From contig NZ_JAIMJB010000005.1 of the NCBI RefSeq assembly GCF_021295345.1, positions 124,001 to 188,000 on the forward strand: a DNA stretch of 64,000 nt, in the 5' to 3' direction. The notes under the pieces were generated by a model, which searched no databases, had not been told where the DNA came from, and saw only the letters and a program-made list of their open reading frames with translations. Numbering within the stretch: the stretch's first letter is position 1; each line of letters begins with the position of its first letter. This stretch comes from Motilimonas eburnea. Its GTDB lineage: Bacteria; Pseudomonadota; Gammaproteobacteria; Enterobacterales; CBDFNC01. The translations under genes were made by a program, and so were the position numbers. This document shows positions 1 through 64,000 of the stretch, in pieces.

Positions 1-40
1 TGCGCAGCACTTTTTCACGATCAAATTCAGCATTTCTCAT
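1..40 (-). CDS. TetR-family repressor, N-terminal 13 codons only
   Basis: Reading leftward from an ATG at 40 gives MRNAEFDREKVLR, which is then cut by the window edge. This is the usual opening of TetR repressors that control alkene reductase genes, just before the helix-turn-helix. The gene is divergent from the reductase at 176 and separated from it by three copies of one palindrome, as expected for an autoregulated repressor. Only the first residues are visible, so the family call rests on this short match plus the context. Confidence 0.6.
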   Translation of the reverse strand, partial: MRNAEFDREKVLR

Positions 41-84
41 GGGTTCTGCTCTTGTAATCCTTGATGAATGCAGTGTACTTAATT

Positions 85-151
85 TTGAATGAGTGTTCAA
101 AATAATGCTTGAACGATCATTCAAATAGCACTATCTTGAATGAGCATTCAA
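85..151. promoter_or_regulatory. Three tandem 16-bp palindromes, putative TetR operators
   Basis: Three related inverted repeats lie between the divergent TetR and reductase genes: TTGAATGAGTGTTCAA at 85-100, TTGAACGATCATTCAA at 109-124 and TTGAATGAGCATTCAA at 136-151. Spacings are 24 and 27 bp start to start, close to helical multiples. The half site is TTGAAYGA. The third copy covers the upstream in-frame ATG at 140, which argues that translation starts at 176. Binding by the adjacent TetR protein is inferred. Confidence 0.75.
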
Positions 152-175
152 AAACTTTTCCTGATTGAGGCCACA

Positions 176-1231
176 ATGACAGACAATCTTTTTCAACCTT
201 TCGCACTCAATGACACCATCACCCTAAACAACCGTATCTTGATGGCACCATTAACTCGTTGTATGGCGGATGATAATCTAGTCCCAACCCAAGCCATGGC
301 CGACTATTACGCTCGCCGTGCCGATGCCGGACTGATTATTTCAGAGGCCGTGATCATTCGCCCCGACGGCCAAGGCTACCCCAATACTCCGGGTCTATTT
401 ACTGCAGAGCAAGTAGCGGGCTGGAAGAAGGTGACCCAAGCGGTACACGAAAAAGGCGGGAAGATTTTTGCTCAGCTTTGGCATACCGGCCGTGTTGCGC
501 ATCCGCACTTTTATCGCGATGTCACCGGCAGTGATGCCGTGATGGCACCGTCGGCCATTGGCGTTGAAGGCACAGTACCGCGCATGCGTGAACTGGAATA
601 CCAAACCCCGACGCCGGCAAGCCATGAAGATATTGAACAATTAATTGAAGACTACGCCCAAGCTGCGGCTAACGCCATGGTAGCAGGATTTGATGGTGTG
701 GAAATTCACGGCGCCAATGGCTATCTGCTTGACCAATTTTTACATCACGGCAGCAATCAGCGCAGCGATGAATATGGCCAAACCCCAGCAAACATGGCGC
801 GTTTCCCCTTAGCCGTGGTCGATGCGATTTGCGCTGAAATCGGTCATCAACGCACCGCACTACGCCTATCGCCGGGTGCCTATTTTAATATGCCAAGCGA
901 CCCAAGGGATCGCGCCGTGTTTGACTACCTACTCAAGCAATTAGAAAGCCGTGACTTAGCCTTTATTCACGTTGGCATTTTTGATGATGCATTAGAGTTT
1001 GATTATCTCGGCGGCCGTGTATCTAGCTATATTCGCGCCCACTATAGCAAAACCTTAGTCGGCGTGGGCAGCTTGACCGCAGAAATGGGCAGTGCCGCGA
1101 TTGCGGAAAACAAGTTTGATTTACTCGCCATCGGTCGCCCGTTTATCGCTAATCCCGACTACGTGGCCCGCATACGCGAGGGTAAAGAGCTAGTTGAATA
1201 CTCAGAAGAAATGTTGATGAGTTTGGTGTAA
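176..1231 (+). CDS. nemA: Alkene reductase, old yellow enzyme family (NemA-like)
   Basis: Flavin (FMN) dependent TIM-barrel ene-reductase that uses NADPH to reduce activated alkenes such as N-ethylmaleimide, nitrate esters or quinones in the cytoplasm. Family marks seen: MAPLTRC near the N-terminus, QLWHTGRVAH, the HGANGYLLDQFL substrate and flavin segment, and a C-terminal IGRPFIANPD. At about 351 residues it has the family length. The ATG at 176 is preferred because GAGG lies just upstream, whereas the alternative ATG at 140 sits inside an operator palindrome. Three operators and the divergent TetR suggest induction by electrophiles, as in NemR-NemA systems. The exact physiological substrate cannot be read from sequence. 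Confidence 0.9.
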   Translation: MTDNLFQPFALNDTITLNNRILMAPLTRCMADDNLVPTQAMADYYARRADAGLIISEAVIIRPDGQGYPNTPGLFTAEQVAGWKKVTQAVHEKGGKIFAQLWHTGRVAHPHFYRDVTGSDAVMAPSAIGVEGTVPRMRELEYQTPTPASHEDIEQLIEDYAQAAANAMVAGFDGVEIHGANGYLLDQFLHHGSNQRSDEYGQTPANMARFPLAVVDAICAEIGHQRTALRLSPGAYFNMPSDPRDRAVFDYLLKQLESRDLAFIHVGIFDDALEFDYLGGRVSSYIRAHYSKTLVGVGSLTAEMGSAAIAENKFDLLAIGRPFIANPDYVARIREGKELVEYSEEMLMSLV

Positions 1232-1249
1232 CACATACCAATTCGCGAT

Positions 1250-1346
1250 TTAATAATCGCAGCATGATTGCTGCTCCTACAAGCCACTTTTGTGGAAGCC
1301 CCAGTGATGGGGCGATAAAAACTTGGTAGGAGCAGAGCTTTATCGA
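1250..1346. repeat. REP-like hairpin cluster (two clear units, one decayed)
   Basis: Three short elements with a GTRG-GAGC head and GCGAT tail surround small stem-loops. On the minus strand 1280-1256 reads GTAGGAGC then GCAGCA-ATCA-TGCTGC. On the plus strand 1292-1319 reads GTGGAAGC with stem GCCCCA-GTGA-TGGGGC. A third, decayed plus-strand copy lies at 1326-1346. Opposed orientation and close spacing resemble the BIME arrangement of bacterial REP elements. They lie in the reductase/lipoprotein convergent gap. Confidence 0.7.
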
Positions 1347-1352
1347 GGAAAA

Positions 1353-1892
1353 TTATTCCAAAACCACATCTATGATATTGGTTTTGCCACGTGTGATGTC
1401 AACTTCACCCGTTGCGTAGGCTTTGGTGTCACTTGCACTCGCTTTCACATAGTACTTCCCTGTGTTCACAATTTTTTTGTCGCCATTTTGGAAAAACACA
1501 TCGTCATCGATTAAAAAACCTTCTGGTGACACTGGGTAGATACGCGCGTGACTTTTCAAGTTACCACCACTGTCGAGATGAACAGAATTGCGATAAGCAA
1601 TCTTAGTTAACCCTTGAGGGTTAGCAACCACTTCCACAACCATCACTTGCCCAACATCACGACTCGTGCGGGATGCTCGGTGAGTCTTAACGTCTACTCT
1701 CCCCTGCTTAGCGCTAGTAGAGATAGTGGTATCGCCAATCGTCGGTACAGATTTCGCAGTACTTGTTGTTGAAGAAGACGTTGTGGCGTCCAAAATACCA
1801 CTTACCGCACCACGCGTTGCACTTTCTATTTGCGTGGAAGCACAGCCCACCAGACCAAACGTCAAACCCAATACCACAACCAACTTCTTCAT
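1353..1892 (-). CDS. Small secreted lipoprotein, unknown function
   Basis: A protein of 179 residues. The N-terminus MKKLVVVLGLTFGLVGCAST is a lipoprotein signal with lipobox LVGC, so the mature protein should be lipid-anchored in the periplasm or outer membrane. After a Ser/Thr-rich stretch (about residues 35-65) comes a beta-rich region with evenly spaced hydrophobics, possibly one immunoglobulin-like sandwich: an exposed loop about 105-125, and a C-terminal end ITRGKTNIIDVVLE. No family was recognised. It is convergent with the reductase and monocistronic. The lipid anchor is well supported; no function is proposed. Confidence 0.75.
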   Translation of the reverse strand: MKKLVVVLGLTFGLVGCASTQIESATRGAVSGILDATTSSSTTSTAKSVPTIGDTTISTSAKQGRVDVKTHRASRTSRDVGQVMVVEVVANPQGLTKIAYRNSVHLDSGGNLKSHARIYPVSPEGFLIDDDVFFQNGDKKIVNTGKYYVKASASDTKAYATGEVDITRGKTNIIDVVLE

Positions 1893-2092
1893 TAAATGTT
1901 CCCTCTTAATTTACAAAGTGTTAAATCAATACCAATGAATCAATCATATCGGCGGGATTGTAACCAAAAAATCAAGGAATGATAAGGGAAAGGTATTAAG
2001 TGACTTGTGCATCACATCACGCTGATGTCTATCTCGGCAGATTTTACAGCAACTCCGCTTCGTCCTTTCAAATCAGAGTAATAGACAGCCCT

Positions 2093-2120
2093 GTGGGAGC
2101 CCCAATAATGGGGCGATAAA
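2093..2120 (+). repeat. REP-like hairpin
   Basis: GTGGGAGC followed by a perfect stem GCCCCA-ATAA-TGGGGC and the tail GCGATAAA. It has the same head, stem length, four-base loop and tail as the elements at 1292, 13857, 13894 and 34769. It lies downstream of the aldo-keto reductase stop codon. Confidence 0.7.
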
Positions 2121-2133
2121 TACGAGTGAGAAC

Positions 2134-3006
2134 CTAAGCCACCCCATGCCCTTTGGCTGCGGTCCAAATGCGATACCATTGTTCGTGATTTAGATTGAGT
2201 TCAAGGGCTTGTAGCGCCAGTTTCACCCGCTCGATTTTGCCACTGCCAATAATAGGCACAGGATTCGCGGGTAGCTTCATTACCCAAGCGTAAGCGACTT
2301 GATCGATACAGCTTGCTCCTATCTCTTGGGCCACTTGGGCTAAGGTTTGTCTCACGCGCTGCGCTTGCTCAGACTCGCCATTAAACAACTGACCACCAGC
2401 AAGACAAGACCATGCCATCGGGCGCACTTTATATTGCTGCATTTGCGCTAAGGTGCCGTCTTCGGTGGCTTGCAGATTAAGGGGATTAATTTCAATTTGA
2501 TTGGTTACCAAGGGCGCATCTAAGCGAGACTGCAGCAAGTCAAAATCGGCTGTATTAAAATTCGACACCCCAAAATGGGCAACCTTGCCCGCTCCTTGAA
2601 GCTGATTAAAGGCTTCTGCCACTTCATCGGCTTGCATTAAAATGTCGGGGCGATGGATCAACAATAAGTCGAGTTTCTCCACGCCCAAATTGCGCAGTGA
2701 ATTGTCAACCGAGCCAATAATCTCTGCCTTTGAGCTATTGTAATGGGCAACCTTGTCACCTTGACCTGGAATAATGCCGCATTTGGAAATCACTTGTAAC
2801 TGTTGGCGCAAGCTCGGCTCTAGGGCTAACGCTTCACCAAACAGGGCTTCACTTTGATACACGGGGGCGTGATCAACACAGCTCATCCCTAATTCCACAT
2901 GCTGCTTAATAAAGCTCAAACGCTGCTGCGCCGTCATCTCCCAGTGCGCCATGCGCCAGTAACCTTGCACTAATGGTGATGCAAACGAAAATTCACTTTG
3001 ACTCAT
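2134..3006 (-). CDS. Aldo/keto reductase (YdhF-like)
   Basis: NADPH-dependent aldo/keto reductase of 290 residues, about the length of E. coli YdhF. It is a cytoplasmic TIM barrel. The tetrad of the family is visible: Asp in SCVDHAPVYQ, Tyr six residues later, Lys in VISKCG, and His in LLLIHRPD. The C-terminal cofactor segment reads PVPIIGSGKIERV. The gene is divergent from a LysR regulator at 3194 with paired repeats between them, so that regulator is the likely controller. Substrate is unknown. Confidence 0.9.
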   Translation of the reverse strand: MSQSEFSFASPLVQGYWRMAHWEMTAQQRLSFIKQHVELGMSCVDHAPVYQSEALFGEALALEPSLRQQLQVISKCGIIPGQGDKVAHYNSSKAEIIGSVDNSLRNLGVEKLDLLLIHRPDILMQADEVAEAFNQLQGAGKVAHFGVSNFNTADFDLLQSRLDAPLVTNQIEINPLNLQATEDGTLAQMQQYKVRPMAWSCLAGGQLFNGESEQAQRVRQTLAQVAQEIGASCIDQVAYAWVMKLPANPVPIIGSGKIERVKLALQALELNLNHEQWYRIWTAAKGHGVA

Positions 3007-3090
3007 AACAACCTCGGTTCAATATCTAGGGTTCATCCTGACATGCTATTACCCGCTCACTTCGAATTGAAGGGGCTTTAACAAACAAAC

Positions 3091-3170
3091 TATTCGCTAT
3101 ATCAAACAATAACCACATCATCTTCGTTTCTAACGCATATATTTGTTAGATTGTTAGCTATATTGAACAA
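3091..3170. promoter_or_regulatory. Paired AT-rich repeats between reductase and LysR gene
   Basis: The segments TATTCGCTATATCAAACAAT (3091-3110) and TTGTTAGCTATATTGAACAA (3151-3170) share the core GCTATATnnAACAA and are 60 bp apart. The second also has TTGTT/AACAA ends in inverted orientation. The position between divergent genes fits a LysR operator pair. No binding evidence exists, so this is a low-confidence inference. Confidence 0.4.
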
Positions 3171-3193
3171 GCAGATTGAACAGGTGGATATTA

Positions 3194-4078
3194 GTGCTTA
3201 AGCCTCACAAACGTTTTGAACGTTATCATCTCTTTAGTGTGGTGGCCGACACGCTCAATTTTGCCCGCGCTGCCGATATGCTGGGCATTTCAAAAAGTTA
3301 CTTATCAACCCAAATCAGTAACCTAGAGAAAGAGCTTGGGGTCAGTTTGCTGCTACGCACCACTCGCCATGTCAAACTCACCGCCGCGGGGCATCAGGTA
3401 TTGCAGCGCATGCGCCAGGTAAATGCCTCGATGGCCGACTTGGAAAAAAACCTAGCGCAAACCGCGGGTGAGATAACGGGGGAAATCAGCATTACCGCGC
3501 CTGTGCTGTTTAGCCAACGCTTTTTACTGCCTATGTGCAGCGCATTTCAACAGCAACACCCTGCCATAAGGTTTGATTTAGACATAGGCTATCAAACCGA
3601 AAATCTGGCTAGCAGCCGCTTCGACTTTGCCATTCGCGCCACCAATACCCCGCCAGCTAATATGGTGGCGAAAAAGCTCCTTAGTTATCAACATATTTGC
3701 TGCGCCTCTCCCGAATACCTAGCTAAATTTGGTCAGCCCAAACAGCTTTCCGATCTAGCTCATCATCATTGCTTATCCGATCCCCATCTCACCCAGTGGC
3801 AATTTGAGCAACAAACCATTAATACCCAAGGCAATCTAGGGATAAATGATAACTTGTTATTGATCCAAGCCGCGGTGCAAGGATTGGGCATCATTAAATT
3901 ACCCGACTTTGTGCTAACGCCGTTAATTACCCAAGGTAAGTTAGTGCAGGTCTTGCCTGACCAAAGTAGCAGCCAGCGCGATATTTATTTGGTGTTTCCA
4001 CATCTGCCAAAGCGCAGTGCGAAATTACAGGCTTTTATCGAACACACCAACCAGTTTATGGCTAACCATCAAACTTAG
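3194..4078 (+). CDS. LysR-family transcriptional regulator
   Basis: N-terminal winged helix-turn-helix (about residues 5-65, with FARAADMLGISKSYLSTQIS as the recognition region) followed by the periplasmic-binding-like effector domain, about 294 residues in all. The start is taken as GTG at 3194 because AGGTGG lies six bases upstream; an earlier in-frame TTG at 3176 has no ribosome site. Divergent from the aldo/keto reductase, which it probably controls. It belongs to the AaeR/DsdC-like LysR subgroup by the TTRHVKLT segment after the helix-turn-helix. The effector is unknown. Confidence 0.9.
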   Translation: MLKPHKRFERYHLFSVVADTLNFARAADMLGISKSYLSTQISNLEKELGVSLLLRTTRHVKLTAAGHQVLQRMRQVNASMADLEKNLAQTAGEITGEISITAPVLFSQRFLLPMCSAFQQQHPAIRFDLDIGYQTENLASSRFDFAIRATNTPPANMVAKKLLSYQHICCASPEYLAKFGQPKQLSDLAHHHCLSDPHLTQWQFEQQTINTQGNLGINDNLLLIQAAVQGLGIIKLPDFVLTPLITQGKLVQVLPDQSSSQRDIYLVFPHLPKRSAKLQAFIEHTNQFMANHQT

Positions 4079-4156
4079 CATTTGGAAAAGTTTCTCAGAT
4101 ACGCAGCCAACTTTACTTCTATACTCAGGTTATCTAACCACTAATATGCTTGTGTG

Positions 4157-5893
4157 ATGGCGCTAAAGAAACCTTGCTGGGCCTTACTGTTGTTCGCTTG
4201 GGCATTGCTGGTCAATGCAAATGAGGCAGAACCCGTTTTTAGTTATGGCGAAAACTTGCCCGATCTCGATCCCTCATTACCCGCTATTCGCTTTGTCGGC
4301 GATCGAGACTATCCACCGATAGAATGGCTAGAAGACGGTCAAGCCAAAGGCATCTTTCCTTCCATTTTGCCTGCCTTGGCTCAAGCCATTAATCGTAGAA
4401 TTGAATACCGATTAACGGATTGGAAGCAGGCGCAACAGATGGTCAAAGCCGGTCAAGCCGATGTGTTAACCGTGTTTAGCCCCAATTCTGAACGCATTCA
4501 TGACTACGACTTCGTGCCTAGCTTTCTCGAATTTGAGATGAGCTTATTTGTCACCAGCGACAATGTGACCATTCATGGCTTAAGTGATGTTAAAGGCTTA
4601 AAGGTCGGCGTACCCAAAGGCAGTTTTTTGATTGATACCTTAAACCAACAAAGTAAAGCTGACATTGTCGAAGTCCCAGACCATCAAGCCGGGTTTGAAA
4701 TGTTACTTGCCGGCCAGCTCAGCGCCTTTGCCACCAACAAATGGGTTGGCACTTACAGTATTCAAAAGATGGGCTTAACGGGCATCAAGTTCGTGAAACA
4801 GCCCATCTTAACTAAACCCACTCACTTAGGGTTAAAAAAGGGCAATGACCAGCTGGCTAAGCAACTCAACTCTGGGGTTCAAGAGCTTAAACTCAACGGT
4901 ACCATCGCGCGCCTAACCCAAGACTGGGAAAAGCTCGAAGTTATTTACCTAACCCAAGGCCGGCTAGAAAATATTTACGTTTTGGTAGGCACGACCTTTG
5001 TAGGGCTATTACTGCTGATCAGCTTATTCACCATAGTGCTGCTGAAACGCCGAGTGAAGCAAAAAACCCATTCGTTAGTCGAAGCCAATCAACGTTTAGA
5101 GCAAACCTTACACTTGCTGCAACAAACCCAAGAGCAGTTAGTGCAATCGCAAAAAATAGCCTCTCTCAATGCCTTAGTCGTTGGCCTTTCCCACGAAATC
5201 AACACGCCCTTAGGTAATGCCATCACCCTGTCTAGCTTATTCAATGAGCAAACCAGCGCCTTAGACCAAGCGCTGAGCAAAGGCAAAGATGGCATTAAAC
5301 TTAAACAAGTCATGCAAATAAGCGGTCAGCTAAATGAAAATACCGAACTGCTAAACAGCATATTGAAGCGTCTTGCCAGCTTAGTGAATAGCTTTCGCAG
5401 TGTGGCCCTCACCCAAGGCGATCAACACAGAGAGAAGTTCGACCTAGCCATACTGATCCAACAAGCCGTTGACAACCACAGCATCAAACTTGAGCAGCAA
5501 GGCGTCATAGTGCAGGTAAACGTGGCCGAGCCCATCGTGCTAGACAGCTACTGTGATTCACTGGCCTTGGTACTCGACCATCTAGTCCAAAACGCCTTAG
5601 TACACGGATTTGCTCAAACCGAACAGCCGCAACTTACCGTCAATGCCACCCTTGGTAATCGCCAAGCCATCATAGAGGTCGCCGATAATGGCAGTGGGAT
5701 CCCAGCCGATGACTTGCCCAAATTATTTGATCCCTTCTTTACCACCTCCTTAGGTAAAGGCAGCTCAGGCCTTGGCATGTATATTGTTTACACCTTAGTC
5801 ACCGGCTTATTGGGCGGCCAAGTCAAGGTCACTTCAGAGCAAGGATGCCAAGTCAAACTCACCTTACCTTTGTGTGCGCCCGAGGCAAATTAG
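4157..5893 (+). CDS. Sensor histidine kinase with periplasmic solute-binding domain
   Basis: A one-piece membrane sensor of about 578 residues. A signal peptide (to about residue 22) is followed by a family-3 solute-binding domain (about 40-260), one membrane helix (about 272-297), a coiled-coil linker and a histidine kinase core. The phospho-accepting His (near residue 346) is in LSHEINTPLG, and the ATPase lid shows DNGSGIP and GSSGLGMYIV. It has no receiver domain and no response regulator is next door, so its partner is encoded elsewhere. The binding domain suggests amino-acid or similar small-solute sensing. The ATG at 4157 directly follows a GTG at 4154; either could start. Confidence 0.88.
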   Translation: MALKKPCWALLLFAWALLVNANEAEPVFSYGENLPDLDPSLPAIRFVGDRDYPPIEWLEDGQAKGIFPSILPALAQAINRRIEYRLTDWKQAQQMVKAGQADVLTVFSPNSERIHDYDFVPSFLEFEMSLFVTSDNVTIHGLSDVKGLKVGVPKGSFLIDTLNQQSKADIVEVPDHQAGFEMLLAGQLSAFATNKWVGTYSIQKMGLTGIKFVKQPILTKPTHLGLKKGNDQLAKQLNSGVQELKLNGTIARLTQDWEKLEVIYLTQGRLENIYVLVGTTFVGLLLLISLFTIVLLKRRVKQKTHSLVEANQRLEQTLHLLQQTQEQLVQSQKIASLNALVVGLSHEINTPLGNAITLSSLFNEQTSALDQALSKGKDGIKLKQVMQISGQLNENTELLNSILKRLASLVNSFRSVALTQGDQHREKFDLAILIQQAVDNHSIKLEQQGVIVQVNVAEPIVLDSYCDSLALVLDHLVQNALVHGFAQTEQPQLTVNATLGNRQAIIEVADNGSGIPADDLPKLFDPFFTTSLGKGSSGLGMYIVYTLVTGLLGGQVKVTSEQGCQVKLTLPLCAPEAN

Positions 5894-6085
5894 CCTCTGC
5901 TAATTGTCACTCCTCCTCAAGGTAACTCGCTTATAGGCGGGCGATTCTTTGACACACAGCAATGAACAAAATGATATCTAAAAGATATTTTGTTTATAAA
6001 AACTTTTTCCGCTAACCTATGCACAAAAAAATCATTAACAACATCGTTTATATCGTATATATACCATTGTAAAAGGGAAAATCAG

Positions 6086-6973
6086 GTGAAATCTTTTAAT
6101 CAAACCATCATAGCTACCATTATTGGCACCACGTTTTTAACCGGTTGTGCATCCAATAAACAAGAAGTTGGCACATTATTAGGCGCAGCAACCGGGGTGT
6201 TAGTCGGCAGCGCCTTTGGTAGCGGCAGTGGTAAAGTCGCTGCGATGATCATTGGTGGCGTAGCGGGCTCACTCATCGGTAACTACATTGGCGCTTCACT
6301 TGATGAACAAGATCGCCAAGCCATGGCGCGCCATTCTGCCCAAGCAATGAATGAATTAGAAGATGGCCAACCGACTGTTTGGAAAAGTGAAACGTCCAAT
6401 GCCAGCGCCGTTATCACGCCAGTTGCGACGACCCAAAAAACCAAAACGATGAAGGTAGTAAAACTAAAGCAAGTTGAAGTATTACCTGTCAAAACCATGA
6501 TCAGCCAGCCCTATCAAACCAAATCAAGCCTAAATGTCAGACCGACGCCAAGCACTGAACATCAAGCGGTAGGCGGCCTTAAACAGGGCGAAGTAGTTAC
6601 CGCAGTAGGCGCAGTTGAAAATGGTTGGATCATGGTCGCCAAGAACAGTATTACCTTAGGTTATGTACACCCCGACTTTATTCAACCTTATGTCCCAGGC
6701 AATCACATCAACGAACAAGAGCGTGAAGTTGCTGCACAGCAAAGCATGCGCACGGCCATCGATCTTGACGCCATCGATACTCAGCAAACCAGCGCACAAT
6801 TATCGCAAGATACCGGCTTTGATTTAGACAGCATTGAACTGACCGAGGATGAACTGGTCGCTACCACCGAATGTCGCACCATGGAAGCGAAAGTAACCAG
6901 CGACAAAGGGCAACAATCAACCGAAACCTTTAATGCCTGTAAAGCTGCCGATGGTGCGTGGGAGCTTGGTTAA
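6086..6973 (+). CDS. Lipoprotein with glycine-zipper and SH3-like domains
   Basis: Begins at GTG 6086, eight bases after AAGGGA; the longer reading from 5990 would bury the signal peptide. VKSFNQTIIATIIGTTFLTGC is a lipoprotein signal (lipobox LTGC). Then comes a glycine-zipper 2TM segment (about residues 30-75, GxxxG spacing as in SlyB and 17-kDa surface antigens), a bacterial SH3 domain (about 150-205, including SSLNVRPTPSTEHQAVGGLK), and a C-terminal tail with two Cys. SH3 domains of this kind usually contact peptidoglycan. It is the first gene of a three-gene set: its stop and the next start overlap as TAATG. Role in envelope organisation is inferred. Confidence 0.8.
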   Translation: MKSFNQTIIATIIGTTFLTGCASNKQEVGTLLGAATGVLVGSAFGSGSGKVAAMIIGGVAGSLIGNYIGASLDEQDRQAMARHSAQAMNELEDGQPTVWKSETSNASAVITPVATTQKTKTMKVVKLKQVEVLPVKTMISQPYQTKSSLNVRPTPSTEHQAVGGLKQGEVVTAVGAVENGWIMVAKNSITLGYVHPDFIQPYVPGNHINEQEREVAAQQSMRTAIDLDAIDTQQTSAQLSQDTGFDLDSIELTEDELVATTECRTMEAKVTSDKGQQSTETFNACKAADGAWELG

Positions 6974-9033
6974 TGAAATACAGCATAGTGATAACCAGTG
7001 CTTCACTACTGCTGGCTCATGCCAGCTTTAGTGCCGCAGCCGAGCAAACTAGATTAGCGTATTCTAAAAAAGACCAAGTCGAAATATTTGCCGACCAACA
7101 ACAGGGTAAATGGTGCCAAAAGGCGATCAGTCTGAATCTCGTATCAGATAGCCCAACAGAATTACAACAACAAACCGTCGACATCTTGTTAAACAAGCTA
7201 ACAACCGTTGTTAATCGTGAATGCCCAACTGGCGAGGACATCGCCTTCAAGGTCACCGACCGACAAGAGCAGGTATTGTTTCAGGGTAGTCTATCCAAAT
7301 CTCAGCAATGGCAACCTCAATATGTTACTGCCACCAACCCAGTAGCAAATACTTCCGTAGCGCCAGCCGCAGCTGAACAAGCCAAAGCCGAGCAAGCCGC
7401 TGCAGAACAAGCTGCAGCCGAACAAGCCAAAGCCGAACAAGCCAAAGCCGAGCAAGCCAAAGCTGAGCAAGCCAAAGCTGAGCAAGCCAAAGCTGAGCAA
7501 GCCGCAGCTGAGCAAGCCAAAGCTGAGCAAGCCAAAGCCGAGCAAGCCGCAGCTGAACAAGCCGCAGCTGAACAAGCCGCAGCTGAACAAGCCGCAGCTG
7601 AACAAGCCGCAGCTGAACAAGCCGCAGCTGAACAAGCCGCAGCTGAACAAGCCGCAGCTGAACAAGCCGCAGCTGAACTAGCCGCAGCCGAGCAAGCCGC
7701 ATTATTTGAACTGGCGGGTTGGAAGCCTGAGCTAAGCAGAAAAGGATTTGTTTACCAAGGCGACAAACCCGACCAATTGATCAAAGATAAAACGGGGTGC
7801 CTGTTATATGCGCCAACTATCCGGGTCGAAGATCGACCCTATGTCAGGGTTACTCGCGAGGGGGGAGAATGTATCGATGGCCACCTTAACGGCGTTGCCA
7901 AGCTGAAGTTTAAACGTCAAGATGGTAAAAACCTTGGCAAGATAAAAGCGCACTTCCTCTACGGTTACCCGTTTAAATCCTTACCAAAGGATAAGGAACT
8001 CTATCCCGTTGCACGCATCAACCAAGGTCATGACATCCTATTAATGTGGCTGGGTTCCGATCCTAAGCTTAAGCAACACTACTTTGTCCCCGCCGTATAT
8101 GCCTATAACGGCCTATTTCAATTATCGGAAAGTGCGGGTTATGTCATGACCAGCGAAACCGCGGCGTTTATGGATGAAGACTTATTCAAGCCCTTAATCG
8201 CAGAGAGCTTTCGCCCATTCACCGACAATTTAAGAACCCGCGACGGTTATACCGTGTATTTCGTAGACGGCTTCCCTGATGTGAATAAAATCCATGGCTA
8301 CAGTGATGAGCATAAACTTTATAGCTATCGAGTTAATCATCATCGTAAAAAAGGCACTTATGTCAACTGGGATAGAACTAACAACTTCTATTTCGAGCGC
8401 ACGCTCAAGCAGCAACAACAACTTGCCCAACAAAAAGCACGTGAAGAAGAGCAAGCCAAACGCTTAGCGGAACAAGAAGCTCGAGAGGCAGAGCGCAAGG
8501 CTCAGCAAAGGGCGCAAGAACAAGCGCGTATCGCGTTGGAAATGAACAACACTTATGAACGCTTAACCAAAGCAGACAAATGGACCCGGATTGCCGATGG
8601 CTTGCAGCAAGAGCTAAAACTGTTCCAACCTGCGATCTATGTTGCTCACAGCTACCAACATCGACCGCTAAATTCTCCTTACGGCTTTAATCTGGGTGAA
8701 TTAGCAATGGCCAGAAAGCAACACAAAGGCACATTTGTGTTCAAGATTGATGAAAAAGAAGACGGTTATTACACCACAGGTGAGCCTTATCAAGTGCATG
8801 TACACAGTGAAGAACCACTGGAAGAAGGCCATTGGTATGGTGTCACCGCGTTTGTCGGGGCGAGTTACGATAAACTGGATGATAACCAATTATTTATCCC
8901 ACAGCTTAACGTCGATGCCAGCTACCTTTGTCAGCAAGCCAAGTGTACCGAATTGGATGACCCCGTCATGATAGTGCGCAAACAATATTCCGCTCCACAA
9001 TGGACGCCTGAATCAAGCAAGGAGGCGCAGTAA
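6973..9033 (+). CDS. Secreted protein with Ala-rich pentad repeat and coiled coil
   Basis: Start ATG 6973 overlaps the previous stop (TAATG), giving 686 residues. A Sec signal peptide (about residues 1-23, cut near SAAAEQ) is followed by a small globular part, then 22 five-residue units of the type A(A/K)AEQ (about residues 132-241), predicted to be one long charged helix. A larger globular region (about 245-475) follows, then a second Gln/Glu/Ala-rich coiled coil (about 477-525) and a C-terminal domain. TolA-like spacing helices are the closest analogy; no family was recognised for the globular parts. It ends with another TAATG overlap. It probably acts in the periplasm with its two neighbours. 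Confidence 0.75.
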   Translation: MKYSIVITSASLLLAHASFSAAAEQTRLAYSKKDQVEIFADQQQGKWCQKAISLNLVSDSPTELQQQTVDILLNKLTTVVNRECPTGEDIAFKVTDRQEQVLFQGSLSKSQQWQPQYVTATNPVANTSVAPAAAEQAKAEQAAAEQAAAEQAKAEQAKAEQAKAEQAKAEQAKAEQAAAEQAKAEQAKAEQAAAEQAAAEQAAAEQAAAEQAAAEQAAAEQAAAEQAAAEQAAAELAAAEQAALFELAGWKPELSRKGFVYQGDKPDQLIKDKTGCLLYAPTIRVEDRPYVRVTREGGECIDGHLNGVAKLKFKRQDGKNLGKIKAHFLYGYPFKSLPKDKELYPVARINQGHDILLMWLGSDPKLKQHYFVPAVYAYNGLFQLSESAGYVMTSETAAFMDEDLFKPLIAESFRPFTDNLRTRDGYTVYFVDGFPDVNKIHGYSDEHKLYSYRVNHHRKKGTYVNWDRTNNFYFERTLKQQQQLAQQKAREEEQAKRLAEQEAREAERKAQQRAQEQARIALEMNNTYERLTKADKWTRIADGLQQELKLFQPAIYVAHSYQHRPLNSPYGFNLGELAMARKQHKGTFVFKIDEKEDGYYTTGEPYQVHVHSEEPLEEGHWYGVTAFVGASYDKLDDNQLFIPQLNVDASYLCQQAKCTELDDPVMIVRKQYSAPQWTPESSKEAQ
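7366..7695 (+). repeat. 15-bp coding minisatellite, 22 units
   Basis: Twenty-two consecutive 15-bp units run without interruption, variants of GCCGCAGCTGAACAA. Units from 7546 to 7665 (eight of them) are identical. Each unit encodes one pentad A(A/K)AEQ, so length changes by slippage keep the reading frame. The uniform 3' block suggests recent expansion. The complementary strand is open in all three frames across the block, a by-product of the repeat. Confidence 0.95.
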
Positions 9034-9989
9034 TGAAGAATAAACTCATCATAGGTGTTGCCATCGCCGTATGCGCCATCATCGGCTGGCACTTCACCGC
9101 CCAGTCCATTGCCAAAAGCAAAATAGAAACCGCATTTAAGGAGCACCAGCTCGACCGCTTTATCAGCTACCGAGACATGAGCGTAAACAGCTTCACATTA
9201 GATGCCACCTTAGAAAAAGTGACCCTTAACATAACTTTGCCCCAGGTTTTTCGCAAAGCCGTGGTCATCAACCTAGAGGCTGACGCCATCGTGTTGCGTG
9301 ATTTCAACAACGACGATGATGAGCTCAAACTTGATGCCAGCTTAAACGGGTTAAAGTTCGACTTTAATAGCCCAACGCATATGGCGTTACTGCAAAGCCT
9401 TGATTGGGTAGCCAAGCCCTTGCTTGATCTTGCTTACCAAGAGCTCACTCTAGATACAGAGATCGTTTTTTCGCTGGATAAAACAGGTGGTGAATCGAGT
9501 CTAGCCATCACCTTAAAAGACGAGAATAAGGCCACTGTTTTCCATCAGTTAACCGGTGAACAATGGCAAAGCTTACCCCTACTCGTAGAAGGAAACCCGT
9601 TACAAAACATGCACAAACTGGGTCAAATTGCATTTACCTCTGTGCAAGTTTCGGTGGAGGATCATGGCCTATTTGCACGAAGTTATGATTTATACAGCAA
9701 ATCAATTGTCATCACCCCCGACGATGTACCCTCTCGTGAACAGCTAAAATTCACCCATGATTTTGAAAAGGCACAAAAAGAAGGCGAGCGTGATGGTATC
9801 AACATTGATGTCGCTGAAATCGGCGAAGCTTACGCTGATTTTATCGATGATCCAGACACCTTCGGCCTTAGCATCAGCGCTGATGAGCCTGTGGTCGTAA
9901 TAGATATATTTAACCTCTTTGCGGGCAGGCCCAATGGGCAAGAAATCATCAAGCTAATCAATCAGCTTGACGTAGAGGTCATTCAATAA
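9033..9989 (+). CDS. Membrane-anchored periplasmic protein, unknown function
   Basis: 318 residues. Start ATG 9033 overlaps the preceding stop as TAATG, so translation is probably coupled. An N-terminal hydrophobic helix (about residues 4-24) reads as an uncleaved anchor or signal; the rest is a soluble periplasmic domain rich in beta strands and acidic residues. The pattern of a short anchor followed by long amphipathic beta structure resembles AsmA/DUF945-type envelope proteins, but no diagnostic motif was recognised. Third and last gene of the operon, followed 8 bases later by a strong intrinsic terminator. Confidence 0.75.
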   Translation: MKNKLIIGVAIAVCAIIGWHFTAQSIAKSKIETAFKEHQLDRFISYRDMSVNSFTLDATLEKVTLNITLPQVFRKAVVINLEADAIVLRDFNNDDDELKLDASLNGLKFDFNSPTHMALLQSLDWVAKPLLDLAYQELTLDTEIVFSLDKTGGESSLAITLKDENKATVFHQLTGEQWQSLPLLVEGNPLQNMHKLGQIAFTSVQVSVEDHGLFARSYDLYSKSIVITPDDVPSREQLKFTHDFEKAQKEGERDGINIDVAEIGEAYADFIDDPDTFGLSISADEPVVVIDIFNLFAGRPNGQEIIKLINQLDVEVIQ

Positions 9990-9996
9990 TCCCAAC

Positions 9997-10022
9997 AGCC
10001 CCGCCAATGCGGGGCTTGTTTT
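9997..10022 (+). terminator. Intrinsic terminator of the envelope operon
   Basis: Perfect 8-bp stem AGCCCCGC-CAAT-GCGGGGCT followed by TGTTTT, eight bases after the stop codon at 9989. Confidence 0.9.
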
Positions 10023-10033
10023 ATACCCAAAGA

Positions 10034-11173
10034 TTAATCCAACCGCTTAGCAAAGCGTAAACTGGCCACCACCAGCCCAACTAAGGTAAAGCCCAGCAGC
10101 CATAGGGCATCAAAGCTTAATTCCATCACCTGTGCATCACGCAGCACGATGGCGCGTGACATTCGCATAAAATGAGTGGCTGGCAGGGCTTCGGCTATCC
10201 ACTGCGCGGCCACGGGCATGGCTTCGTAGGGGAACATAAAGCCAGATAATAAAATCGACGGTAACAGCACAAAAATGGTTAACTGCATCGACTGCAACTG
10301 GGTTTTGGCGATGGTCGAAATCACTAGCCCTAAGGTTAAACTAGCGCAAATAAACAACATGGAGGCCAGCGCCATGGAATCTAGCCCGCCCCGAAATGGC
10401 ACATCAAATAACACATGACCAGCGCCCAAAATAATGCTGACTTGCACTAGCCCGACAACGACATAAGGCAATATTTTCCCTAACATTAATTCTATCGGGC
10501 GGATCGGCGTGGTGATTAAAAACTCCATATTGCCTTGCTCACGCTCACGCACGATGGCCGCCGAGGTAAACATCACCATGGTCATGGTTAAAATCACCCC
10601 CAATAAACCGGGCACAATATTCACCACGGAGCGCTGCTCGGGGTTAAAGTATTGTACTACCTCTAAACTTGCGACCGTGGCGCTAACAGGTCTGTCTAAC
10701 ACTTCATTGAGGGGCATTTGCCGCAGCGACTTAATGGTGGCCGCAACCACCGTGTCTGAACCATCCACCAACCATTGCGCCACAGGCCGTGCCAAGGGCT
10801 GCGCCGAAATAGGGAGTTCGGCTTGGCCTTGATTGGGAAAACGCAGCAAGCGCTCGGCAAAATCAGGCGGGATATACAGCACCGCTTTTACCTCACCTCG
10901 GGTTAGCGCGGCTTCGGCTTCCATCACATTGGCATAATTTCGTTTAAAGTCGACCACTTGGCTGGCTTGCACCGCATTAACTAAACGCGGTGCGTAAGCG
11001 CTAGCTGAAAGATTCACCACCCCAGCGGGTAAATGGCGGGCATCGGTATTAATGGCATAACCAAACAGCATAAGCTGCACCAAGGGGATCATCACTATCA
11101 TGCCAAAGGTCATGCGATCACGAGACAGTTGACGCAGCTCCTTAACCACCACAGCAAATATTCTAAGCAACAT
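10034..11173 (-). CDS. ABC-2 type exporter permease (YbhR/YhhJ-like)
   Basis: Inner-membrane permease of the ABC-2 family, about 379 residues: one N-terminal helix, a large periplasmic domain (about residues 50-180), then five membrane helices, including SAAIVREREQGNMEFLITTP, the typical cytoplasmic coupling segment. GGGAGG lies eight bases before the ATG at 11173; an in-frame ATG at 11179 is too close to it. The gene overlaps the end of the ATPase gene, so coupling is likely. E. coli has two such permeases (YbhS, YbhR) here; this locus has one, so a homodimer is expected. Substrate is probably a toxic small molecule, by analogy only. Confidence 0.88.
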   Translation of the reverse strand: MLLRIFAVVVKELRQLSRDRMTFGMIVMIPLVQLMLFGYAINTDARHLPAGVVNLSASAYAPRLVNAVQASQVVDFKRNYANVMEAEAALTRGEVKAVLYIPPDFAERLLRFPNQGQAELPISAQPLARPVAQWLVDGSDTVVAATIKSLRQMPLNEVLDRPVSATVASLEVVQYFNPEQRSVVNIVPGLLGVILTMTMVMFTSAAIVREREQGNMEFLITTPIRPIELMLGKILPYVVVGLVQVSIILGAGHVLFDVPFRGGLDSMALASMLFICASLTLGLVISTIAKTQLQSMQLTIFVLLPSILLSGFMFPYEAMPVAAQWIAEALPATHFMRMSRAIVLRDAQVMELSFDALWLLGFTLVGLVVASLRFAKRLD

Positions 11174-12122
11174 CGCCATGCCTCCCTTGTCCGGTGCAAG
11201 TCACAAACACATCCTCTAAGTTAGGCCGCACCATTTCAATTTGAGTTTCGATTTGAACACCTGCACCTCGCGCTTCTTCCACCTTAGCCTGTAACCAAGC
11301 TAAAGGCTCGCTCACACTATTGGTCACCAACACCCTTAGCCGACTGCCTATTTGCGCGGCAGAAAGTACCTCAGGGAGTTTTATTAAGGCTTGTTTTAGG
11401 CTGCGTAAATCTTGCCCTGCAATTTCAAATACCTGCGCCGCCATTTGCTGCATCAATTGCTGCGGCGAGCCATCGGCTCGTTTGACCCCGCGCTCTAAAA
11501 TCGCCAAACCATGACAGCGCTCGGCTTCGTCCATATAGTGGGTAGAAACCAAAATGGTGGTGCCTTGGTCGCACAAATCAAATAAACGCTCCCAAAACTC
11601 ACGGCGGTTTTCCGGATCCACCGCCGAGGTAGGCTCATCTAAAAACAATAATTCAGGGTAATGTAAGGTCGCTGCGGCTAAGGCTAAACGCTGCTTTTGG
11701 CCACCACTCATCGAGCCTGCCAGCTGCTTTTCTCGTCCCACTAGATCGTATAACTGCAGCAGCTCGGCTAGACGTTGCTGGCGCTTGCGCCATGAAAAGC
11801 CGTAAATACGCGCGACAAAAGCCAAATTTTCTAGCACGGTGAGGTTTTCATAAAGAGAAAACTTTTGCGTCATGTAACCGATGCGACGGCGAATTTTATC
11901 TTCATTGCCCATTAAGTTCTCACCGAGAACTTTAATCTCACCGGCGCTTGGTCTAAGTAGACCCGTTAGCATTCGAATCGAGGTCGATTTGCCGCAGCCA
12001 TTGGGACCAAGAAAGCCATAAATACTGCCGGCCGAGATGGCTAAATCCACCTGATCGACCGCCACTAAACCACCAAAGGTGCGGCTCATGCCTTGGGTTG
12101 AAATGGCTAACGGCGCACTCAT
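11163..12122 (-). CDS. ABC exporter ATP-binding protein (YbhF half-like)
   Basis: Cytoplasmic ATPase of 319 residues with Walker A GPNGCGKST (about residues 40-48), Q-loop TQKFSLYENLT, signature MSGGQKQRLALA, Walker B LLFLDEPTSAVDP and H-loop STH. The C-terminal 80 residues are the usual DrrA-type extension. E. coli YbhF has two ATPase cassettes fused; this protein has one. Its start overlaps the HlyD stop as ATGA and its end overlaps the permease gene. Powers the exporter with the permease and HlyD protein. Confidence 0.92.
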   Translation of the reverse strand: MSAPLAISTQGMSRTFGGLVAVDQVDLAISAGSIYGFLGPNGCGKSTSIRMLTGLLRPSAGEIKVLGENLMGNEDKIRRRIGYMTQKFSLYENLTVLENLAFVARIYGFSWRKRQQRLAELLQLYDLVGREKQLAGSMSGGQKQRLALAAATLHYPELLFLDEPTSAVDPENRREFWERLFDLCDQGTTILVSTHYMDEAERCHGLAILERGVKRADGSPQQLMQQMAAQVFEIAGQDLRSLKQALIKLPEVLSAAQIGSRLRVLVTNSVSEPLAWLQAKVEEARGAGVQIETQIEMVRPNLEDVFVTCTGQGRHGDVA

Positions 12123-13060
12123 GGCAACAACTCCACTTCAAGATTTAAGCCAGTGGGTAAAGCTTGCCCAGCCGCATCTAAATCGATATCGGTTAAGTAC
12201 ATTAACCTAGCGCGGTCACGCTCATTCAGGGCATAAAACGGGGTATAAGCCGGCTCACTGCGCACCTTTCGCACCGTACCGCTCAGGGCTTCTGTTCGGC
12301 CATCTACCAAAATGCGCACCGAGCTGCCAACGGTTACCCGATCAAGCCAAGTCGCAGGTACATATGCGCGCACATAAGGCCGCTGCGTCGCTAGCAAGCC
12401 CACTAATTGCGTACCCGCCATCACCCGATCGCCCACGCGCCATGGCATCACATCGACTATCGCGGCTTGCTGCGCCACTAAGGTCAAGTCGGCAAGATGC
12501 TGCTGTTCTACCGCTAAATTCGCCTGCGCCGCCGCGACTAACGCACGCCCCTGCGCCACTTGTTCGCTGCGGGTACCGTTGTGTAATTGCTGCCAGCTTT
12601 GCTGCGCTTGCGCTAATTTTGCCTGTGCCGTGGCTAAGGCGGCTTGCGCCTGATCGAGATCGGCCTTGGTTAACACCCGGGTTTTATATAAGCGCTGAAT
12701 ACGGGTAAAGTCTTGCTGCGCTTGAGTCAGATTGGCTTTGGCTTCGGCAATCACGGCTTCGGCGCGCTCGATTTCTTCACTGCGGGCGCCAGCTAATAAC
12801 TCATCTAACTTGGCCTTTGCTTGGGCTAAATCGGCTTGTTTTTGCTGCACCCGAGCTTGCGCTATGGTGTCATTCAAGCGCAATAAAGGGGTGCCTGCTT
12901 CCACTTGCTGACCTTCACTGACCCAAATTTCGGCAATCTGCTCACCCACAGGGGCCGTCAAAGTCAGCCTATCGCGCTCAACCTGACCAAACACCCTAGG
13001 CTCACCCTCTTGGCAACCCAACAAAAATAGTCCCATAAAACATAACGCGAAAATTTTCAT
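12119..13060 (-). CDS. HlyD-family periplasmic adaptor lipoprotein (YbhG-like)
   Basis: 313 residues from the ATG at 13060, which has a very strong AGGAGGAG site. The N-terminus has a lipobox (FLLGC), so unlike many HlyD proteins it is likely lipid-anchored. A biotinyl-lipoyl-like half (TLTAPVGEQIAEIWVSEGQQ) flanks a long alpha-helical hairpin (about residues 65-190, Ala/Gln rich), then the second half-lipoyl and beta-barrel. It links the ABC permease to an outer-membrane channel encoded elsewhere. It overlaps the TetR stop as TGATG and the ATPase start as ATGA. Confidence 0.9.
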   Translation of the reverse strand: MKIFALCFMGLFLLGCQEGEPRVFGQVERDRLTLTAPVGEQIAEIWVSEGQQVEAGTPLLRLNDTIAQARVQQKQADLAQAKAKLDELLAGARSEEIERAEAVIAEAKANLTQAQQDFTRIQRLYKTRVLTKADLDQAQAALATAQAKLAQAQQSWQQLHNGTRSEQVAQGRALVAAAQANLAVEQQHLADLTLVAQQAAIVDVMPWRVGDRVMAGTQLVGLLATQRPYVRAYVPATWLDRVTVGSSVRILVDGRTEALSGTVRKVRSEPAYTPFYALNERDRARLMYLTDIDLDAAGQALPTGLNLEVELLP

Positions 13061-13716
13061 CACTGCTCCTCCTGAGCGTGGGGTTGCAGCAAGCCTTGCT
13101 GTAATACGCCCACATTGTGCTTCACCAAATCAGATAAAATATCGGGATTGATATCGACACCAAATTGCTTGATTAACACCGGCGGCGCAATCAAGGGAAA
13201 CACCATCAAGCTAATCAAGCTTAAGCGTGCTAATTCAGGATTAACGCCCTCGCGTAACTGGCCTGATTTAACTAAGCCTTGAGCTAACCATTGCCGCGAT
13301 AGGTCCATAATTTGGCTAAATACATCAAGCAAAATGCGCTGTTGCTCGCTTTGCTCTGGCTCGTGTAACACCCGCACTATCAGTCGCGGTAAGGCCGGAT
13401 TGGGCGCCATCACTTGATAATAGGTCTGCATTAAACTGGCTAAATCTTGAGGCGCAGCAGCAGCGGGAATGCTTTTCAGGCTGGCAAGCACAGGTGCCAA
13501 GGTTTCACGCACCATGCTTTCAAACAAGCCGAGTTTAGAGCCAAAATAGTAGCGGATCATCGCCGCATCCACCTCGGCATGGCGCGCTAATTCACGCGTC
13601 GACACTTGCGCAAAGCTATTCGCACCAAACAACACCAATGCAGAGTTAATCAAGCGGTTACGCGCATCGGAATCGCCCTTTGGCCGCCCCGCTGCTCGCT
13701 CGGTAGTTGTCGCCAT
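13060..13716 (-). CDS. TetR-family repressor (CecR-like)
   Basis: 218 residues: N-terminal TetR helix-turn-helix (about 15-60, ending DAAMIRYYFGSKLGLFESMV) and the C-terminal domain of the CecR/YbiH type. Start chosen at ATG 13716, with GAGG seven bases upstream; the upstream GTG at 13722 leaves no room for a site. It is the first gene of the exporter operon, the same order as E. coli cecR-ybhGFSR, and probably represses its own operon through the palindrome at 13726. Ligand is unknown. Confidence 0.88.
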   Translation of the reverse strand: MATTTERAAGRPKGDSDARNRLINSALVLFGANSFAQVSTRELARHAEVDAAMIRYYFGSKLGLFESMVRETLAPVLASLKSIPAAAAPQDLASLMQTYYQVMAPNPALPRLIVRVLHEPEQSEQQRILLDVFSQIMDLSRQWLAQGLVKSGQLREGVNPELARLSLISLMVFPLIAPPVLIKQFGVDINPDILSDLVKHNVGVLQQGLLQPHAQEEQ

Positions 13717-13725
13717 GTGCACACC

Positions 13726-13752
13726 TCATCAATAATTCATCTATTGATGAAT
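13726..13752. promoter_or_regulatory. Nested palindromes upstream of cecR-like operon
   Basis: A perfect 9-bp inverted repeat TCATCAATA / TATTGATGA (13726-13734 and 13742-13750, spacer 7) overlaps a perfect 7-bp one ATTCATC / GATGAAT (13735-13741 and 13746-13752). They begin 10 bp before the TetR start codon, where a self-repressing operator is expected. Confidence 0.75.
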
Positions 13753-13819
13753 ATTAGTGAACTAAGTGCATAAAGGGGAGACTTTAAATTCCTCAATATC
13801 GGCTAAGTTGATGAATTCA

Positions 13820-13921
13820 GTAGGCGCCCCAGTGATGGTGCGACTTTGGTGGTTGTGTGGGAGCACCAGTAATAGTGCGATTTGGGGGCTATCTTTATCG
13901 CCGCATTACTGCGGCTCCCAC
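13820..13921. repeat. REP-like cluster of three hairpins
   Basis: Two plus-strand copies (13820-13845, heading GTAGGCGC; 13857-13883, GTGGGAGC...GTGCGAT) and one minus-strand copy (13921-13894, GTGGGAGC with perfect stem GCCGCA-GTAA-TGCGGC and tail GCGATAAA). Spacing is about 40 bp. Head-to-head arrangement in an intergenic gap is typical of REP/BIME units. A partial extra head (GTGGGAG on the minus strand) follows near 13933. Confidence 0.75.
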
Positions 13922-13942
13922 AAACACCTCCCACAAGTTTAA

Positions 13943-14422
13943 CTAAACAGGTTGGCGCTTAGCTCGTCGCCTAGCTCGCCAAGCAAACACTAAACTTGAT
14001 AGCAAATAAGCCGGAATAATGGCTAGCGGGAAAAAGAACACTTGCCCCATATGGTGGTTAATCTTGTATCGAATTGGCCTAATTTGGTTGCCCGTTACTT
14101 GATAAGTCGAGGTGGCGCTGTAGGTATTCATGTAATTAAACTCGATTACCTGAGTCTCGTCCGTGGTCGATAACACCTGAATGTTGTGGATATCGCCAAC
14201 ATTAAGCACAACCTCTTGCTGATCCAAAAAATAGGTGAATTCAGCTTGCTGCTCGACCGCCTTTTGTAAGGTCAGCATTTGGTATTGATCGCCTTTTTTA
14301 CCCAAAACATAAAAGCTGCGCGCCTGCTCGAAAAAATTGTCGGTGACTTCTGGCGGTGCGGTTAGCTTGGTGATAACTGGGATAAAGGCAAAAAAGAGCA
14401 CGAGTGTAAGTAGCAATTTCAT
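13943..14422 (-). CDS. Small membrane protein, unknown function
   Basis: 159 residues. Hydrophobic N-terminus (about 1-17) reads as signal or anchor, the middle (25-120) is a soluble beta-rich domain, and a second hydrophobic helix (about 126-148) ends in a basic tail ARRRAKRQPV that should face the cytoplasm. The topology suggests a periplasmic loop between two membrane helices. No family was recognised. Monocistronic between the REP cluster and a GST gene. Confidence 0.7.
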   Translation of the reverse strand: MKLLLTLVLFFAFIPVITKLTAPPEVTDNFFEQARSFYVLGKKGDQYQMLTLQKAVEQQAEFTYFLDQQEVVLNVGDIHNIQVLSTTDETQVIEFNYMNTYSATSTYQVTGNQIRPIRYKINHHMGQVFFFPLAIIPAYLLSSLVFAWRARRRAKRQPV

Positions 14423-14464
14423 TTATTTACCAACCTAGGTGCCCTGAAAACCATGTCATTTCAC

Positions 14465-15064
14465 TTACCCCAACGCCACATAATTTGGCTGCGAGGCAAT
14501 ACGTTGGCACCACGCTTGAATGGCTGGGTAGCGGTTAAGATCAAACCCGCCCTGCGCTGCCACATGGGTATAAGCATATAGGGCGATATCGGCAATGGTC
14601 AGGCTGTTGCCCACCAAGAAATCCGTTTGCTTTAGCTGCTGTTCCATAATAGCAAGGGCCTTGTTGCCACCGGCTTGCAACGATTCATATTCGGCTTGGC
14701 GAGCTTCTGGCATTCCAAGGTAGTGTTGAATAAAGCGCGCTACGGCGATGTAAGGTTCATGACTGTATTGCTCGAAGAATAGCCATTCGTACACCTTGGC
14801 CAACTGAAATGGCTCTTGTGGCAGCAAGGGCGTTCCCGCCGCTAAGTAACCCATAATCGCATTGGACTCAGCCAGATAACGGCCATCATCTAATGCCAAC
14901 AAAGGGATCTTGCCATTGGCATTCATGGCCAAAAATTGCTCGGTTTTCGTTTCGCCAGCCAAGATATCCACATCGATCCACTGATAATCTTGTTGCAGTA
15001 ATGACAACAACAATTTTACCTTGTAGCAGTTACCCGACTGCACATCACCATAAACACGCATCAT
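14465..15064 (-). CDS. Glutathione S-transferase family protein
   Basis: 199 residues with the thioredoxin-like N-terminal half (about 1-78; VYGDVQSGNCYKVKLLL near the active site, NGKIPLLALDDG and ESNAIMGYLA as the cis-Pro and Glu-Ser glutathione site) and the all-helical C-terminal half containing NSLTIADIALYAY. Cytoplasmic, conjugates or handles glutathione adducts; substrate unknown. Two adjacent ATGs at 15064 and 15061, both downstream of AAGGAC. A GNAT gene lies 20 bp upstream on the same strand, so a two-gene unit is possible. Confidence 0.9.
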   Translation of the reverse strand: MMRVYGDVQSGNCYKVKLLLSLLQQDYQWIDVDILAGETKTEQFLAMNANGKIPLLALDDGRYLAESNAIMGYLAAGTPLLPQEPFQLAKVYEWLFFEQYSHEPYIAVARFIQHYLGMPEARQAEYESLQAGGNKALAIMEQQLKQTDFLVGNSLTIADIALYAYTHVAAQGGFDLNRYPAIQAWCQRIASQPNYVALG

Positions 15065-15084
15065 TTGTCCTTTATATTAATAAC

Positions 15085-15540
15085 TCAGCGCACCTTATCG
15101 GCCGTGGTTAATACCTTGTTGCTGTTAGAAAATCCGTGGCGCTGATACAAGCTGTGGGCATCGTTGGTGACGAGCATTAGTAGCTTGTCTCGCCAGCGGG
15201 GATCGCTGAGTGCCACGTCCACCAGCCACTTGCCTAAACCTTGGCCACGAAAGGCTTCATCGATTATCACATCGGCCAAATAGGCAAAGCTGACATAATC
15301 AGTCACCACTCGGGCAAAGCCTACTTGTAAATCCTGATGGTATAGAGAGAAGCATTCTGAATGAGTCACCGAGGTGGCGATGTCATCTAGGCTGCGCTCG
15401 GCCGCCCAATAGGACTGGGCTAACAACGCTTTTAGCCGCATTAAATCAACCTTATCGGCTTGATTGTAAATCACATATCCTTGTTTCTCGGCAATCATGC
15501 CTGCATCCTTCGGCGCTAAATAATGAGTCACAGCGTTCAT
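15085..15540 (-). CDS. GNAT-family N-acetyltransferase
   Basis: 151 residues with the GNAT core: LADVIIDEAFRGQGLGKWLVD is split over strand 4 and the acetyl-CoA pyrophosphate loop (R-G-Q-G-L-G, about residues 97-104), then the C-terminal segment MLVTNDAHSLYQRHGF. It resembles the small acetyltransferases of the YjgM/Aac type. Substrate unknown. Same strand as the GST gene 20 bp downstream. Confidence 0.88.
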   Translation of the reverse strand: MNAVTHYLAPKDAGMIAEKQGYVIYNQADKVDLMRLKALLAQSYWAAERSLDDIATSVTHSECFSLYHQDLQVGFARVVTDYVSFAYLADVIIDEAFRGQGLGKWLVDVALSDPRWRDKLLMLVTNDAHSLYQRHGFSNSNKVLTTADKVR

Positions 15541-15690
15541 CTTGGCTCAGCGAGCTTGCTGGACACATCATGTAAAAGAAATATAAAGCAAAATACCATT
15601 AACCCGCTCAGGAGTCATGTTAGAATCATCTCGCCCAATTTGAGATGCTAGACCGCGTTTGGTATCAAGTTAACCCATAAAAGAACCATT

Positions 15691-16842
15691 ATGACCCGAT
15701 CAATTTCTTTGCTATTACTGATTTGCAGCAGTGCCTGTTATGCCGTTGAGCCACTCATTGAAACACCCGCTGATCGCGAGCCCGACATTATAGATAACAC
15801 CTTGTCCGTATTTGGTGCAGACGGCGGTTTCGATGACAGTAAAACCATCGACATGAGCTACTTGCCTACCGCGTTTTACACGCCCGAGAAGAAATTCGGT
15901 GCAGGGCTATTGGTGATAGGTTTGTACAAAACCCAGGGCGCAACCAAGCAAGAGCAGCCTTCGTCCTTGGTGATCAACTCCTTTGCTTCCAGTAATGGCT
16001 CTTATGGTGTTGAATTTGAAAACATGACCTTCTTTAACCAAGGTAAACACAGGCTGCTGTTTGAGATTGAACTGCACAATGAATCGGCGGTGTATTATGG
16101 CCAAGGTATAGACGCAGGCAATAATGACGCCAATAAACATGAATTTGATGAGCAACTCTATCGCTTTAGCCCCCGTTTTATGACCCGTGTGGCCGACCAT
16201 TTCTTTGTCGGCATAGGTGCGGATGTCAGCCATGCTAAAGCCGATGATTTAAAACACGAGCCGACCAATACGCCAATTTCATCCAATCGCTTACTACCAA
16301 GCAATACCAGCACCGGCGTGGTTCTTAGCAGCAGTTATGATTCACGCGATTATCGCTTAAACGCATCAACAGGCTGGTTATTGCAACTGGATGCGGGTTG
16401 GTATCACAATAACGAATACAGTTCGTTTTCTACTTACAACGCCGAGATCGCAAATTATATTGATCTTAGTGGCACTGCGCCCGGCCTCATCGCTTGGCAA
16501 GTGCAGGGCCGTTTTAGCGATGGCGATGTGCCTTGGAATTATTTGCCAGATCTAGGTGGCTCGAGCGCTATGCGCGGCTATATCAAAGGCCGCTATCGTG
16601 ACGAGCAAATGATGATGGCACAAATTGAATATCGCCTGCCGATTTATCATCGATTTGGCATGGTATTTTGGGGCGCGGGCGGCAGTGTAGCCCCCACCAT
16701 CAGCAAGTTAAGCGATGAGCTGCTTGGCTCCTATGGCACCGGCTTTCGCTTTAACCTAAAAGACAACATTAATCTGCGCTTCGATGTCGGTGTTGGCAAG
16801 AACGACACTAACTTTTATCTCAACGTGAATGAAGTGTTTTAA
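15691..16842 (+). CDS. Outer-membrane beta-barrel, D15/BamA-like surface antigen
   Basis: 383 residues with a signal peptide (about 1-18, cut after CYA). No POTRA domains are present; most of the protein is alternating hydrophobic strands typical of the 16-strand D15/Omp85 barrel, with the conserved GGSSAMRGYIKGRYRDEQM loop-6 RGY-like motif (about residues 290-308) and a terminal aromatic residue (VNEVF), the outer-membrane insertion signal. A short barrel-only form suggests a transport or assembly role distinct from BamA. The next gene begins 5 bp later and is probably co-transcribed. Confidence 0.85.
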   Translation: MTRSISLLLLICSSACYAVEPLIETPADREPDIIDNTLSVFGADGGFDDSKTIDMSYLPTAFYTPEKKFGAGLLVIGLYKTQGATKQEQPSSLVINSFASSNGSYGVEFENMTFFNQGKHRLLFEIELHNESAVYYGQGIDAGNNDANKHEFDEQLYRFSPRFMTRVADHFFVGIGADVSHAKADDLKHEPTNTPISSNRLLPSNTSTGVVLSSSYDSRDYRLNASTGWLLQLDAGWYHNNEYSSFSTYNAEIANYIDLSGTAPGLIAWQVQGRFSDGDVPWNYLPDLGGSSAMRGYIKGRYRDEQMMMAQIEYRLPIYHRFGMVFWGAGGSVAPTISKLSDELLGSYGTGFRFNLKDNINLRFDVGVGKNDTNFYLNVNEVF

Positions 16843-16847
16843 TAACC

Positions 16848-17591
16848 ATGATGCGGCTGCGACTTAATCATAACAAGAAACGAACCAGGTGCTGGCAATA
16901 TGGGTTGCCATTGCTATTCACCTTAGCCTCCTCGGTGCAGGCAATGCAGTCATGTCAGCGCCACAGTGAATTTGCGGTGTATTTAAATGGCATTCACACC
17001 GGCAGCATGGCGCGTACCGAGTCATGGCAAGGTAAGCAAGCGAAAATCAACACCACCAGCAAGGCGAGCATTTTAGGCATCAAAACTCAGTATCAGCAGC
17101 AAGCAAAGGTACAATGGTCTGATGCCGAACAAGGCTGGCTCACTCAAGAGTTTACGCAAAATGTCAGCGGCTTTCGCACGCGCAATATGCAAGTGGCCTT
17201 TGCCGCCGACGGGCTCAGCTCAGAGGTCGACTTAGATGGAAAGATCAACCGCTACCAATCTAAGTACATCCCACTACGAGATGTAGACACCTTGGCGATT
17301 CAGATTCGCCACTTAGTGATGCAAGGTAAAACCAAGTTTACTCTGATCCGCCAAGCCTCTGATGGCACAGAGCTATACCAATATCAACGGCAACCGCCAG
17401 CGCCACACACCATCGCCCCATGGGGCGAGCAAGCCTTGATCCCTGTGGTGCAAACCGGCGCAGAAGACATCACTTACTACTTCGCACCTGAGCTCGACTA
17501 TCAGCTGTTCCGAGCCGATTATCACGGCTTGTTGCTGCAAGGCAAGGTATTGCTGACCCAGTATCAATCAAACTGCGCCAGCGAAGCTTGA
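16848..17591 (+). CDS. Secreted DUF3108-like protein
   Basis: 247 residues with a basic N-terminus and hydrophobic signal (cut after VQA, about residue 32). The mature part is beta-rich with the alternating pattern of DUF3108/DUF6134 proteins (FAVYLNGIHTGSMARTESWQ, then repeated strands). It resembles the protein at 45578. Function is unknown; family members are often next to outer-membrane proteins, as here (5 bp after the D15-like barrel gene). Two ATGs at 16848 and 16851 are possible starts. Confidence 0.75.
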   Translation: MMRLRLNHNKKRTRCWQYGLPLLFTLASSVQAMQSCQRHSEFAVYLNGIHTGSMARTESWQGKQAKINTTSKASILGIKTQYQQQAKVQWSDAEQGWLTQEFTQNVSGFRTRNMQVAFAADGLSSEVDLDGKINRYQSKYIPLRDVDTLAIQIRHLVMQGKTKFTLIRQASDGTELYQYQRQPPAPHTIAPWGEQALIPVVQTGAEDITYYFAPELDYQLFRADYHGLLLQGKVLLTQYQSNCASEA

Positions 17592-17594
17592 TCA

Positions 17595-19175
17595 CTATTG
17601 CTTTGTCATCTCTTGCTGCCAACGTTTAGCTTTGCTCTTAGCACTTTGCTTTACCGCATCGCTTAGGGCATGTTTTTTCTCAAATTCGATACGATAACTC
17701 TGCGCCTTAGCTAACCCATTGTCTGCCGCTATGCTGAGCCAAGCGTAAGCGTCATCAAGGGGGAAAAAACTGGGAAAATTTAACGTTTCATATATTTTCG
17801 CCAGATACAATTGCGATGTTAAATCCCCTTGTTTCGCCGCTAATTTAAACCAACCTTCGGCGCGATAAAGGCTTTTATCCACACCGATACCATAAAAATA
17901 ATACTCACCAAGGGCACGACAGGCTAAAGGGTGCTCTTGGTAAGCAGCCTTACGGTAAAGTTTGATGGCCTCGGCATACTTTTTGTCCTCTTCCTCTATC
18001 ATGCCGCGCACATAATAAGCTTCGGCCGATTCCATGGCAGCCAGGGCCTGATAAAATACATTCGCCTCATTCACCCCAGCTATCCGTTTGGCCAAAAAAT
18101 ACAAGCGGGCTAACAATAAAGGATCGCCACTGGCATCAACCTCAGCCAAAAATGCTCTGGCCTTGGCCAAGTCGTAGAATTCGCCTTCTCGATCGGCATA
18201 TAAAATCGCCAGGTTTGCCTTAGCACGATTGCTATCGTGCTCAGCCTGAAACAGGTAGTAGCTTAATCGTAATTGCGCCAAGCTGGGCTGTTCACCGCCT
18301 TGTTGTACCACCTTGTCCATTAGGGCAATGGCTTTTTCATGTCCCGATTCCACAGCTTGCTCAAGTAATGCCATGGCTTGCTCGGCACTGGCCTCACTCC
18401 CTATGCCAAAAATAGCAAACTCAATCAGCATAATATGAGCGGCTAGATAGCCTTGCTCTGCACTTTGCTGCAGCGACTCTCTGGCCAAGGTATCATCGCG
18501 TAACACGCCCTTGCCTTCGTAGTATGCCAACCCCAAAAAATACAGCCCGCGGGGATCTTGGTTGGCGGCTGCCAACTTGACTAAATGAATGCCTGACGGG
18601 ATATCTTGCTCAACATAGCGACCATCAATTAAAAACGCACCATATAAAGCGCGTGCGGGGTCCCACGCATAACGTGCTGATGCTTGTAAGTATTGCATAC
18701 CCCGATCAGGATCTTGCTCCACATACTCACCAAGTCGGTACAGCTCTGCAAGCACAAACAGGGCTTCAGGATTTTCCAGTTCAGCAGCTTCGTGAAGCAA
18801 TACCAAGCCTTTGTCATCATCCTGCACGACGCCCTGACCAATAAAGTACATTTCGGCTAAACGCACTTTGGCTAAGGCATAACCTTGCTCACTGGCCAAA
18901 CCAAACCATTTTGCCGCATCGGCTAAATTAGCTTGGCGTAACTCGCCTTGCACATGGGCCATGCCTAAACGATATTGAGCCTGAGCATCTCCTTGCTGCG
19001 CCGCTTGACGACATTGCTTCGCTTGCTGGGCACTCAAGCTGACTTCTAACGCCACATCACAGCGCCCTGAGTCGGCTAGGCGAGCGGCATTATCTGTGGT
19101 TGCACAAGCTGATAACAAGAGAGCCAAGGGCAATGCGGCAAGGCGAACACGAGACCAAAGAAAGGTGTTTTTCAT
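17595..19175 (-). CDS. Sel1-repeat lipoprotein
   Basis: About 526 residues. The start at 19175 gives MKNTFLWSRVRLAALPLALL with lipobox (LLSAC) and has AAGG eight bases upstream; the longer reading from 19247 would hide the signal. The rest is Sel1-like repeats of about 36 residues (A-x-A-x-x-x-L-G-x-x-Y-x-x-G), clear from about 60 to 245 and again 395 to 505. Such solenoids mediate protein contacts, often at the envelope. Its 3' end faces the DUF3108-like gene with only 3 bp between. Confidence 0.85.
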   Translation of the reverse strand: MKNTFLWSRVRLAALPLALLLSACATTDNAARLADSGRCDVALEVSLSAQQAKQCRQAAQQGDAQAQYRLGMAHVQGELRQANLADAAKWFGLASEQGYALAKVRLAEMYFIGQGVVQDDDKGLVLLHEAAELENPEALFVLAELYRLGEYVEQDPDRGMQYLQASARYAWDPARALYGAFLIDGRYVEQDIPSGIHLVKLAAANQDPRGLYFLGLAYYEGKGVLRDDTLARESLQQSAEQGYLAAHIMLIEFAIFGIGSEASAEQAMALLEQAVESGHEKAIALMDKVVQQGGEQPSLAQLRLSYYLFQAEHDSNRAKANLAILYADREGEFYDLAKARAFLAEVDASGDPLLLARLYFLAKRIAGVNEANVFYQALAAMESAEAYYVRGMIEEEDKKYAEAIKLYRKAAYQEHPLACRALGEYYFYGIGVDKSLYRAEGWFKLAAKQGDLTSQLYLAKIYETLNFPSFFPLDDAYAWLSIAADNGLAKAQSYRIEFEKKHALSDAVKQSAKSKAKRWQQEMTKQ

Positions 19176-19303
19176 CCATAAAACCTTATTAAGACGGCGA
19201 TAAATGACGACGGCATTTATCCTTAAATTAAGGTCTTTATGTAACATACTTGACCTGCAAATAGCGAGTCATCGCAAAAATATTTCTACTCGTACCTAAG
19301 CCA

Positions 19304-19708
19304 CTATTTTGGAAACCCTGAAAACGTTTGACTGGTTAACGCGGTGTCATACCAGCAAGCACGCTCCTCCCAGAAGATATGATCATCCACCGTGATATTA
19401 GGCTGACCATCTAAACTACCCGCCGGCACCACCAAAGCCTTCCCTGTGCCAGAAACATAGGGTAAGGAGCAACCACAGGCCTGACAGAAGCAGCTTGTAA
19501 TAGCACGACCGTCTAAATCAAAGCGCTTAACCAAGTCAGCACCACTTAGCCACTCTATATTATCGACCGCCGTGAATAGATTAGCGGCATGAGCCGAGCC
19601 CGACGTTTTTTGACACTGCTGACAATGACACAAATGAAACTGGTTAAAGTTGTTTTCACAACTAAATCTCACAGCTCCACATAAACAGCTACCTTGAATG
19701 TTCTCCAT
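19304..19708 (-). CDS. GFA-family zinc protein
   Basis: 134 residues of the GFA (glutathione-dependent formaldehyde-activating enzyme / CENP-V) fold. Zinc ligands are visible: Cys8 and Cys10 (SCLCGAV), Cys27, Cys29 and Cys32 (CHCQQC), and CxxC at about 75-78. The fold binds two zincs; most members have no proven enzymatic role, so formaldehyde activation should not be assumed. Monocistronic. Confidence 0.88.
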   Translation of the reverse strand: MENIQGSCLCGAVRFSCENNFNQFHLCHCQQCQKTSGSAHAANLFTAVDNIEWLSGADLVKRFDLDGRAITSCFCQACGCSLPYVSGTGKALVVPAGSLDGQPNITVDDHIFWEERACWYDTALTSQTFSGFPK

Positions 19709-19768
19709 ATAGAAACCTTTCTAACCTCTTGCCTCAATGGCTTGCCAAATGCATTTGAGTGTACCCAA

Positions 19769-19978
19769 CTACTGCCAAAAATACTTACGGATTTCCTCCT
19801 CGCGCTGAGCAGGATCTATCCCAATATCTTTTAGTTGATGCGAAGACAACTGAGCCAAGTGCTGCCTTGAGGTTCTTCTGTGTTGCCACAAATCATAAGT
19901 AGCACTTATCTTATTAACTAGCTTACCCCATCGCTGCCAAAACCCCATTGTTGATATATGCGCTAACCTACCTTCCAT
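19769..19978 (-). CDS. DUF1127 small protein (YjiS-like)
   Basis: 69 residues from ATG 19978, which has GGGGGAT seven bases upstream; an upstream TTG at 19993 would put the ribosome site inside the gene. The C-terminal 45 residues are the DUF1127 signature (arginine-rich helix WQHRRTSRQHLAQLSSHQ then LKDIGIDPAQ). DUF1127 proteins of alphaproteobacteria can bind RNA; that role is not shown here. It lies divergent to a LysR gene, and one of two copies of a LysR-type palindrome falls inside codons 23-27. Confidence 0.8.
   Translation of the reverse strand: MEGRLAHISTMGFWQRWGKLVNKISATYDLWQHRRTSRQHLAQLSSHQLKDIGIDPAQREEEIRKYFWQ
19893..19913. promoter_or_regulatory. LysR-type palindrome copy 1, within DUF1127 gene
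   Basis: ATAAGTAGCACTTAT (19897-19911), a perfect 6-3-6 palindrome with T-N11-A spacing, inside a 21-bp block that is identical to the block at 20058 except for two central bases. Confidence 0.6.
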
Positions 19979-20057
19979 AGTAAAATCCCCCAAGCCATTA
20001 ACTTGATAATTAATTTAGGCTTGACTGGCACCATAAACAAACGATAGATTTTTAACC

Positions 20058-20078
20058 AATCATAAGTAAAACTTATCT
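20058..20078. promoter_or_regulatory. LysR-type palindrome copy 2, before LysR start
   Basis: ATAAGTAAAACTTAT (20062-20076), perfect 6-3-6 palindrome with T-N11-A spacing, ending 7 bp before the LysR start codon. The same block, with GC instead of AA in the centre, occurs 165 bp away inside the DUF1127 gene. It is the expected position for an autoregulatory LysR site. Confidence 0.65.
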
Positions 20079-20082
20079 ATTA

Positions 20083-21015
20083 ATGCATTTACCTCCAATT
20101 ATGTCATTGCGCTGCTTTGAAAGTGCAGCCAAACACTTGAGTTTTACCCAAGCTGCGCAAGAGTTATTTATCACCCAAGCCGCGGTGAGTCAGCATATTC
20201 GCAAATTAGAAGAACAGCTGGGTGCCCCCCTATTTATCCGTCACAATCGGCGCCTAACCCTGAGCGAACAGGGCCATGCCTTACTGCCCTATGTCAGCCA
20301 ATCCCTCACGCTATTAACCGATGGGATAAAAAAGGTCACCTTAGGTAACACATCGGGGCCATTGAATATTTCTGCTTTACCTTCGTTTTGTTCACGCTGG
20401 CTGGTACCGCGGTTATGGCATTTTTCCCAGCAACACCCCGATATCGAAGTGCGCTTAACGCCTAGCTTACAGGTGGTAGACTTACCTCAGTCCGACTTTG
20501 ATCTCGCCATTCGTTTTGGCTTAGGTGATTACAAGGGTTGTCAGAGCGAAGCGCTAATGAGCGATAGCTTGTTTCCGGTGTGTTCACCTAAACTATTGCA
20601 AACTAAGCCTATCACTCAGGTCACTGATCTGGCTAACATACCGATTATTCATGACTTTTTAACTAACACCAGTAATTGGCAAGGTTGGTTAGATGCAGCA
20701 GGTTACCCCGATTTAACCATGAGCAATAACCTGCGCATCAGCGATGCGAGCTTAGCCATCACCGCCGCCCTTTCAGGGCAAGGCGTCACCTTAGCCAGAC
20801 AAAGTTTAGTGGGTGAAGAGCTCAACAATGGCCAGCTAGTGCGCCTGTTTGACACCAGCATAGCCTCAGATTATGGCTATTACCTAGTCACGCCAAGCAA
20901 CCGCCCCCTTAACCCCAAGGGCGAATTGTTTAGGGCTTGGCTCGTCGATCAAATTGCCGCCGATAGCACCTTAAGCCCACCACAAGAAGCCGCTGTCTCA
21001 ACTAGTCCTTCCTAG
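20083..21015 (+). CDS. LysR-family regulator (GcvA-like)
   Basis: 310 residues: winged helix-turn-helix (about 8-66, with LSFTQAAQELFITQAAVSQH) and effector domain. The opening MSLRCFESAAKHLSF places it in the GcvA subgroup. Divergent from the DUF1127 gene. Two candidate operators lie on either side of the intergenic space. Its C-terminus (after about residue 257) is repeated downstream in degraded form, suggesting that the present 3' end arose by duplication. No target besides DUF1127 and possibly the convergent FAD oxidase can be proposed. Confidence 0.9.
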   Translation: MHLPPIMSLRCFESAAKHLSFTQAAQELFITQAAVSQHIRKLEEQLGAPLFIRHNRRLTLSEQGHALLPYVSQSLTLLTDGIKKVTLGNTSGPLNISALPSFCSRWLVPRLWHFSQQHPDIEVRLTPSLQVVDLPQSDFDLAIRFGLGDYKGCQSEALMSDSLFPVCSPKLLQTKPITQVTDLANIPIIHDFLTNTSNWQGWLDAAGYPDLTMSNNLRISDASLAITAALSGQGVTLARQSLVGEELNNGQLVRLFDTSIASDYGYYLVTPSNRPLNPKGELFRAWLVDQIAADSTLSPPQEAAVSTSPS

Positions 21016-21206
21016 GGAATGCTGATGACAGCATCATCTATGATGGCGGCTATGACTTAGTAACCTCAGCGCCCAAAGCAACCGTCCCCTTAACCCAAAA
21101 GGCGAATTGTTTAGGGCTTGGCTCGTCGATCAAATTGCCGCCGATAGCATCTTAAGCCCACCACAAGAAGCCGCTGTCTCAGCTAGCCCTTCGCAGGGAT
21201 TTGCAG
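20855..21206. repeat. Degraded tandem duplication at LysR / FAD-oxidase junction
   Basis: About 170-180 bp is present twice: the 3' end of the LysR gene (20855-21025) and again at about 21025-21206. From 20921 to 21012 the offset is a constant 181 bp and similarity is very high. Nearer the 5' end the copies diverge and differ by an 8-bp indel that shifts the frame. Copy 2 still spells a LysR C-terminus (DSIIYDGGYDLVTSAP) and contains the stop codon of the FAD-oxidase gene; copy 1 retains a matching remnant of that gene's end. Confidence 0.85.
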
Positions 21207-22928
21207 ATGATCTCGCCAGTAGTCGGTGACAAAGATTTGCTGAGGATCTAAACGCTCACGCAAGGCTAAAAAGTCGGCAAGCTTAGGGTATTGACGGCGA
21301 ATATACGCCATGGTGTCTTGTCCATCGCGCTTATTGAGGAGAGGCAACATCTTGCCCCAGTGTAAACGGTACGGAATATTGCTTTCCTTAAATAAATTCC
21401 AAAACTGAGGGTAGAAGCGCTCGGCAGGATTTTCAGCAAAATCAACAAACCAAAGGGGCTCAAAACGCACCGCGCCATCGCGCCATTCATCTTGTTGATC
21501 TGAATAACCCATACTTAACCAAGCCTGACTTGCCTTGGCCATGTAGACCTCAATCATAAATAAGCCAGTTCGGTCTAACTTCTTATTTGGATCGGTTTCA
21601 CTGTCAAAATAGTCTCGTAACATTTGCATCACTTGAGCGCTTCTGCCGACCGGAAACCAGAGCTCAGAAAATTCAATATCGAGAAACTCATCACTGGCTT
21701 CATTATCCATCGGCAGGCCCCAAGGCGCATGATCTTGAAATACTTGTGGATTCCCCGCAGATATACCCAAGCGATCACTGTCCAACGGCTGAAACACACT
21801 CACTATCTGGGCCAAAATAGTTGGGAGTTGTTCTTTGATCGTTTTCCTATTCGCAATAACAAATGCATTAAACGCATCGGATGTGGCCAAGGTGAGCAGT
21901 TCGACCAATTGCCTAAACATATCGCCAAATACACCGAATTGCTTATAGTCATGAATATTTTCAATCACCTTATGGATTGCTATATCACCGGCCTGAACCT
22001 TTTCATAGAGTCGAATCGGATTATCCAAATTACCTAGAATGGCATAAATAATACTGATCACTGGCTCAGCAACCTGTGGGTATGCGGTAAATTCTTGATA
22101 TGGGCGCGGTGTAAAGCCCACCACCTGAGCCTGTCGTTGAGCCTGCCAAGGCACTAATCTTTCAATGCCTGGTTGGGGCCACCAGTTAATACGGCCATAA
22201 TCAACATCATTAAAGAAGTCGAGCAATGAAGGCTTTTCCGCTGACTCGCCAAAAAAATCAAAAGCACATTGCTGATAGCTGACCGTTGCCTCTTGGCCAC
22301 AAATATTAAACGCAGGCTCACATTGCAATTCTACTTCAACTATCACCCCAAGCAGGCCCATAGACACCAATACAGCATGAAACAAATCAGCATCTTTATC
22401 GCGATTGGCATATCGCAACTCACCTTCGCCATCGACAAAATGAATACCGACGATATTGTCATGAAATGAATATTTGAGTGAACCGCCCGCAGAACCCGTT
22501 CCCAAAAAACCGCCTAAGGTTTGATGAGTAATGCCTCCTAGCTCAGATACCGTCAGCTGGTATTGGTGCCACAGTAGATAAAGCAGGCTGTTTTCAAGGG
22601 TCGAGGTTTGGGTCACATCACTGGGATCATAACCTAGGTGGACGCCAGCCCCCGCTCTGACAAGATGATGTTGTACATCGTATAACTCAACATGATTAAT
22701 TTTATCTAGTACCAAATTAAGCTCTTTTGATGTTGAAGGCGGTGGATCCAAGTTAGTTACGTTGGGTTGCATTAACACGGAGTTGGTATAAATCGCCCAA
22801 CTCTGACTATGGGCGGCACCACACACTCTCACCTGCTGACCATTGCGATTCGCTTCGCGCACTAATGCAATCACTTCTTCAATCGATTCAGGACGGTAAT
22901 AGTTTGATTGGATTTGAGAAACTGGCAT
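21183..22928 (-). CDS. FAD-linked oxidase, aldonolactone oxidase type
   Basis: 581 residues of the VAO/PCMH flavoprotein family. The FAD-binding half (about 10-200) includes RVCGAAHSQSWAI, LGGITHQTLGGFLGTGSAGG, and the C-terminal half is of the D-arabinono/L-gulono-1,4-lactone oxidase type, with HWGKMLPLL (about 535) and a final segment LRERLDPQQIFVTDYW. No signal peptide, so it is cytoplasmic or peripheral. Members oxidise sugar lactones or alditols with oxygen. Longer than plant-type enzymes because of a mid-protein insert (about 310-385). Its stop codon lies inside the duplicated block shared with the LysR gene. Confidence 0.85.
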   Translation of the reverse strand: MPVSQIQSNYYRPESIEEVIALVREANRNGQQVRVCGAAHSQSWAIYTNSVLMQPNVTNLDPPPSTSKELNLVLDKINHVELYDVQHHLVRAGAGVHLGYDPSDVTQTSTLENSLLYLLWHQYQLTVSELGGITHQTLGGFLGTGSAGGSLKYSFHDNIVGIHFVDGEGELRYANRDKDADLFHAVLVSMGLLGVIVEVELQCEPAFNICGQEATVSYQQCAFDFFGESAEKPSLLDFFNDVDYGRINWWPQPGIERLVPWQAQRQAQVVGFTPRPYQEFTAYPQVAEPVISIIYAILGNLDNPIRLYEKVQAGDIAIHKVIENIHDYKQFGVFGDMFRQLVELLTLATSDAFNAFVIANRKTIKEQLPTILAQIVSVFQPLDSDRLGISAGNPQVFQDHAPWGLPMDNEASDEFLDIEFSELWFPVGRSAQVMQMLRDYFDSETDPNKKLDRTGLFMIEVYMAKASQAWLSMGYSDQQDEWRDGAVRFEPLWFVDFAENPAERFYPQFWNLFKESNIPYRLHWGKMLPLLNKRDGQDTMAYIRRQYPKLADFLALRERLDPQQIFVTDYWRDHLQIPAKG

Positions 22929-23017
22929 AACCTTTCATTAACCTTTGATAAATGCGAAGCCTATTATTGCCATTTTAGTGACTTAAGACTAAGGTGAAAC
23001 TCACAAAACGGTTTTAA

Positions 23018-24883
23018 ATGTTAACAAGTTGTAACGAAGGTATGTGGTCTCGAACTGTCTTAGTTGTTGTCGTTGTGTTACTCAGTATCAGCTTGCCACT
23101 CACGGCATGGGCAGGTGCTCATTCGGCCATTATCGATGTTGCGAGCGCGACCAATACCGACGCGAGCTACGCCACATTAGCCGATCCAGATGCACAGTTT
23201 TCGATTAATGATCTACTTTATCATTCAAAGTCTTATCCTTGGCAAGCTCGCCAAGGTGACGTATCGCGCGGTGTGTTCGCCTACCCTTTGTGGATGAAGT
23301 TTACCCTTGGCAATTCAGATGCCAAGCAACAAAGGTACTTGCTGGAATACACAGATCCAGGCCCTTACCAAGTCGACCTATACGTGGTTGATCGACATGG
23401 GGGCATTGACCAAACATATCACTACAACCGTGAGCAGCCGCTAAGCCAAAAGCCATACCCCAATGCAGGAGCGGTTTTTCCTGTTGATGTCCCCTATGGT
23501 GAGCAATACACGGTTTATGCCCGCATCACACATAAGATGGGGGGCGTCTTTTCCCGGTTTGCGATTTGGCACCCTGCCCACTTCGTTCAATATGAAAGTA
23601 TCGAAACCGCCCTTTACGGCGGTATCTACACGTCCTTTTTTATCTTCTGCTTTATCGCCTTGGTGATATTTTTTGCCACCAAAGAACGCAGCTTCTTGTT
23701 TTATTCCGGCCTCACTTTTACCTCAGCGATAAGCCTGATGCACCTTGATGGCCATTGGACTTTCTTGCAATTTGAGCATGGGGTGCCTGTTAATCATGCC
23801 GTGCTGTGGACCGGTGCTTATGTGTTTATGGCGCTCGGTTTTGCGCGCAGCTACCTTAACCTCAGCGAACAGCTTCCTTGGGCTGACAAGTTGGTTAGGA
23901 ACGCAATGTGGCTAGGGTTAATTATTATTCTATTGGGCTTGTTGGACCATATTGAGGTCGCCGGTTTGCTCATGATGTTAAGCATGTTAGTTATCTTAAT
24001 GGTGCCTTTCATCAGCGTGTATCTGATCTTAGCAAAGCAACAAAAAGTGCGGTTATTTACCTTGGCTTGGTTCATTTATGGCGGGGCCATTACGATTCAA
24101 TTCGCTTTACGCCAAGTAGGCATCGTCCCTCACTTACCCATCACCACTTACAGTGGTGCGATAGGCGCCATGATTGAAATGGGTTTACTGACCATCTCGA
24201 TGGGCTTTCGTGTACTGGATCTAAAACGCGAACGCGATCAAGTCAGAGACGCTCATGTGGCTCATTTAGAACAGTTTAACACCCAACTTGAAGCGCAAGT
24301 CAAAGCGCAAACGCAAGCGTTAGAGCAAGCGAAAACCAAAGCGGAACACGACGCTCGAACCGATCCCCTGACTCAATTAAATAACCGTCGCTCGTTTTAC
24401 GAGCTGGCACCTAAGCTGATAAAAACCATGTTGCGTAGCCAAACGTCAGCCTGTGCTATCGCCATTGACATTGACCACTTCAAACAAGTGAACGACAACT
24501 ATGGGCATGACGCCGGAGACTTAGTGTTAGTGCAAGTCACCAATGTGTTAGCGCAAAACATACGTGAAAATGATTTATTGGCGCGCCTCGGTGGCGAAGA
24601 GTTTAGCATCTTGGCTTTGACTCAAAGCCCAGCCCATGCCTCCGACTATGCAGAGCGAGTGAGAGCCGCGGTCGCCAATGGGGTGATCCATTTAGATAAT
24701 GGTTTACGCCTTAATGTAACCGTCAGTATTGGGGTGTACCTGTTTAATCATGATGATAGCCTTTCTCAAGTACTCAATCGCGCCGACACCGCACTTTACA
24801 GGGCCAAACAAAATGGCCGCAATCAGGTTCACATGTGGCAACCCACGGCACAGTTGATCCATCCCTCAGGCCATGACTCATAA
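23018..24883 (+). CDS. Diguanylate cyclase with 7TMR-DISM sensor
   Basis: 621 residues: signal peptide (to about 31), periplasmic 7TMR-DISM extracellular domain (about 40-185), seven membrane helices (about 200-405), a coiled coil (about 410-445) and a GGDEF domain (about 450-610). The active motif is RLGGEEFSIL (about 524-533) and an inhibitory I-site RxxD (REND) stands five residues before it, so product inhibition is expected. It makes cyclic di-GMP in response to an external, possibly carbohydrate, signal. The start could also be ATG 23042. Its stop overlaps the convergent RND gene by 6 bp. Confidence 0.92.
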   Translation: MLTSCNEGMWSRTVLVVVVVLLSISLPLTAWAGAHSAIIDVASATNTDASYATLADPDAQFSINDLLYHSKSYPWQARQGDVSRGVFAYPLWMKFTLGNSDAKQQRYLLEYTDPGPYQVDLYVVDRHGGIDQTYHYNREQPLSQKPYPNAGAVFPVDVPYGEQYTVYARITHKMGGVFSRFAIWHPAHFVQYESIETALYGGIYTSFFIFCFIALVIFFATKERSFLFYSGLTFTSAISLMHLDGHWTFLQFEHGVPVNHAVLWTGAYVFMALGFARSYLNLSEQLPWADKLVRNAMWLGLIIILLGLLDHIEVAGLLMMLSMLVILMVPFISVYLILAKQQKVRLFTLAWFIYGGAITIQFALRQVGIVPHLPITTYSGAIGAMIEMGLLTISMGFRVLDLKRERDQVRDAHVAHLEQFNTQLEAQVKAQTQALEQAKTKAEHDARTDPLTQLNNRRSFYELAPKLIKTMLRSQTSACAIAIDIDHFKQVNDNYGHDAGDLVLVQVTNVLAQNIRENDLLARLGGEEFSILALTQSPAHASDYAERVRAAVANGVIHLDNGLRLNVTVSIGVYLFNHDDSLSQVLNRADTALYRAKQNGRNQVHMWQPTAQLIHPSGHDS

Positions 24884-27800
24884 GCTAGGTTTTCCATTTT
24901 CATTGCTTTGTAACTCCTGTTGCAGCAACCTTGCCACATGCTCTGGCGATTGCGTATGACGCGCCATCAATTGATACATAGCGGGGATCACAAATAAGGT
25001 CACTAGGCTCGCAAAAGCCATGCCGGCAAAAATAACCGTGCCCACCGCCATCCGGCTTTCTGCCCCAGCGCCGGTTGATAAAATCAAAGGAATGGCGCCC
25101 ACTAAGGTAGTAAATGCCGTCATCATGATCGGCCTTAACCGTCTTGACGCCGCAGCAACGACAGCCTGTTCAAACGCCATACCGCGATCCCTTAATTGGT
25201 TGGCAAACTCCACGATCAAAATGCCATTTTTGGTGACCATACCAATGAGCATGATCATGCCAATTTGACTGTAAATATTTAGACTGCCTTGGCTCAACCA
25301 TAACCCCAATAAACCACCAAAAATGCCCATTGGCACCGTGAACATCACCACCAGCGGATTGATAAAGCTTTCAAATTGGGCAGCCAATACCAAGTATGCC
25401 ACCAGCAAGGCAAGGCCAAACACAATTAATATATCACTTTGATTTTCTTTAAAGTCTTTAGACTCGCCACTGTAATCTATGCTGATATCGGGTGGCAGCA
25501 TGGTACGCGCAGCTTGCTCTAAGTAAGCCAAGGCCTCCCCTAAGGTCACCCCAGATGCCAAACTGGCACTTAAGGTAATCGCTTTCTGTTTTTGCAGGTG
25601 GCTTAACCGGCGCGCCGAGGCCACTTCTTCCACTTCAGTGACCGCGTCTAAGGTCACTAATTCTCCACTTTGGCTACGCAAGTAGATTTGATTTAAATCG
25701 CTGGCATTATTAAATCGATTCTCATCCCCTCTGAGATAGACATCGTATTCTTCACCCCGCTCAATAAAGGTGGTTTCGGTTTGGCCCCCAAGCATCACTT
25801 CTAATGTATTGGCTATCTCTTGCACACTAATGCCAAGCTGCGCCGCGCGGGGACGATCGATATGCACCACTAATTCAGGGGTCGTTTCTGCGTAATCAAG
25901 ATCGAGGCCGGTGAACAAACCACTTTGCTGCGCCACGTTTTGCAGCTCGCGGGCATGAGAAAATAATTCGTCGTAATCACTGCCACGCAGCACAAATTGC
26001 ACCGGATCATTCGAGCCACCACGAAATCCCGGTAGCATAGGCATAATCCGCACATCGGGTATCCCCACCAGCGTTTGCTGCACTAACTTAAGCGCTTCAC
26101 TAGCACTGGTATCGCGCTGCTGCCAATCTTCTAACTGCATAATGAAAAAGGCGGTGTTGTCCCCTGCGCGACCACCAAAAGCAGGCGCTTGCACACTGAT
26201 AGAACGGATAACGCCTTGCCCAACTAAGGGCAATAGCTTGGCCTCGGCAAGCTCCACATTCGCGACCATGCGGTTATAACTGGTGCCTTCTGCACCTTTG
26301 ACAAAAGCAAAAATCACCCCGCGATCTTCTTGTGGCGCAAGCTGCATGGGGACAACCTTAATCAGAGCGTAACAACCCGCTACACAAGCCAAGATAACCA
26401 AAGGTGATGCCCAAGCCCGCTTGACGGCGAGCTTTAATATGCGCTGGTACCCTTGCTCTAATCGCGAAAATGCTGCGTCCATTTTTAGTGCGATCGGTCT
26501 TTTTTTGGCTTTAGCTTTAAATAGCTTGGTCGCTAATACTGGCGATAAGGTGAGCGCCACTAAGGATGAAAAACTCACCGCGATAGCCAATAACACAGCG
26601 AACTCGGTAAATAAACGACCAACCATGCCCTCCATAAAGGCAATGGGCACAAATACCATGACCAAAACCAAGGTAGTGGCAATCACGGCAAACCCCACTT
26701 CGCGGCAGCCTTTATAGGCGGCAACCAAGGGCGTTTCACCTTGCTCTAAGTGATGAAATATATTTTCGATGACCACGATGGTGTCATCCACCACTAAACC
26801 AATCGCCAAGATCAGGGCCATTAAGGTCAATAAGTTAATCGAAAAACCAAAAAAGTAAGCGGCAATAAAAGCGGATATCAAAGAAACAGGGACGGTGATC
26901 GCTGGGATCAAGGTCGCACGGCCTTGGCCAATAAACAGATACAACACCAAGATCACTAAACCACCCGTGATCATTAAGGTAGAGTAGACTTCCTTAATTG
27001 AGCGGTCGATAAACAAGGTGGCATCGTAATCCACCGTCAGCTCAGTGCCCGCGGGTAAAATAGGTTGTAATTGCTCGACTTGAGCGCGCACTAATTGCGC
27101 CACGGTTAAAGGATTGGCATCCGACTGAACTATGATGCCCAAGCTTAAGTTTTGTACTCCGTTGCTTTTGTAGGTGGAATTTTCATTTTGTGCTCCCACC
27201 CAAACCTTAGCCACATCTTTTAAGTAGGTTGGCGTGGCGTTCGGGTTTTGCTTCACGGCAAGATAACCAAAATCCTCTGGCGTGGCATAAAGCCGACTGG
27301 TGCGCACCGCCATGGTCGTCACATCATTACGCACCTCACCCCCTGGAGTTTCCATGTTTTCTTGTCTTAAGGCATTGATGATGTCACTGGCTGTCACACC
27401 TCGCCCCGCCATCAGCTCGGGATCAAGCTGCACATACATGACGCGATACAAAGCCCCAGAAATACCAATATCACTGACACCCGAAATAAAACCAAAGCGA
27501 TCGGTGAGCACCCGCTCGGCATAGTCGGTAAGCTGAGTGCGATCCATTTCTGATGAGGATAGGTTGATATACACGGCTGGCTCGCCCGAGCCATTGTCTT
27601 TAGAAACCACGGGATCATCGGCTTCATCGGGCAATCGACGTTGCGCCCGAGCTACCGCGTCGCGCACATCGCTCACCCCTTCGGTGATATCCCAATCCAG
27701 TAAAAAATTTACCGTGATCCGCGACATGCCGTTGCGGCTAACCGAGGTTATATAGTCGATACCACTGATTCCACTCAGCTGATCTTCAAGTGTTTTTGTC

Positions 27801-27988
27801 ACTTGGCTTTCCATGATCGAGGCCGAAGCACCACTATAACTGGTACTGATAGTGACCACAGGGTTTTCCACCTCTGGCATTTCTCGTACCGACATTTTGC
27901 TAAATGACACTAAGCCAAAGATCACTAATAACAGGCTTAGCACAATGCCAAATACTGGGCGTTTGATCGCGACATCAGACAATAACAT
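24878..27988 (-). CDS. RND efflux pump, inner-membrane transporter (HAE1)
   Basis: 1036 residues, family length, with 12 membrane helices and two large periplasmic loops. Proton relay residues are present: the Asp pair in GLVVDDTIVVIENIFHH (helix 4) and Lys in IGMVTKNGILIVEFAN (helix 10). Drug/proton antiporter that works as a trimer with the adaptor encoded 20 bp upstream and an outer-membrane channel encoded elsewhere. Substrates cannot be predicted. Convergent with the diguanylate cyclase gene, overlapping by 6 bp. Confidence 0.95.
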   Translation of the reverse strand: MLLSDVAIKRPVFGIVLSLLLVIFGLVSFSKMSVREMPEVENPVVTISTSYSGASASIMESQVTKTLEDQLSGISGIDYITSVSRNGMSRITVNFLLDWDITEGVSDVRDAVARAQRRLPDEADDPVVSKDNGSGEPAVYINLSSSEMDRTQLTDYAERVLTDRFGFISGVSDIGISGALYRVMYVQLDPELMAGRGVTASDIINALRQENMETPGGEVRNDVTTMAVRTSRLYATPEDFGYLAVKQNPNATPTYLKDVAKVWVGAQNENSTYKSNGVQNLSLGIIVQSDANPLTVAQLVRAQVEQLQPILPAGTELTVDYDATLFIDRSIKEVYSTLMITGGLVILVLYLFIGQGRATLIPAITVPVSLISAFIAAYFFGFSINLLTLMALILAIGLVVDDTIVVIENIFHHLEQGETPLVAAYKGCREVGFAVIATTLVLVMVFVPIAFMEGMVGRLFTEFAVLLAIAVSFSSLVALTLSPVLATKLFKAKAKKRPIALKMDAAFSRLEQGYQRILKLAVKRAWASPLVILACVAGCYALIKVVPMQLAPQEDRGVIFAFVKGAEGTSYNRMVANVELAEAKLLPLVGQGVIRSISVQAPAFGGRAGDNTAFFIMQLEDWQQRDTSASEALKLVQQTLVGIPDVRIMPMLPGFRGGSNDPVQFVLRGSDYDELFSHARELQNVAQQSGLFTGLDLDYAETTPELVVHIDRPRAAQLGISVQEIANTLEVMLGGQTETTFIERGEEYDVYLRGDENRFNNASDLNQIYLRSQSGELVTLDAVTEVEEVASARRLSHLQKQKAITLSASLASGVTLGEALAYLEQAARTMLPPDISIDYSGESKDFKENQSDILIVFGLALLVAYLVLAAQFESFINPLVVMFTVPMGIFGGLLGLWLSQGSLNIYSQIGMIMLIGMVTKNGILIVEFANQLRDRGMAFEQAVVAAASRRLRPIMMTAFTTLVGAIPLILSTGAGAESRMAVGTVIFAGMAFASLVTLFVIPAMYQLMARHTQSPEHVARLLQQELQSNENGKPSL

Positions 27989-28007
27989 AGTGGTTTATTT
28001 CCTCATC

Positions 28008-29099
28008 TTAGCCGAGATCGTGATGGCTGACGTCATCGACCTTGCTCTTTGGAGTGAGATCCTTGATAGCAATGCCATCGCGCATATTAACTAAGCCCTG
28101 AACCACAATGCGCTCTCCCACCTCTAGGCCCGATTCGATCAAAACTTGATTGTTAACCCGTGTCCCCAAGGTGACTTGAGTACGCGCCACCGTACCCTCT
28201 GGCTGAACCACGTACACAAAGCGTTTAGTACCCGAATATTCAAGTGCTTGAACCGGAATGATAGGCGCAACTTGCTCGGGAAAAACCAAATCTGCAGACA
28301 TTAACATGCCTGGCTTTAATAACTGCTGCGCATTATCGAGATGAACTCGCACGCGAACATTTAGGGTATTGGCGTTAACGCGCGAATCAATTGCAGCTAT
28401 CTTGCCGACAAAGGGGCGGTCTGGCCAAGCGCGAGTGTGGGTCGCCACTTCCATGCCTGTAGACAATTGGCCGAGGTAGCGCTCAGGTACCAGCAAATCA
28501 AGCTGCATGGTATTGATGTTATCTAAGCTTAGCACTGGCTCACCCACGGCTTTCATGTCACCTAGGTTCACATCAATCAAGCCCAATTGCCCAGCAAATG
28601 GAGCGCGTAATTGGTATTCGTCTAACGCGGCTTGTGCCGCCGTCAATCTTGCTTGTGCGACCGCCACACTGGCTCGCTGCGCATCAAGCTCGGTTTGTGT
28701 CCCTGCGCCGCGACTAACAATGCGAACCAACTCGGTTAGCTTTCGTTGCTCCTCTGCAACGACAGATTTTGCCTCGACGACCGCAGCGCGTGCTTTATTA
28801 TCATCGAGCTGTACTAAAACTTGAGCGGGCGCGACGAGCTGATTGGCTGATACTAAAATATTGGCCACCGGCGCAAATATTTGAAACCCAAGATCCACCG
28901 ATTGTTGGGCTTGGAGGTTACCGACTAAGGTGAGCGCTTGGGCTACCCCTTGAGCATCCACCTTGGCGGTCACCACTTCAACTTGGCGACTGGCCGACGC
29001 GGGCGATATGGCCGTCGCTGAAGAGGGCGTGCTGACGTAATAGGCGATGACGCATAACAAACCCACCACGAATACCAATGACCACTTTGTCTTTGTCAT
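28008..29099 (-). CDS. RND efflux adaptor (membrane fusion protein)
   Basis: 363 residues with an N-terminal hydrophobic segment (about 5-28, no lipobox Cys, so probably an uncleaved anchor), half-lipoyl motifs flanking a short helical hairpin (about 95-160; AAQAALDEYQLRAPFAGQLG) and beta-barrel and membrane-proximal domains. Links the RND pump to an outer-membrane channel. First gene of a two-gene operon with a 19-bp gap. Its promoter overlaps a long palindrome at 29137. Confidence 0.93.
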   Translation of the reverse strand: MTKTKWSLVFVVGLLCVIAYYVSTPSSATAISPASASRQVEVVTAKVDAQGVAQALTLVGNLQAQQSVDLGFQIFAPVANILVSANQLVAPAQVLVQLDDNKARAAVVEAKSVVAEEQRKLTELVRIVSRGAGTQTELDAQRASVAVAQARLTAAQAALDEYQLRAPFAGQLGLIDVNLGDMKAVGEPVLSLDNINTMQLDLLVPERYLGQLSTGMEVATHTRAWPDRPFVGKIAAIDSRVNANTLNVRVRVHLDNAQQLLKPGMLMSADLVFPEQVAPIIPVQALEYSGTKRFVYVVQPEGTVARTQVTLGTRVNNQVLIESGLEVGERIVVQGLVNMRDGIAIKDLTPKSKVDDVSHHDLG

Positions 29100-29131
29100 C
29101 TACCTTGTGCTCCAACAATTCATCTACGGGA

Positions 29132-29164
29132 ATTATACTGACCGTAAGCTAAGCCACGGTCAGT
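29132..29164 (-). promoter_or_regulatory. Promoter and palindromic operator of the RND operon
   Basis: On the minus strand a consensus -10 hexamer TATAAT (29137-29132) sits directly beside a perfect 9-bp inverted repeat, ACTGACCGT (29137-29145) and ACGGTCAGT (29156-29164), with a 10-bp spacer. It lies 38 bp upstream of the adaptor start. Such placement is typical for a TetR-type repressor that blocks RNA polymerase. No regulator gene is adjacent. Confidence 0.7.
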
Positions 29165-29254
29165 TAGTGTAAAGAAGGGTAAAGAGATTGCTGACTTAGC
29201 TCAATTGGGGCTTATGCATAGTCAGCGTTAACCAAGCTAGGGGGGCTGGCGCGA

Positions 29255-30283
29255 TTAACGCAGTAGCCAAGACCGCAAGGGCGTTTTGCCCACCAAATAA
29301 ATAAAGGCCAACGAACCAAAATAGGTGCCAAATAGCAGCACGCCATCGCGCGTTAAGCCCTCCAAAGCAAACATGCGCACCAGATTAAATAGCACAATAG
29401 CAATGGATAAATGGCACACGTAAATAGCAAGCGTATGTCGACTTAATCTATGCACCCAAGGTACATCACCAAAACGAGGGTTGGCCAACAGCCACATAAA
29501 TAAGCCAACGCCCCACATGGCGCTAAAAAAGAGAAAGTCGTGACCCGCAAACGGCACACCTTGCGCATATAAATTAAAGGCTTCCGCAAAATGCCCCAGC
29601 AACCCTATCAAGCCAAGCAAAATGGCCTGAGCTGAGGTTAACGACCACCCCGAGCGGCGAATTTCAAAGCCGATTGCCACCATCAGCAAACTGAAGAAAG
29701 GCCCATTACGGGTAAAAATAGGCGCACCCCATTGTGATAAATCACTGTAACTGCCAGCTAACACGCCATAGCTATATAACACCAAAGCCAGCGGCAATAG
29801 CCAAGATTGACGCTGGTAGTGCAGCAACACCGCGATCATCGCCACCGCTATCACCAAGCTTGGCAAAAACCACAGGTGCACTAAACCGCCTTCAAACAAG
29901 GTATTGAGCGGGGTTTGCCATAAAAACTGCCAATACCCCATACGCTCGGCTAAATAGCCCTGCTCGGCCAACACATCAAACCGGCTCGGCAACAGTAAAC
30001 AAATCACTGACCATACCAGCCATAATCGCAACAAGGGGCGGCTATAGGCTCTCATCACTGGGTAAGGGTTAGCGGCTAATTTAGGCTGAATGAAATAACC
30101 GGCGGTAAGAAAAAAGAAGGGCACCGCAAAGCGAGCTAACTGGTTAGCGATATCTGCCAGCCAAGGCTCCCCTGCGATAGGCGGTAAGTCGATAAATAAC
30201 CGCACATGGATCACAATGACCGCAATCATGGCGATCACGCGCATTAGCTCTAGGCTAGCAATTCTTTGGTTGGGTTGTGGCAT
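29255..30283 (-). CDS. Acyltransferase family 3 membrane protein
   Basis: About 342 residues from ATG 30283 (AAGG upstream); the longer reading from 30409 lacks family similarity at its start. Ten predicted membrane helices. The family motif is RIASLELMRVIAMIAVIVIH, where the His and Arg are catalytic in related enzymes (OatA, OafB type). It likely transfers acetyl or similar groups to an envelope glycan or lipid. Target unknown; no sugar genes are adjacent. Confidence 0.85.
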   Translation of the reverse strand: MPQPNQRIASLELMRVIAMIAVIVIHVRLFIDLPPIAGEPWLADIANQLARFAVPFFFLTAGYFIQPKLAANPYPVMRAYSRPLLRLWLVWSVICLLLPSRFDVLAEQGYLAERMGYWQFLWQTPLNTLFEGGLVHLWFLPSLVIAVAMIAVLLHYQRQSWLLPLALVLYSYGVLAGSYSDLSQWGAPIFTRNGPFFSLLMVAIGFEIRRSGWSLTSAQAILLGLIGLLGHFAEAFNLYAQGVPFAGHDFLFFSAMWGVGLFMWLLANPRFGDVPWVHRLSRHTLAIYVCHLSIAIVLFNLVRMFALEGLTRDGVLLFGTYFGSLAFIYLVGKTPLRSWLLR

Positions 30284-30700
30284 GGTTACCTTATCTATCA
30301 CGTAAAACAACCTCATTCCCTGAATTGATATGGCCACCTTCCCTGCGGCATGGCAGATGCAAAGCACCCTGAATAACAAACACAAGGGTATCACCAAGGG
30401 GCTCGTCACATCCTTGACCCAAGTAGGATTTGCTCACAAAGATAGACTGAGACTTGGTCTACAAAGATATGAATTAAATTCACATTACAACTTAGGTTGA
30501 CCTAGTGGTCATCACGATTGAGTTACATATAATTGATGTCATTCGATTCGGTTGGCAACTTCACGCAGTTTCGGTGCGTATCAGCAATGTTCAAGAGCGG
30601 GGATCTTCTTGTATCAGGGTGGATAAAGTAAAACACATTGCTGAACAACAAAGTGCAGTCCAACCATGCTCATTCACTTTGCCACTTTGGAACTTAAACC
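30284..30700. other. 417-bp intergenic region, upstream of barrel protein
   Basis: No gene was recognised. Between the acyltransferase start and the barrel-protein start there are AT-rich stretches and a weak inverted repeat (TAGAC / GTCTA, around 30445-30463). It should hold the promoters of both flanking genes; their exact positions are not clear. Confidence 0.4.
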
Positions 30701-31489
30701 ATGAAAAAAACATCTCTTGCACTTATCATCAGCTCGCTCATTGTCGCCCCTTCCGCTTTTGCCGAAGAGGATATGCACGCCTTTGACCCCCGCAACACCT
30801 CTGCACGTGTAGGTGCCACCGTCAACACAGATAACGGTGAGCTCAAAGCCTTTGCAGGCTATGGTGCAGCCAACCTGTATGACGCAGGAGAAGGCGAACA
30901 AACCCAAACCATCCTATTTGGCGAATACTTCACCGACTCAGACAATATGCGCGCGCGCATCGCACACTTTGACAGCCGCTTTGGCGGATTATACGGTGAC
31001 TTTTTCTTTAGTGATTATGCCGATAGCTACACCGCAGGCTATATGCTGCCACTCGAAACAGCGGACGGAAAGACAAAATTATTCCCTTCTGTTAACTACA
31101 GTTACATCGACATAGATGATAGCCTCGCCGCGCGTGATATCAGCCGTAAAACAGGTTCTACCGAGGAAGAAATCCACAAGTTATTACTCGATGCTGGCGC
31201 CAAAGACGCGCACATGGCGAGCTTAAACCTGTATGCCTTACACGTTTGGAACGACACTCACTATACCGTAGTACAAGCCATGGCAGGGCAAGCGGTAGAT
31301 GGCATTGACGATCTTAACTTTGTTGACTTAATGTGGGTGCAGGGCGTGCAAGCTTATGTGAAAGGCCAGAATATCAACATCTTTTTAGAAGGCCGTTACC
31401 ATAATATTGAAACCGACGCGTTTAGAAATATGGGTAAACAGCGCAAAGAAGATGCGAAAGTATCCTTAGGTTTTGATTGGCGTTTTTAA
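30701..31489 (+). CDS. Outer-membrane beta-barrel protein, unknown
   Basis: 262 residues with a clear Sec signal (MKKTSLALIISSLIVAPSAFA, 21 residues). The mature part consists of alternating polar/apolar strands with many Tyr and ends in ...SLGFDWRF, a terminal Phe typical of outer-membrane barrels. About 10-12 strands are plausible. A helical insert (about 142-165, with TEEEIHKLLLDAG) breaks the barrel. No family was recognised. Monocistronic, followed by an intrinsic terminator. Confidence 0.8.
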   Translation: MKKTSLALIISSLIVAPSAFAEEDMHAFDPRNTSARVGATVNTDNGELKAFAGYGAANLYDAGEGEQTQTILFGEYFTDSDNMRARIAHFDSRFGGLYGDFFFSDYADSYTAGYMLPLETADGKTKLFPSVNYSYIDIDDSLAARDISRKTGSTEEEIHKLLLDAGAKDAHMASLNLYALHVWNDTHYTVVQAMAGQAVDGIDDLNFVDLMWVQGVQAYVKGQNINIFLEGRYHNIETDAFRNMGKQRKEDAKVSLGFDWRF

Positions 31490-31517
31490 GACCCCAGCCG
31501 CGGATCCTTTAGCGGCA

Positions 31518-31540
31518 AAAGGAGGCTACTCGCCTCCTTT
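31518..31540 (+). terminator. Intrinsic terminator after barrel gene
   Basis: Stem AAAGGAGGC-TACTC-GCCTCCTTT, with the T-run forming part of the 3' arm. Near-symmetric, so it could also serve the convergent binding-protein gene. Confidence 0.85.
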
Positions 31541-31559
31541 ACTAAGGGGATATTGAGCC

Positions 31560-32300
31560 CTATTGTTGGCCATATATTGAGTGAATCTGACCCTGTTCCT
31601 TGGCTCTCTCCAGGGCCAGCTCTATCTTATTCAGCAAGGCTTTATTCCCTTTTTTAACCACCATAGACACAGGCGTCCCTCCAGGGCTTAGACTTAACAC
31701 CCGAAGCGGAATATGGTGCTTATCGGCCAAATACCTGCCGACTTGCAGCGGGGCGATCATGGCTTGGAACTGATTTTGCTTTAGCAAGATAATGGATTCT
31801 TCTTTACTTGTTGTTTTCTTATTTCGCACTTCAATATCATTCTTTTTCAGATAGTTATCAAAGTATGAATGGCGGTCGCCAACAATGGTTTGCTTGTTTA
31901 AGTCATTCAGTGTCTGGATCTCGGTATTCTCTGCCAGTACAAACACCGCACTGCGACGCTGATAAAATGGCTCACTAAAGTCAAAATACTTGCCTCGGGT
32001 TTGATCCCATTCCATGCCAATTACACAATCTAACTTGCCAAAGCGTAGCTCAGCGACCACATCGTCCCAGTCACCCACTTTAACCGTGAATGGCACATCC
32101 ATTTCATTCACCATGGCCTGAAATGCAAGATAATCCAGCCCCTTGGGTTCGCCATCTTCACTGTACTGATAGGGGTAAAAACCTTCCGCCATGCCGCAGA
32201 CATAAGCAGATTCAGCGGCAACAAAGCGACTCAGTAAACAGGCGAAAATGATCACGACGACTTTCAAACGAGAACCCCTATCCGATATATTCCCAATCAA
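31560..32300 (-). CDS. Periplasmic solute-binding protein, family 3
   Basis: 246 residues. Signal-like N-terminus (basic then hydrophobic, cut near VAAES) followed by one SBP_bac_3 domain (about 30-243): YPYQYSEDGEPKGLDYLAF, DCVIGMEWDQTRGKYFDFS (ligand Arg region), and the hinge. Binds small polar solutes, often amino acids. No ABC permease or ATPase is adjacent, so it may act as a receptor or donor for a distant transporter. Flanked by terminators on both sides. Confidence 0.85.
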   Translation of the reverse strand: MIGNISDRGSRLKVVVIIFACLLSRFVAAESAYVCGMAEGFYPYQYSEDGEPKGLDYLAFQAMVNEMDVPFTVKVGDWDDVVAELRFGKLDCVIGMEWDQTRGKYFDFSEPFYQRRSAVFVLAENTEIQTLNDLNKQTIVGDRHSYFDNYLKKNDIEVRNKKTTSKEESIILLKQNQFQAMIAPLQVGRYLADKHHIPLRVLSLSPGGTPVSMVVKKGNKALLNKIELALERAKEQGQIHSIYGQQ

Positions 32301-32373
32301 TCTGGAGATGTATTTAGAATTAAGTATATAACGCTAGGACTGAGCTGGATAATAAATTGATAATTCACGCCAC

Positions 32374-32402
32374 AAAAATCAGCCCCGCAGAAGCAGGGCT
32401 GA
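32374..32402 (-). terminator. Intrinsic terminator after katG
   Basis: On the minus strand: TCAGCCCTGC-TTCT-GCGGGGCTGA with one mismatch, followed by TTTTT, about 20 bp past the katG stop. Confidence 0.85.
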
Positions 32403-32421
32403 AGGAGACTAGATTGAAAAG

Positions 32422-34596
<2,175 letters not shown>

Positions 34597-34768
34597 CTAG
34601 ATAGACTGGATTGTCTTAACGCTGTCGTGCCCACTTGGGCACAAAACAACCATTAAAGCATGGTGCAGAAACCAATAAAATCAATAACCAATACCGCATT
34701 CAGGCTAGGTTCAGATATAGCTGATTATTTTCGGCTTAAGGTGGCGTTATCTTGATAATTGAACATAG

Positions 34769-34793
34769 GTGGGAGCTGTATTTATACAGCGAA
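34769..34793 (+). repeat. REP-like hairpin upstream of katG
   Basis: GTGGGAGC-TGTA with perfect stem GCTGTA-TTTA-TACAGC and tail GCGAAA. Same head and tail as the units at 2093 and 13857, but the stem sequence is different, so the match is by structure and flanks. Confidence 0.55.
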
Positions 34794-34822
34794 ACAGCGC
34801 GTTAGGAATACGTTATGCGCCA

Positions 34823-35773
34823 TTATGACAAAGCCGATAACAATCGCTGCAGATCATTTCTCGCCCATTGTTTACCAAGGCATTCTTCCAGATGCTGCTG
34901 CGCAAAACGCAAAAATCCCAATGCGGCTGGCGACAAGTGCCGATCGTTACGGGCGATAAAATACCAGTGACTTTCTATCGGGAAATCCGCCACATCTAGG
35001 GCCACAATACTCTGATCATGGGCGGGTAATACATGGCTCGACAACACCGCCAGCCCCATACCTGAACTCACGCCTACGCGGATCGCTTCATTACTGGCCA
35101 TCTGTACACTGCTGGCCAAGGTTAAACCATGGGTTTGTAGCCAGCTTTCAAACAACATACGCGTGGCAGAGCCTTGCTCGCGCAATAAAAATCGCTGCTT
35201 CATTAAATCAGCAAAGGGAATATTTTGCTGCTGAGCCAGTGGGTGACTAGCAGGCGCAACTAAGGTGAGTGGGTTAAGCAGAAATCGTCCAGCACACGCA
35301 TGCTCAAGGGACGGCGGATGACTAAACACATATAAGTCGTCTTGGCCTTGTTCAAAGCGGCGTAACACCTGCTCGCGGTTGCCAATTTCCAGCTTAATAT
35401 CGACCGCTGGAAAGCGTTGACTAAATGGCCCTAATAAGCGTGGCAAAATGTATTGTGCAGTGCTCACCATGGCAATACTAAAATGGCCGCGCTGCCCCGC
35501 TTGAATCGAGCCAAGGTATTGATTGAAGTCGTTAAAATTACTTAAGGTTTGCTGGCAAATTCGGTACAGCTCTAAACCCGCATCGGTGGCGACCACTTGA
35601 TTGTGCTCTAGGGTATAAAGGGGATCGCCCACCGCTTCACGCAGGCGTTTTAATTGCAACGACACCGTAGGCTGAGTCAGATGTAAGCGTTTGGCACTTT
35701 CACTGATTGAGCCGGTTTGAATGACATCAACATAGACCTGCAACAAGCGAAAAGTAAGGTGGCGAATATTCAT
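34823..35773 (-). CDS. LysR-family regulator (CbbR/YeiE-like)
   Basis: About 316 residues: helix-turn-helix (about 1-60, TGSISESAKRLHLTQPTVSL) and effector domain. The start MNIRHLTFRLLQVY at 35773 is typical; an upstream ATG at 35788 would lie in the operator palindrome. Divergent from an SbtA-type bicarbonate permease, a conserved pairing in marine gammaproteobacteria, so the regulator probably senses a CO2/bicarbonate-linked metabolite and controls the permease. Confidence 0.9.
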   Translation of the reverse strand: MNIRHLTFRLLQVYVDVIQTGSISESAKRLHLTQPTVSLQLKRLREAVGDPLYTLEHNQVVATDAGLELYRICQQTLSNFNDFNQYLGSIQAGQRGHFSIAMVSTAQYILPRLLGPFSQRFPAVDIKLEIGNREQVLRRFEQGQDDLYVFSHPPSLEHACAGRFLLNPLTLVAPASHPLAQQQNIPFADLMKQRFLLREQGSATRMLFESWLQTHGLTLASSVQMASNEAIRVGVSSGMGLAVLSSHVLPAHDQSIVALDVADFPIESHWYFIARNDRHLSPAALGFLRFAQQHLEECLGKQWARNDLQRLLSALS

Positions 35774-35784
35774 AACAAATCCAA

Positions 35785-35804
35785 CCATTGATAATTATCT
35801 ATGG
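35785..35804. promoter_or_regulatory. LysR operator between lysR and sbtA
   Basis: A 20-bp palindrome CCATTGATAATTATCTATGG with one mismatched pair. It contains the ATNNATAATTATNNAT core with T-N11-A spacing expected for LysR proteins. It lies 12 bp upstream of the LysR start. Confidence 0.7.
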
Positions 35805-35904
35805 ATTGTTATTAAGTTTTTTATTTCCGTCAATATTTAAACCATCCTAGAATCCGCTCGACAAATACACCATACGTTAATTAACACGAATAAAGGGAAG
35901 ATAA

Positions 35905-36852
35905 ATGCCAGATATCGTCGTCATGTTCTTTGTTTTAGGCCTGTTTGCTGGATTAGTACGATCGGACTTAACCATCCCTAAGGCCATGTATGACATGCTA
36001 AGCCTACTGCTGATGTTAACCATAGGTTTAAAAGGGGGCATGGCGCTGCATGGCAATATTAGCTGGGGCCTGCTGCCAGAGATGGCGACCGTGATGATGA
36101 TAGGCGCCTTGATCCCTCTCACCTTTTTCCCATTACTTCGGAAATTCATCGGCTTAAACCTAGCAGACAGCGCCAGTATCGCTGCTCACTACGGCTCGGT
36201 AAGTGCGGGTACCTTTGCCGTCGCCTTGGCATATGCACAAAGCAAAGCGTTAGTAGTAGGTGCGGAAATCACCTTATATTTGGTGATGATGGAGCTACCC
36301 GCCATCATCGTTGGTTTGCTACTTTATCGCCACCACAGTGCGTCATTGCCTAATGCCCAACCGGTTTCCGTGGGCGCGTTATGGCACGAGGCCTTGACTA
36401 ACAAAGGGGTTATCTTGTTGGTTGGCGGTGTGCTCATCGGCTTAATGTATGGCAGCACCGAAGGCGCGGCCGTGACTGACTTGCTAATGGGCGGCTTTAA
36501 AGCAGTATTAGCCTTGTTCCTACTAGAAATGGGTATTACGGCAGCGCAAACCCTGCGCCCCTTCCCAGTACATCAGTGGCGCTTAATGCTCTTTGCTCTG
36601 GTTGCCCCCCTATGTTTGGGCACCATAGGCGTATTGATCGGCGGCTTGTTAGGCCTAAGCGAAGGCGCGATTGTTATCCTTGCCAGCTTAACCGCGAGTG
36701 CGTCCTACATCGCCGCACCGGCCGCAATTAAAGCCGCGATACCAGAAGCTAACATCGGCCTCGCCATGCTCAGCGCCTTGGGATTAACCTTCCCATTTAA
36801 CGTGTTAATTGGCATCGGCGTGTATCATCAGTTAGTGCCGGTTCTAACGTAA
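35905..36852 (+). CDS. Sodium-dependent bicarbonate transporter SbtA-like
   Basis: 315 residues with about ten membrane helices in the two inverted halves of the SbtA (DUF897) fold: first half SLLLMLTIGLKGGMALHG, second half SASYIAAPAAIKAAIP, the latter the conserved helix break that lines the sodium and bicarbonate sites in SbtA. Probable inner-membrane importer of bicarbonate; other substrates are possible since noncyanobacterial members are barely studied. Controlled by the divergent LysR protein. A ribosome site GGGAAG precedes the ATG and a strong terminator follows. Confidence 0.88.
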   Translation: MPDIVVMFFVLGLFAGLVRSDLTIPKAMYDMLSLLLMLTIGLKGGMALHGNISWGLLPEMATVMMIGALIPLTFFPLLRKFIGLNLADSASIAAHYGSVSAGTFAVALAYAQSKALVVGAEITLYLVMMELPAIIVGLLLYRHHSASLPNAQPVSVGALWHEALTNKGVILLVGGVLIGLMYGSTEGAAVTDLLMGGFKAVLALFLLEMGITAAQTLRPFPVHQWRLMLFALVAPLCLGTIGVLIGGLLGLSEGAIVILASLTASASYIAAPAAIKAAIPEANIGLAMLSALGLTFPFNVLIGIGVYHQLVPVLT

Positions 36853-36893
36853 CCGTTTTAACCTAACTGATTAATCTGATTAGCTAGTAAAGA

Positions 36894-36930
36894 GGGCTCG
36901 CCGTTAACAACAGCGAGCCCCTATTTATGC
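36894..36930 (+). terminator. Intrinsic terminator after sbtA
   Basis: Perfect 8-bp stem GGGCTCGC / GCGAGCCC with an 11-base loop, followed by CTATTTAT. It faces the end of the XRE-TPR gene and may serve both. Confidence 0.85.
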
Positions 36931-36943
36931 CACTATGGTTCGT

Positions 36944-38140
36944 TTATACGAATACCGCTCTTTTGACAGCGCCAATAGCGATAAAAATCTGCTTAGCTTG
37001 TTCTAAATCTTGCTGTTCACCATAAATAGCAAAGCGTGCTTGATGCAATAACGCGGTTTCAACGGGATACGGTTTTGCCAGTTCAAAGCCGGTTGCTAAT
37101 TGTTCCTTTGCGACATCGAATTGGCCAAGCCCAGCAAAACACAGCGCCCCCGCCAAACAGGTGCGAGATTCTGCAATGTTGAGTTCCTTAAAGCGCTGAC
37201 TGGCCGCCCGCCAATAAGACAAGCTTTGCTCGTATTGCTGCTGAGCCGATAAGATCAAAGAGAAAAACAAATCACAGTCAGCCCAGCCGCGTTTGGTTTG
37301 CGACTTTTCAACATATTGCAATGAGGTTTCACATGCGGCCCAAGCCTGCTGGTACTTGCCTTGCTCCAATAAAGCGTCACATAAGCCAATCCAGGCAATG
37401 CCTAAGTTGAATGGCTTATCCAATTCAACAAACAGATCGATGGCTTGTTGCTGATAGCGGACAGCCAGCTCAAAATCGCCATACTCTTGGTAAACACAAC
37501 CTAAGTTAGACAGCGCCGCCGCTTTGAGCATAGGGTCATCTATGTATTGTTCATTGTCGATACAATAACGATAGCTTGCGATGGAAGCGGCTATTTCACC
37601 CCTAAAACTTTGTAAAGTGGCTTGATTTAACTTAGCGCGGATCAACACTCGCTGATGACCACTTTGCTCGGCAATATCCAGCGCCTGTTTTAAGTATTGT
37701 TCGGCTTTATCCAGTTGGCTTTGCCGCCAAGCTGAAATACAAAGATAGTTATAGAGTTGACCCAAAAGCGAGATAGGTAAATTGGGCTTTAGGCTGGCTC
37801 GGATCAACCCTTCAAGTAATTGCCAATTGCCACTTGGGCTAAGCAGCTCAGCCAAATTTTCTTGTTCAATCAATTGAGCGGCCAGCGCTTGCTGAGCAGG
37901 CGTTGAGAATTGCGCCGTTTCATCCCTCAATATCAATTGCTGCTCTTCACATGCCAAAACCGCGGCGAGCTTGCTTAAATTAACGGTTTTTATCTTCTTG
38001 GTTTGGCCAGTTAACCAACGACCGACGGTTTTTCTGTCAACGCCAATTTGATCGGCCAACCACCATTGTTTGAGGCCAAGCTGTTGCATGCGGTTATCAA
38101 AAAACACCACATTGAGTGTCACATTATCCACCTTGCCCAT
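36944..38140 (-). CDS. XRE-type regulator with TPR domain
   Basis: 398 residues: an N-terminal XRE helix-turn-helix (about 12-70, GLKQWWLADQIGVDRKTVGR) followed by TPR repeats (about 120-390; e.g. AALSNLGCVYQEYGDFELAV, AWIGLCDALLEQGKYQQAW). This layout is that of the RRNPP (Rap/Rgg/PlcR) peptide-sensing family and of some gammaproteobacterial homologues. It is divergent from an all-helical protein at 38242. Peptide sensing is possible but not shown: no secreted peptide gene was found next to it. Confidence 0.85.
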   Translation of the reverse strand: MGKVDNVTLNVVFFDNRMQQLGLKQWWLADQIGVDRKTVGRWLTGQTKKIKTVNLSKLAAVLACEEQQLILRDETAQFSTPAQQALAAQLIEQENLAELLSPSGNWQLLEGLIRASLKPNLPISLLGQLYNYLCISAWRQSQLDKAEQYLKQALDIAEQSGHQRVLIRAKLNQATLQSFRGEIAASIASYRYCIDNEQYIDDPMLKAAALSNLGCVYQEYGDFELAVRYQQQAIDLFVELDKPFNLGIAWIGLCDALLEQGKYQQAWAACETSLQYVEKSQTKRGWADCDLFFSLILSAQQQYEQSLSYWRAASQRFKELNIAESRTCLAGALCFAGLGQFDVAKEQLATGFELAKPYPVETALLHQARFAIYGEQQDLEQAKQIFIAIGAVKRAVFV

Positions 38141-38241
38141 GCGCCATGTCCCCTAATGTCCCTTACCAACTCATTGCTAACCGAGTATAAAGACCACCAC
38201 TTACTAGCTCAACTAAACTCACGCAGCAGCGAGGCCACAAT

Positions 38242-39105
38242 ATGGATAACCAACCAAATATAAAAGAAGATTTTCAGGGATTTATACATTATTGCTGGCG
38301 CCACCATGACACCGACGCCACTCAAGTTGCCGAGTTATTAGCCCAGCATACGGCTGAGATCGGCAATGCTAAACAGCTAAGCCAATATTGCTCGCTGATA
38401 CTTCACGTGTTTGGAGGGCATTTGGCCACATGGCCGCGCGCGTTGCAGCTACTCACCCAACTAAATAACCAAAGCCAATGGCAGCAGCACCCAGTGCTAG
38501 CCCGGGCTTTTGCCGTGACAGCCTATTGCAATGCAAGTGAAGCCGAGTTTCAGCAATATACTAGCGATATGACCAAGGCAGATCTATGCCAAACTTATGC
38601 CCAAGTCGCTAATGAATTAAGCGCGCAAGGAAAGATGACACCAGCCCTAATCGCATTTAACCATGCAACGGCAGAATTGCCCGATGAGTTACCCAGCCAG
38701 CCCGAAGTGGCCAGATCCCTTGCCATCACTGCCAATAATTTAGCGGTTGCGCTGGCTGACCTGCCCGATAGAACCCTCGAACAAGACCAAGCCATGGTGG
38801 AAGCGGCGCAGCAAGCCTTAAGCTGTTGGCGTATTGCCGGTGGTTGGTTAGAGCAAGAGCGAGCAGAATACCGCTTAGCCCTGTGCTATTTAGCCGCAGA
38901 TCAGCTCGACCTCGCTCGGCAACACGCGCAACTCTGCGAAGCCATCTGTTTAGCCAATGGCGCAGACAGCTACGAGTTATTTTTTGCCCATGAGCTATTA
39001 CTGCAAATCCACAACGCTTATTGCCAGCATCATAAGGCCAAGGTCCCTGCTGAATATCAGGCTGATTGTGTTATATCGACACCATCAAGCCACTTATCCA
39101 ATTAA
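38242..39105 (+). CDS. Helical-repeat (TPR-like) protein, unknown function
   Basis: 287 residues, no signal peptide or membrane helix. Nearly all helix, with TPR-like spacing (Ala/Leu-rich pairs from about 60 to 250: ARAFAVTAYCNASE, CQTYAQVANELSAQG, ARSLAITANNLAVALADLPD). GAGG precedes the ATG. It is divergent from the XRE-TPR regulator, sharing the same promoter space (100 bp). The layout suggests the two act together, e.g. as partners, but this is inference. Confidence 0.7.
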   Translation: MDNQPNIKEDFQGFIHYCWRHHDTDATQVAELLAQHTAEIGNAKQLSQYCSLILHVFGGHLATWPRALQLLTQLNNQSQWQQHPVLARAFAVTAYCNASEAEFQQYTSDMTKADLCQTYAQVANELSAQGKMTPALIAFNHATAELPDELPSQPEVARSLAITANNLAVALADLPDRTLEQDQAMVEAAQQALSCWRIAGGWLEQERAEYRLALCYLAADQLDLARQHAQLCEAICLANGADSYELFFAHELLLQIHNAYCQHHKAKVPAEYQADCVISTPSSHLSN

Positions 39106-39131
39106 CTTTGAGAGCCCAAAGGGGGTTTAAA

Positions 39132-39626
39132 CTAGGTCGGATTGATCAAGCCGACGCGCAAATCCGTTGCCTGATAAATCGCCTTGCCTTGATGTAATAC
39201 CACACCATCGGCAATCGCCATGGCAAAGGGCTTAGTAAAGACCCGTTTAATGTGTAATTGATACTGGATTTCCCCGGCGTCTGGGTAAATTTGGCCACTA
39301 AACTTTACCTTACCCACACCAATAGCGCGCCCCTTGCCCGGCAATCCCAGCCAACCGAGGTAAACGCCTAATAGCTGCCATAAGGCATCCAATCCTAAAC
39401 AACCGGGCATCACAGGATCGCCTTGAAAATGGCAGGCGAAAAACCAATGGTCGTGGTGGATCTTTAAGCTTGCCCTCACCTGGCCTTGCGAAAACTTCCC
39501 GCCTTGGCTCGATATATGTTGGATTTCATCCAGCATTAGCATGGCATCGTTGGGCAACTGAGCATTGCCTTGGCCGAAAAAAGCGCCGGTTGTCATTTGT
39601 TGGATCTCGGTGTGTGAATATTGCAT
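39132..39626 (-). CDS. FabA-like 3-hydroxyacyl-ACP dehydratase paralogue
   Basis: 164 residues with the hot-dog fold and FabA active-site residues: His66 in WFFACHFQGDPVMPGCLG and Asp80 in CLGLDALWQLLG. E. coli FabA has 172. The N-terminal third and C-terminal end are diverged from housekeeping FabA, and it lies with an AraC regulator instead of alone. It probably dehydrates beta-hydroxyacyl-ACP, possibly with isomerase activity, in a specialised fatty-acid process. It may be a second copy; the main fabA is not in this window. Confidence 0.88.
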   Translation of the reverse strand: MQYSHTEIQQMTTGAFFGQGNAQLPNDAMLMLDEIQHISSQGGKFSQGQVRASLKIHHDHWFFACHFQGDPVMPGCLGLDALWQLLGVYLGWLGLPGKGRAIGVGKVKFSGQIYPDAGEIQYQLHIKRVFTKPFAMAIADGVVLHQGKAIYQATDLRVGLINPT

Positions 39627-39672
39627 TGCCTACTCCATTTCAAAACTGTCAATGCATTGTCGCCAGCCAAGA

Positions 39673-40470
39673 TCAAAATGGATTGTAACAATCGGACATA
39701 AACCGTTTAAAAAAAGATTGAGGAGGAAGCAACAGGCGCTTTTTGAAATCATGGATCAAATGGGATTGGTCGAAATAGCCGAGATCATGGCGCGTTTGGT
39801 CGGCCATATACAGCTGACGACAAGCGGCTTGCAAACGAATAATGTCGGCAAAGACTTTGGGAGCAAGCCCAGTATATTGACGAAACCAGCGCTGAATTTG
39901 TCGGGTCGAGCATTGCCCTTGTTGCGCCAACTCAGCTATCGAAGCTCCTCCATTTGATTGCAAAATACGCTGCAAAGCCAAGCTAAATACATCATTGGGC
40001 CGTGGCTTATAATGCTTAAGTAACCAGCCTTGGCATAGCTGTGCGCGCTGAGCAAATGAGCGAGTTTGATAGATGGCTTCATGGAGTTGCGCCATATCTC
40101 GACAAGGGAAAAAATCGGCAGCGACGTGATGATCGGTTATCTCAGCCAGATCTAAGGCAAAGAAATGCCGTAACGCGCCAGGATGGAAGCGGATACCAAA
40201 GTACTCACCTGCAGGCAGTTTCAGCTCATTGATTTTCGTTTGCGCGCCGCCAATCAATATCCCCTTGGCAGAAATAAACAAGGCTTGGGTGCCATCTGGA
40301 ATAACAGGGTAACAGGTTGCTACCACAGCATTCACTTGTAAGTAAGAATGGACTAAAGCCCCCAAAGGCGGGGTGGGCCTGACTTGTTGAAGTGTTAGCC
40401 CAAACTTGGCCAAGCCTTGCTCGGTGAGCGTAGGTTGAAATGATTTAAAGTGGTTTTTAGCGGAATACAT
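39673..40470 (-). CDS. AraC-family transcriptional regulator
   Basis: 265 residues: an N-terminal sensor domain (about 10-150; a DUF6597-like fold, with ILIGGAQT and AGEYFGIRFHPGALRHFF) and the C-terminal AraC DNA-binding domain with two helix-turn-helix units (about 170-262; SIAELAQQGQCSTRQIQRWF, then HDLGYFDQSHLIHDFKKR). Upstream of the FabA paralogue on the same strand with a 46-bp gap, so it probably controls and may share a transcript with that gene. Confidence 0.88.
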   Translation of the reverse strand: MYSAKNHFKSFQPTLTEQGLAKFGLTLQQVRPTPPLGALVHSYLQVNAVVATCYPVIPDGTQALFISAKGILIGGAQTKINELKLPAGEYFGIRFHPGALRHFFALDLAEITDHHVAADFFPCRDMAQLHEAIYQTRSFAQRAQLCQGWLLKHYKPRPNDVFSLALQRILQSNGGASIAELAQQGQCSTRQIQRWFRQYTGLAPKVFADIIRLQAACRQLYMADQTRHDLGYFDQSHLIHDFKKRLLLPPQSFFKRFMSDCYNPF

Positions 40471-40493
40471 TTTTCACCATACTAGTAGCAAAA

Positions 40494-40925
40494 TCAAATC
40501 ACCCCGGCCTCACGCTGCATAATGCGTTGTAGCCAGCAACTCCACGCAAGCAATACAGGCCCCCAAAAAATGGAACTGCCTAAATAAGACAATAGGCTAT
40601 ATCCTATTGCGTGCTCCATCCCTGGATATGAATTCTGCAAGAAGATACCCACCAGCAACATAGATGGAAAAGACAGCACAAAGAGCAATAGAAATAAGGT
40701 GGCGGCGTTACTTAGATTGAGTATCAACAAAACGCAGGCGTTAGCCCACCAAGTTCGAGCGATGTACAGCAATAAGCCCAGTAGCAAGCTTGGCAAGCCG
40801 ACCGTGACTAAGGCAACCAAGACATAAATAATATTAACACTAAACAGTGTTTCGGGTTTGCTATCAGCCAAAAATAGGCCACCAAGGCAAATAATAAACG
40901 GTAAGATTAAGCGAAACAGTAACAT
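40494..40925 (-). CDS. Small four-helix membrane protein, unknown
   Basis: 143 residues with four predicted membrane helices (about 5-22, 30-58, 63-95, 107-130). Strong ribosome site (AGGGATAGGG) before the ATG at 40925. No family was recognised. Same strand as the AraC gene, 23 bp upstream, so a three-gene unit 40925-39132 is possible. Confidence 0.65.
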   Translation of the reverse strand: MLLFRLILPFIICLGGLFLADSKPETLFSVNIIYVLVALVTVGLPSLLLGLLLYIARTWWANACVLLILNLSNAATLFLLLFVLSFPSMLLVGIFLQNSYPGMEHAIGYSLLSYLGSSIFWGPVLLAWSCWLQRIMQREAGVI

Positions 40926-41083
40926 ACCCTATCCCTGCAAAATAACAGCCTCAAGTGTAGCTAAAAAACAATCAATAAAAAATCAATAAAACATTTATAC
41001 ACTTAAAATTAGGCTTACTTTTTCAAATGTCGCCCCATGCGATCAGTAAGGCGCAACATTTTGTTAAATTAAGGGAATTGGAA

Positions 41084-41113
41084 ATGATTAGACTCATCGT
41101 TCGCGCAGCATAG
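41084..41113 (+). CDS. Leader-like mini-ORF (9 residues)
   Basis: ATG at 41084, preceded by AAGGGAATTGGA, encodes MIRLIVRAA and a TAG stop. It is followed 65 bp later by a strong plus-strand terminator, like an amino-acid operon leader, but no structural gene lies downstream on this strand (the next gene is on the minus strand). It has Ile and Arg residues but no long run of one amino acid. Could be an orphan attenuator or chance. Confidence 0.35.
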   Translation: MIRLIVRAA

Positions 41114-41177
41114 TGGCGCATCTCAGCTTTGGTTTGGGCGTCTATTGAATGGCGATTATCTTGAATTAACTAGATAA

Positions 41178-41222
41178 CCATGGCTGCGCGATCTCATGAG
41201 CGCCAGCCATCATGGTGTTTTG
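41178..41222 (+). terminator. Hairpin with TGTTTTG tail (orphan attenuator)
   Basis: Imperfect long stem CCATGGCTGCGC ... GCGCCAGCCAT followed by CATGGTGTTTTG. The T-rich tail is on the plus-strand 3' side, so it would terminate plus-strand transcripts from the mini-ORF at 41084, not the LRR gene, which runs the other way. Confidence 0.6.
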
Positions 41223-41238
41223 TCTGAGCAAAGAACAA

Positions 41239-42411
41239 TTAATATGTCAGCTTGCTATATTCCTGCTGTAACTGGGCCGCATTCGCCTTAGCAGCATCCG
41301 ATAATGGGTTTTGCGTTAAGGTAATCTCAGCATTTTTGTCATTAATATTAGCTAAACCGGTTGGGAGCAAAGTCAGCTGATTATTCGATAGGTTAAGGAT
41401 TTGCAAACTTGGGTTATTAGTCACATCTAAATCCGTTAACTTTGCATTGGCTAGCTGAACATTGTTCAACTTTACGTTATTGCTTAAGTCCATGTAATCA
41501 ATATCATTGTTGCTTAGCGCCAAAAACGTGAGCTCGCTTAGCGGGCTCACATCCATGGCGGTGACTTGGGTATTGGCAAGGCTTAGATGAGTCAGCTTGG
41601 TATTATGGCTCAGATCAACCTGCATCAATGGATTATCAAATAAGTACAGCTTTTCTAAGTCTTTGTTTACGCTTACATCCAGTTGCGCTAGTTGGCCGCG
41701 CACTAACCAAAGTTCCGCTAAGTTGCGGTTATGTGAAATATCTATCGTAGCCATCTCGGTAGAAAGTAGCCTTAACACACGTAGATTACTCAACTGACTG
41801 AGATCCAATGAGGTCAGCTGATTATTTTGAATCGTGAGCTCTGTTAGCGACCAATTAGCAGATAAATCCACCGTCGTCAGGCGATTGTGAGCCAAGGTCA
41901 AACTCGCTAACGCAATAAAGTCATCCAACCCCGTCACACTATCGATAAGGTATTGATTACACTTAACCTCTGTGACTTCATGGGCGTAAGTTTGGGTCAG
42001 GTTGGTGGTTAAACACTGCCTTAAGTTTTCGTTGGGTACTTTAGCGATAGCATCCGCTAAAGGAAGCTTGGCTGCGCAGTTAACACGAAGCGACGGTAAT
42101 AGCTTGTCAGTTTCAACTGGGCTTAATAAACAAACTTGCTCGCCCTGCTCAACCAACTGCGCGCTAAAAGGAGCGCTGTTGGCATCCACATCCAAATCAA
42201 AACTGCCATCGGTATCTAGGGTCACTTGCTGGCCAAGTACTTCTATTGTAATGGGCTCAACCAACCCTTGAATTTGGCCCGTAATACGTTGTTTTTCGGC
42301 ATCAACAAGGTCATCCACCAGCTTGCTTGCTGAGCCGCCGCCACACCCCGCCAGCGCAACAGCACATAACAATAAAAGAGAAGAAGATTTTAAAGGAATG
42401 TGCATTACCAT
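41239..42411 (-). CDS. Leucine-rich-repeat lipoprotein
   Basis: 390 residues. Lipoprotein signal (MVMHIPLKSSSLLLLCAVAL, lipobox ALAGC) and glycine-rich linker (GCGGGS). An N-terminal beta domain (about 45-140) is followed by a series of about ten leucine-rich repeats of about 21 residues (about 160-375, consensus LxxLxLxxNxLxxLDLSxNxx). Bacterial LRR proteins of this kind bind partner proteins at the cell surface. Monocistronic, preceded by a 263-bp AT-rich gap. Partner unknown. Confidence 0.88.
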   Translation of the reverse strand: MVMHIPLKSSSLLLLCAVALAGCGGGSASKLVDDLVDAEKQRITGQIQGLVEPITIEVLGQQVTLDTDGSFDLDVDANSAPFSAQLVEQGEQVCLLSPVETDKLLPSLRVNCAAKLPLADAIAKVPNENLRQCLTTNLTQTYAHEVTEVKCNQYLIDSVTGLDDFIALASLTLAHNRLTTVDLSANWSLTELTIQNNQLTSLDLSQLSNLRVLRLLSTEMATIDISHNRNLAELWLVRGQLAQLDVSVNKDLEKLYLFDNPLMQVDLSHNTKLTHLSLANTQVTAMDVSPLSELTFLALSNNDIDYMDLSNNVKLNNVQLANAKLTDLDVTNNPSLQILNLSNNQLTLLPTGLANINDKNAEITLTQNPLSDAAKANAAQLQQEYSKLTY

Positions 42412-42674
42412 AAATTTAGTCTCAACTATTTAATGCTTAGACCTAGCTAACCATTGAAAAAACCAAACTATCACTCAAAATAAATCAATAGCTTAGAAAT
42501 AAAACAACAAGCTAACAAAGCATCAAAGTATTAGCAACGCTAAATAGCAATAATTATCAATATTAACAAATGAGATAATAGTAAAGCTGTTGATTGAAAG
42601 CGCCATAACTGGTCAAGACGGATAGACTTTGCCACAATGCCCCCCCATTTAGGTTAAGTTGACCAATTGAATCT

Positions 42675-43022
42675 ATGCTCGGTTTATTTGTTTATGGCAC
42701 CTTGCGGCCCAATGAGATTAATCACCACTATCTTAAAGACCTCAATGGCGATTGGCGCAGCGCCCACATCCAAGCCACCCTTTATGAAACCGGCTTAGGC
42801 CCTACTTCCGGCTTTAAGGTGGTGGATTTATCTCAGCCTACTCAATCCATTGAAGGCATGATCGTATTCAGTGAAGCGTTGGAACAAGCTTGGCCCGCCC
42901 TCGATGAATTTGAAGGAGAAGGCTATGTTAGGCAACTCACCACAGCCATAGATAACGAAGACAAGGAGCACCAAGTCTTTGTTTATGCCCTTGATGAAAA
43001 ATACTTTTATCTAAGACCTTGA
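42675..43022 (+). CDS. Gamma-glutamylcyclotransferase-like (GGCT) protein
   Basis: 115 residues. The GGCT/AIG2 fold is shown by FVYGTLRPNEINHHYL at the N-terminus and a catalytic Glu in LDEFEGEGYVRQL (about residue 80). Family members cleave gamma-glutamyl amines to 5-oxoproline, so a role in glutathione or polyamine turnover is plausible. Clear ribosome site not seen. First of several small, same-strand genes. Confidence 0.85.
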   Translation: MLGLFVYGTLRPNEINHHYLKDLNGDWRSAHIQATLYETGLGPTSGFKVVDLSQPTQSIEGMIVFSEALEQAWPALDEFEGEGYVRQLTTAIDNEDKEHQVFVYALDEKYFYLRP

Positions 43023-43059
43023 TGATAACTTACTCGCTTTATACCTAAGGACAGCCCAG

Positions 43060-43455
43060 ATGACAGGAATAACGGATCTAACCGAACTACTAAGCTCCAT
43101 GCAGCCTGAATTGCAACCCAGTGAATTTGTTTTTTGTCATGTCTCTGGAGAATTATCGCAACATTTAACCCTCAACCCCATCGCCACCTTTATTGAGGCA
43201 GAAGGCTTAACCTTAGTGCTGGAAAAAACATCGGCCGAACAAGCCGGGATCCCCTTTGATGGCAGGTTTAAACAGATCACCCTCACGGTTCATTCAAGTC
43301 TTGAGGCGGTAGGGCTAACCGCTGCCGTATCCGGCCAGTTGGCAAACAAAGGCATCAGTGCAAACGTCATTGCCGCCTATTATCACGATCATATTTTTGT
43401 ACCTGCCGACCAAGCAGAGGCCGCTCTGGCTGCACTATCTGAGTTAAGTCGCTAA
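43060..43455 (+). CDS. ACT-domain protein (DUF2241-like)
   Basis: 131 residues made of two ACT-like units (ACT_3 family), the second with the pattern KQITLTVHSSLEAVGLTAAV and GISANVIAAYYHDHIFVP. ACT domains bind amino acids to regulate enzymes; in stand-alone form such proteins probably sense an amino acid. AAGGAC nine bases before ATG. No enzyme partner is evident next to it. Confidence 0.85.
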   Translation: MTGITDLTELLSSMQPELQPSEFVFCHVSGELSQHLTLNPIATFIEAEGLTLVLEKTSAEQAGIPFDGRFKQITLTVHSSLEAVGLTAAVSGQLANKGISANVIAAYYHDHIFVPADQAEAALAALSELSR

Positions 43456-43486
43456 TCGTCTTGATAAATTCACTAAGGAAAACACC

Positions 43487-43810
43487 ATGGTTATTTTTTA
43501 TGCAACATTCACCTTGCTCGGTATTGCGCTTCCCTACGGCGCACTGATACCTTGGCTGATGGACCACGGAGTGGATCTCCCCTTACTTGTTTCACACGCA
43601 ATGGCCAATCCCATCAGTTTATTGGCTTGGCTTGATGTCATCATCGCAGGAATCGTGTTGTTGGTGTTTATTGTGACAGAAAGCCGCAAGCATCAGATTA
43701 AGTATTGGCCCCTGGCTGTCTTCGGCACTCTCACTGTCGGAGTGTCTTGTGGGCTGCCTTTGTTTTTATTATTGAGAGAGTTAGCAACAAAAAAATCGGT
43801 CACTAACTGA
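43487..43810 (+). CDS. DUF2834 membrane protein
   Basis: 107 residues with three membrane helices (about 3-25, 42-63, 74-98). The PYGALIPWLMDHG and LAWLDVIIAGIVLLVFIVTE segments match DUF2834. Function unknown. AAGGA site before the ATG; 31 bp after the ACT-domain gene on the same strand. Confidence 0.8.
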   Translation: MVIFYATFTLLGIALPYGALIPWLMDHGVDLPLLVSHAMANPISLLAWLDVIIAGIVLLVFIVTESRKHQIKYWPLAVFGTLTVGVSCGLPLFLLLRELATKKSVTN

Positions 43811-43856
43811 GTTAGGATCCAAGTCATTTGAGTCTAGCAATGAGAAAGCTAAAGAG

Positions 43857-44297
43857 ATGTTGAGATCACTACTTACCATACTCAGACGAGATAAAAAACG
43901 CACACCTGAATATCCTGCAAGCGTGATTGTCAACGAGCTCGATGCAGCAGACACAGAAATTGTCGAACAATGGGCAAGGGTGTGTGAGCGCGAGCATCAA
44001 GATCTGTTTGCGGTTTATGCCATACGCCTTGATGACGACGCCACCCCGTGGCAAGTGATCTTTTCGGCCGGAGAATTGATTCGTGAAGAGCCGTGGGCAT
44101 CTAACCTAAGTCATGCCATTCATCATGCCCTATTGTCTGTTACTGGTGTAGACAAAGCCTGGCACGATGATACCGAGAAATTTGTGATATCAGGCAACCC
44201 TGCTGGTATAGAGCTAGTAGAAAAGGTAGCCACTGCAGTCGACGGCTTTATGCGAGCCAACCTTACTCAATGGCAACGTCATAACCAACAATCCTGA
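43857..44297 (+). CDS. Soluble protein, unknown function
   Basis: 146 residues, no signal peptide or membrane helix. An alpha/beta protein with a Trp-rich middle (EQWARVCE, WQVIFSAGELIREEPWAS) and no recognised motif. It looks like a real gene: 46 bp behind the DUF2834 gene, same strand, normal codon use. Not assigned. Confidence 0.65.
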   Translation: MLRSLLTILRRDKKRTPEYPASVIVNELDAADTEIVEQWARVCEREHQDLFAVYAIRLDDDATPWQVIFSAGELIREEPWASNLSHAIHHALLSVTGVDKAWHDDTEKFVISGNPAGIELVEKVATAVDGFMRANLTQWQRHNQQS

Positions 44298-44356
44298 TAA
44301 ATCCCACCTATCTCTTCACTCCACTACTTGATAATGAATATCAAACACAATAGTAT

Positions 44357-44371
44357 TGTTATAATATAACA
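44357..44371. promoter_or_regulatory. Zur box upstream of MerC-DUF1826 operon
   Basis: TGTTATAATATAACA is a perfect 7-1-7 palindrome and matches the core of the E. coli-type Zur operator (TGTTATANTATAACA). It lies 21 bp upstream of the MerC start codon, where Zur would block transcription when zinc is plentiful. Confidence 0.85.
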
Positions 44372-44391
44372 TAACTTAAACAAGGATGATT

Positions 44392-44826
44392 ATGGCAACC
44401 GCCAACACCCCCACTCAACCATTTGCCGATAAGTTAGGCATGATCTTTTCCGGGCTTTGCTTGGGCCATTGTTTGCTTACCCCCGTCGTTATCTTATTAA
44501 TGGGAGCAGAGATATTTGGCTTTGCTTTAGCTTCTGAGTGGCCTCATCGGGTTTTACTGGTGCTTGCTTTAGCGATGGCCGCATGGAGCTTGCCTAAAAC
44601 TTGGCGACAATCGCGTAACAAAGCCTTGCTTAGTCTTGCTCTCGTTGGTGCCATCACGTTACTTGCAGGGGCATTTGTCCATGGACCGATGGAGGTCGCT
44701 TTTACTCTAATGGGCTCAATCAGCTTGATCTTGGCGCATATTCTCAGTATGCACCTGACTCGTAGCTACTTAGCTAACGCCATCGCCACATCAGTCTCTC
44801 CAGCAACCCCGCAAAGTGAGTCATAA
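44392..44826 (+). CDS. MerC-domain membrane protein
   Basis: 144 residues from ATG 44392 (AAGG six bases upstream); the ATG at 44386 is too close to the ribosome site. Four membrane helices of the MerC fold: FSGLCLGHCLLTPVVILLMG carries two Cys in the first helix pair, the metal-binding pair in mercury-transporting MerC. With a Zur box upstream and DUF1826 downstream, zinc rather than mercury is the likely cargo. There is no mercury resistance gene nearby. Confidence 0.85.
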   Translation: MATANTPTQPFADKLGMIFSGLCLGHCLLTPVVILLMGAEIFGFALASEWPHRVLLVLALAMAAWSLPKTWRQSRNKALLSLALVGAITLLAGAFVHGPMEVAFTLMGSISLILAHILSMHLTRSYLANAIATSVSPATPQSES

Positions 44827-44827
44827 T

Positions 44828-45484
44828 ATGCTTGCGCCCCTATCGACTTATGCCGCTTCAAGCCCAACCAGTTTTACTCTAGGTGCTGATCCCGAGGTAT
44901 TAACTGACATCTTTAAACCCGAGTTCAACTTGGTCAATTGGCAACGTCCATTACCTGCCGAACTAACTCGTTATGTAAATTGGTTACAGCAAAACCCGTT
45001 AAACTTTGCCAGAACCTTAAGCCCAACTGAGGTGGTCCAAGTCCTTGCCGAGCAATTACCCAATGGCGTAGGCAAACAGCAGCTTTGCACCGATGTGGCA
45101 TTATTGGTGGATATGTTTAGCTGCTTGATGGATTGCGAACATGTAGGCGTGCGCCTAACCACCTTAAGCTCTGCCATGTGTCCGCGCTTTCACACCGACA
45201 AGGTTATGTGCCGCTTGGTGACGAGCTATAGCGAAATCGGCACCCAGTGGTTAGATAATGCCAGTTTAGATCGCAGCAAATTAGGCTGGGGCAACCAAGG
45301 CAAAGCCGATGAGGAGTCCGGTTTATTTCAGTATCCCACGGATATTTATACCGCCCAAGTTGGCGAGGTGTTATTACTCAAAGGCGAAGCCTGGCCCGAT
45401 AACGAGGCCAAAGGCGTAGCCCATCGCTCCCCTAACCTTAAGCCGGGAGCCAAGCGTTTAGTGCTGACCTTAGATCCGGCTTAA
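44828..45484 (+). CDS. DUF1826 protein, Zur-type operon partner
   Basis: 218 residues from the ATG at 44828, one base after the MerC stop. Matches DUF1826, a family often found in Zur regulons; no enzyme activity has been assigned in any case known to me. Visible pattern: MCPRFHTDKVMCRLV (His122 and Asp124 in an HxD), then LLLKGEAWPD, and GVAHRSP (His199) with Arg210 in KRLVLTLD. This HxD...H...R order is that of Fe(II)/2-oxoglutarate dioxygenases, suggesting such a fold, which is inference. It is translated with MerC, so a shared role in zinc shortage is likely. Confidence 0.85.
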   Translation: MLAPLSTYAASSPTSFTLGADPEVLTDIFKPEFNLVNWQRPLPAELTRYVNWLQQNPLNFARTLSPTEVVQVLAEQLPNGVGKQQLCTDVALLVDMFSCLMDCEHVGVRLTTLSSAMCPRFHTDKVMCRLVTSYSEIGTQWLDNASLDRSKLGWGNQGKADEESGLFQYPTDIYTAQVGEVLLLKGEAWPDNEAKGVAHRSPNLKPGAKRLVLTLDPA

Positions 45485-45577
45485 GAAAGACAAGAACACA
45501 ATGCGCAATTGAGGACACGTTTAATCAAGGTGGCGCTGGCAAGCTAAGCTCACAACCAAACCAGCGGACTAATAACC

Positions 45578-46441
45578 ATGCACAGCAAAGCCACCCGCCA
45601 TCACAACTTCCACACTCATAAGCTGAGTCTTATCTTAACCCTCATGCTGCTAGTAGGCAGTAGCCAAAGCCAAGCAGAATCGACAGTACCGGCCAAGTCA
45701 GGCCAATGGCACTATCAAATTATGTTTGATAAAGCCCCTGTCGGCAGTATGCAAATCGCCTATCAAGTTAATAACGATCGCTACTTGTTCGAGAGTCAGT
45801 CACAGCTAACCATTTCAAGTTTTTGGGGTGATACCCAATTACAAAGCCGCTTATCAGAAACCCATTTAATGGATGGCACCTTAATTCAAGCCGACAATTT
45901 GCTCAATCAAGATGACAACACCCACTGGACCAAGATTGAACTGAAAAACAATGAATACCTTACCATGGGATCGCAGCTTCCCACGCTAGGCCAACAAGAA
46001 ATAGCCGAGTTGACCGACCTAGTAAAACAAGCAGTGATCCAGATGGTTCCCAATGCGGGACATGTGATCACCTTAGGTGAGGTGCTCTTGACTGACGAAA
46101 ACAACGCCATGAATAACAGCCGTTTATCCAAGACCGATTTTGATACCAGCTTCGCCGCCTTGCCACTGTACTGGCAGCAACACGGTTATACTTTACCTAA
46201 GCAACTGACAGTGTTTGATACAGAAAACATGCTGCTGTTTCATGCAACCAGTCAATTCATGGGCGAGGAAATCTTAGTCACCCATGCTGGTGAGATACCC
46301 AGCTATCACTATCAGTTAACCCTTGAAGACAAATCCAGCCTGCACTTATGGTTGGCAAAATCCAACCAAGATGTCAGCTTCTTTGCCCAAATCAAGGGCC
46401 AAGATAATGGCAATGACTACACCGTCAGTTTGGCGAAATAA
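45578..46441 (+). CDS. Secreted DUF3108-like protein
   Basis: 287 residues with signal peptide (to about residue 34, cut SQAES). The mature part repeats the DUF3108/DUF6134-type motif (WHYQIMFDKAPVGSMQIAYQV) and is beta-rich, with a C-terminal portion of about 70 residues. It is like the protein at 16848 but not adjacent to an outer-membrane protein here. Periplasmic, function unknown. Confidence 0.78.
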   Translation: MHSKATRHHNFHTHKLSLILTLMLLVGSSQSQAESTVPAKSGQWHYQIMFDKAPVGSMQIAYQVNNDRYLFESQSQLTISSFWGDTQLQSRLSETHLMDGTLIQADNLLNQDDNTHWTKIELKNNEYLTMGSQLPTLGQQEIAELTDLVKQAVIQMVPNAGHVITLGEVLLTDENNAMNNSRLSKTDFDTSFAALPLYWQQHGYTLPKQLTVFDTENMLLFHATSQFMGEEILVTHAGEIPSYHYQLTLEDKSSLHLWLAKSNQDVSFFAQIKGQDNGNDYTVSLAK

Positions 46442-46567
46442 ATCATGGCCACAACCTGCTTCTTTTTGTGAATCAGCCCATGTTGTAATGACCCTAGTTC
46501 GGCTATGCTTGCTGCGTAAATGTCGCGTTGTAGTTAATACCAATCAAAGCAACAAGGGGAACCGGTG

Positions 46568-46888
46568 ATGATAGAGCAGCAGATTGACGCGCTAATAGAT
46601 GAGGAGCTGCAAGGCTTAAACCATATCGACGCCACGGATTTACAGTGTTTTATCGAACACCGAATTCAGCCTAGCTTGATCGAACTCAGCCTTGATACCT
46701 CGGGTAAGAAATGGAAGAGCTGTTACCTGCTCACCGAGCATAATGGCGTAAATGATTCAGCTTACCGCGCCGCTTTTGACCCCGAAACGGGTCACTTTGT
46801 GCGCGAGCTAACCCTAGCCGATGGCACGCCACATTACCTCAATCGCCACAGTGATCTTGAGGCCATTATTGACGCTTTCGCTAGCTAG
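46568..46888 (+). CDS. Small soluble protein, unknown function
   Basis: 106 residues from ATG 46568, eight bases past AGGGG; the GTG at 46565 is equally close. Mixed alpha/beta, acidic, no signal or motif recognised. It follows the DUF3108-like gene on the same strand with a 126-bp gap. Normal codon use supports a real gene. Confidence 0.65.
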   Translation: MIEQQIDALIDEELQGLNHIDATDLQCFIEHRIQPSLIELSLDTSGKKWKSCYLLTEHNGVNDSAYRAAFDPETGHFVRELTLADGTPHYLNRHSDLEAIIDAFAS

Positions 46889-46916
46889 GGCCGTCTTTTA
46901 CGTGATGCGATGGCGG

Positions 46917-47687
46917 TTACAGGCCAAAACCGCCGTCAATATCGATATGCGCATTACGCAAGCCAATACTGCTATCAGACAACAAGTAATCGATCGCAGG
47001 CACTAAATCTCTTGGTTCTAACACTCTGCCCACGGGAATACTACTCAAGGATGCAAAAAATGCCGCTATGCTCGCTTCATCCATGCCCGCCTTAGCTTGG
47101 ATTTCCGTAGCCGTTACGCCGGGTCGAATCGTATTAATGCGAACGCCTCGCTCGGCCAGCTCGACATTCAACACACGAGCCAGCCCCTCAAAGGCCGCCT
47201 TACTCGCACTGTAAACGCCCGCCGTCGCAAACGCCTTTAACACCGCCACACTCGACACAAACACCACGCTGGCCGGCTGATTTAAACAAGGTAACAAGGC
47301 TTGCAAGGTAACAGCCGGGCCGGTGAAATTCACCGCCATGGTGGTGGTGATATTTTCTAAACTGGTTTGCTCAAATGCCTCAGGGTAAAACACCCCGGCA
47401 TTGAGTAGCACCCCATCTAGTTTGATTTGATCGCGTTGTAATTGCGCCGCCATTTGCTGAATTTGTTCGACATTGGCACTATCACACAACACGCCAATAA
47501 CACTTTGCTTATGGGGTTGCACGGCTAAGGCTTCTAGCCTTTGGGTTGCTTGCTGCAAACGCCCCTGATCCCGCCCGGTAATCACTAGGCTCGCGCCCTG
47601 CTCGATTAAAGATTGCGCCGCGGCTAACCCTATCCCTGCGGTGGCGCCGGTGATCAAGATCGCTTTACCCTGAAATTGTGCTGACAT
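46917..47687 (-). CDS. Short-chain dehydrogenase/reductase
   Basis: 256 residues. Rossmann motif ITGATAGIGLAAAQSL (about 11-26) and catalytic Tyr-x-x-x-Lys in VYSASKAAFEG with the Ser in FVSSVAVL ahead of it. NAD(P)-dependent oxidoreductase, cytoplasmic. Ends with the classical SDR tail IDIDGGFGL. It is divergent from a LysR gene, a frequent pair in which the LysR protein controls the enzyme gene. Substrate unknown. Confidence 0.92.
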   Translation of the reverse strand: MSAQFQGKAILITGATAGIGLAAAQSLIEQGASLVITGRDQGRLQQATQRLEALAVQPHKQSVIGVLCDSANVEQIQQMAAQLQRDQIKLDGVLLNAGVFYPEAFEQTSLENITTTMAVNFTGPAVTLQALLPCLNQPASVVFVSSVAVLKAFATAGVYSASKAAFEGLARVLNVELAERGVRINTIRPGVTATEIQAKAGMDEASIAAFFASLSSIPVGRVLEPRDLVPAIDYLLSDSSIGLRNAHIDIDGGFGL

Positions 47688-47792
47688 ATTTGCTCTCCTG
47701 TTTGATTAGTTGACCCTAGAGAGCATACGCTGGAGAATAGGTGCAAATAAGACACCAATAAAGAAACATATTGTTGCCATAAAGGAACGAAA

Positions 47793-48734
47793 ATGAATTT
47801 AGATGCAACCACCCTGCACTTACAACTGCCTAATTTATACTTGTTTCGTCGTGTCACCCAACTTGGCAGCTTTCAGGCCACCGCCGATGCACTGCAGCTA
47901 CCGCGATCTTCGGTCAGTAAAAAAATCGCCCAGCTTGAACAGCATTTAGGCCTGCGCCTGTTGCAACGCAGCACTCGGCAGTTAAATCTAACCGAAGCTG
48001 GCCAACAATTACTGATCATTACCGATTCGCTCACCGAGATGCTCAGTAATACCGCGAAACTCACCGAGCAAGCCCAAGCCAAGCCCAGCGGTCGCGTTAA
48101 GATCAGCAGTTCAACCATCATAGGTCAACGTTACTTACTGCCACTGCTGCCTAAACTCAAACGGCTTTATCCCGACATTGTTATTGAAATCAATTTAGAT
48201 GATCGCGTGGTCGACCTGATTGAGCTGGGCATAGACATAGCCCTAAGAGTTGGGCAACTACCCGACTCGTCTTTAGTCGCTCGCCAAGTTGGCACTAAGT
48301 CTTGGGCTTGTTTCGCCAGTCCAGACTACCTACAACAAGCCCCCACACTAGCGCAACCGAGTGATCTTCACGCCCATCAATGCCTGATCTTTCGCCATCA
48401 AAAATTGGCCATGGACCATTGGCATTTTCGCGCACCCAGCGGTGAGGTCGAAAGCCTACATATTATCCCTAGCGCCGCGTCAGATGATGGTCGCACTTTG
48501 GTTGAGCTAGCATGCATGGGCATGGGGGTGATTCGTGTCGATCCCTTGTTAATTCAGCCCGAATTAAAAGCGGGGAAATTAGTGCCAATATTAAGCCAAT
48601 GGCACCACCCCGACGCCGCGCCGATCCACTTGGTTTGTTTAGCTAAGGAGGCCCGCAGCCGAGCAGTCAATGAAGTATGGCAATTCTTGAGCCAGCACTT
48701 AAGTGAAGCCCTCGAACAAGCAAGGTATGAGTAG
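47793..48734 (+). CDS. LysR-family regulator (SDR-adjacent)
   Basis: 313 residues; helix-turn-helix (about 12-70, QATADALQLPRSSVSKKIAQ) and effector domain, of the AaeR/DsdC-like subgroup (STRQLNLTEAGQQLL). The intergenic gap to the SDR gene is 105 bp. A ribosome site AAGGAAC precedes the ATG. Likely controls the SDR gene and itself. Confidence 0.9.
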   Translation: MNLDATTLHLQLPNLYLFRRVTQLGSFQATADALQLPRSSVSKKIAQLEQHLGLRLLQRSTRQLNLTEAGQQLLIITDSLTEMLSNTAKLTEQAQAKPSGRVKISSSTIIGQRYLLPLLPKLKRLYPDIVIEINLDDRVVDLIELGIDIALRVGQLPDSSLVARQVGTKSWACFASPDYLQQAPTLAQPSDLHAHQCLIFRHQKLAMDHWHFRAPSGEVESLHIIPSAASDDGRTLVELACMGMGVIRVDPLLIQPELKAGKLVPILSQWHHPDAAPIHLVCLAKEARSRAVNEVWQFLSQHLSEALEQARYE

Positions 48735-48750
48735 CCATCGAGACATGCGG

Positions 48751-49065
48751 CTATATGCTCTGCTTCTTTCTCATCCATTGATTCACCAACCAGCCATTGA
48801 TCGGTAGCAAAATAACCGCGCCGACCAGCCACATCACATCATCAAGATAAGGCAAAAACACGCTGCTTCTATATAAGATCAAGCCAAAAACCGTTTCCAT
48901 TAAGGCACTTATCATCAACAAGATAAGATACAAAGGGAAATACACCACAGAGATAAGCCATTGTAGCGGCTCCCATGTAACCATGTCGTTATGTAACAAG
49001 TAGGCCGCATACGCCTGCGTCGCAGAAAAAATGAATGCGGCGACATAAGTCTTGGATAACTTCAT
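48751..49065 (-). CDS. Small membrane protein, unknown
   Basis: 104 residues with three membrane helices (about 5-24, 36-60, 75-98). No recognised domain. GAGTTGAG lies just before the ATG. It is on the strand opposite to the LysR gene that ends at 48734 and 15 bp from PhzF on its upstream side, so it may share the PhzF transcript. Confidence 0.65.
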   Translation of the reverse strand: MKLSKTYVAAFIFSATQAYAAYLLHNDMVTWEPLQWLISVVYFPLYLILLMISALMETVFGLILYRSSVFLPYLDDVMWLVGAVILLPINGWLVNQWMRKKQSI

Positions 49066-49080
49066 CTGCTCAACTCAATC

Positions 49081-49884
49081 CTAGCCTTGTGAGACGAATA
49101 TTTTGCCTTTAAGGTACAACACGCCCTTACCTGATATCACCACTTTATCGCCCATCACCTTGCAGTTAAGTAAGCCGCCACGGGCAGAGGCTTGATAAGC
49201 GAGCAAGTTATCCTTACCAAGCTGGCCCGCCCAATAAGGCGCAAGCCCCGAGTGAATAGAGCCGGTTACTGGGTCTTCATCACCGCCATTGGCAGGCCAA
49301 AAGTAACGTGAAACAAAATCATATTGCTCAGCTGCCGCAGCCGTCACCACCACATCATAGGGCGCCAACTGCTTTAACAAACTTGAGTCGTACTTAACCT
49401 CACGCACCGCTTGCTCATCACTGAGCACGGCAAAATACGCTTGGCGATTACGCAACACATTCACGGGCACAATGGATAACCCCTCAACCAACTGAGCGGG
49501 CACATCCACAACCGCTTCGGGCGCTTGATTCGGGAATACCATTTCGATGTCGTTTTGCGCATTGAGCGTCACCTTAAGGCTACCCACCTTAAGGGTCGAA
49601 AAGGTAATTTCCTTGCTCACACCCAGTTCATGAAACAGCACATAAGCCGAAGCCAGCGTCGCATGGCCACAAAAATCTATTTCGGTGAGCGGCGAAAACC
49701 ATCTAATTTCATAAGTGTTATCAGCAATATGCTTGATATAGGCGGTTTCCGATAGGTTATTCTCCGCAGCAATATTTTGCATCAAGGCATCGCTTGGCCA
49801 CTGCTCAACCGGCACCACGGCGGCAGAATTACCCTTAAATTGCTGATCAGCAAATGCATCAATGACATAAATATCTAATTCCAT
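49081..49884 (-). CDS. PhzF-family isomerase (YddE-like)
   Basis: 267 residues from ATG 49884 (strong AGGGAG site). Diaminopimelate-epimerase-like fold of PhzF/YddE: LDIYVIDAFADQQFKGNSAA, AENNLSETAYIK (catalytic Glu), WFSPLTEIDFCGHATLASAY and GSIHSGLAPYW. Usually an isomerase without metal; the reaction in most members is unknown. It is the last gene in a unit with the small membrane protein upstream (50093), overlapping by 10 bp. Confidence 0.9.
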   Translation of the reverse strand: MELDIYVIDAFADQQFKGNSAAVVPVEQWPSDALMQNIAAENNLSETAYIKHIADNTYEIRWFSPLTEIDFCGHATLASAYVLFHELGVSKEITFSTLKVGSLKVTLNAQNDIEMVFPNQAPEAVVDVPAQLVEGLSIVPVNVLRNRQAYFAVLSDEQAVREVKYDSSLLKQLAPYDVVVTAAAAEQYDFVSRYFWPANGGDEDPVTGSIHSGLAPYWAGQLGKDNLLAYQASARGGLLNCKVMGDKVVISGKGVLYLKGKIFVSQG

Positions 49885-50093
49885 CTGGTTTCTCCCTTTG
49901 GCCTTACACATCGCAATTTGTTGTTAACGAAAGCGATAACCACCATATAGGCGGCCCATAGGGAAATCAACAGAAAGTAAAACAGCGCATTATCATGACT
50001 TAACCAATTGTAATGAGGCAAACAAAGCACAGTAAGCAACAAACCGATGGCTTTAGCCATGGCAAGATCGACATCACAAACTCCTCGACCCAT
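49875..50093 (-). CDS. Small membrane protein, possibly coupled to phzF
   Basis: 72 residues if the ATG at 50093 is used, 61 if M12 (50060) is used. Two membrane helices (about 13-28 and 38-60) and a basic tail ending RPKGETRWN. Overlaps the PhzF start by 10 bases, which suggests translational coupling. No family recognised. A competing ATG in another frame (50073) has a good AGGAG site but yields only 25 residues, so the reading is not certain. Confidence 0.5.
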   Translation of the reverse strand: MGRGVCDVDLAMAKAIGLLLTVLCLPHYNWLSHDNALFYFLLISLWAAYMVVIAFVNNKLRCVRPKGETRWN

Positions 50094-50176
50094 TCTTTGC
50101 TATCAGACTAAACACTGACTAACTCGGTATAATGCTGACGCATTGGAGAACAACGTCCGTACACAAGGAAGAAATA

Positions 50177-51556
50177 ATGTATCAGGTAGGACGCTGGCAG
50201 TTGCTGCCAAATACCAACAGCATTAAATCCACCGACCAAGAAGTCAGGTTAGATCAAAAGCAATTTGAACTACTCAATTACCTGGCCAGTCGAGCCGGTG
50301 AAGACATCAGTAAAAACGACATTTTTGACCATGTTTGGGCGGGCAAAGTGGTCACCGAAGACGTGATATACGTTGCCATAAACGGATTACGTAAAGCCCT
50401 TGGTGATAAAGCGCGCTCCCCTGAGTATATTAAAACCCTGCCCGGTAAAGGCTATCGCCTGATTGCCGAGGTTGAAATATGCAGCCAATCCATTAAAGAA
50501 CAAGTAAAGCCTCGAAAGATACTTACTATCTCTGCACTGTTCGCTGTCACTTTTGCCATGGTAATTGGCCTAAGTCTCTGGCCAACACCCAGTAAACCCG
50601 AACTTAGCGGTACCCAGCTAGAAAATTTCCAGCGAGCCAAATACCTACTAATGCAAACACCCGAGCACTATCCCGAGGCCATCTCATTACTGCAGGAAAT
50701 CATCAGCATCGAGCCCGAATTTGGCCCAGCTTATGTGCAGTTAGCCAGTGCTAAAATGCACAAGATCCATCAAAATGATGCCGAACTGGTTGCCAATAAA
50801 ACGCAAATCGAAGCCATGTTACTCAGGGCTTTAGCTTATGACGACACGGATAAATGGGCCCAACAAAGGCTGGCAAACTTATACTTCTTACTCTTTAAAG
50901 ACCACAACAAAGCCAAACAGCACTTTGAATTATCTTTGCCAGATGCCACCTCTCATTATTATTACAGCCAGTTTTTGTTGGCCTTGGGCGACATAGCAGG
51001 TGCTAAAGATCAGCTCAATGCTTATGTTGATCTTTATCCCGAAGCCTACTCGAAAGAAACCGCGGCATGGATTTATACCATGAGCCGAGACTACCCACGG
51101 GCAGAGCAAGAATTAGACAAAATCAGTCAGCTCAATCAAGATAATTTCTACTTTCATGTTTCGCGCCAAGCCATTGCTGAATTAACAGGTGATGAAACCA
51201 CCGCATTTACCGAGCTACACTGGCTAATGCAAGAAGCGGGTTATCCGGCAGAAGATTTGACACAAGTAAACACGGCATTTCAGCAAGGCGGGCTTAAAGC
51301 AGCTTATCATTGGCTGGCCTTTGAAGATAAAAAACACCTTAGCATAGGCCAATATTATCCACCGGTTTCCCTCGCCCGCTATGCCATTGGCGCAGGCGAT
51401 TATCAGGCTGCGATCGATTGGTTAAAGCAAGCCAATACGGAACATAAAATCGAGCTATTGTGGATTGCCATCGATCCTAAGTATCAAGCCTTGCACTCGA
51501 TGACCGAATTTAAGCAACTGGTTGCTGAACTTGGACTGGAAATTAAAAGCATTTAA
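50177..51556 (+). CDS. CadC-like transmembrane regulator with TPR-like C-terminus
   Basis: 459 residues from ATG 50177 (AAGGA upstream); the longer reading from 50132 lacks domain content. N-terminal OmpR/CadC-type winged helix (about 5-100, DQKQFELLNYLASRAGEDIS then ALGDKARSPEYIKTLPGKGY), one membrane helix (about 120-140), then a TPR-like periplasmic domain (about 155-450). The layout resembles ToxR-type one-component regulators that sense outside the cell. The secreted propeller gene at 51682 begins 125 bp downstream on the same strand and is a likely target or partner. Confidence 0.88.
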   Translation: MYQVGRWQLLPNTNSIKSTDQEVRLDQKQFELLNYLASRAGEDISKNDIFDHVWAGKVVTEDVIYVAINGLRKALGDKARSPEYIKTLPGKGYRLIAEVEICSQSIKEQVKPRKILTISALFAVTFAMVIGLSLWPTPSKPELSGTQLENFQRAKYLLMQTPEHYPEAISLLQEIISIEPEFGPAYVQLASAKMHKIHQNDAELVANKTQIEAMLLRALAYDDTDKWAQQRLANLYFLLFKDHNKAKQHFELSLPDATSHYYYSQFLLALGDIAGAKDQLNAYVDLYPEAYSKETAAWIYTMSRDYPRAEQELDKISQLNQDNFYFHVSRQAIAELTGDETTAFTELHWLMQEAGYPAEDLTQVNTAFQQGGLKAAYHWLAFEDKKHLSIGQYYPPVSLARYAIGAGDYQAAIDWLKQANTEHKIELLWIAIDPKYQALHSMTEFKQLVAELGLEIKSI

Positions 51557-51681
51557 ATCAATATATTAAAAACATTTAAGAAAGTTTAAGACGCTTTTCA
51601 GGACGTAACTGACAGAACTTTATTAGCTTGAGCTTAACGCAGACAGGGCGTCTGCTTAATCAACTAAAAAGGAATCTGTAT

Positions 51682-52848
51682 ATGCACAGCCTAATGAAAA
51701 CCTCACTTATCTCCGCTCTTGTTGCCGGCGCTTTAGGAACAACGACCTTAGCTCAAGCCGCAAGTGGCGACTATTTATGGAGCTTTAAAACACAAGGGCA
51801 AATCTGGTCATCGATTAAGGTTAACCAGCAAATCGCCTTCTTTGGCAGTGACGATGGTTATTTCTATGCCATGGATACCGAGCGCACTAAGCTAAAGTGG
51901 AAATTCAAAACCGATGGCATGGTTCGCTCAACCCCTGCGTTTCATCATCACAAAGTGTATATCACCAGTGACGATGGCTTTTTGTATGCCATTAATCGCT
52001 GGAGCGGCCAGCTATTGTGGAAACAAGATCTCCATGACGGCGATGCCATCCGCAACTTACCCGCCAACCAGCCGCCATGGGATTTTGATTACACTAAGTC
52101 CTCACCGGTAACTAATGGCAACTTGGTCTATGTGGGTAGCGCCGACCAACATTTTTACGCCTTTAATGCCAGAACGGGTGAGCTGGTATGGAAATTTAAA
52201 ACCGGTGGCAGCATTCGCTCTACCGCGGATGTTGAAGGCAATATGGTCTACATCAGCTCTTGGGATGGTAAAACCTATGGCCTCAATAAGCACACAGGTG
52301 AGCTAATCTGGTCCCATACCAGTGGCGCGCCGATCGTGTCCGATCCCCTGGTTATCGACGACAAGGTGATCATTGGCTCTCGCGATGCCCACCTCTACGC
52401 ATTAGATGCCGCCACGGGCGCCGTGAGTTGGGATTATCCGTTCCAAGATTGGTCATGGATAGAGTCTTCGGCCATTGAAGGCGAAAACGATGATGTCTTT
52501 TACATTGCCAGCTCAGATTCAAAACGTCTGATCAAGTTTGACGCCGACTCAGGCCAAGAGATCTGGAGCTTTGACACTAAGGGCTGGTCATGGGGCACAC
52601 CAAAACTGGAAGATGGAGTGGTTTATATTGGCGCAACAGGCGCGGATGAATATTGGACCCCGGTCAACCGCGGCTTTTATGCTGTGGATGCCGAAACCGG
52701 AGAGCAGTTATGGCAATACCAGCCAGACGCCAGCAAACAGCCTTATAAAGACATCGTTCACGGCGGTGTGTATGGCACGGTAGAAGTGAAGCACGGTAAG
52801 GTATTTGTACCGGATTTAGACGGCTACATGCACGTATTTGAGCAGTAA
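51682..52848 (+). CDS. Secreted PQQ-like beta-propeller protein
   Basis: 388 residues from ATG 51682 (AAAAGGAA upstream). Sec signal (about 1-27). Then a propeller of about seven to eight repeats with the Trp-rich PQQ-quinoprotein motif (VYITSDDGFLYAINRWSG, LVYVGSADQHFYAFNARTGE). Likely a periplasmic binding or scaffolding protein; the PQQ-cofactor residues of true dehydrogenases were not confirmed. It is close behind the CadC-like gene, suggesting shared function. Confidence 0.85.
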   Translation: MHSLMKTSLISALVAGALGTTTLAQAASGDYLWSFKTQGQIWSSIKVNQQIAFFGSDDGYFYAMDTERTKLKWKFKTDGMVRSTPAFHHHKVYITSDDGFLYAINRWSGQLLWKQDLHDGDAIRNLPANQPPWDFDYTKSSPVTNGNLVYVGSADQHFYAFNARTGELVWKFKTGGSIRSTADVEGNMVYISSWDGKTYGLNKHTGELIWSHTSGAPIVSDPLVIDDKVIIGSRDAHLYALDAATGAVSWDYPFQDWSWIESSAIEGENDDVFYIASSDSKRLIKFDADSGQEIWSFDTKGWSWGTPKLEDGVVYIGATGADEYWTPVNRGFYAVDAETGEQLWQYQPDASKQPYKDIVHGGVYGTVEVKHGKVFVPDLDGYMHVFEQ

Positions 52849-52863
52849 TCACACCAAGGCATT

Positions 52864-52885
52864 GGCAGTGGCACAGACCACTGCC
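52864..52885 (+). terminator. Hairpin at end of propeller gene
   Basis: Perfect 8-bp stem GGCAGTGG-CACAGA-CCACTGCC, 16 bp past the propeller stop, with only a weak T-tract. Also ends at the stop codon of the opposing small ORF. Terminator function is moderately likely. Confidence 0.5.
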
Positions 52886-53052
52886 TAGCTTGTAAAATTA
52901 CCCTGCGTCAAAGACAGGTTCACCTCGAACTGCCCTATTGCTTCAAAACTCTCCCCCATAGGCAACCTCCTCAGTGCAGCCAATGCCTCTACATCTTGTG
53001 GGGTTAGGTGTTCCAATTTCACGTTTGTTTTCGCCTGCTGTGTTGTCATCAT
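52885..53052 (-). CDS. 55-residue ORF coupled to GNAT gene
   Basis: Starts at ATG 53052, which overlaps the GNAT stop as TAATG, and ends at TAG 52885. The product MMTTQQAKTNVKLEHLTPQD... has a helix-rich profile and no recognised family. The overlapping start suggests translational coupling; codon use resembles neighbours. It is too short to be sure without a homologue. It could be a short second domain separated from the GNAT gene. Confidence 0.45.
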   Translation of the reverse strand: MMTTQQAKTNVKLEHLTPQDVEALAALRRLPMGESFEAIGQFEVNLSLTQGNFTS

Positions 53053-53549
53053 TAGGGTAAAACATACTCAAACATGATCACGCCATTATCATCGGCCTCT
53101 TGTGCTACAAAGCCTAATTTTTTTAACAGCTTAGTCGAAGCTAGATTGCCTTGGTCAACGCCACCAACCAACTTGTGCCAAGGGGTTTTTCGCGCTTCAA
53201 TCATCAAGCCTTGTAGCAATTCAGTGGCTAGCCCTTTACCCCAGCTCGCTTGCCCTAACACATAGCCGATATGCGCCACGTTATCCGCCATATGAATAAA
53301 TAAAAAGCCAATCACCTCATTAACATTAGTTTGCACCCGCAGTAAGCGGCTTTGCGCCAACATCTGCTCCAGCCAAACCTCAGCCGCCGCTAATGAATTA
53401 ACGTCATGAAAATAAGGCGGCAACGCAGCAACTACGGTAGGTGTTAAAATTTGGGGGACACAAGCCAACAATTGCGCGCGCTCGTCGCTCGGCATATGCG
53501 CGTCAACTTCAACCACGTTTAGCCGTGAGGTGGTAAAGGATAGGGTCAT
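53052..53549 (-). CDS. GNAT-family N-acetyltransferase
   Basis: 165 residues of the RimJ/RimL-like GNAT type: HIGYVLGQASWGKGLATELL (acetyl-CoA loop, Q-x-x-x-G-x-G/A, about residues 91-110) and GVDQGNLASTKLLKKLGFVA near the end. Likely modifies a small molecule or protein N-terminus. Its stop overlaps the next ORF (TAATG). Confidence 0.88.
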   Translation of the reverse strand: MTLSFTTSRLNVVEVDAHMPSDERAQLLACVPQILTPTVVAALPPYFHDVNSLAAAEVWLEQMLAQSRLLRVQTNVNEVIGFLFIHMADNVAHIGYVLGQASWGKGLATELLQGLMIEARKTPWHKLVGGVDQGNLASTKLLKKLGFVAQEADDNGVIMFEYVLP

Positions 53550-53659
53550 GTTTTGCTCGTGGTTAGTTTGATGTCTGCTCCTGCTTCTTAATGCCGTGTT
53601 TTCTAGATCCGCATGAACATCGGCATCACCTTGCTTTGTTGTGGGTGGTTATATTAGCG

Positions 53660-54160
53660 TTATGCATTGGCCACTTTCTGCATCCTGAGGATGCCTTCTT
53701 CGATTTCTTCATCATGATTGACCACAACAACCTTGAAATCACTCGTTACTTTAAGATTTCTAAATACATCGCTAGCAGCTAGTCGATTTCCTACTTTAGA
53801 AGCCATAATCATGAAATCTTCTATTGGCCATTCTCCATGATCCCATTCGTCTTCAATCCGCATCATTTTGTCTAAAATGTCCTTTTCATGAACCGACCAA
53901 ATATCGCTAAAGAATCTATCGTCCTGCTCCAACTCATCGATAATGTCGAAGTATTTCTCCCAGCCACCAACATCCCATCGTGCATCACCATCTGATGCAT
54001 CCAGAGACTCTATTGAGTTAAAGTGAAGTAAAACCTGCCCATATTCAGCATTCGTATCTATACACATGGCATAGAACGTATCATCATGACTTTGATTGGA
54101 GAATCTCTTTATCGATTCAAATACCCCTTGAAAAAGAGCTTCTTCATATTCTTCCCACAT
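53660..54160 (-). CDS. DUF4303 protein (possible orphan immunity protein)
   Basis: 166 residues from ATG 54160, with AAGGTG six bases upstream. Acidic, mixed alpha/beta, with YAMCIDTNAEYGQVLLHFNS and GGWEKYFDIIDELEQDD segments that match DUF4303. DUF4303 proteins occur near polymorphic toxins as predicted immunity proteins, but no toxin gene lies next to it in this window. Flanks are AT-rich. Confidence 0.7.
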   Translation of the reverse strand: MWEEYEEALFQGVFESIKRFSNQSHDDTFYAMCIDTNAEYGQVLLHFNSIESLDASDGDARWDVGGWEKYFDIIDELEQDDRFFSDIWSVHEKDILDKMMRIEDEWDHGEWPIEDFMIMASKVGNRLAASDVFRNLKVTSDFKVVVVNHDEEIEEGILRMQKVANA

Positions 54161-54333
54161 GAAAACACCTTTACTTTTAAACACGTTCTCCCTTCATACA
54201 TAACAGCGCTGTACTTTTAATAATTCAATATAGCAACCTAAGCATAAATTACTTTCTAACTTTTAATTTGCGATTATATATCAATAAACTAGCCAACATG
54301 AACAAAGCCAAGCTTTGACCTCTCAATAATGCC

Positions 54334-54372
54334 AAAAGCCAACCGAGCCCTAAAATTGGGTCTGGGTTGGCT
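54334..54372 (-). terminator. Intrinsic terminator after tautomerase gene
   Basis: On the minus strand AGCCAACC ... GGTTGGCT (8-bp stem, with further imperfect pairing in the arms) followed by TTTTGGC, 18 bp past the tautomerase stop. Likely ends the three-gene operon 55592-54391. Confidence 0.75.
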
Positions 54373-54390
54373 CGATTTTAGCTAAAATTT

Positions 54391-54597
54391 CTAACTACCC
54401 GCTTGCTGGCGCAGGGTGGTGACGGATTCATAGCCGACTCCCCAGTTATCGGTATCGACCTCTTCGATAAGCACAAAGGTAGTAGCGGGATCTTTATTGA
54501 GCACTTTTACCAGCAGCTCAGTGGTGCCAGCAATTAGCTGCTGCTTTTGCGCCGCACTCACGCCCTCTTTGGTCACTTTAATATTTACATATGGCAT
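54391..54597 (-). CDS. 4-oxalocrotonate tautomerase family protein
   Basis: 68 residues. Pro2 (PYVNIKVTKEG) is the family's catalytic base after Met removal, and the C-terminal segment VLIEEVDTDNWGVGYESV is typical. Small hexameric or trimeric tautomerase; may act on enol or ketonised aromatics. It is co-directional with, and 9 bp downstream of, the SnoaL-like gene. Confidence 0.88.
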   Translation of the reverse strand: MPYVNIKVTKEGVSAAQKQQLIAGTTELLVKVLNKDPATTFVLIEEVDTDNWGVGYESVTTLRQQAGS

Positions 54598-54606
54598 CGT
54601 CTTTCC

Positions 54607-54993
54607 TTACTGTTTAGCTGGACAAAATGGGTTATTGGCATACTGTTTGGAAACAATTTTCCATTGCCCTTGTTCACGTAAAAAGCCTAAAAAATCTAGG
54701 TACTGCTCGCCAAGCAGCGGGCAACTTAGCTTGGCAAAGGCTTGCTCACCACTAAGCTCAATTGACAAGATTTGATAGCTAAATGGATGGCCCAGTTCCT
54801 GCGGCACGGGGCGACTAGCGACCAACTCAAGCCACTGCACCTTACTGCGACGAATGCCCGGTGCAAATAGGGTGACATTGTCATCAAACAAGCTGTCTAG
54901 CAGCTCGGTATCTGCGCTATGTAAGCCCTTAAAATAGTTAGTAATCATGGCTTCGATGATGGCAGAATCAGAATAAGTGTCTGCCATCATCAA
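54607..54993 (-). CDS. SnoaL/NTF2-like protein (lumazine-binding-like)
   Basis: 128 residues of NTF2-like fold: a long helix pair (about 8-38, IIEAMITNYFKGLHSADTEL) then beta sheet (FAPGIRRSKVQWLEL, LLGEQYLDFLGFLREQGQWK). Such domains isomerise or bind hydrophobic ligands. Overlaps the GST start by 4 bp (ATGA), so it is translated with the GST. Confidence 0.8.
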   Translation of the reverse strand: MMMADTYSDSAIIEAMITNYFKGLHSADTELLDSLFDDNVTLFAPGIRRSKVQWLELVASRPVPQELGHPFSYQILSIELSGEQAFAKLSCPLLGEQYLDFLGFLREQGQWKIVSKQYANNPFCPAKQ

Positions 54994-55592
54994 GCAGCCT
55001 CTTGTTCAGCTGCAAGGGCAGCGATATAACTGCTGCGTTGACGCACTTGCTGCAAGAGCGCTTGGGTTTTTGGCCCAATTTGAATGTCTACATTGAAATA
55101 TTGGCCCCACGTTTCATACACGCTTAGCAGTATGTCCGCTGGCGTCAGGCACTCGCCAGCAAGGTAAGGTTGATGTTGTAAGTTGCGCTCAACCAGAGCC
55201 CATAGCTTATTGATCCCCTCCGCTGCGGCCTGCAGAGCCGTGCTTTGCGCTTCGCCTTCGGGTAAGGCTGCGGCTAGAAAAAACAACTTGCTGTACGCCG
55301 GATGCACGGTCGCATTGGCAAATAATAACTGCTCAATGGCGGCTTGCTTGGCAGTGGCATCTTGCGGTAATAAGTCGCTGGGATGGTTTTGCAGTAGATG
55401 CAAAATAATCGCCGCGCCTTCGGTGATCACCTGATCGTCATGACCCAGTGCGGGCACGGCGCCAACGGGGTTGATCGCTTGAAAATCAGTAACATGGCTG
55501 CGATTGATTAAGGTAAAAGGCTGGTTTAGCTCGCGCAAAATAACCTGAGTAGCCAGAGAACAAGCGCCGGGTGAAAAATAGAGTGTGTACAT
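54990..55592 (-). CDS. Glutathione S-transferase
   Basis: 200 residues: N-terminal thioredoxin-like half (YFSPGACSLATQVIL, NPVGAVPALGHDDQVITEGAAI with Glu-Gly-Ala) and helical C-terminal half. Similar to beta-class bacterial GSTs. First gene of an operon with a SnoaL-like and a tautomerase gene. Divergent from a LysR regulator 113 bp away, which is the probable controller. Confidence 0.92.
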   Translation of the reverse strand: MYTLYFSPGACSLATQVILRELNQPFTLINRSHVTDFQAINPVGAVPALGHDDQVITEGAAIILHLLQNHPSDLLPQDATAKQAAIEQLLFANATVHPAYSKLFFLAAALPEGEAQSTALQAAAEGINKLWALVERNLQHQPYLAGECLTPADILLSVYETWGQYFNVDIQIGPKTQALLQQVRQRSSYIAALAAEQEAA

Positions 55593-55636
55593 GGTTAACC
55601 TCTGTTTTGCTGTGTGATTGATTTAAATACACTATA

Positions 55637-55648
55637 AATGGCGCCATT
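55637..55648. promoter_or_regulatory. Palindrome between GST operon and LysR gene
   Basis: AATGGCGCCATT is a perfect 12-bp palindrome between the divergent genes, with ACT/AGT extensions outside it. Likely regulator site. LysR binding is an inference. Confidence 0.5.
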
Positions 55649-55704
55649 GAAGTGATATATAGCTACAGTGAGTCAAGTCTTATTCCCAAATGGAAACAAT
55701 CAAC

Positions 55705-56604
55705 ATGGATAAGTTAAAAGCGATGCAGCTTTATGTTCGCGTGGTTGAACTGGGCAGTTTTTCCCGCGTGGCCGAGCAATGTGGCAGTAGTAAATCAATG
55801 ATTAGCAAGCAAATTAGCCAGCTTGAACAAAGCCTAGGGGTACGCTTGTTACAACGTTCGACACGCCGCTTACAAATGACTGAATTGGGTGAAGAATACC
55901 TTGAGCGCTGTCGCGAGATTTTAAAACGCCTTGAAGACACCGAAGTGCAACTGCAAGCCTCGCAACACTCTGCTAAGGGGCGATTGCGCATTAACGTGCC
56001 GATGGCGCTTGGCTCCACCGTGCTCGCACCCGCCTTGGCGGCGTTTATGCGACAATATCCAGAAATAGAATTAGACATAGAGCTCAGCGATATGGCGCAG
56101 GATTTACTTGAGCATAATTTTGACCTTGGCTTGAGAGTAGCCAGCCGCGAGTTTGACTCTGCCTATGTCGGCAAAAAAATTACCGAGTTCAGTTACAGTA
56201 TTTGCGCAGCCCCAACTTATTTAGCCGCTCATCCCGATATCCAGACGCCACAAGATTTGCAGCAACATCCTTGTTTTGAATACAGTTATTTTCGCCATAA
56301 ACACCTCTGGCCGGTAGGCGATGCCCCCATTCCTATCGCCGGCCCTCTAAAAGCCAACAGCTCGGTATTTTTGTTGGAAATGGTCAAGCAAGGGCTAGGG
56401 ATCGGCTATATCCCTAGGTTTATTTGTTACCCCGCCCTGCAAGCAGGTGAGGTGGTCGAAATCCTCAATGATGCCAGCAAACCCTCCATGACCCTATTCG
56501 CCCTCTACCCTGTGCGCCAATACACACCACCTAAGGTCAAGTATTTCATAGCGTTTTTGGAGAATTGGTTTGAAGAGCATCCGTATAGGGACTCGGCGCT
56601 TTAA
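55705..56604 (+). CDS. LysR-family regulator of the GST operon
   Basis: 299 residues from MDKLKAMQLYVRVVELGSFS at 55705 (an ATG at 55690 is possible). Helix-turn-helix (about 15-65, SRVAEQCGSSKSMISKQISQ) and effector domain. AaeR/DsdC-like subgroup. Divergent from the GST/SnoaL/tautomerase operon. Confidence 0.9.
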   Translation: MDKLKAMQLYVRVVELGSFSRVAEQCGSSKSMISKQISQLEQSLGVRLLQRSTRRLQMTELGEEYLERCREILKRLEDTEVQLQASQHSAKGRLRINVPMALGSTVLAPALAAFMRQYPEIELDIELSDMAQDLLEHNFDLGLRVASREFDSAYVGKKITEFSYSICAAPTYLAAHPDIQTPQDLQQHPCFEYSYFRHKHLWPVGDAPIPIAGPLKANSSVFLLEMVKQGLGIGYIPRFICYPALQAGEVVEILNDASKPSMTLFALYPVRQYTPPKVKYFIAFLENWFEEHPYRDSAL

Positions 56605-56659
56605 GTGGCAGAGAAAGAAAGTCAGAGCGCTTCGCTGCAACTCAATTGTAAGGTGATCT

Positions 56660-57031
56660 TTATTCCAACATAAAATCGCCGCATGCGGTGCCTTGATGGT
56701 ATTGCATTTGCCAACGATCACCGACTAACACCCATATCGAAGAACGCTTGGCAAAATGGCTTTGATTGCCAAGCACATCAACCCAAACCGTTTGATACAG
56801 CAACATCTGCACCGAAGGCGCTAAAGCAATGCATTGAAAACCTTGAGAATGCACATAACCATCAGATCGCCGCTCCGCCGCCATCATTGCAATGATACTC
56901 TGGTAATCATAACTGGTTCCCGACTCCCCTACTTCTTTAAAATCAGGGTGGAGCAAACGTTCAATTTCAGCCTTATTTTGTCGCGTGTCGTATTGGTGTA
57001 AGGCAATTTCTTGTTCGATTAAAGTTCTCAT
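56660..57031 (-). CDS. DUF4440 NTF2-like protein
   Basis: 123 residues of NTF2/DUF4440 type: EIERLLHPDFKEVGESGTSY and RRSSIWVLVGDRWQMQYHQG-like ends (the visible segment is RSSIWVLVGDRWQMQYHQGT). Binding or enzymatic pocket likely; function unknown. Monocistronic, convergent with the LysR gene. Confidence 0.8.
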   Translation of the reverse strand: MRTLIEQEIALHQYDTRQNKAEIERLLHPDFKEVGESGTSYDYQSIIAMMAAERRSDGYVHSQGFQCIALAPSVQMLLYQTVWVDVLGNQSHFAKRSSIWVLVGDRWQMQYHQGTACGDFMLE

Positions 57032-57325
57032 TTTTCAATGCTTGTCCTATCCAAATAGCACATATCCTCGGGTTACCCTCGGGCTAATGCCCTTGGGTTA
57101 GTCTGCCACCAACATCTTGGTTTGAGTGGAACATCATCTACCACGGTGATCGCACATTCATAGCGAATTTGAGGCATCCGATGATTTAATATACCCACTC
57201 TGCCGTGTTTATCACGCTTGAAATCCCGTATAAAATGGCCGCATGCCACTACGTGGACTACCAAATAACTTGTACTAATTTAAACGCCTTGCAGTAATAA
57301 CCGAAAAATATCTAGCGCTATAAAT
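57032..57325. other. No convincing gene
   Basis: About 290 bp between the DUF4440 gene and the terminator near 57326. A 63-residue minus-strand ORF at 57073-57264 is open but begins with TTG, lacks a ribosome site and matches no family known to me; it is not annotated. Confidence 0.5.
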
Positions 57326-57357
57326 AAAAACGTTGAGCAAATTTACTCAACGTTTTT
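57326..57357 (-). terminator. Bidirectional-looking terminator after lipoprotein gene
   Basis: Perfect 12-bp stem AAAAACGTTGAG / CTCAACGTTTTT with an 8-base loop; T-runs on both strands. On the minus strand it ends the operon of the giant repeat protein and its lipoprotein. Confidence 0.9.
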
Positions 57358-57380
57358 AATCGGCTTTGTTTGTCTTAAGG

Positions 57381-57707
57381 CTATACCGCTTTGGTGTAGC
57401 TCATGCTCCCCGCCGTGACGCAAATCTGCTTAGAACCATCCACTGTGTATCTCAAACTGATTTGGGTCTCTGCTTCCAAAGGCTCAACTTCATCGTTTTT
57501 AGTGACGGTAAAGCAATCTCCTACACGCTTAATTTGTACCTCAGGTACTGGCTCAGCCGTCGGCAGCGGGGTTGGCTCTGCCGTCGGTTCTGATGTTGGC
57601 GGCACTGAAGGCTCAGGGGTTGGAGCCGTTGAGCTACCGCCAGAGCCCCGACAAGCCCCCAGCAACAAAACCAAGGCACCAATGAATATGAGTTTAAAGT
57701 TAATCAT
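57381..57707 (-). CDS. Small lipoprotein with Pro-Thr linker
   Basis: 108 residues. Lipoprotein signal (lipobox LLGAC at about 16-19), Ser/Gly spacer, then a Pro/Thr/Glu linker (about 28-55, e.g. PTPEPSVPPTSEPTAEPTPL) and a short C-terminal domain with two Cys (DCFTVTKNDEVEPLEAET and QICVTAG). The linker matches the Pro-Thr linker of the giant protein whose gene ends 10 bp upstream. AAGGAA site before the ATG. Likely an accessory lipoprotein of the same surface structure. Confidence 0.78.
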   Translation of the reverse strand: MINFKLIFIGALVLLLGACRGSGGSSTAPTPEPSVPPTSEPTAEPTPLPTAEPVPEVQIKRVGDCFTVTKNDEVEPLEAETQISLRYTVDGSKQICVTAGSMSYTKAV

Positions 57708-57717
57708 ATATTATTCC

Positions 57718-60700
57718 TTAAAATATCAACTTCTGATTGATGTCTGTGGTTATGGTAATCACGAGTTCGCCTTGCTCAGATGCCACCGCGACCTTAGCAC
57801 CTGCTTGATAGTACAAGTCGGTGATAGGCTCTGCTTCTTCTATAACGGTATCCGAGTCTAATAGCTGGAAGAGTACGCGCACGCTGTTGTCTGACGCAAC
57901 CTCGATTTTGACGCGAGTGGTACTGTTTTCAGGCAGTTCTCTTTGCTCACCGTTAAAGGTAAAGCTGCCTGATACAGAATTTTGCTTCGAGGTAATGATG
58001 ACCTCACCATTGGCTGCAACGTCTAAGCTCCCCCCTGCTTGCTTCACCTCAACTTGACTTTGCTCTTCTCCTGAGCCAATGGTCACCCGGCTTTGACCTG
58101 TCACATCTACTGTCGCCGTGATTGGCAGTCCATTAGGCAGCTGAGATTGCAACTCGGTGTTACCTTGCTTGGAAATAGCAAGCTGACTGTTTGCCAAAGC
58201 AACATTCAGCTTACTCACTTCACCCTCAGGGCTTGCCACCTGAACTTTCGCTTCGCCACTACTTAGTGAACTTGTGATCACCGTTTGTTTTGTTTCGCCC
58301 TCCACTTCTGACTCGGCTTTGGTGGTGGTTGATAGGGTGCCATCTGCCAGCATTTTGGCCTGAGTATCTATGATCTCAGATTTAAAGCTGGTCGTTTGAC
58401 CGTTAGCCGAAACTTCACCTCCGACCTCACCGGTATTTGTAATACTCGAACTTAATGAGTTGGTTTCACCCTGATTATTGGTCACCACAACCTCAAGGCT
58501 GACTTTATCTTGCTCAACAATTCGAACAGGGATGAGTGACGCGTCAGTACTGATTTCAGCAGCAACACCGTTGCCGTTCTGATTATCAGTGGCTGGCACC
58601 GTAATAACCCTCTCCGTTTCATCGGAATCTACTGAAGCGTTATTGTCGACAAAAAAGTCATCAACGGGCTCAATGGTTGGCTCTGGTTCTGCCGTTGGCT
58701 CTGGCGTCGGGGCTAGTGTCGGCTCTGACGTCGGTGCTAACGTTGGCTCTGACGTTGGTGCTACCGTTGGCTCTGACGTTGGTGCTACCGTTGGCTCTGA
58801 CGTCGGTGCTAACGTTGGCTCTGACGTTGGTGCTACCGTTGGCTCTGACGTCGGTGCTAACGTTGGTTCTGGCGTTGGCTCTGGAGTCGGTGCTAACGTT
58901 GGATCTGGCGTTGGAACAGGCGTCGGCGGCGTGATCACCGGAGTCGGACTTGGTGTTGGCGTTGGCGTTGGCACAATATAGCTAACCGTTGCCACATTAA
59001 CCGTTACTGATGTGTTTTCAACCACATCTTGCGCATTAACAACAAAGTTATTAGCGCCAGAGTTGAGTGGCACGGAATCAAAGCTCCAAGCATTTGCCGT
59101 TACGTTAGCAGAAGCAAGGGCCGTGCTGGAATCAGCGACACCATTGTTATCAGTATCAGCGTAAAGCTTCACTGTTACCCCATTTTCCGTGTGAGTGCCT
59201 GCAATACTGGTCGTGCCGCTTGAAACCGTCACATCGGTCACCGGAGTTGTCACAACAGGCGATTCAGGTGCGGTGGAGTCTTCGGTAATGGTCGCCACAT
59301 TGATCTGCGCTGATTCTTGTGCATTACCAAAGTCAGCAATCACCACGTAGTTAAACACGGTGTCATCCGTTAATGTGGCATCAATGGACCAAACTCCAGA
59401 GGCCACAACAGACGTTGCCACCGCTGCGCCGCCATCAGCAACGCCGTCATTGTTAGCATCTTCAAATAGGGATATCGTGACACCATCTGTGGTATAGGTC
59501 CCCTCTATCGTTTGCGTCGTTGCATTAACCATGACGGCTGATGCTGGGCTGGATACTTTAGGTGCGACCTTAGACACTGTGATGGTATTGCCCGTTGTAT
59601 CACTGGTATCACCCGCGGTTTTATTGCTGATAAAGTCGTCTGCTGCTGATAGGTTATACGTTTGAGCATCTGACGCCATGGTTCCCGTTTTATCCAGCAG
59701 AGCATCCACCGCGGTTTTATCTGAATCTGATAAGATCACGGTAAACTGAGTCGCTGAATCCAGCTCAACATCTGCGCTATCGGTTAACGTATAGCTAGCA
59801 CCGTCGCCTCCTAAGCCAACAAAGGTCAACGTCGACACATCAACATCGTTATCGGCACCGGATTGAGTTTCGAAGTTAGTTCCTGTAACGACTAAACTGC
59901 CGGATTTAGCATCGTAGGTTGCCGAGGTTACCGTAGGCACTGGGATGTTGATCGCTGTAGTGGTATTGCCTGTAATATCAGAAATATCCGCACTACTGGC
60001 CGCCCCCGTCATCCAGTTATCTGCGGCAGCAATATTGTAACTTGTACCGCCATCAGAGCTAGCACCATTAATGTTTAGCAAAGCATTAACATTGGTTAGA
60101 TCTGCTCCCGATAGGGTGAAGCTAAAGCTGGTCTCAGAAGTAATCTCCACATCTGTAGCGCTGGTTAGGGTGTAAGTCGCACCTCCCTCACCGGTAAAGG
60201 TAAGTCTAGATAAATCAATATCGTTATTGGCACCCGGTTTAGACACAAAATTTGCGCCCGTCACCGTCACCGTCCCAGTGGCCGCATCATAAGTAATAGA
60301 CGTAATCGTCGGATTCACCACATCACTGACGGTCACCGCAGTGGTCACGTCACTTATGTCTGTTGCTGCTAACACACTTGGCATCCAATTATCCGCTGCC
60401 GCTAAATTGTATGCTGTTGCGTCATCTGCACTCAGACCATTTTTATTCAGTAAGCCGTTAACGTGGACTTTATCCGCTTCACCTAACACCAAGGTGAATT
60501 GAGTCGCGGAGCTGATTTCAATGTCGTTTGTGTTGGCAAGCGAGTAAGTTGACCCGCCCTCTCCTGTTAACGTCAAGAGAGATACATCAAGGTCATTATC
60601 AGTCCCAGCTATTTTTCTGAAATGAGTACCTGTTACCTGCAAGGTACCGGTAGCGTAATTGTACGCAGCAGAGGTAATGATCGGAACAGTAACGTTGCTG

Positions 60701-63700
60701 ACGGTCACCGCGTTTCCTGTTGCGTCTTGAATATCGGCCGAAGGCGCAGCGCCCACCGCCCAGTTGTCTGCTGCCGCTAGATTATAAGTTGTCCCTGAAT
60801 CTGAGCTTGTACCCACTTTATTGAATAAACCATCCACGTTTAGCTTGTCAGCAGCATTAAGTGTCAAGGTGAAACTGGTATCAGAAGTCACTTCAACATT
60901 CGTACTGGTTAATGTGTAAACGTCATTATTGTCGCCAGTTACCGACAACTGACTCACATCAATGTCATCCCCGCTGGCACGCACCAACTCAGTTCCCGTC
61001 ACAACCAGCACCCCTGTCGTCGCATCGTAAGTAGCAGAAGTAATAGTTGGCGACGCTACATTGCTGACTGACACACCGTTTAAGGTTAAGTCCGCAATAT
61101 CCGACGAATCTGCTGCCCCACTCAACCAGTTATCGGCCAGTGCCAGGTTATAAGTTGTACCTGAATCGGCAGAGGTACCGTTTTTATTGAGCAAGCCATT
61201 GACGATCAATTTGTCAGCGGCATTAAGAGTCACACTGAAACTGGTTGCATCGGTCACCTCAACACTGTTTGAAGTCAGGGAATAAGTGCTGCCACCTTCA
61301 CCCGTTAAGGTTAGCTTGCTAACATCAACGTCATTACTTGCGCCAAGCTGTTTGCTAAAGTTGGCACCTGTGACCGCTAATACCCCTGTGCTTGCATCAA
61401 ACGTGGCAGAGGTTACTGTGGGCATGGCTACATTGCTGACATTAATGGTTGCCGCTCCATCCAAAATATCAAGACTACTCGCTGCGCCCGCCATCCAGTC
61501 TTCTGCAGCAGCAAGATTGTAGGCTTGACCACTGTCAGATGTAGCGCCGTTTTTATCCAGCAAGCCATTTACATTTAGCTTATCTTCTGCGCTTAACGTG
61601 ATGGTAAATTCAGTGTCTGACGTGACGTCTATATTAGTTGCATTGGTTAACGTATAAGTTCCCCCACCGTCGCCGGTAAAGGTAAATGCATTAACGACAA
61701 CGTCATTATTGGCGCCTGAAACACTGCTAAACCCGCTCCCTGTTACCACTAAATCACCCGTGCTGGCATCGTAGGAGGCGGAGGTGATGGCCGGATTGGT
61801 ATAATTACTAACTGTGATACCGTTACCTGTCGCATCCTCTGTATCCCCAACAGTCACATTAGCGATAAAGTCATCAGCAGCGGCTAGATTAAAGGTGGTC
61901 CCATTTTGAGCGCTCGTACCGTCTTTGTTTAACAATGCCGCCACTAACAGGCGATCAACTGTATTTAACGTCACGCTAAAGGAAGTGGCATTGGTGATTT
62001 CTACATCACCTGTGGTTAGCGTATAGGTTGCCCCGCCTTCGCCAGTTAAGGTGAGCTTATTAACCGCCACGTCATTGGATGCACCTGATTTCGCTTCAAA
62101 GCCACTGCCTGTGACCGTTAATACGCCCGTTGAGAAATCATAAGTCGCCGAGGTAATAATCGGCACAGGAACATTACTGACCGTAATGCCGTTACCGCTT
62201 GCATCGACAACATTAGCAGACGCAGCCGCTCCAGCCATCCAATCTTCTGCTGCATTTAAATTATAAGTCACCGCATCTGAAGATTGAGTGCCATTAGTAT
62301 CCAATAAGGCATTGATCGCCGCTTTATCGGCACTGTTTAACGTGACACTAAAGCTGGTTCCACTGGTAATTTCGACATTGGTTGTGGTCAAGGTGCGTGT
62401 GCCACTGCCCAGCCCAGTGACTGTTAACTTGGTCAAATCGACATCATTGGTCGCACCCGGCTTTTTAACCATGTTGCTGCCGGTCACCGCTAACACACCG
62501 GAAACATAATCATAGGTGGCCGAGGTGATGGTTGGAAGTGTGGTACCACTGGTCGTGACGCCGTTGCCTGTGGTGTCGGCAATAGTCGCATTGCTTGCTG
62601 CACCGGCCTGCCAATCTTCGGCACCGGCAAGATTGTAGGTGGTATTATCACCCGAAGTGGTCCCGTCTTTATTCAACAAACCATTGACATTCAGCCTGTC
62701 AAAAGCATTTAACGTAACGGTAAATTGGGTTTCTGAATCGATTTCAACATTGGTCGAGGTTAAGGTGTAGCTATTACCGCCTTCCCCATCCAACCTTAAT
62801 TTCGTGACATCAATGTCATTGGCCGCACCAAACTTATTTGCAAAGCCAGTGCCTGTTACGACCAAGGTGCCGGTCGAGGCATTGTAGGTAGCCAAGGCAA
62901 TACTCGGCACCTGAACATTGCTGACGGTAATTCCGGTGGTGGCATCAGCAATATTCGTGGCTGGGTCCACGGCGGCCATATAGTCCTCAGCGGCATTGAG
63001 GTTATAGTTAGTCGCGCCATCATCGGCCTGAGTACCGTCTTTATTCAGTAAGCCATTTACCGCCAACTTATCGGCCGCATTTAACGTGACACTAAAACTG
63101 GTGGCGTCTGTGATGTCAACGCTACCTGAGGTCAAGGTGTACCCATTGCCGCCTTCCCCCGTTAAGGTCAATTTAGTCACATCAATATCGTTATTCGCGC
63201 CGACTTTATTAACAAAGTTGGTGCCGGTTACTGTTAGCGCCCCTGCTCCGGCATTGTACGCAACACTTGTAACAGTGGGCGCCGTTACATTGCTGGTGTT
63301 GATAGTGGCTGCTGCGTCTGCGATATTTTGATTGGCCGCCCCGCCAGCCATCCAGTTATCGGCAGCGGCTAAGTTATAGGACTGCCCACTGGCTGCATTT
63401 CCGCCATTCTTGTTTAAAATACCATTAACGTGGTATTTGTCGGTTGCACTTAAGTTAAAGGTAAAGGTCGTCGCATTAGCCACATCAACATTGGGCGTGT
63501 CCGTTAAGGTATAAGTATCACCGCCATCGCCGGTAAAGGTAAAAGTATTGGCAACAACATCGTTACCTGCACCGCTAATGGTACTAAAGCCAGTGCCCGT
63601 TACGACTAAAGCCCCCGTACTGGCATCATAGGTCGATGAAGTAATTGTTGGATTGGCGTAATTACTAACGGTAATGCCATTGGTAGCAATGGCTGTATCT

Positions 63701-64000
63701 CCAGCGGTGATGTTAGTAACAAAATCGTCGGCGGCTGCGAGATTGTATGTTGTGCCATCATCTGCTGTGGTGCTGTTTTTATTAAGTAAAGCAGCTACTC
63801 TAAGTTTATCGGCAGTATTTAGCACAACTGTAAACTGGTTCGCACTATCTATTTCTACATCGGGCGAGGTCAGAGTATAAGCCGAACCGCCCCCCCCTTC
63901 GCCAGTGATGCTAAGATCACTAACATCGATATCTGCCCCAGCACCATTAGCCTCAAAGTTAGTACCAGTTACAACTAAGTTACCATTACTTGAGTCATAG
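57718..64000 (-). CDS. Giant repeat protein (adhesin-like), C-terminal 2,093 residues
   Basis: Open reading on the minus strand continues to the right edge at 64000, so the N-terminus and start lie outside. Order from the visible N-side: at least 12 repeats of 122-125 residues (beta-rich, e.g. [17 protein letters not shown]...), two Ig-like repeats with DxDNNGVAD-type acidic loops that may bind calcium, a Pro-Thr linker of 8-residue units (PTSEPTLA), and a C-terminal beta domain of about 320 residues ([18 protein letters not shown] to the end KLIF). Very large repeated surface proteins of this type are often adhesins or biofilm factors; that is an inference. No secretion signal can be seen, since the N-terminus is missing. 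Confidence 0.85.
58675..58985 (-). repeat. 24-bp Pro-Thr linker minisatellite
   Basis: Coding repeats of 24 bp (8 codons, PTSEPTLA or PTSEPTVA) in the giant gene; the plus-strand unit contains GCTCTGACGTTGGTGC. The 5' part has shorter, variable units. Expected to vary in copy number in frame. A related Pro-Thr block is in the lipoprotein gene at 57540-57625. Confidence 0.85.
59580..64000 (-). repeat. 12 tandem 366-375-bp coding repeats, one cut by the window edge
   Basis: Counting the shared TYDAS position on the minus strand gives copies ending near 63999, 63630, 63258, 62886, 62514, 62142, 61773, 61401, 61029, 60663, 60291 and 59916: spacings 369, 372, 372, 372, 372, 369, 372, 372, 366, 372 and 375 bp, all multiples of three. 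Copies 1 and 6 (63630 and 61773) share special features ([18 protein letters not shown]) not seen in neighbours, as do 2 and 7, giving a higher-order period of five units, about 1.86 kb. Confidence 0.9.

Follow-up and report, generated by a model that had tools for sequence, protein, structure and literature searches.

What do the three adjacent genes at positions 6086-9989 of this DNA encode, and do their products work together? We analysed them within a window of 64,000 nucleotides from Motilimonas eburnea (the whole stretch of DNA under study). All three lie on the + strand. Gene 1 runs from a GTG at 6086 to a TAA at 6971-6973, gene 2 from an ATG at 6973 to a TAA at 9031-9033, and gene 3 from an ATG at 9033 to 9989. 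Their products are called P1, P2 and P3, and together the trio. The GTG start was chosen in the preliminary description and is compatible with the lipobox of P1; the mechanical open reading frame is longer and starts at TTG 5990. Both junctions read TAATG (6971-6975 and 9031-9035, + strand), i.e. each stop codon overlaps the next start, as had been described. Behind gene 3, where a terminator had been reported, lies a terminator-like G+C-rich hairpin at 9997-10016 (+ strand; eight pairs, seven of them G-C, with a T-rich tail), then TGTTTTATAC. It sits between convergent genes and hence may serve either strand, and terminator-like sites in the whole scan did not exceed those in shuffled sequences (8 found, 7.1 expected). 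Next to the trio, the window encodes a sensor kinase and an ABC-2 permease. In the host species, the interval between LysR and the ABC-2 permease holds the sensor kinase and the trio; in two congeners it holds a chemoreceptor-like pair instead.

We searched for relatives of the locus with two short peptide patterns, a scan that is not exhaustive, and retained 80 of the 110 relatives, which gave 79 loci. All three genes occur in order in 56 of the 65 loci with a full-length P1, and another five are cut by contig ends (L067, L084, L088, L093 and L099). The real exceptions are four: L105 has P1 without P2 and P3; L085 and L098 have P1 and a protein that keeps the N-terminal domain of P2 (domain A, below), without domain B, the C-terminal domain or a recognised P3; and L049 lacks the end of P2 and P3. 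Outside the 65 are 13 loci with part of P1 only and without P2 or P3 (L109-L120 and L123), and one fragment (L122). The genes are also tightly packed. A gap or overlap of at most 15 bp separates P1 from P2 in 58 of 60 trios and P2 from P3 in 59 of 60, where the starts of P2 and P3 were set by script close to the upstream stop. These 60 comprise the 56 above and four more loci taken from the plasmid collection; among the four is a second copy of L061, itself the same plasmid as L036. The 65 loci are not independent, as thinning at 75% P3 identity reduces the 60 measured trios to 30. The hosts are beta- and gammaproteobacteria, and include plasmids. In a sample of 369 genomes of the class, the P1 profile found four below 1e-25: the host; G725; G746, with an adjacent P2-like frame; and G639, with none in a short slice. 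A second P3 match in that sample (G468, E-value of 0.0098, one internal stop) has no adjacent P2-like frame and was not counted. No neighbouring gene family is shared by more than 15 of the 70 loci, and neighbours vary from genus to genus. Membership of the upstream sensor kinase in the unit is unsupported, since no gene family is found upstream of most trios. Apart from the four exceptions, the homologues form a trio and are not solitary genes in unrelated contexts, and the proposal that three envelope-type proteins belong together was borne out. No described system with this gene order was found in the open-licence literature that we searched, in agreement with the earlier impression that none was known. 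P1-P2-P3 is a real unit, a conserved yet undescribed operon.

P1 (6086-6973, + strand) is a predicted outer-membrane lipoprotein of 295 aa. It comprises a lipobox (LTGC|A), a glycine zipper, an SH3_3 domain and a C-terminal mini-domain with two cysteines. Two Pfam matches exceed the cut-off, SH3_3 (2.6e-9) and Rick_17kDa_Anti, the glycine zipper (1.6e-7). The lipobox is found in 58 of 61 P1 sequences; the other three (L039, L070 and L107) are mechanical open reading frames with starts placed too early. None of the 58 has an aspartate at position +2, which, by sequence, points to the outer membrane. This arrangement resembles TagV, an accessory outer-membrane lipoprotein of type VI secretion systems (T6SS), for which binding to the cell wall is proposed in the part of its description used here (PMC7614798). 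Both have an outer-membrane type lipobox, an SH3 domain and a C-terminal Cys...Cys...Trp mini-domain, whose two cysteines and tryptophans align in all nine sequences compared (five P1 and four TagV). A TagV profile, built from two sequences only, had P1 as its best match in 12 of 12 hand-picked trio-bearing genomes, with E-values that were weak in some (0.034 in one, 3.5e-4 in the host). Comparison by hhalign gave 94-95% over the SH3 domain, and the likeness between P1 and TagV is carried mainly by this common domain. P1 differs from TagV in its additional glycine-zipper region and in lying outside any T6SS cluster. Weaker P1 matches were present in 33 of 99 relatives, host genome included; they fall mostly within the glycine zipper, and we rejected them as orthologues. 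PHROGs matches to P1 are at the level of domains.

P2 (6973-9033, + strand) is a predicted periplasmic protein of 686 aa with a hydrophobic N-terminus that reads, by eye, as a signal peptide. It comprises domain A (residues 25-118), a spacer, domain B (about 245-470, encoded at 7705-8382, + strand), a long helix (472-549) and an OB-fold-like C-terminal domain (574-662). We compared it by sequence, profiles and an AlphaFold model; here and below, such models are of single proteins, and that of P2 used an alignment of 32 sequences, including L085, which lacks domain B. Against all PDB sequences, the P2 profile retrieved RtkS first (E-value of 2.2e-7, runner-up 0.11). RtkS, the regulator of T6SS kinase in Serratia, resides in the periplasm and binds the periplasmic domain of the kinase PpkA, according to the sections of its description consulted (PMC6082577). 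The model agrees with the profile: it matches RtkS and the RtkS-PpkA entry with a Z-score of 10.3 over 180 residues (rmsd 4.8, identity 14%), and Foldseek gives RtkS an E-value of 6.7e-6. By hhalign, P2 also matches the T6SS protein encoded between PppA and TagJ (probability of 99%, E-value of 1.7e-18), with four cysteines aligned. In a set of eight sequences this protein was found separately by models of domain A (1.6e-19) and domain B (2.7e-7), and it matches RtkS at 1.9e-29; the domain B model reached only 6e-4 against a Pantoea protein. Profile and predicted fold thus indicate that P2 contains an RtkS-like domain. Like RtkS, it is predicted to be periplasmic and has domains A and B in that order, the four aligned cysteines and a domain B homologous in sequence and fold. 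Yet, it is about twice as long, with the spacer, long helix and OB-like domain added, and does not fit the RtkS-type proteins of the T6SS clusters read here, which have two domains and about 300-330 aa. It also lies outside any T6SS cluster, is not beside fha and pppA, and is followed by P3 instead of PpkA. Matches of the C-terminal domain to OB folds (Z-scores of 7.4 to 9.1) are generic and were taken as shape only. Domain A and the spacer had no fold match among those listed, which is not evidence of a new fold.

The spacer between domains A and B is variable. In the window it is encoded by a 15-bp tandem array at 7365-7701 (+ strand; 22.5 copies, 90% matches) that specifies AAAEQ/AKAEQ pentads. 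These are found only in the host: the 60 other P2 have spacers of 85-189 aa, mostly rich in proline and alanine, in which AEQA matches at most once (four sequences with a single match). The TolA-like pentad helix is thus a local peculiarity, outside the conserved part of P2. Binding of a proline-rich spacer by the SH3 domain of P1 is a weak candidate, as the window's own spacer has 2% proline. Parts of P2 have weak matches in PHROGs.

P3 (9033-9989, + strand; 318 aa) has a single hydrophobic stretch, an N-terminal membrane anchor, followed by a beta-rich domain. Its profile had no related sequence in the PDB. Its model (mean pLDDT of 79.5) matches JlpA of Campylobacter jejuni (3UAU) with a Z-score of 11.4 over 242 residues (rmsd 6.2), the next match having 7.5, and with no sequence match. 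Foldseek also places JlpA first (2e-5) and LptC next (0.058). LptC and LptA are among the weaker fold matches, with Z-scores of 5 to 6, a range which the tool calls common and where porins and ushers are also found. The predicted JlpA-like fold is accompanied by a difference in anchoring, since P3 has its hydrophobic stretch and no lipid anchor. The P3 of the window has no Pfam match to DUF945 (PF06097), and one relative has a sub-threshold match (18.4 bits for a cut-off of 26.8). We rejected P3 as a relative of PpkA because it has no match to PpkA, and nothing in the T6SS clusters read here corresponds to P3.

The likeness of P1 to TagV and of P2 to RtkS raises the question of a link with T6SS. 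The host genome, which is 99.95% complete, has no TssC-type sheath gene (PF05943), while the same search is positive in E. coli. Nine T6SS proteins gave no match at 1e-5, neither in the window nor across 84 loci, of which 70 have a full-length P1. In nine of ten regions, TagV and RtkS genes lie within one slice of 18-20 kb; the ten are part of a set of twelve, without the second places of G266 and G096. In three of these nine, TagV and RtkS are adjacent in trio order and followed by a PpkA relative with damaged catalytic motifs, and no other T6SS query matched in about 35 kb at these stand-alone loci. An rtkS-like gene of E. albertii used as query had no match in E. coli genomes. The trio itself encodes no kinase. 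The host genome has six Pkinase-like matches, one with a clear transmembrane stretch and another, partly seen, with a marginal transmembrane stretch; nothing ties these two to the trio.

Our best explanation, which we hold with evenly balanced confidence, is that the trio is an envelope-spanning module of the TagV-RtkS type that stands alone, independent of T6SS. The operon layout, its conservation, the domain homologies and the lack of a sheath gene in the host genome are results of the analysis; we infer the locations, contacts, signal and output as follows. P1 would be held by its lipid in the outer membrane, and its SH3 domain would grip the cell wall. P2 would be the periplasmic adaptor, an RtkS core extended by the variable spacer, the long helix and the OB-like domain, and would bridge P1 to P3 across the wall. 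P3 would be the inner-membrane partner, its cupped beta domain facing the periplasm. Damage to the outer membrane or altered spacing could then change the contact of P2 with P3. In T6SS clusters the corresponding adaptor, RtkS, acts on PpkA, a kinase of the inner membrane, and here P3 would take the kinase's place. As P3 has almost no cytoplasmic part, the signal would have to be relayed by another protein, or the module could be mechanical or act on lipids. A broader proposal, to which we lean slightly less, is that TagV and RtkS form one branch, that of T6SS, of a T6SS-independent module that is older or parallel. This would combine a wall-binding outer-membrane lipoprotein, an RtkS-type adaptor and an inner-membrane partner, the latter being a JlpA-like protein (as in the window), an active kinase (in T6SS) or, in the stand-alone operons of three genomes, a PpkA relative whose catalytic motifs are lost. 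The module would sense the outer membrane and the wall, and would have been recruited by T6SS as input to a kinase.

Other explanations account for parts of these data. The trio might handle lipids or lipoproteins: at the inner membrane the cupped beta sheet of P3 would bind a hydrophobic ligand, which P2 would carry or guide across the wall, with P1 as the outer-membrane dock. JlpA as the one outstanding fold match of P3, the weaker LptC and LptA matches and the DUF945 trace in one relative are in line with such a bridge. Yet, the LptC and LptA values are shared with porins and ushers, the trio has no ATPase or permease, and likeness to RtkS and TagV favours regulation over transport, which together make it unlikely, if worth keeping in mind. 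Somewhat less probable again is a protective role, in which the trio would shield the cell from contact attack, phage or foreign DNA and travel as cargo of plasmids and of variable sites in the chromosome. Its presence on Pseudomonas megaplasmids fits this, as does the variable LysR/ABC-2 permease site with its chemoreceptor-like pair in two congeners. On a Pseudomonas cerasi plasmid the trio has as neighbours an AAA ATPase, a helicase and a GNAT/DUF1778 pair, but this is a single neighbourhood, not a statistic, and neighbours change between genera. Moreover, P1, the N-terminal 126 aa and C-terminal 444 aa of P2, and P3 had no match in PADLOC-DB.

Two readings seem very improbable. The resemblances to TagV and RtkS could mean that the trio is an accessory set which serves, in trans, a T6SS encoded at another locus of the genome, but the nine T6SS proteins went unmatched around it. 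For the host, where the sheath was searched in the whole genome, we rejected this reading on the missing sheath gene alone, barring a cluster absent from the assembly. We give marginally less credit still to a TolA- or Tol-Pal-like energy-coupled device, following the TolA-like spacer of the preliminary description. The AAAEQ helix of P2, rich in alanine and glutamate, has a composition that we take to be like that of the TolA helix, and the TolA model (TIGR02794) gives P2 11.8 bits (E-value of 0.1). This is far below its cut-off of 59.45, the pentads are not a conserved trait of P2 proteins, the N-terminus reads as a signal peptide, and it is a sensor kinase and an ABC-2 permease that adjoin the trio. 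The envelope trio and its apparently undescribed order hence stand from that description and the TolA-like device does not; the RtkS-like domain of P2 and the TagV likeness of P1 had been overlooked.

If the stand-alone module is the right reading, its layout, compared from papers only, would parallel that of TagQRST-PpkA of Pseudomonas aeruginosa: an outer-membrane lipoprotein, a periplasmic protein and an inner-membrane partner. That system senses outer-membrane damage, according to the extract consulted (PMC11881912). It differs from the trio in that TagST resemble ABC transporters and its output is T6SS assembly. For RtkS, the signal was unknown at its description, and homologues are named only in related T6SSs in the sections consulted (PMC6082577). 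A T6SS-free module with relatives of RtkS and TagV would open the sensing step to study apart from the weapon.

The P1 profile matched three viral contigs: one encodes P2 as well, and the other two end just past P1; viral contigs had no match to the part of P2 searched, and phage records none to P3. We rejected a phage origin, as PHROGs matches are only at domain level for P1 and weak for parts of P2, and P3 is unmatched in phage records. Of the plasmid records, 109 have some P2 match, of which 105 are from Pseudomonas, and the trio itself was read on Pseudomonas megaplasmids. Our reading would offer an initial idea of function for proteins that now bear hypothetical or SH3-domain annotations in Pseudomonas, in related genomes and on these megaplasmids, a type known for carrying drug resistance, according to the portion of the source used (PMC7070040).

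The preliminary description placed three genes in an operon coupled by TAATG overlaps, and this placement proved accurate. The genes are predicted to encode an SH3 lipoprotein with a GTG start (P1, 6086-6973), a periplasmic protein (P2, 6973-9033) and a membrane-anchored protein (P3, 9033-9989), all on the forward strand, with TAATG at both junctions and a terminator-like hairpin behind the last gene (9997-10016). A sensor kinase with an SBP_bac_3 input domain lies about 190 bp upstream on the same strand (4154-5893). P1 has a lipobox and above-cut-off Pfam matches to a glycine zipper and to SH3_3. No Pfam or NCBIfam model scores P2 or P3 above its curated cut-off, the NCBIfam matches of P2 fall within the low-complexity spacer, and searches of PHROGs and PADLOC gave at most weak matches, to portions of P2.

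This trio is a self-contained travelling unit. We scanned one genome per species (84,980 species) with a pattern from the P1 alignment, which gave 110 relatives, and kept 79 loci. At the 65 loci with a full-length P1, P2 and then P3 follow on the same strand in 56, contig ends cut the locus in 5 and 4 are real exceptions. Gaps are at most 15 bp between P1 and P2 in 58 of 60 measured trios and between P2 and P3 in 59 of 60; these 60 include four loci from the plasmid collection, and 30 remain after thinning at 75% P3 identity. The genera include Pseudomonas, Stutzerimonas, Halopseudomonas, Atopomonas, Nitrincola, Marinobacterium, Sedimenticola, Thauera, Denitromonas, Advenella, Paenalcaligenes and Corticimicrobacter, and the commonest neighbour family occurs at 15 of 70 loci. 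Some loci deviate. In two Sedimenticola variants (L085 7823-10246 and L098 7853-10294), the protein encoded after P1 is about 810 aa long and retains domain A, the N-terminal domain of P2, but neither domain B nor the C-terminal domain; no P3 was recognised there. One locus is a partial trio in which P2 lacks its end, P3 is absent and another gene comes next (L049 7851-9446).

P2 is a relative of RtkS, the periplasmic protein of the type VI secretion system (T6SS) that binds the kinase PpkA. Its N-terminal half matches a T6SS protein whose gene lies between those of the phosphatase PppA and of TagJ in Pantoea piersonii and Escherichia albertii (hhalign probability 99%, E 1.7e-18, 305 columns). 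Models of domains A and B, built without L085, separately found the E. albertii protein in an eight-sequence set (1.6e-19 and 2.7e-7, respectively), in which no counterpart of the P2 C-terminal domain was found in that protein. The E. albertii protein itself matches the sequences of the RtkS crystal structures (1.9e-29). Among PDB sequences, RtkS is the sole credible match of the P2 profile (E 2.2e-7, runner-up 0.11). In the structure that AlphaFold predicts for P2 (mean pLDDT 79), residues 262-460 superpose on RtkS with Z 10.3 and rmsd 4.8 over 180 residues at 14% identity, and RtkS is the top Foldseek match (6.7e-6). The C-terminal domain is OB-like in the model (Z up to 9.1). In the accessible text of their paper, the authors of RtkS name homologues in related T6SSs only and report no structural relatives (PMC6082577).

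P1, in turn, is related to TagV. TagV is an outer-membrane lipoprotein of RtkS's own Serratia T6SS; it has an SH3b domain and a C-terminal mini-domain stabilised by a single disulphide, and the protein was proposed to bind the wall (PMC7614798). A TagV-like gene precedes tssJ in the E. albertii and Pantoea clusters, the SH3 domain of P1 aligns with both proteins, and the mini-domain cysteines and tryptophan are common to P1 and four TagV-like sequences. In 12 trio genomes of our choosing, with match coordinates checked by hand against trio positions, P1 was the best TagV-profile match in all 12 (E 5e-9 to 0.034), and the two other matches scored 0.2 and 0.5. P1 differs from TagV by having a glycine zipper. 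Because SH3 domains are common and the TagV profile has two sequences, the case for kinship of P1 with TagV is less strong than the case for P2 and RtkS.

P3 has an N-terminal hydrophobic stretch in 60 of 61 sequences. Its model (mean pLDDT 79.5) is closest to JlpA (Z 11.4 over 242 residues, rmsd 6.2, runner-up Z 7.5; Foldseek E 2e-5). The P3 profile found nothing related among PDB sequences, no sequence relation to PpkA was found, and no counterpart was seen in the T6SS clusters inspected.

The TssC-type sheath protein (PF05943) was not found in the source genome, which is 99.95% complete (the E. coli control was positive), and nine T6SS protein queries had no match in the window or in 84 loci. 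Pairs of TagV and RtkS outside T6SS clusters were also found elsewhere. An order-wide search of 295 genomes revealed RtkS-like proteins in 10, at 12 places and in one family only. PppA-like and TagH genes adjoin the RtkS-like gene at nine places and are missing at three, and TagV was detected in nine of ten slices of 18-20 kb around these genes, the tenth stopping within tssK. In the three genomes with places lacking PppA (G111, G139 and G207), which we take as Enterobacteriaceae because one member of their family, G079, encodes an RtkS sharing 83% identity with the E. albertii protein, relatives of TagV, RtkS and PpkA are consecutive on one strand (L165 3496-6426, +; L166 ~3943-6871, +; L167 13751-16662, -), and other T6SS queries had no match at 1e-4 within about 35 kb. 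In all three PpkA relatives the glycine-rich loop is gone and N, H or R stands in place of the VAIK lysine; the DFG position reads NAG in two and EFG in the third, and HRD is lost in one. At these places the three genomes thus combine TagV and RtkS with an inner-membrane partner devoid of obvious kinase activity, outside a T6SS cluster and in the window's gene order. We found no paper on such a T6SS-free TagV-RtkS module in the open-licence literature.

What we observed is how the operon is laid out and conserved, the RtkS domain of P2, the domains that P1 has in common with TagV, and the failure to find a sheath gene; on top of this we infer location, binding, signal and output of the trio proteins. 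Going by position and homology, P1 would hold on to the outer membrane and the wall, P3 would form the inner-membrane end and P2 would bridge the two. Judged by its described layout alone, TagQRST-PpkA of P. aeruginosa, which senses outer-membrane damage (PMC11881912), is similarly arranged. The output is the weakest point of the model because P3 has almost no cytoplasmic part. Of six Pkinase-like matches in the source genome, the clearest membrane candidate is a kinase-like protein encoded on contig 6 (L145), which has a short tail besides its single transmembrane stretch; nothing connects it to the trio.

Close to home the trio is rare. P3 is present in one of 148 relatives and the C-terminal part of P2 in one of 394 genomes of the order, in both cases the source genome alone, and both are absent from three congeners. 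Two congeners share collinear flanks with the window, on one side as far as a LysR gene (~4062) and on the other from an ABC-2 permease (10033) onward. Between them, the window has the sensor kinase and the trio, and the congeners have a chemoreceptor-like gene and a small secreted protein (named by eye); this is therefore a variable site. The sensor kinase has no match at 1e-60 in the three congeners. In the wider class, P3 matches genome G725 at 7e-6, where relatives of P2 and P1 adjoin in the same order.

Plasmids carry the trio as well. A plasmid search with P2 led first to Pseudomonas cerasi and from that plasmid to 109 records having a match of some kind, of which 105 are from Pseudomonas. 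In the two Pantoea and Escherichia records inspected, both T6SS clusters, the match was limited to the N-terminal part. The SH3 protein, P2 and P3 occur in order in all four Pseudomonas plasmids inspected, including Rms139 and pTTS12, of a large megaplasmid type (rep_cluster_1115 in PLSDB) that we take to be IncP-2. In the P. cerasi plasmid (L036 1-9196) the trio is flanked by AAA ATPase/helicase genes, which are reminiscent of a Gabija-like pair, and by a GNAT/DUF1778 toxin-antitoxin-like pair. SH3 is not mentioned in the main text of a paper on the IncP-2 megaplasmids (PMC7070040). At plasmid-type loci, among them L039 (7189-8457) and L043 (3837-5096), P1 is preceded by a fourth gene (cluster 0), whose product is a membrane protein of about 420 aa; this gene occurs in 15 of 70 loci, with TerD-like and VWA genes nearby, and one locus has P1 and this gene with P2 and P3 absent (L105 6905-7846). 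Three viral-class contigs (L168, L169 and L170) each have a full-length P1 relative; P2 is also on L168, and the other two stop just past P1. These contigs may be plasmids.

The spacer of P2 is 85-189 aa long in all 61 sequences (median 115, window 143). That of the window is 45% Ala and 2% Pro, and most others are rich in both. AEQA-type matches number 21 in the window's P2 and none, or one (four sequences), in the 60 others. Among these sequences, only the window's has the AAAEQ pentads; the conserved feature is the presence of a spacer, not a pentad helix. In the 15-bp array encoding the pentads (7365-7701) the 3' half appears the most uniform, as though it had expanded recently, and the number of pentads may therefore vary between strains.
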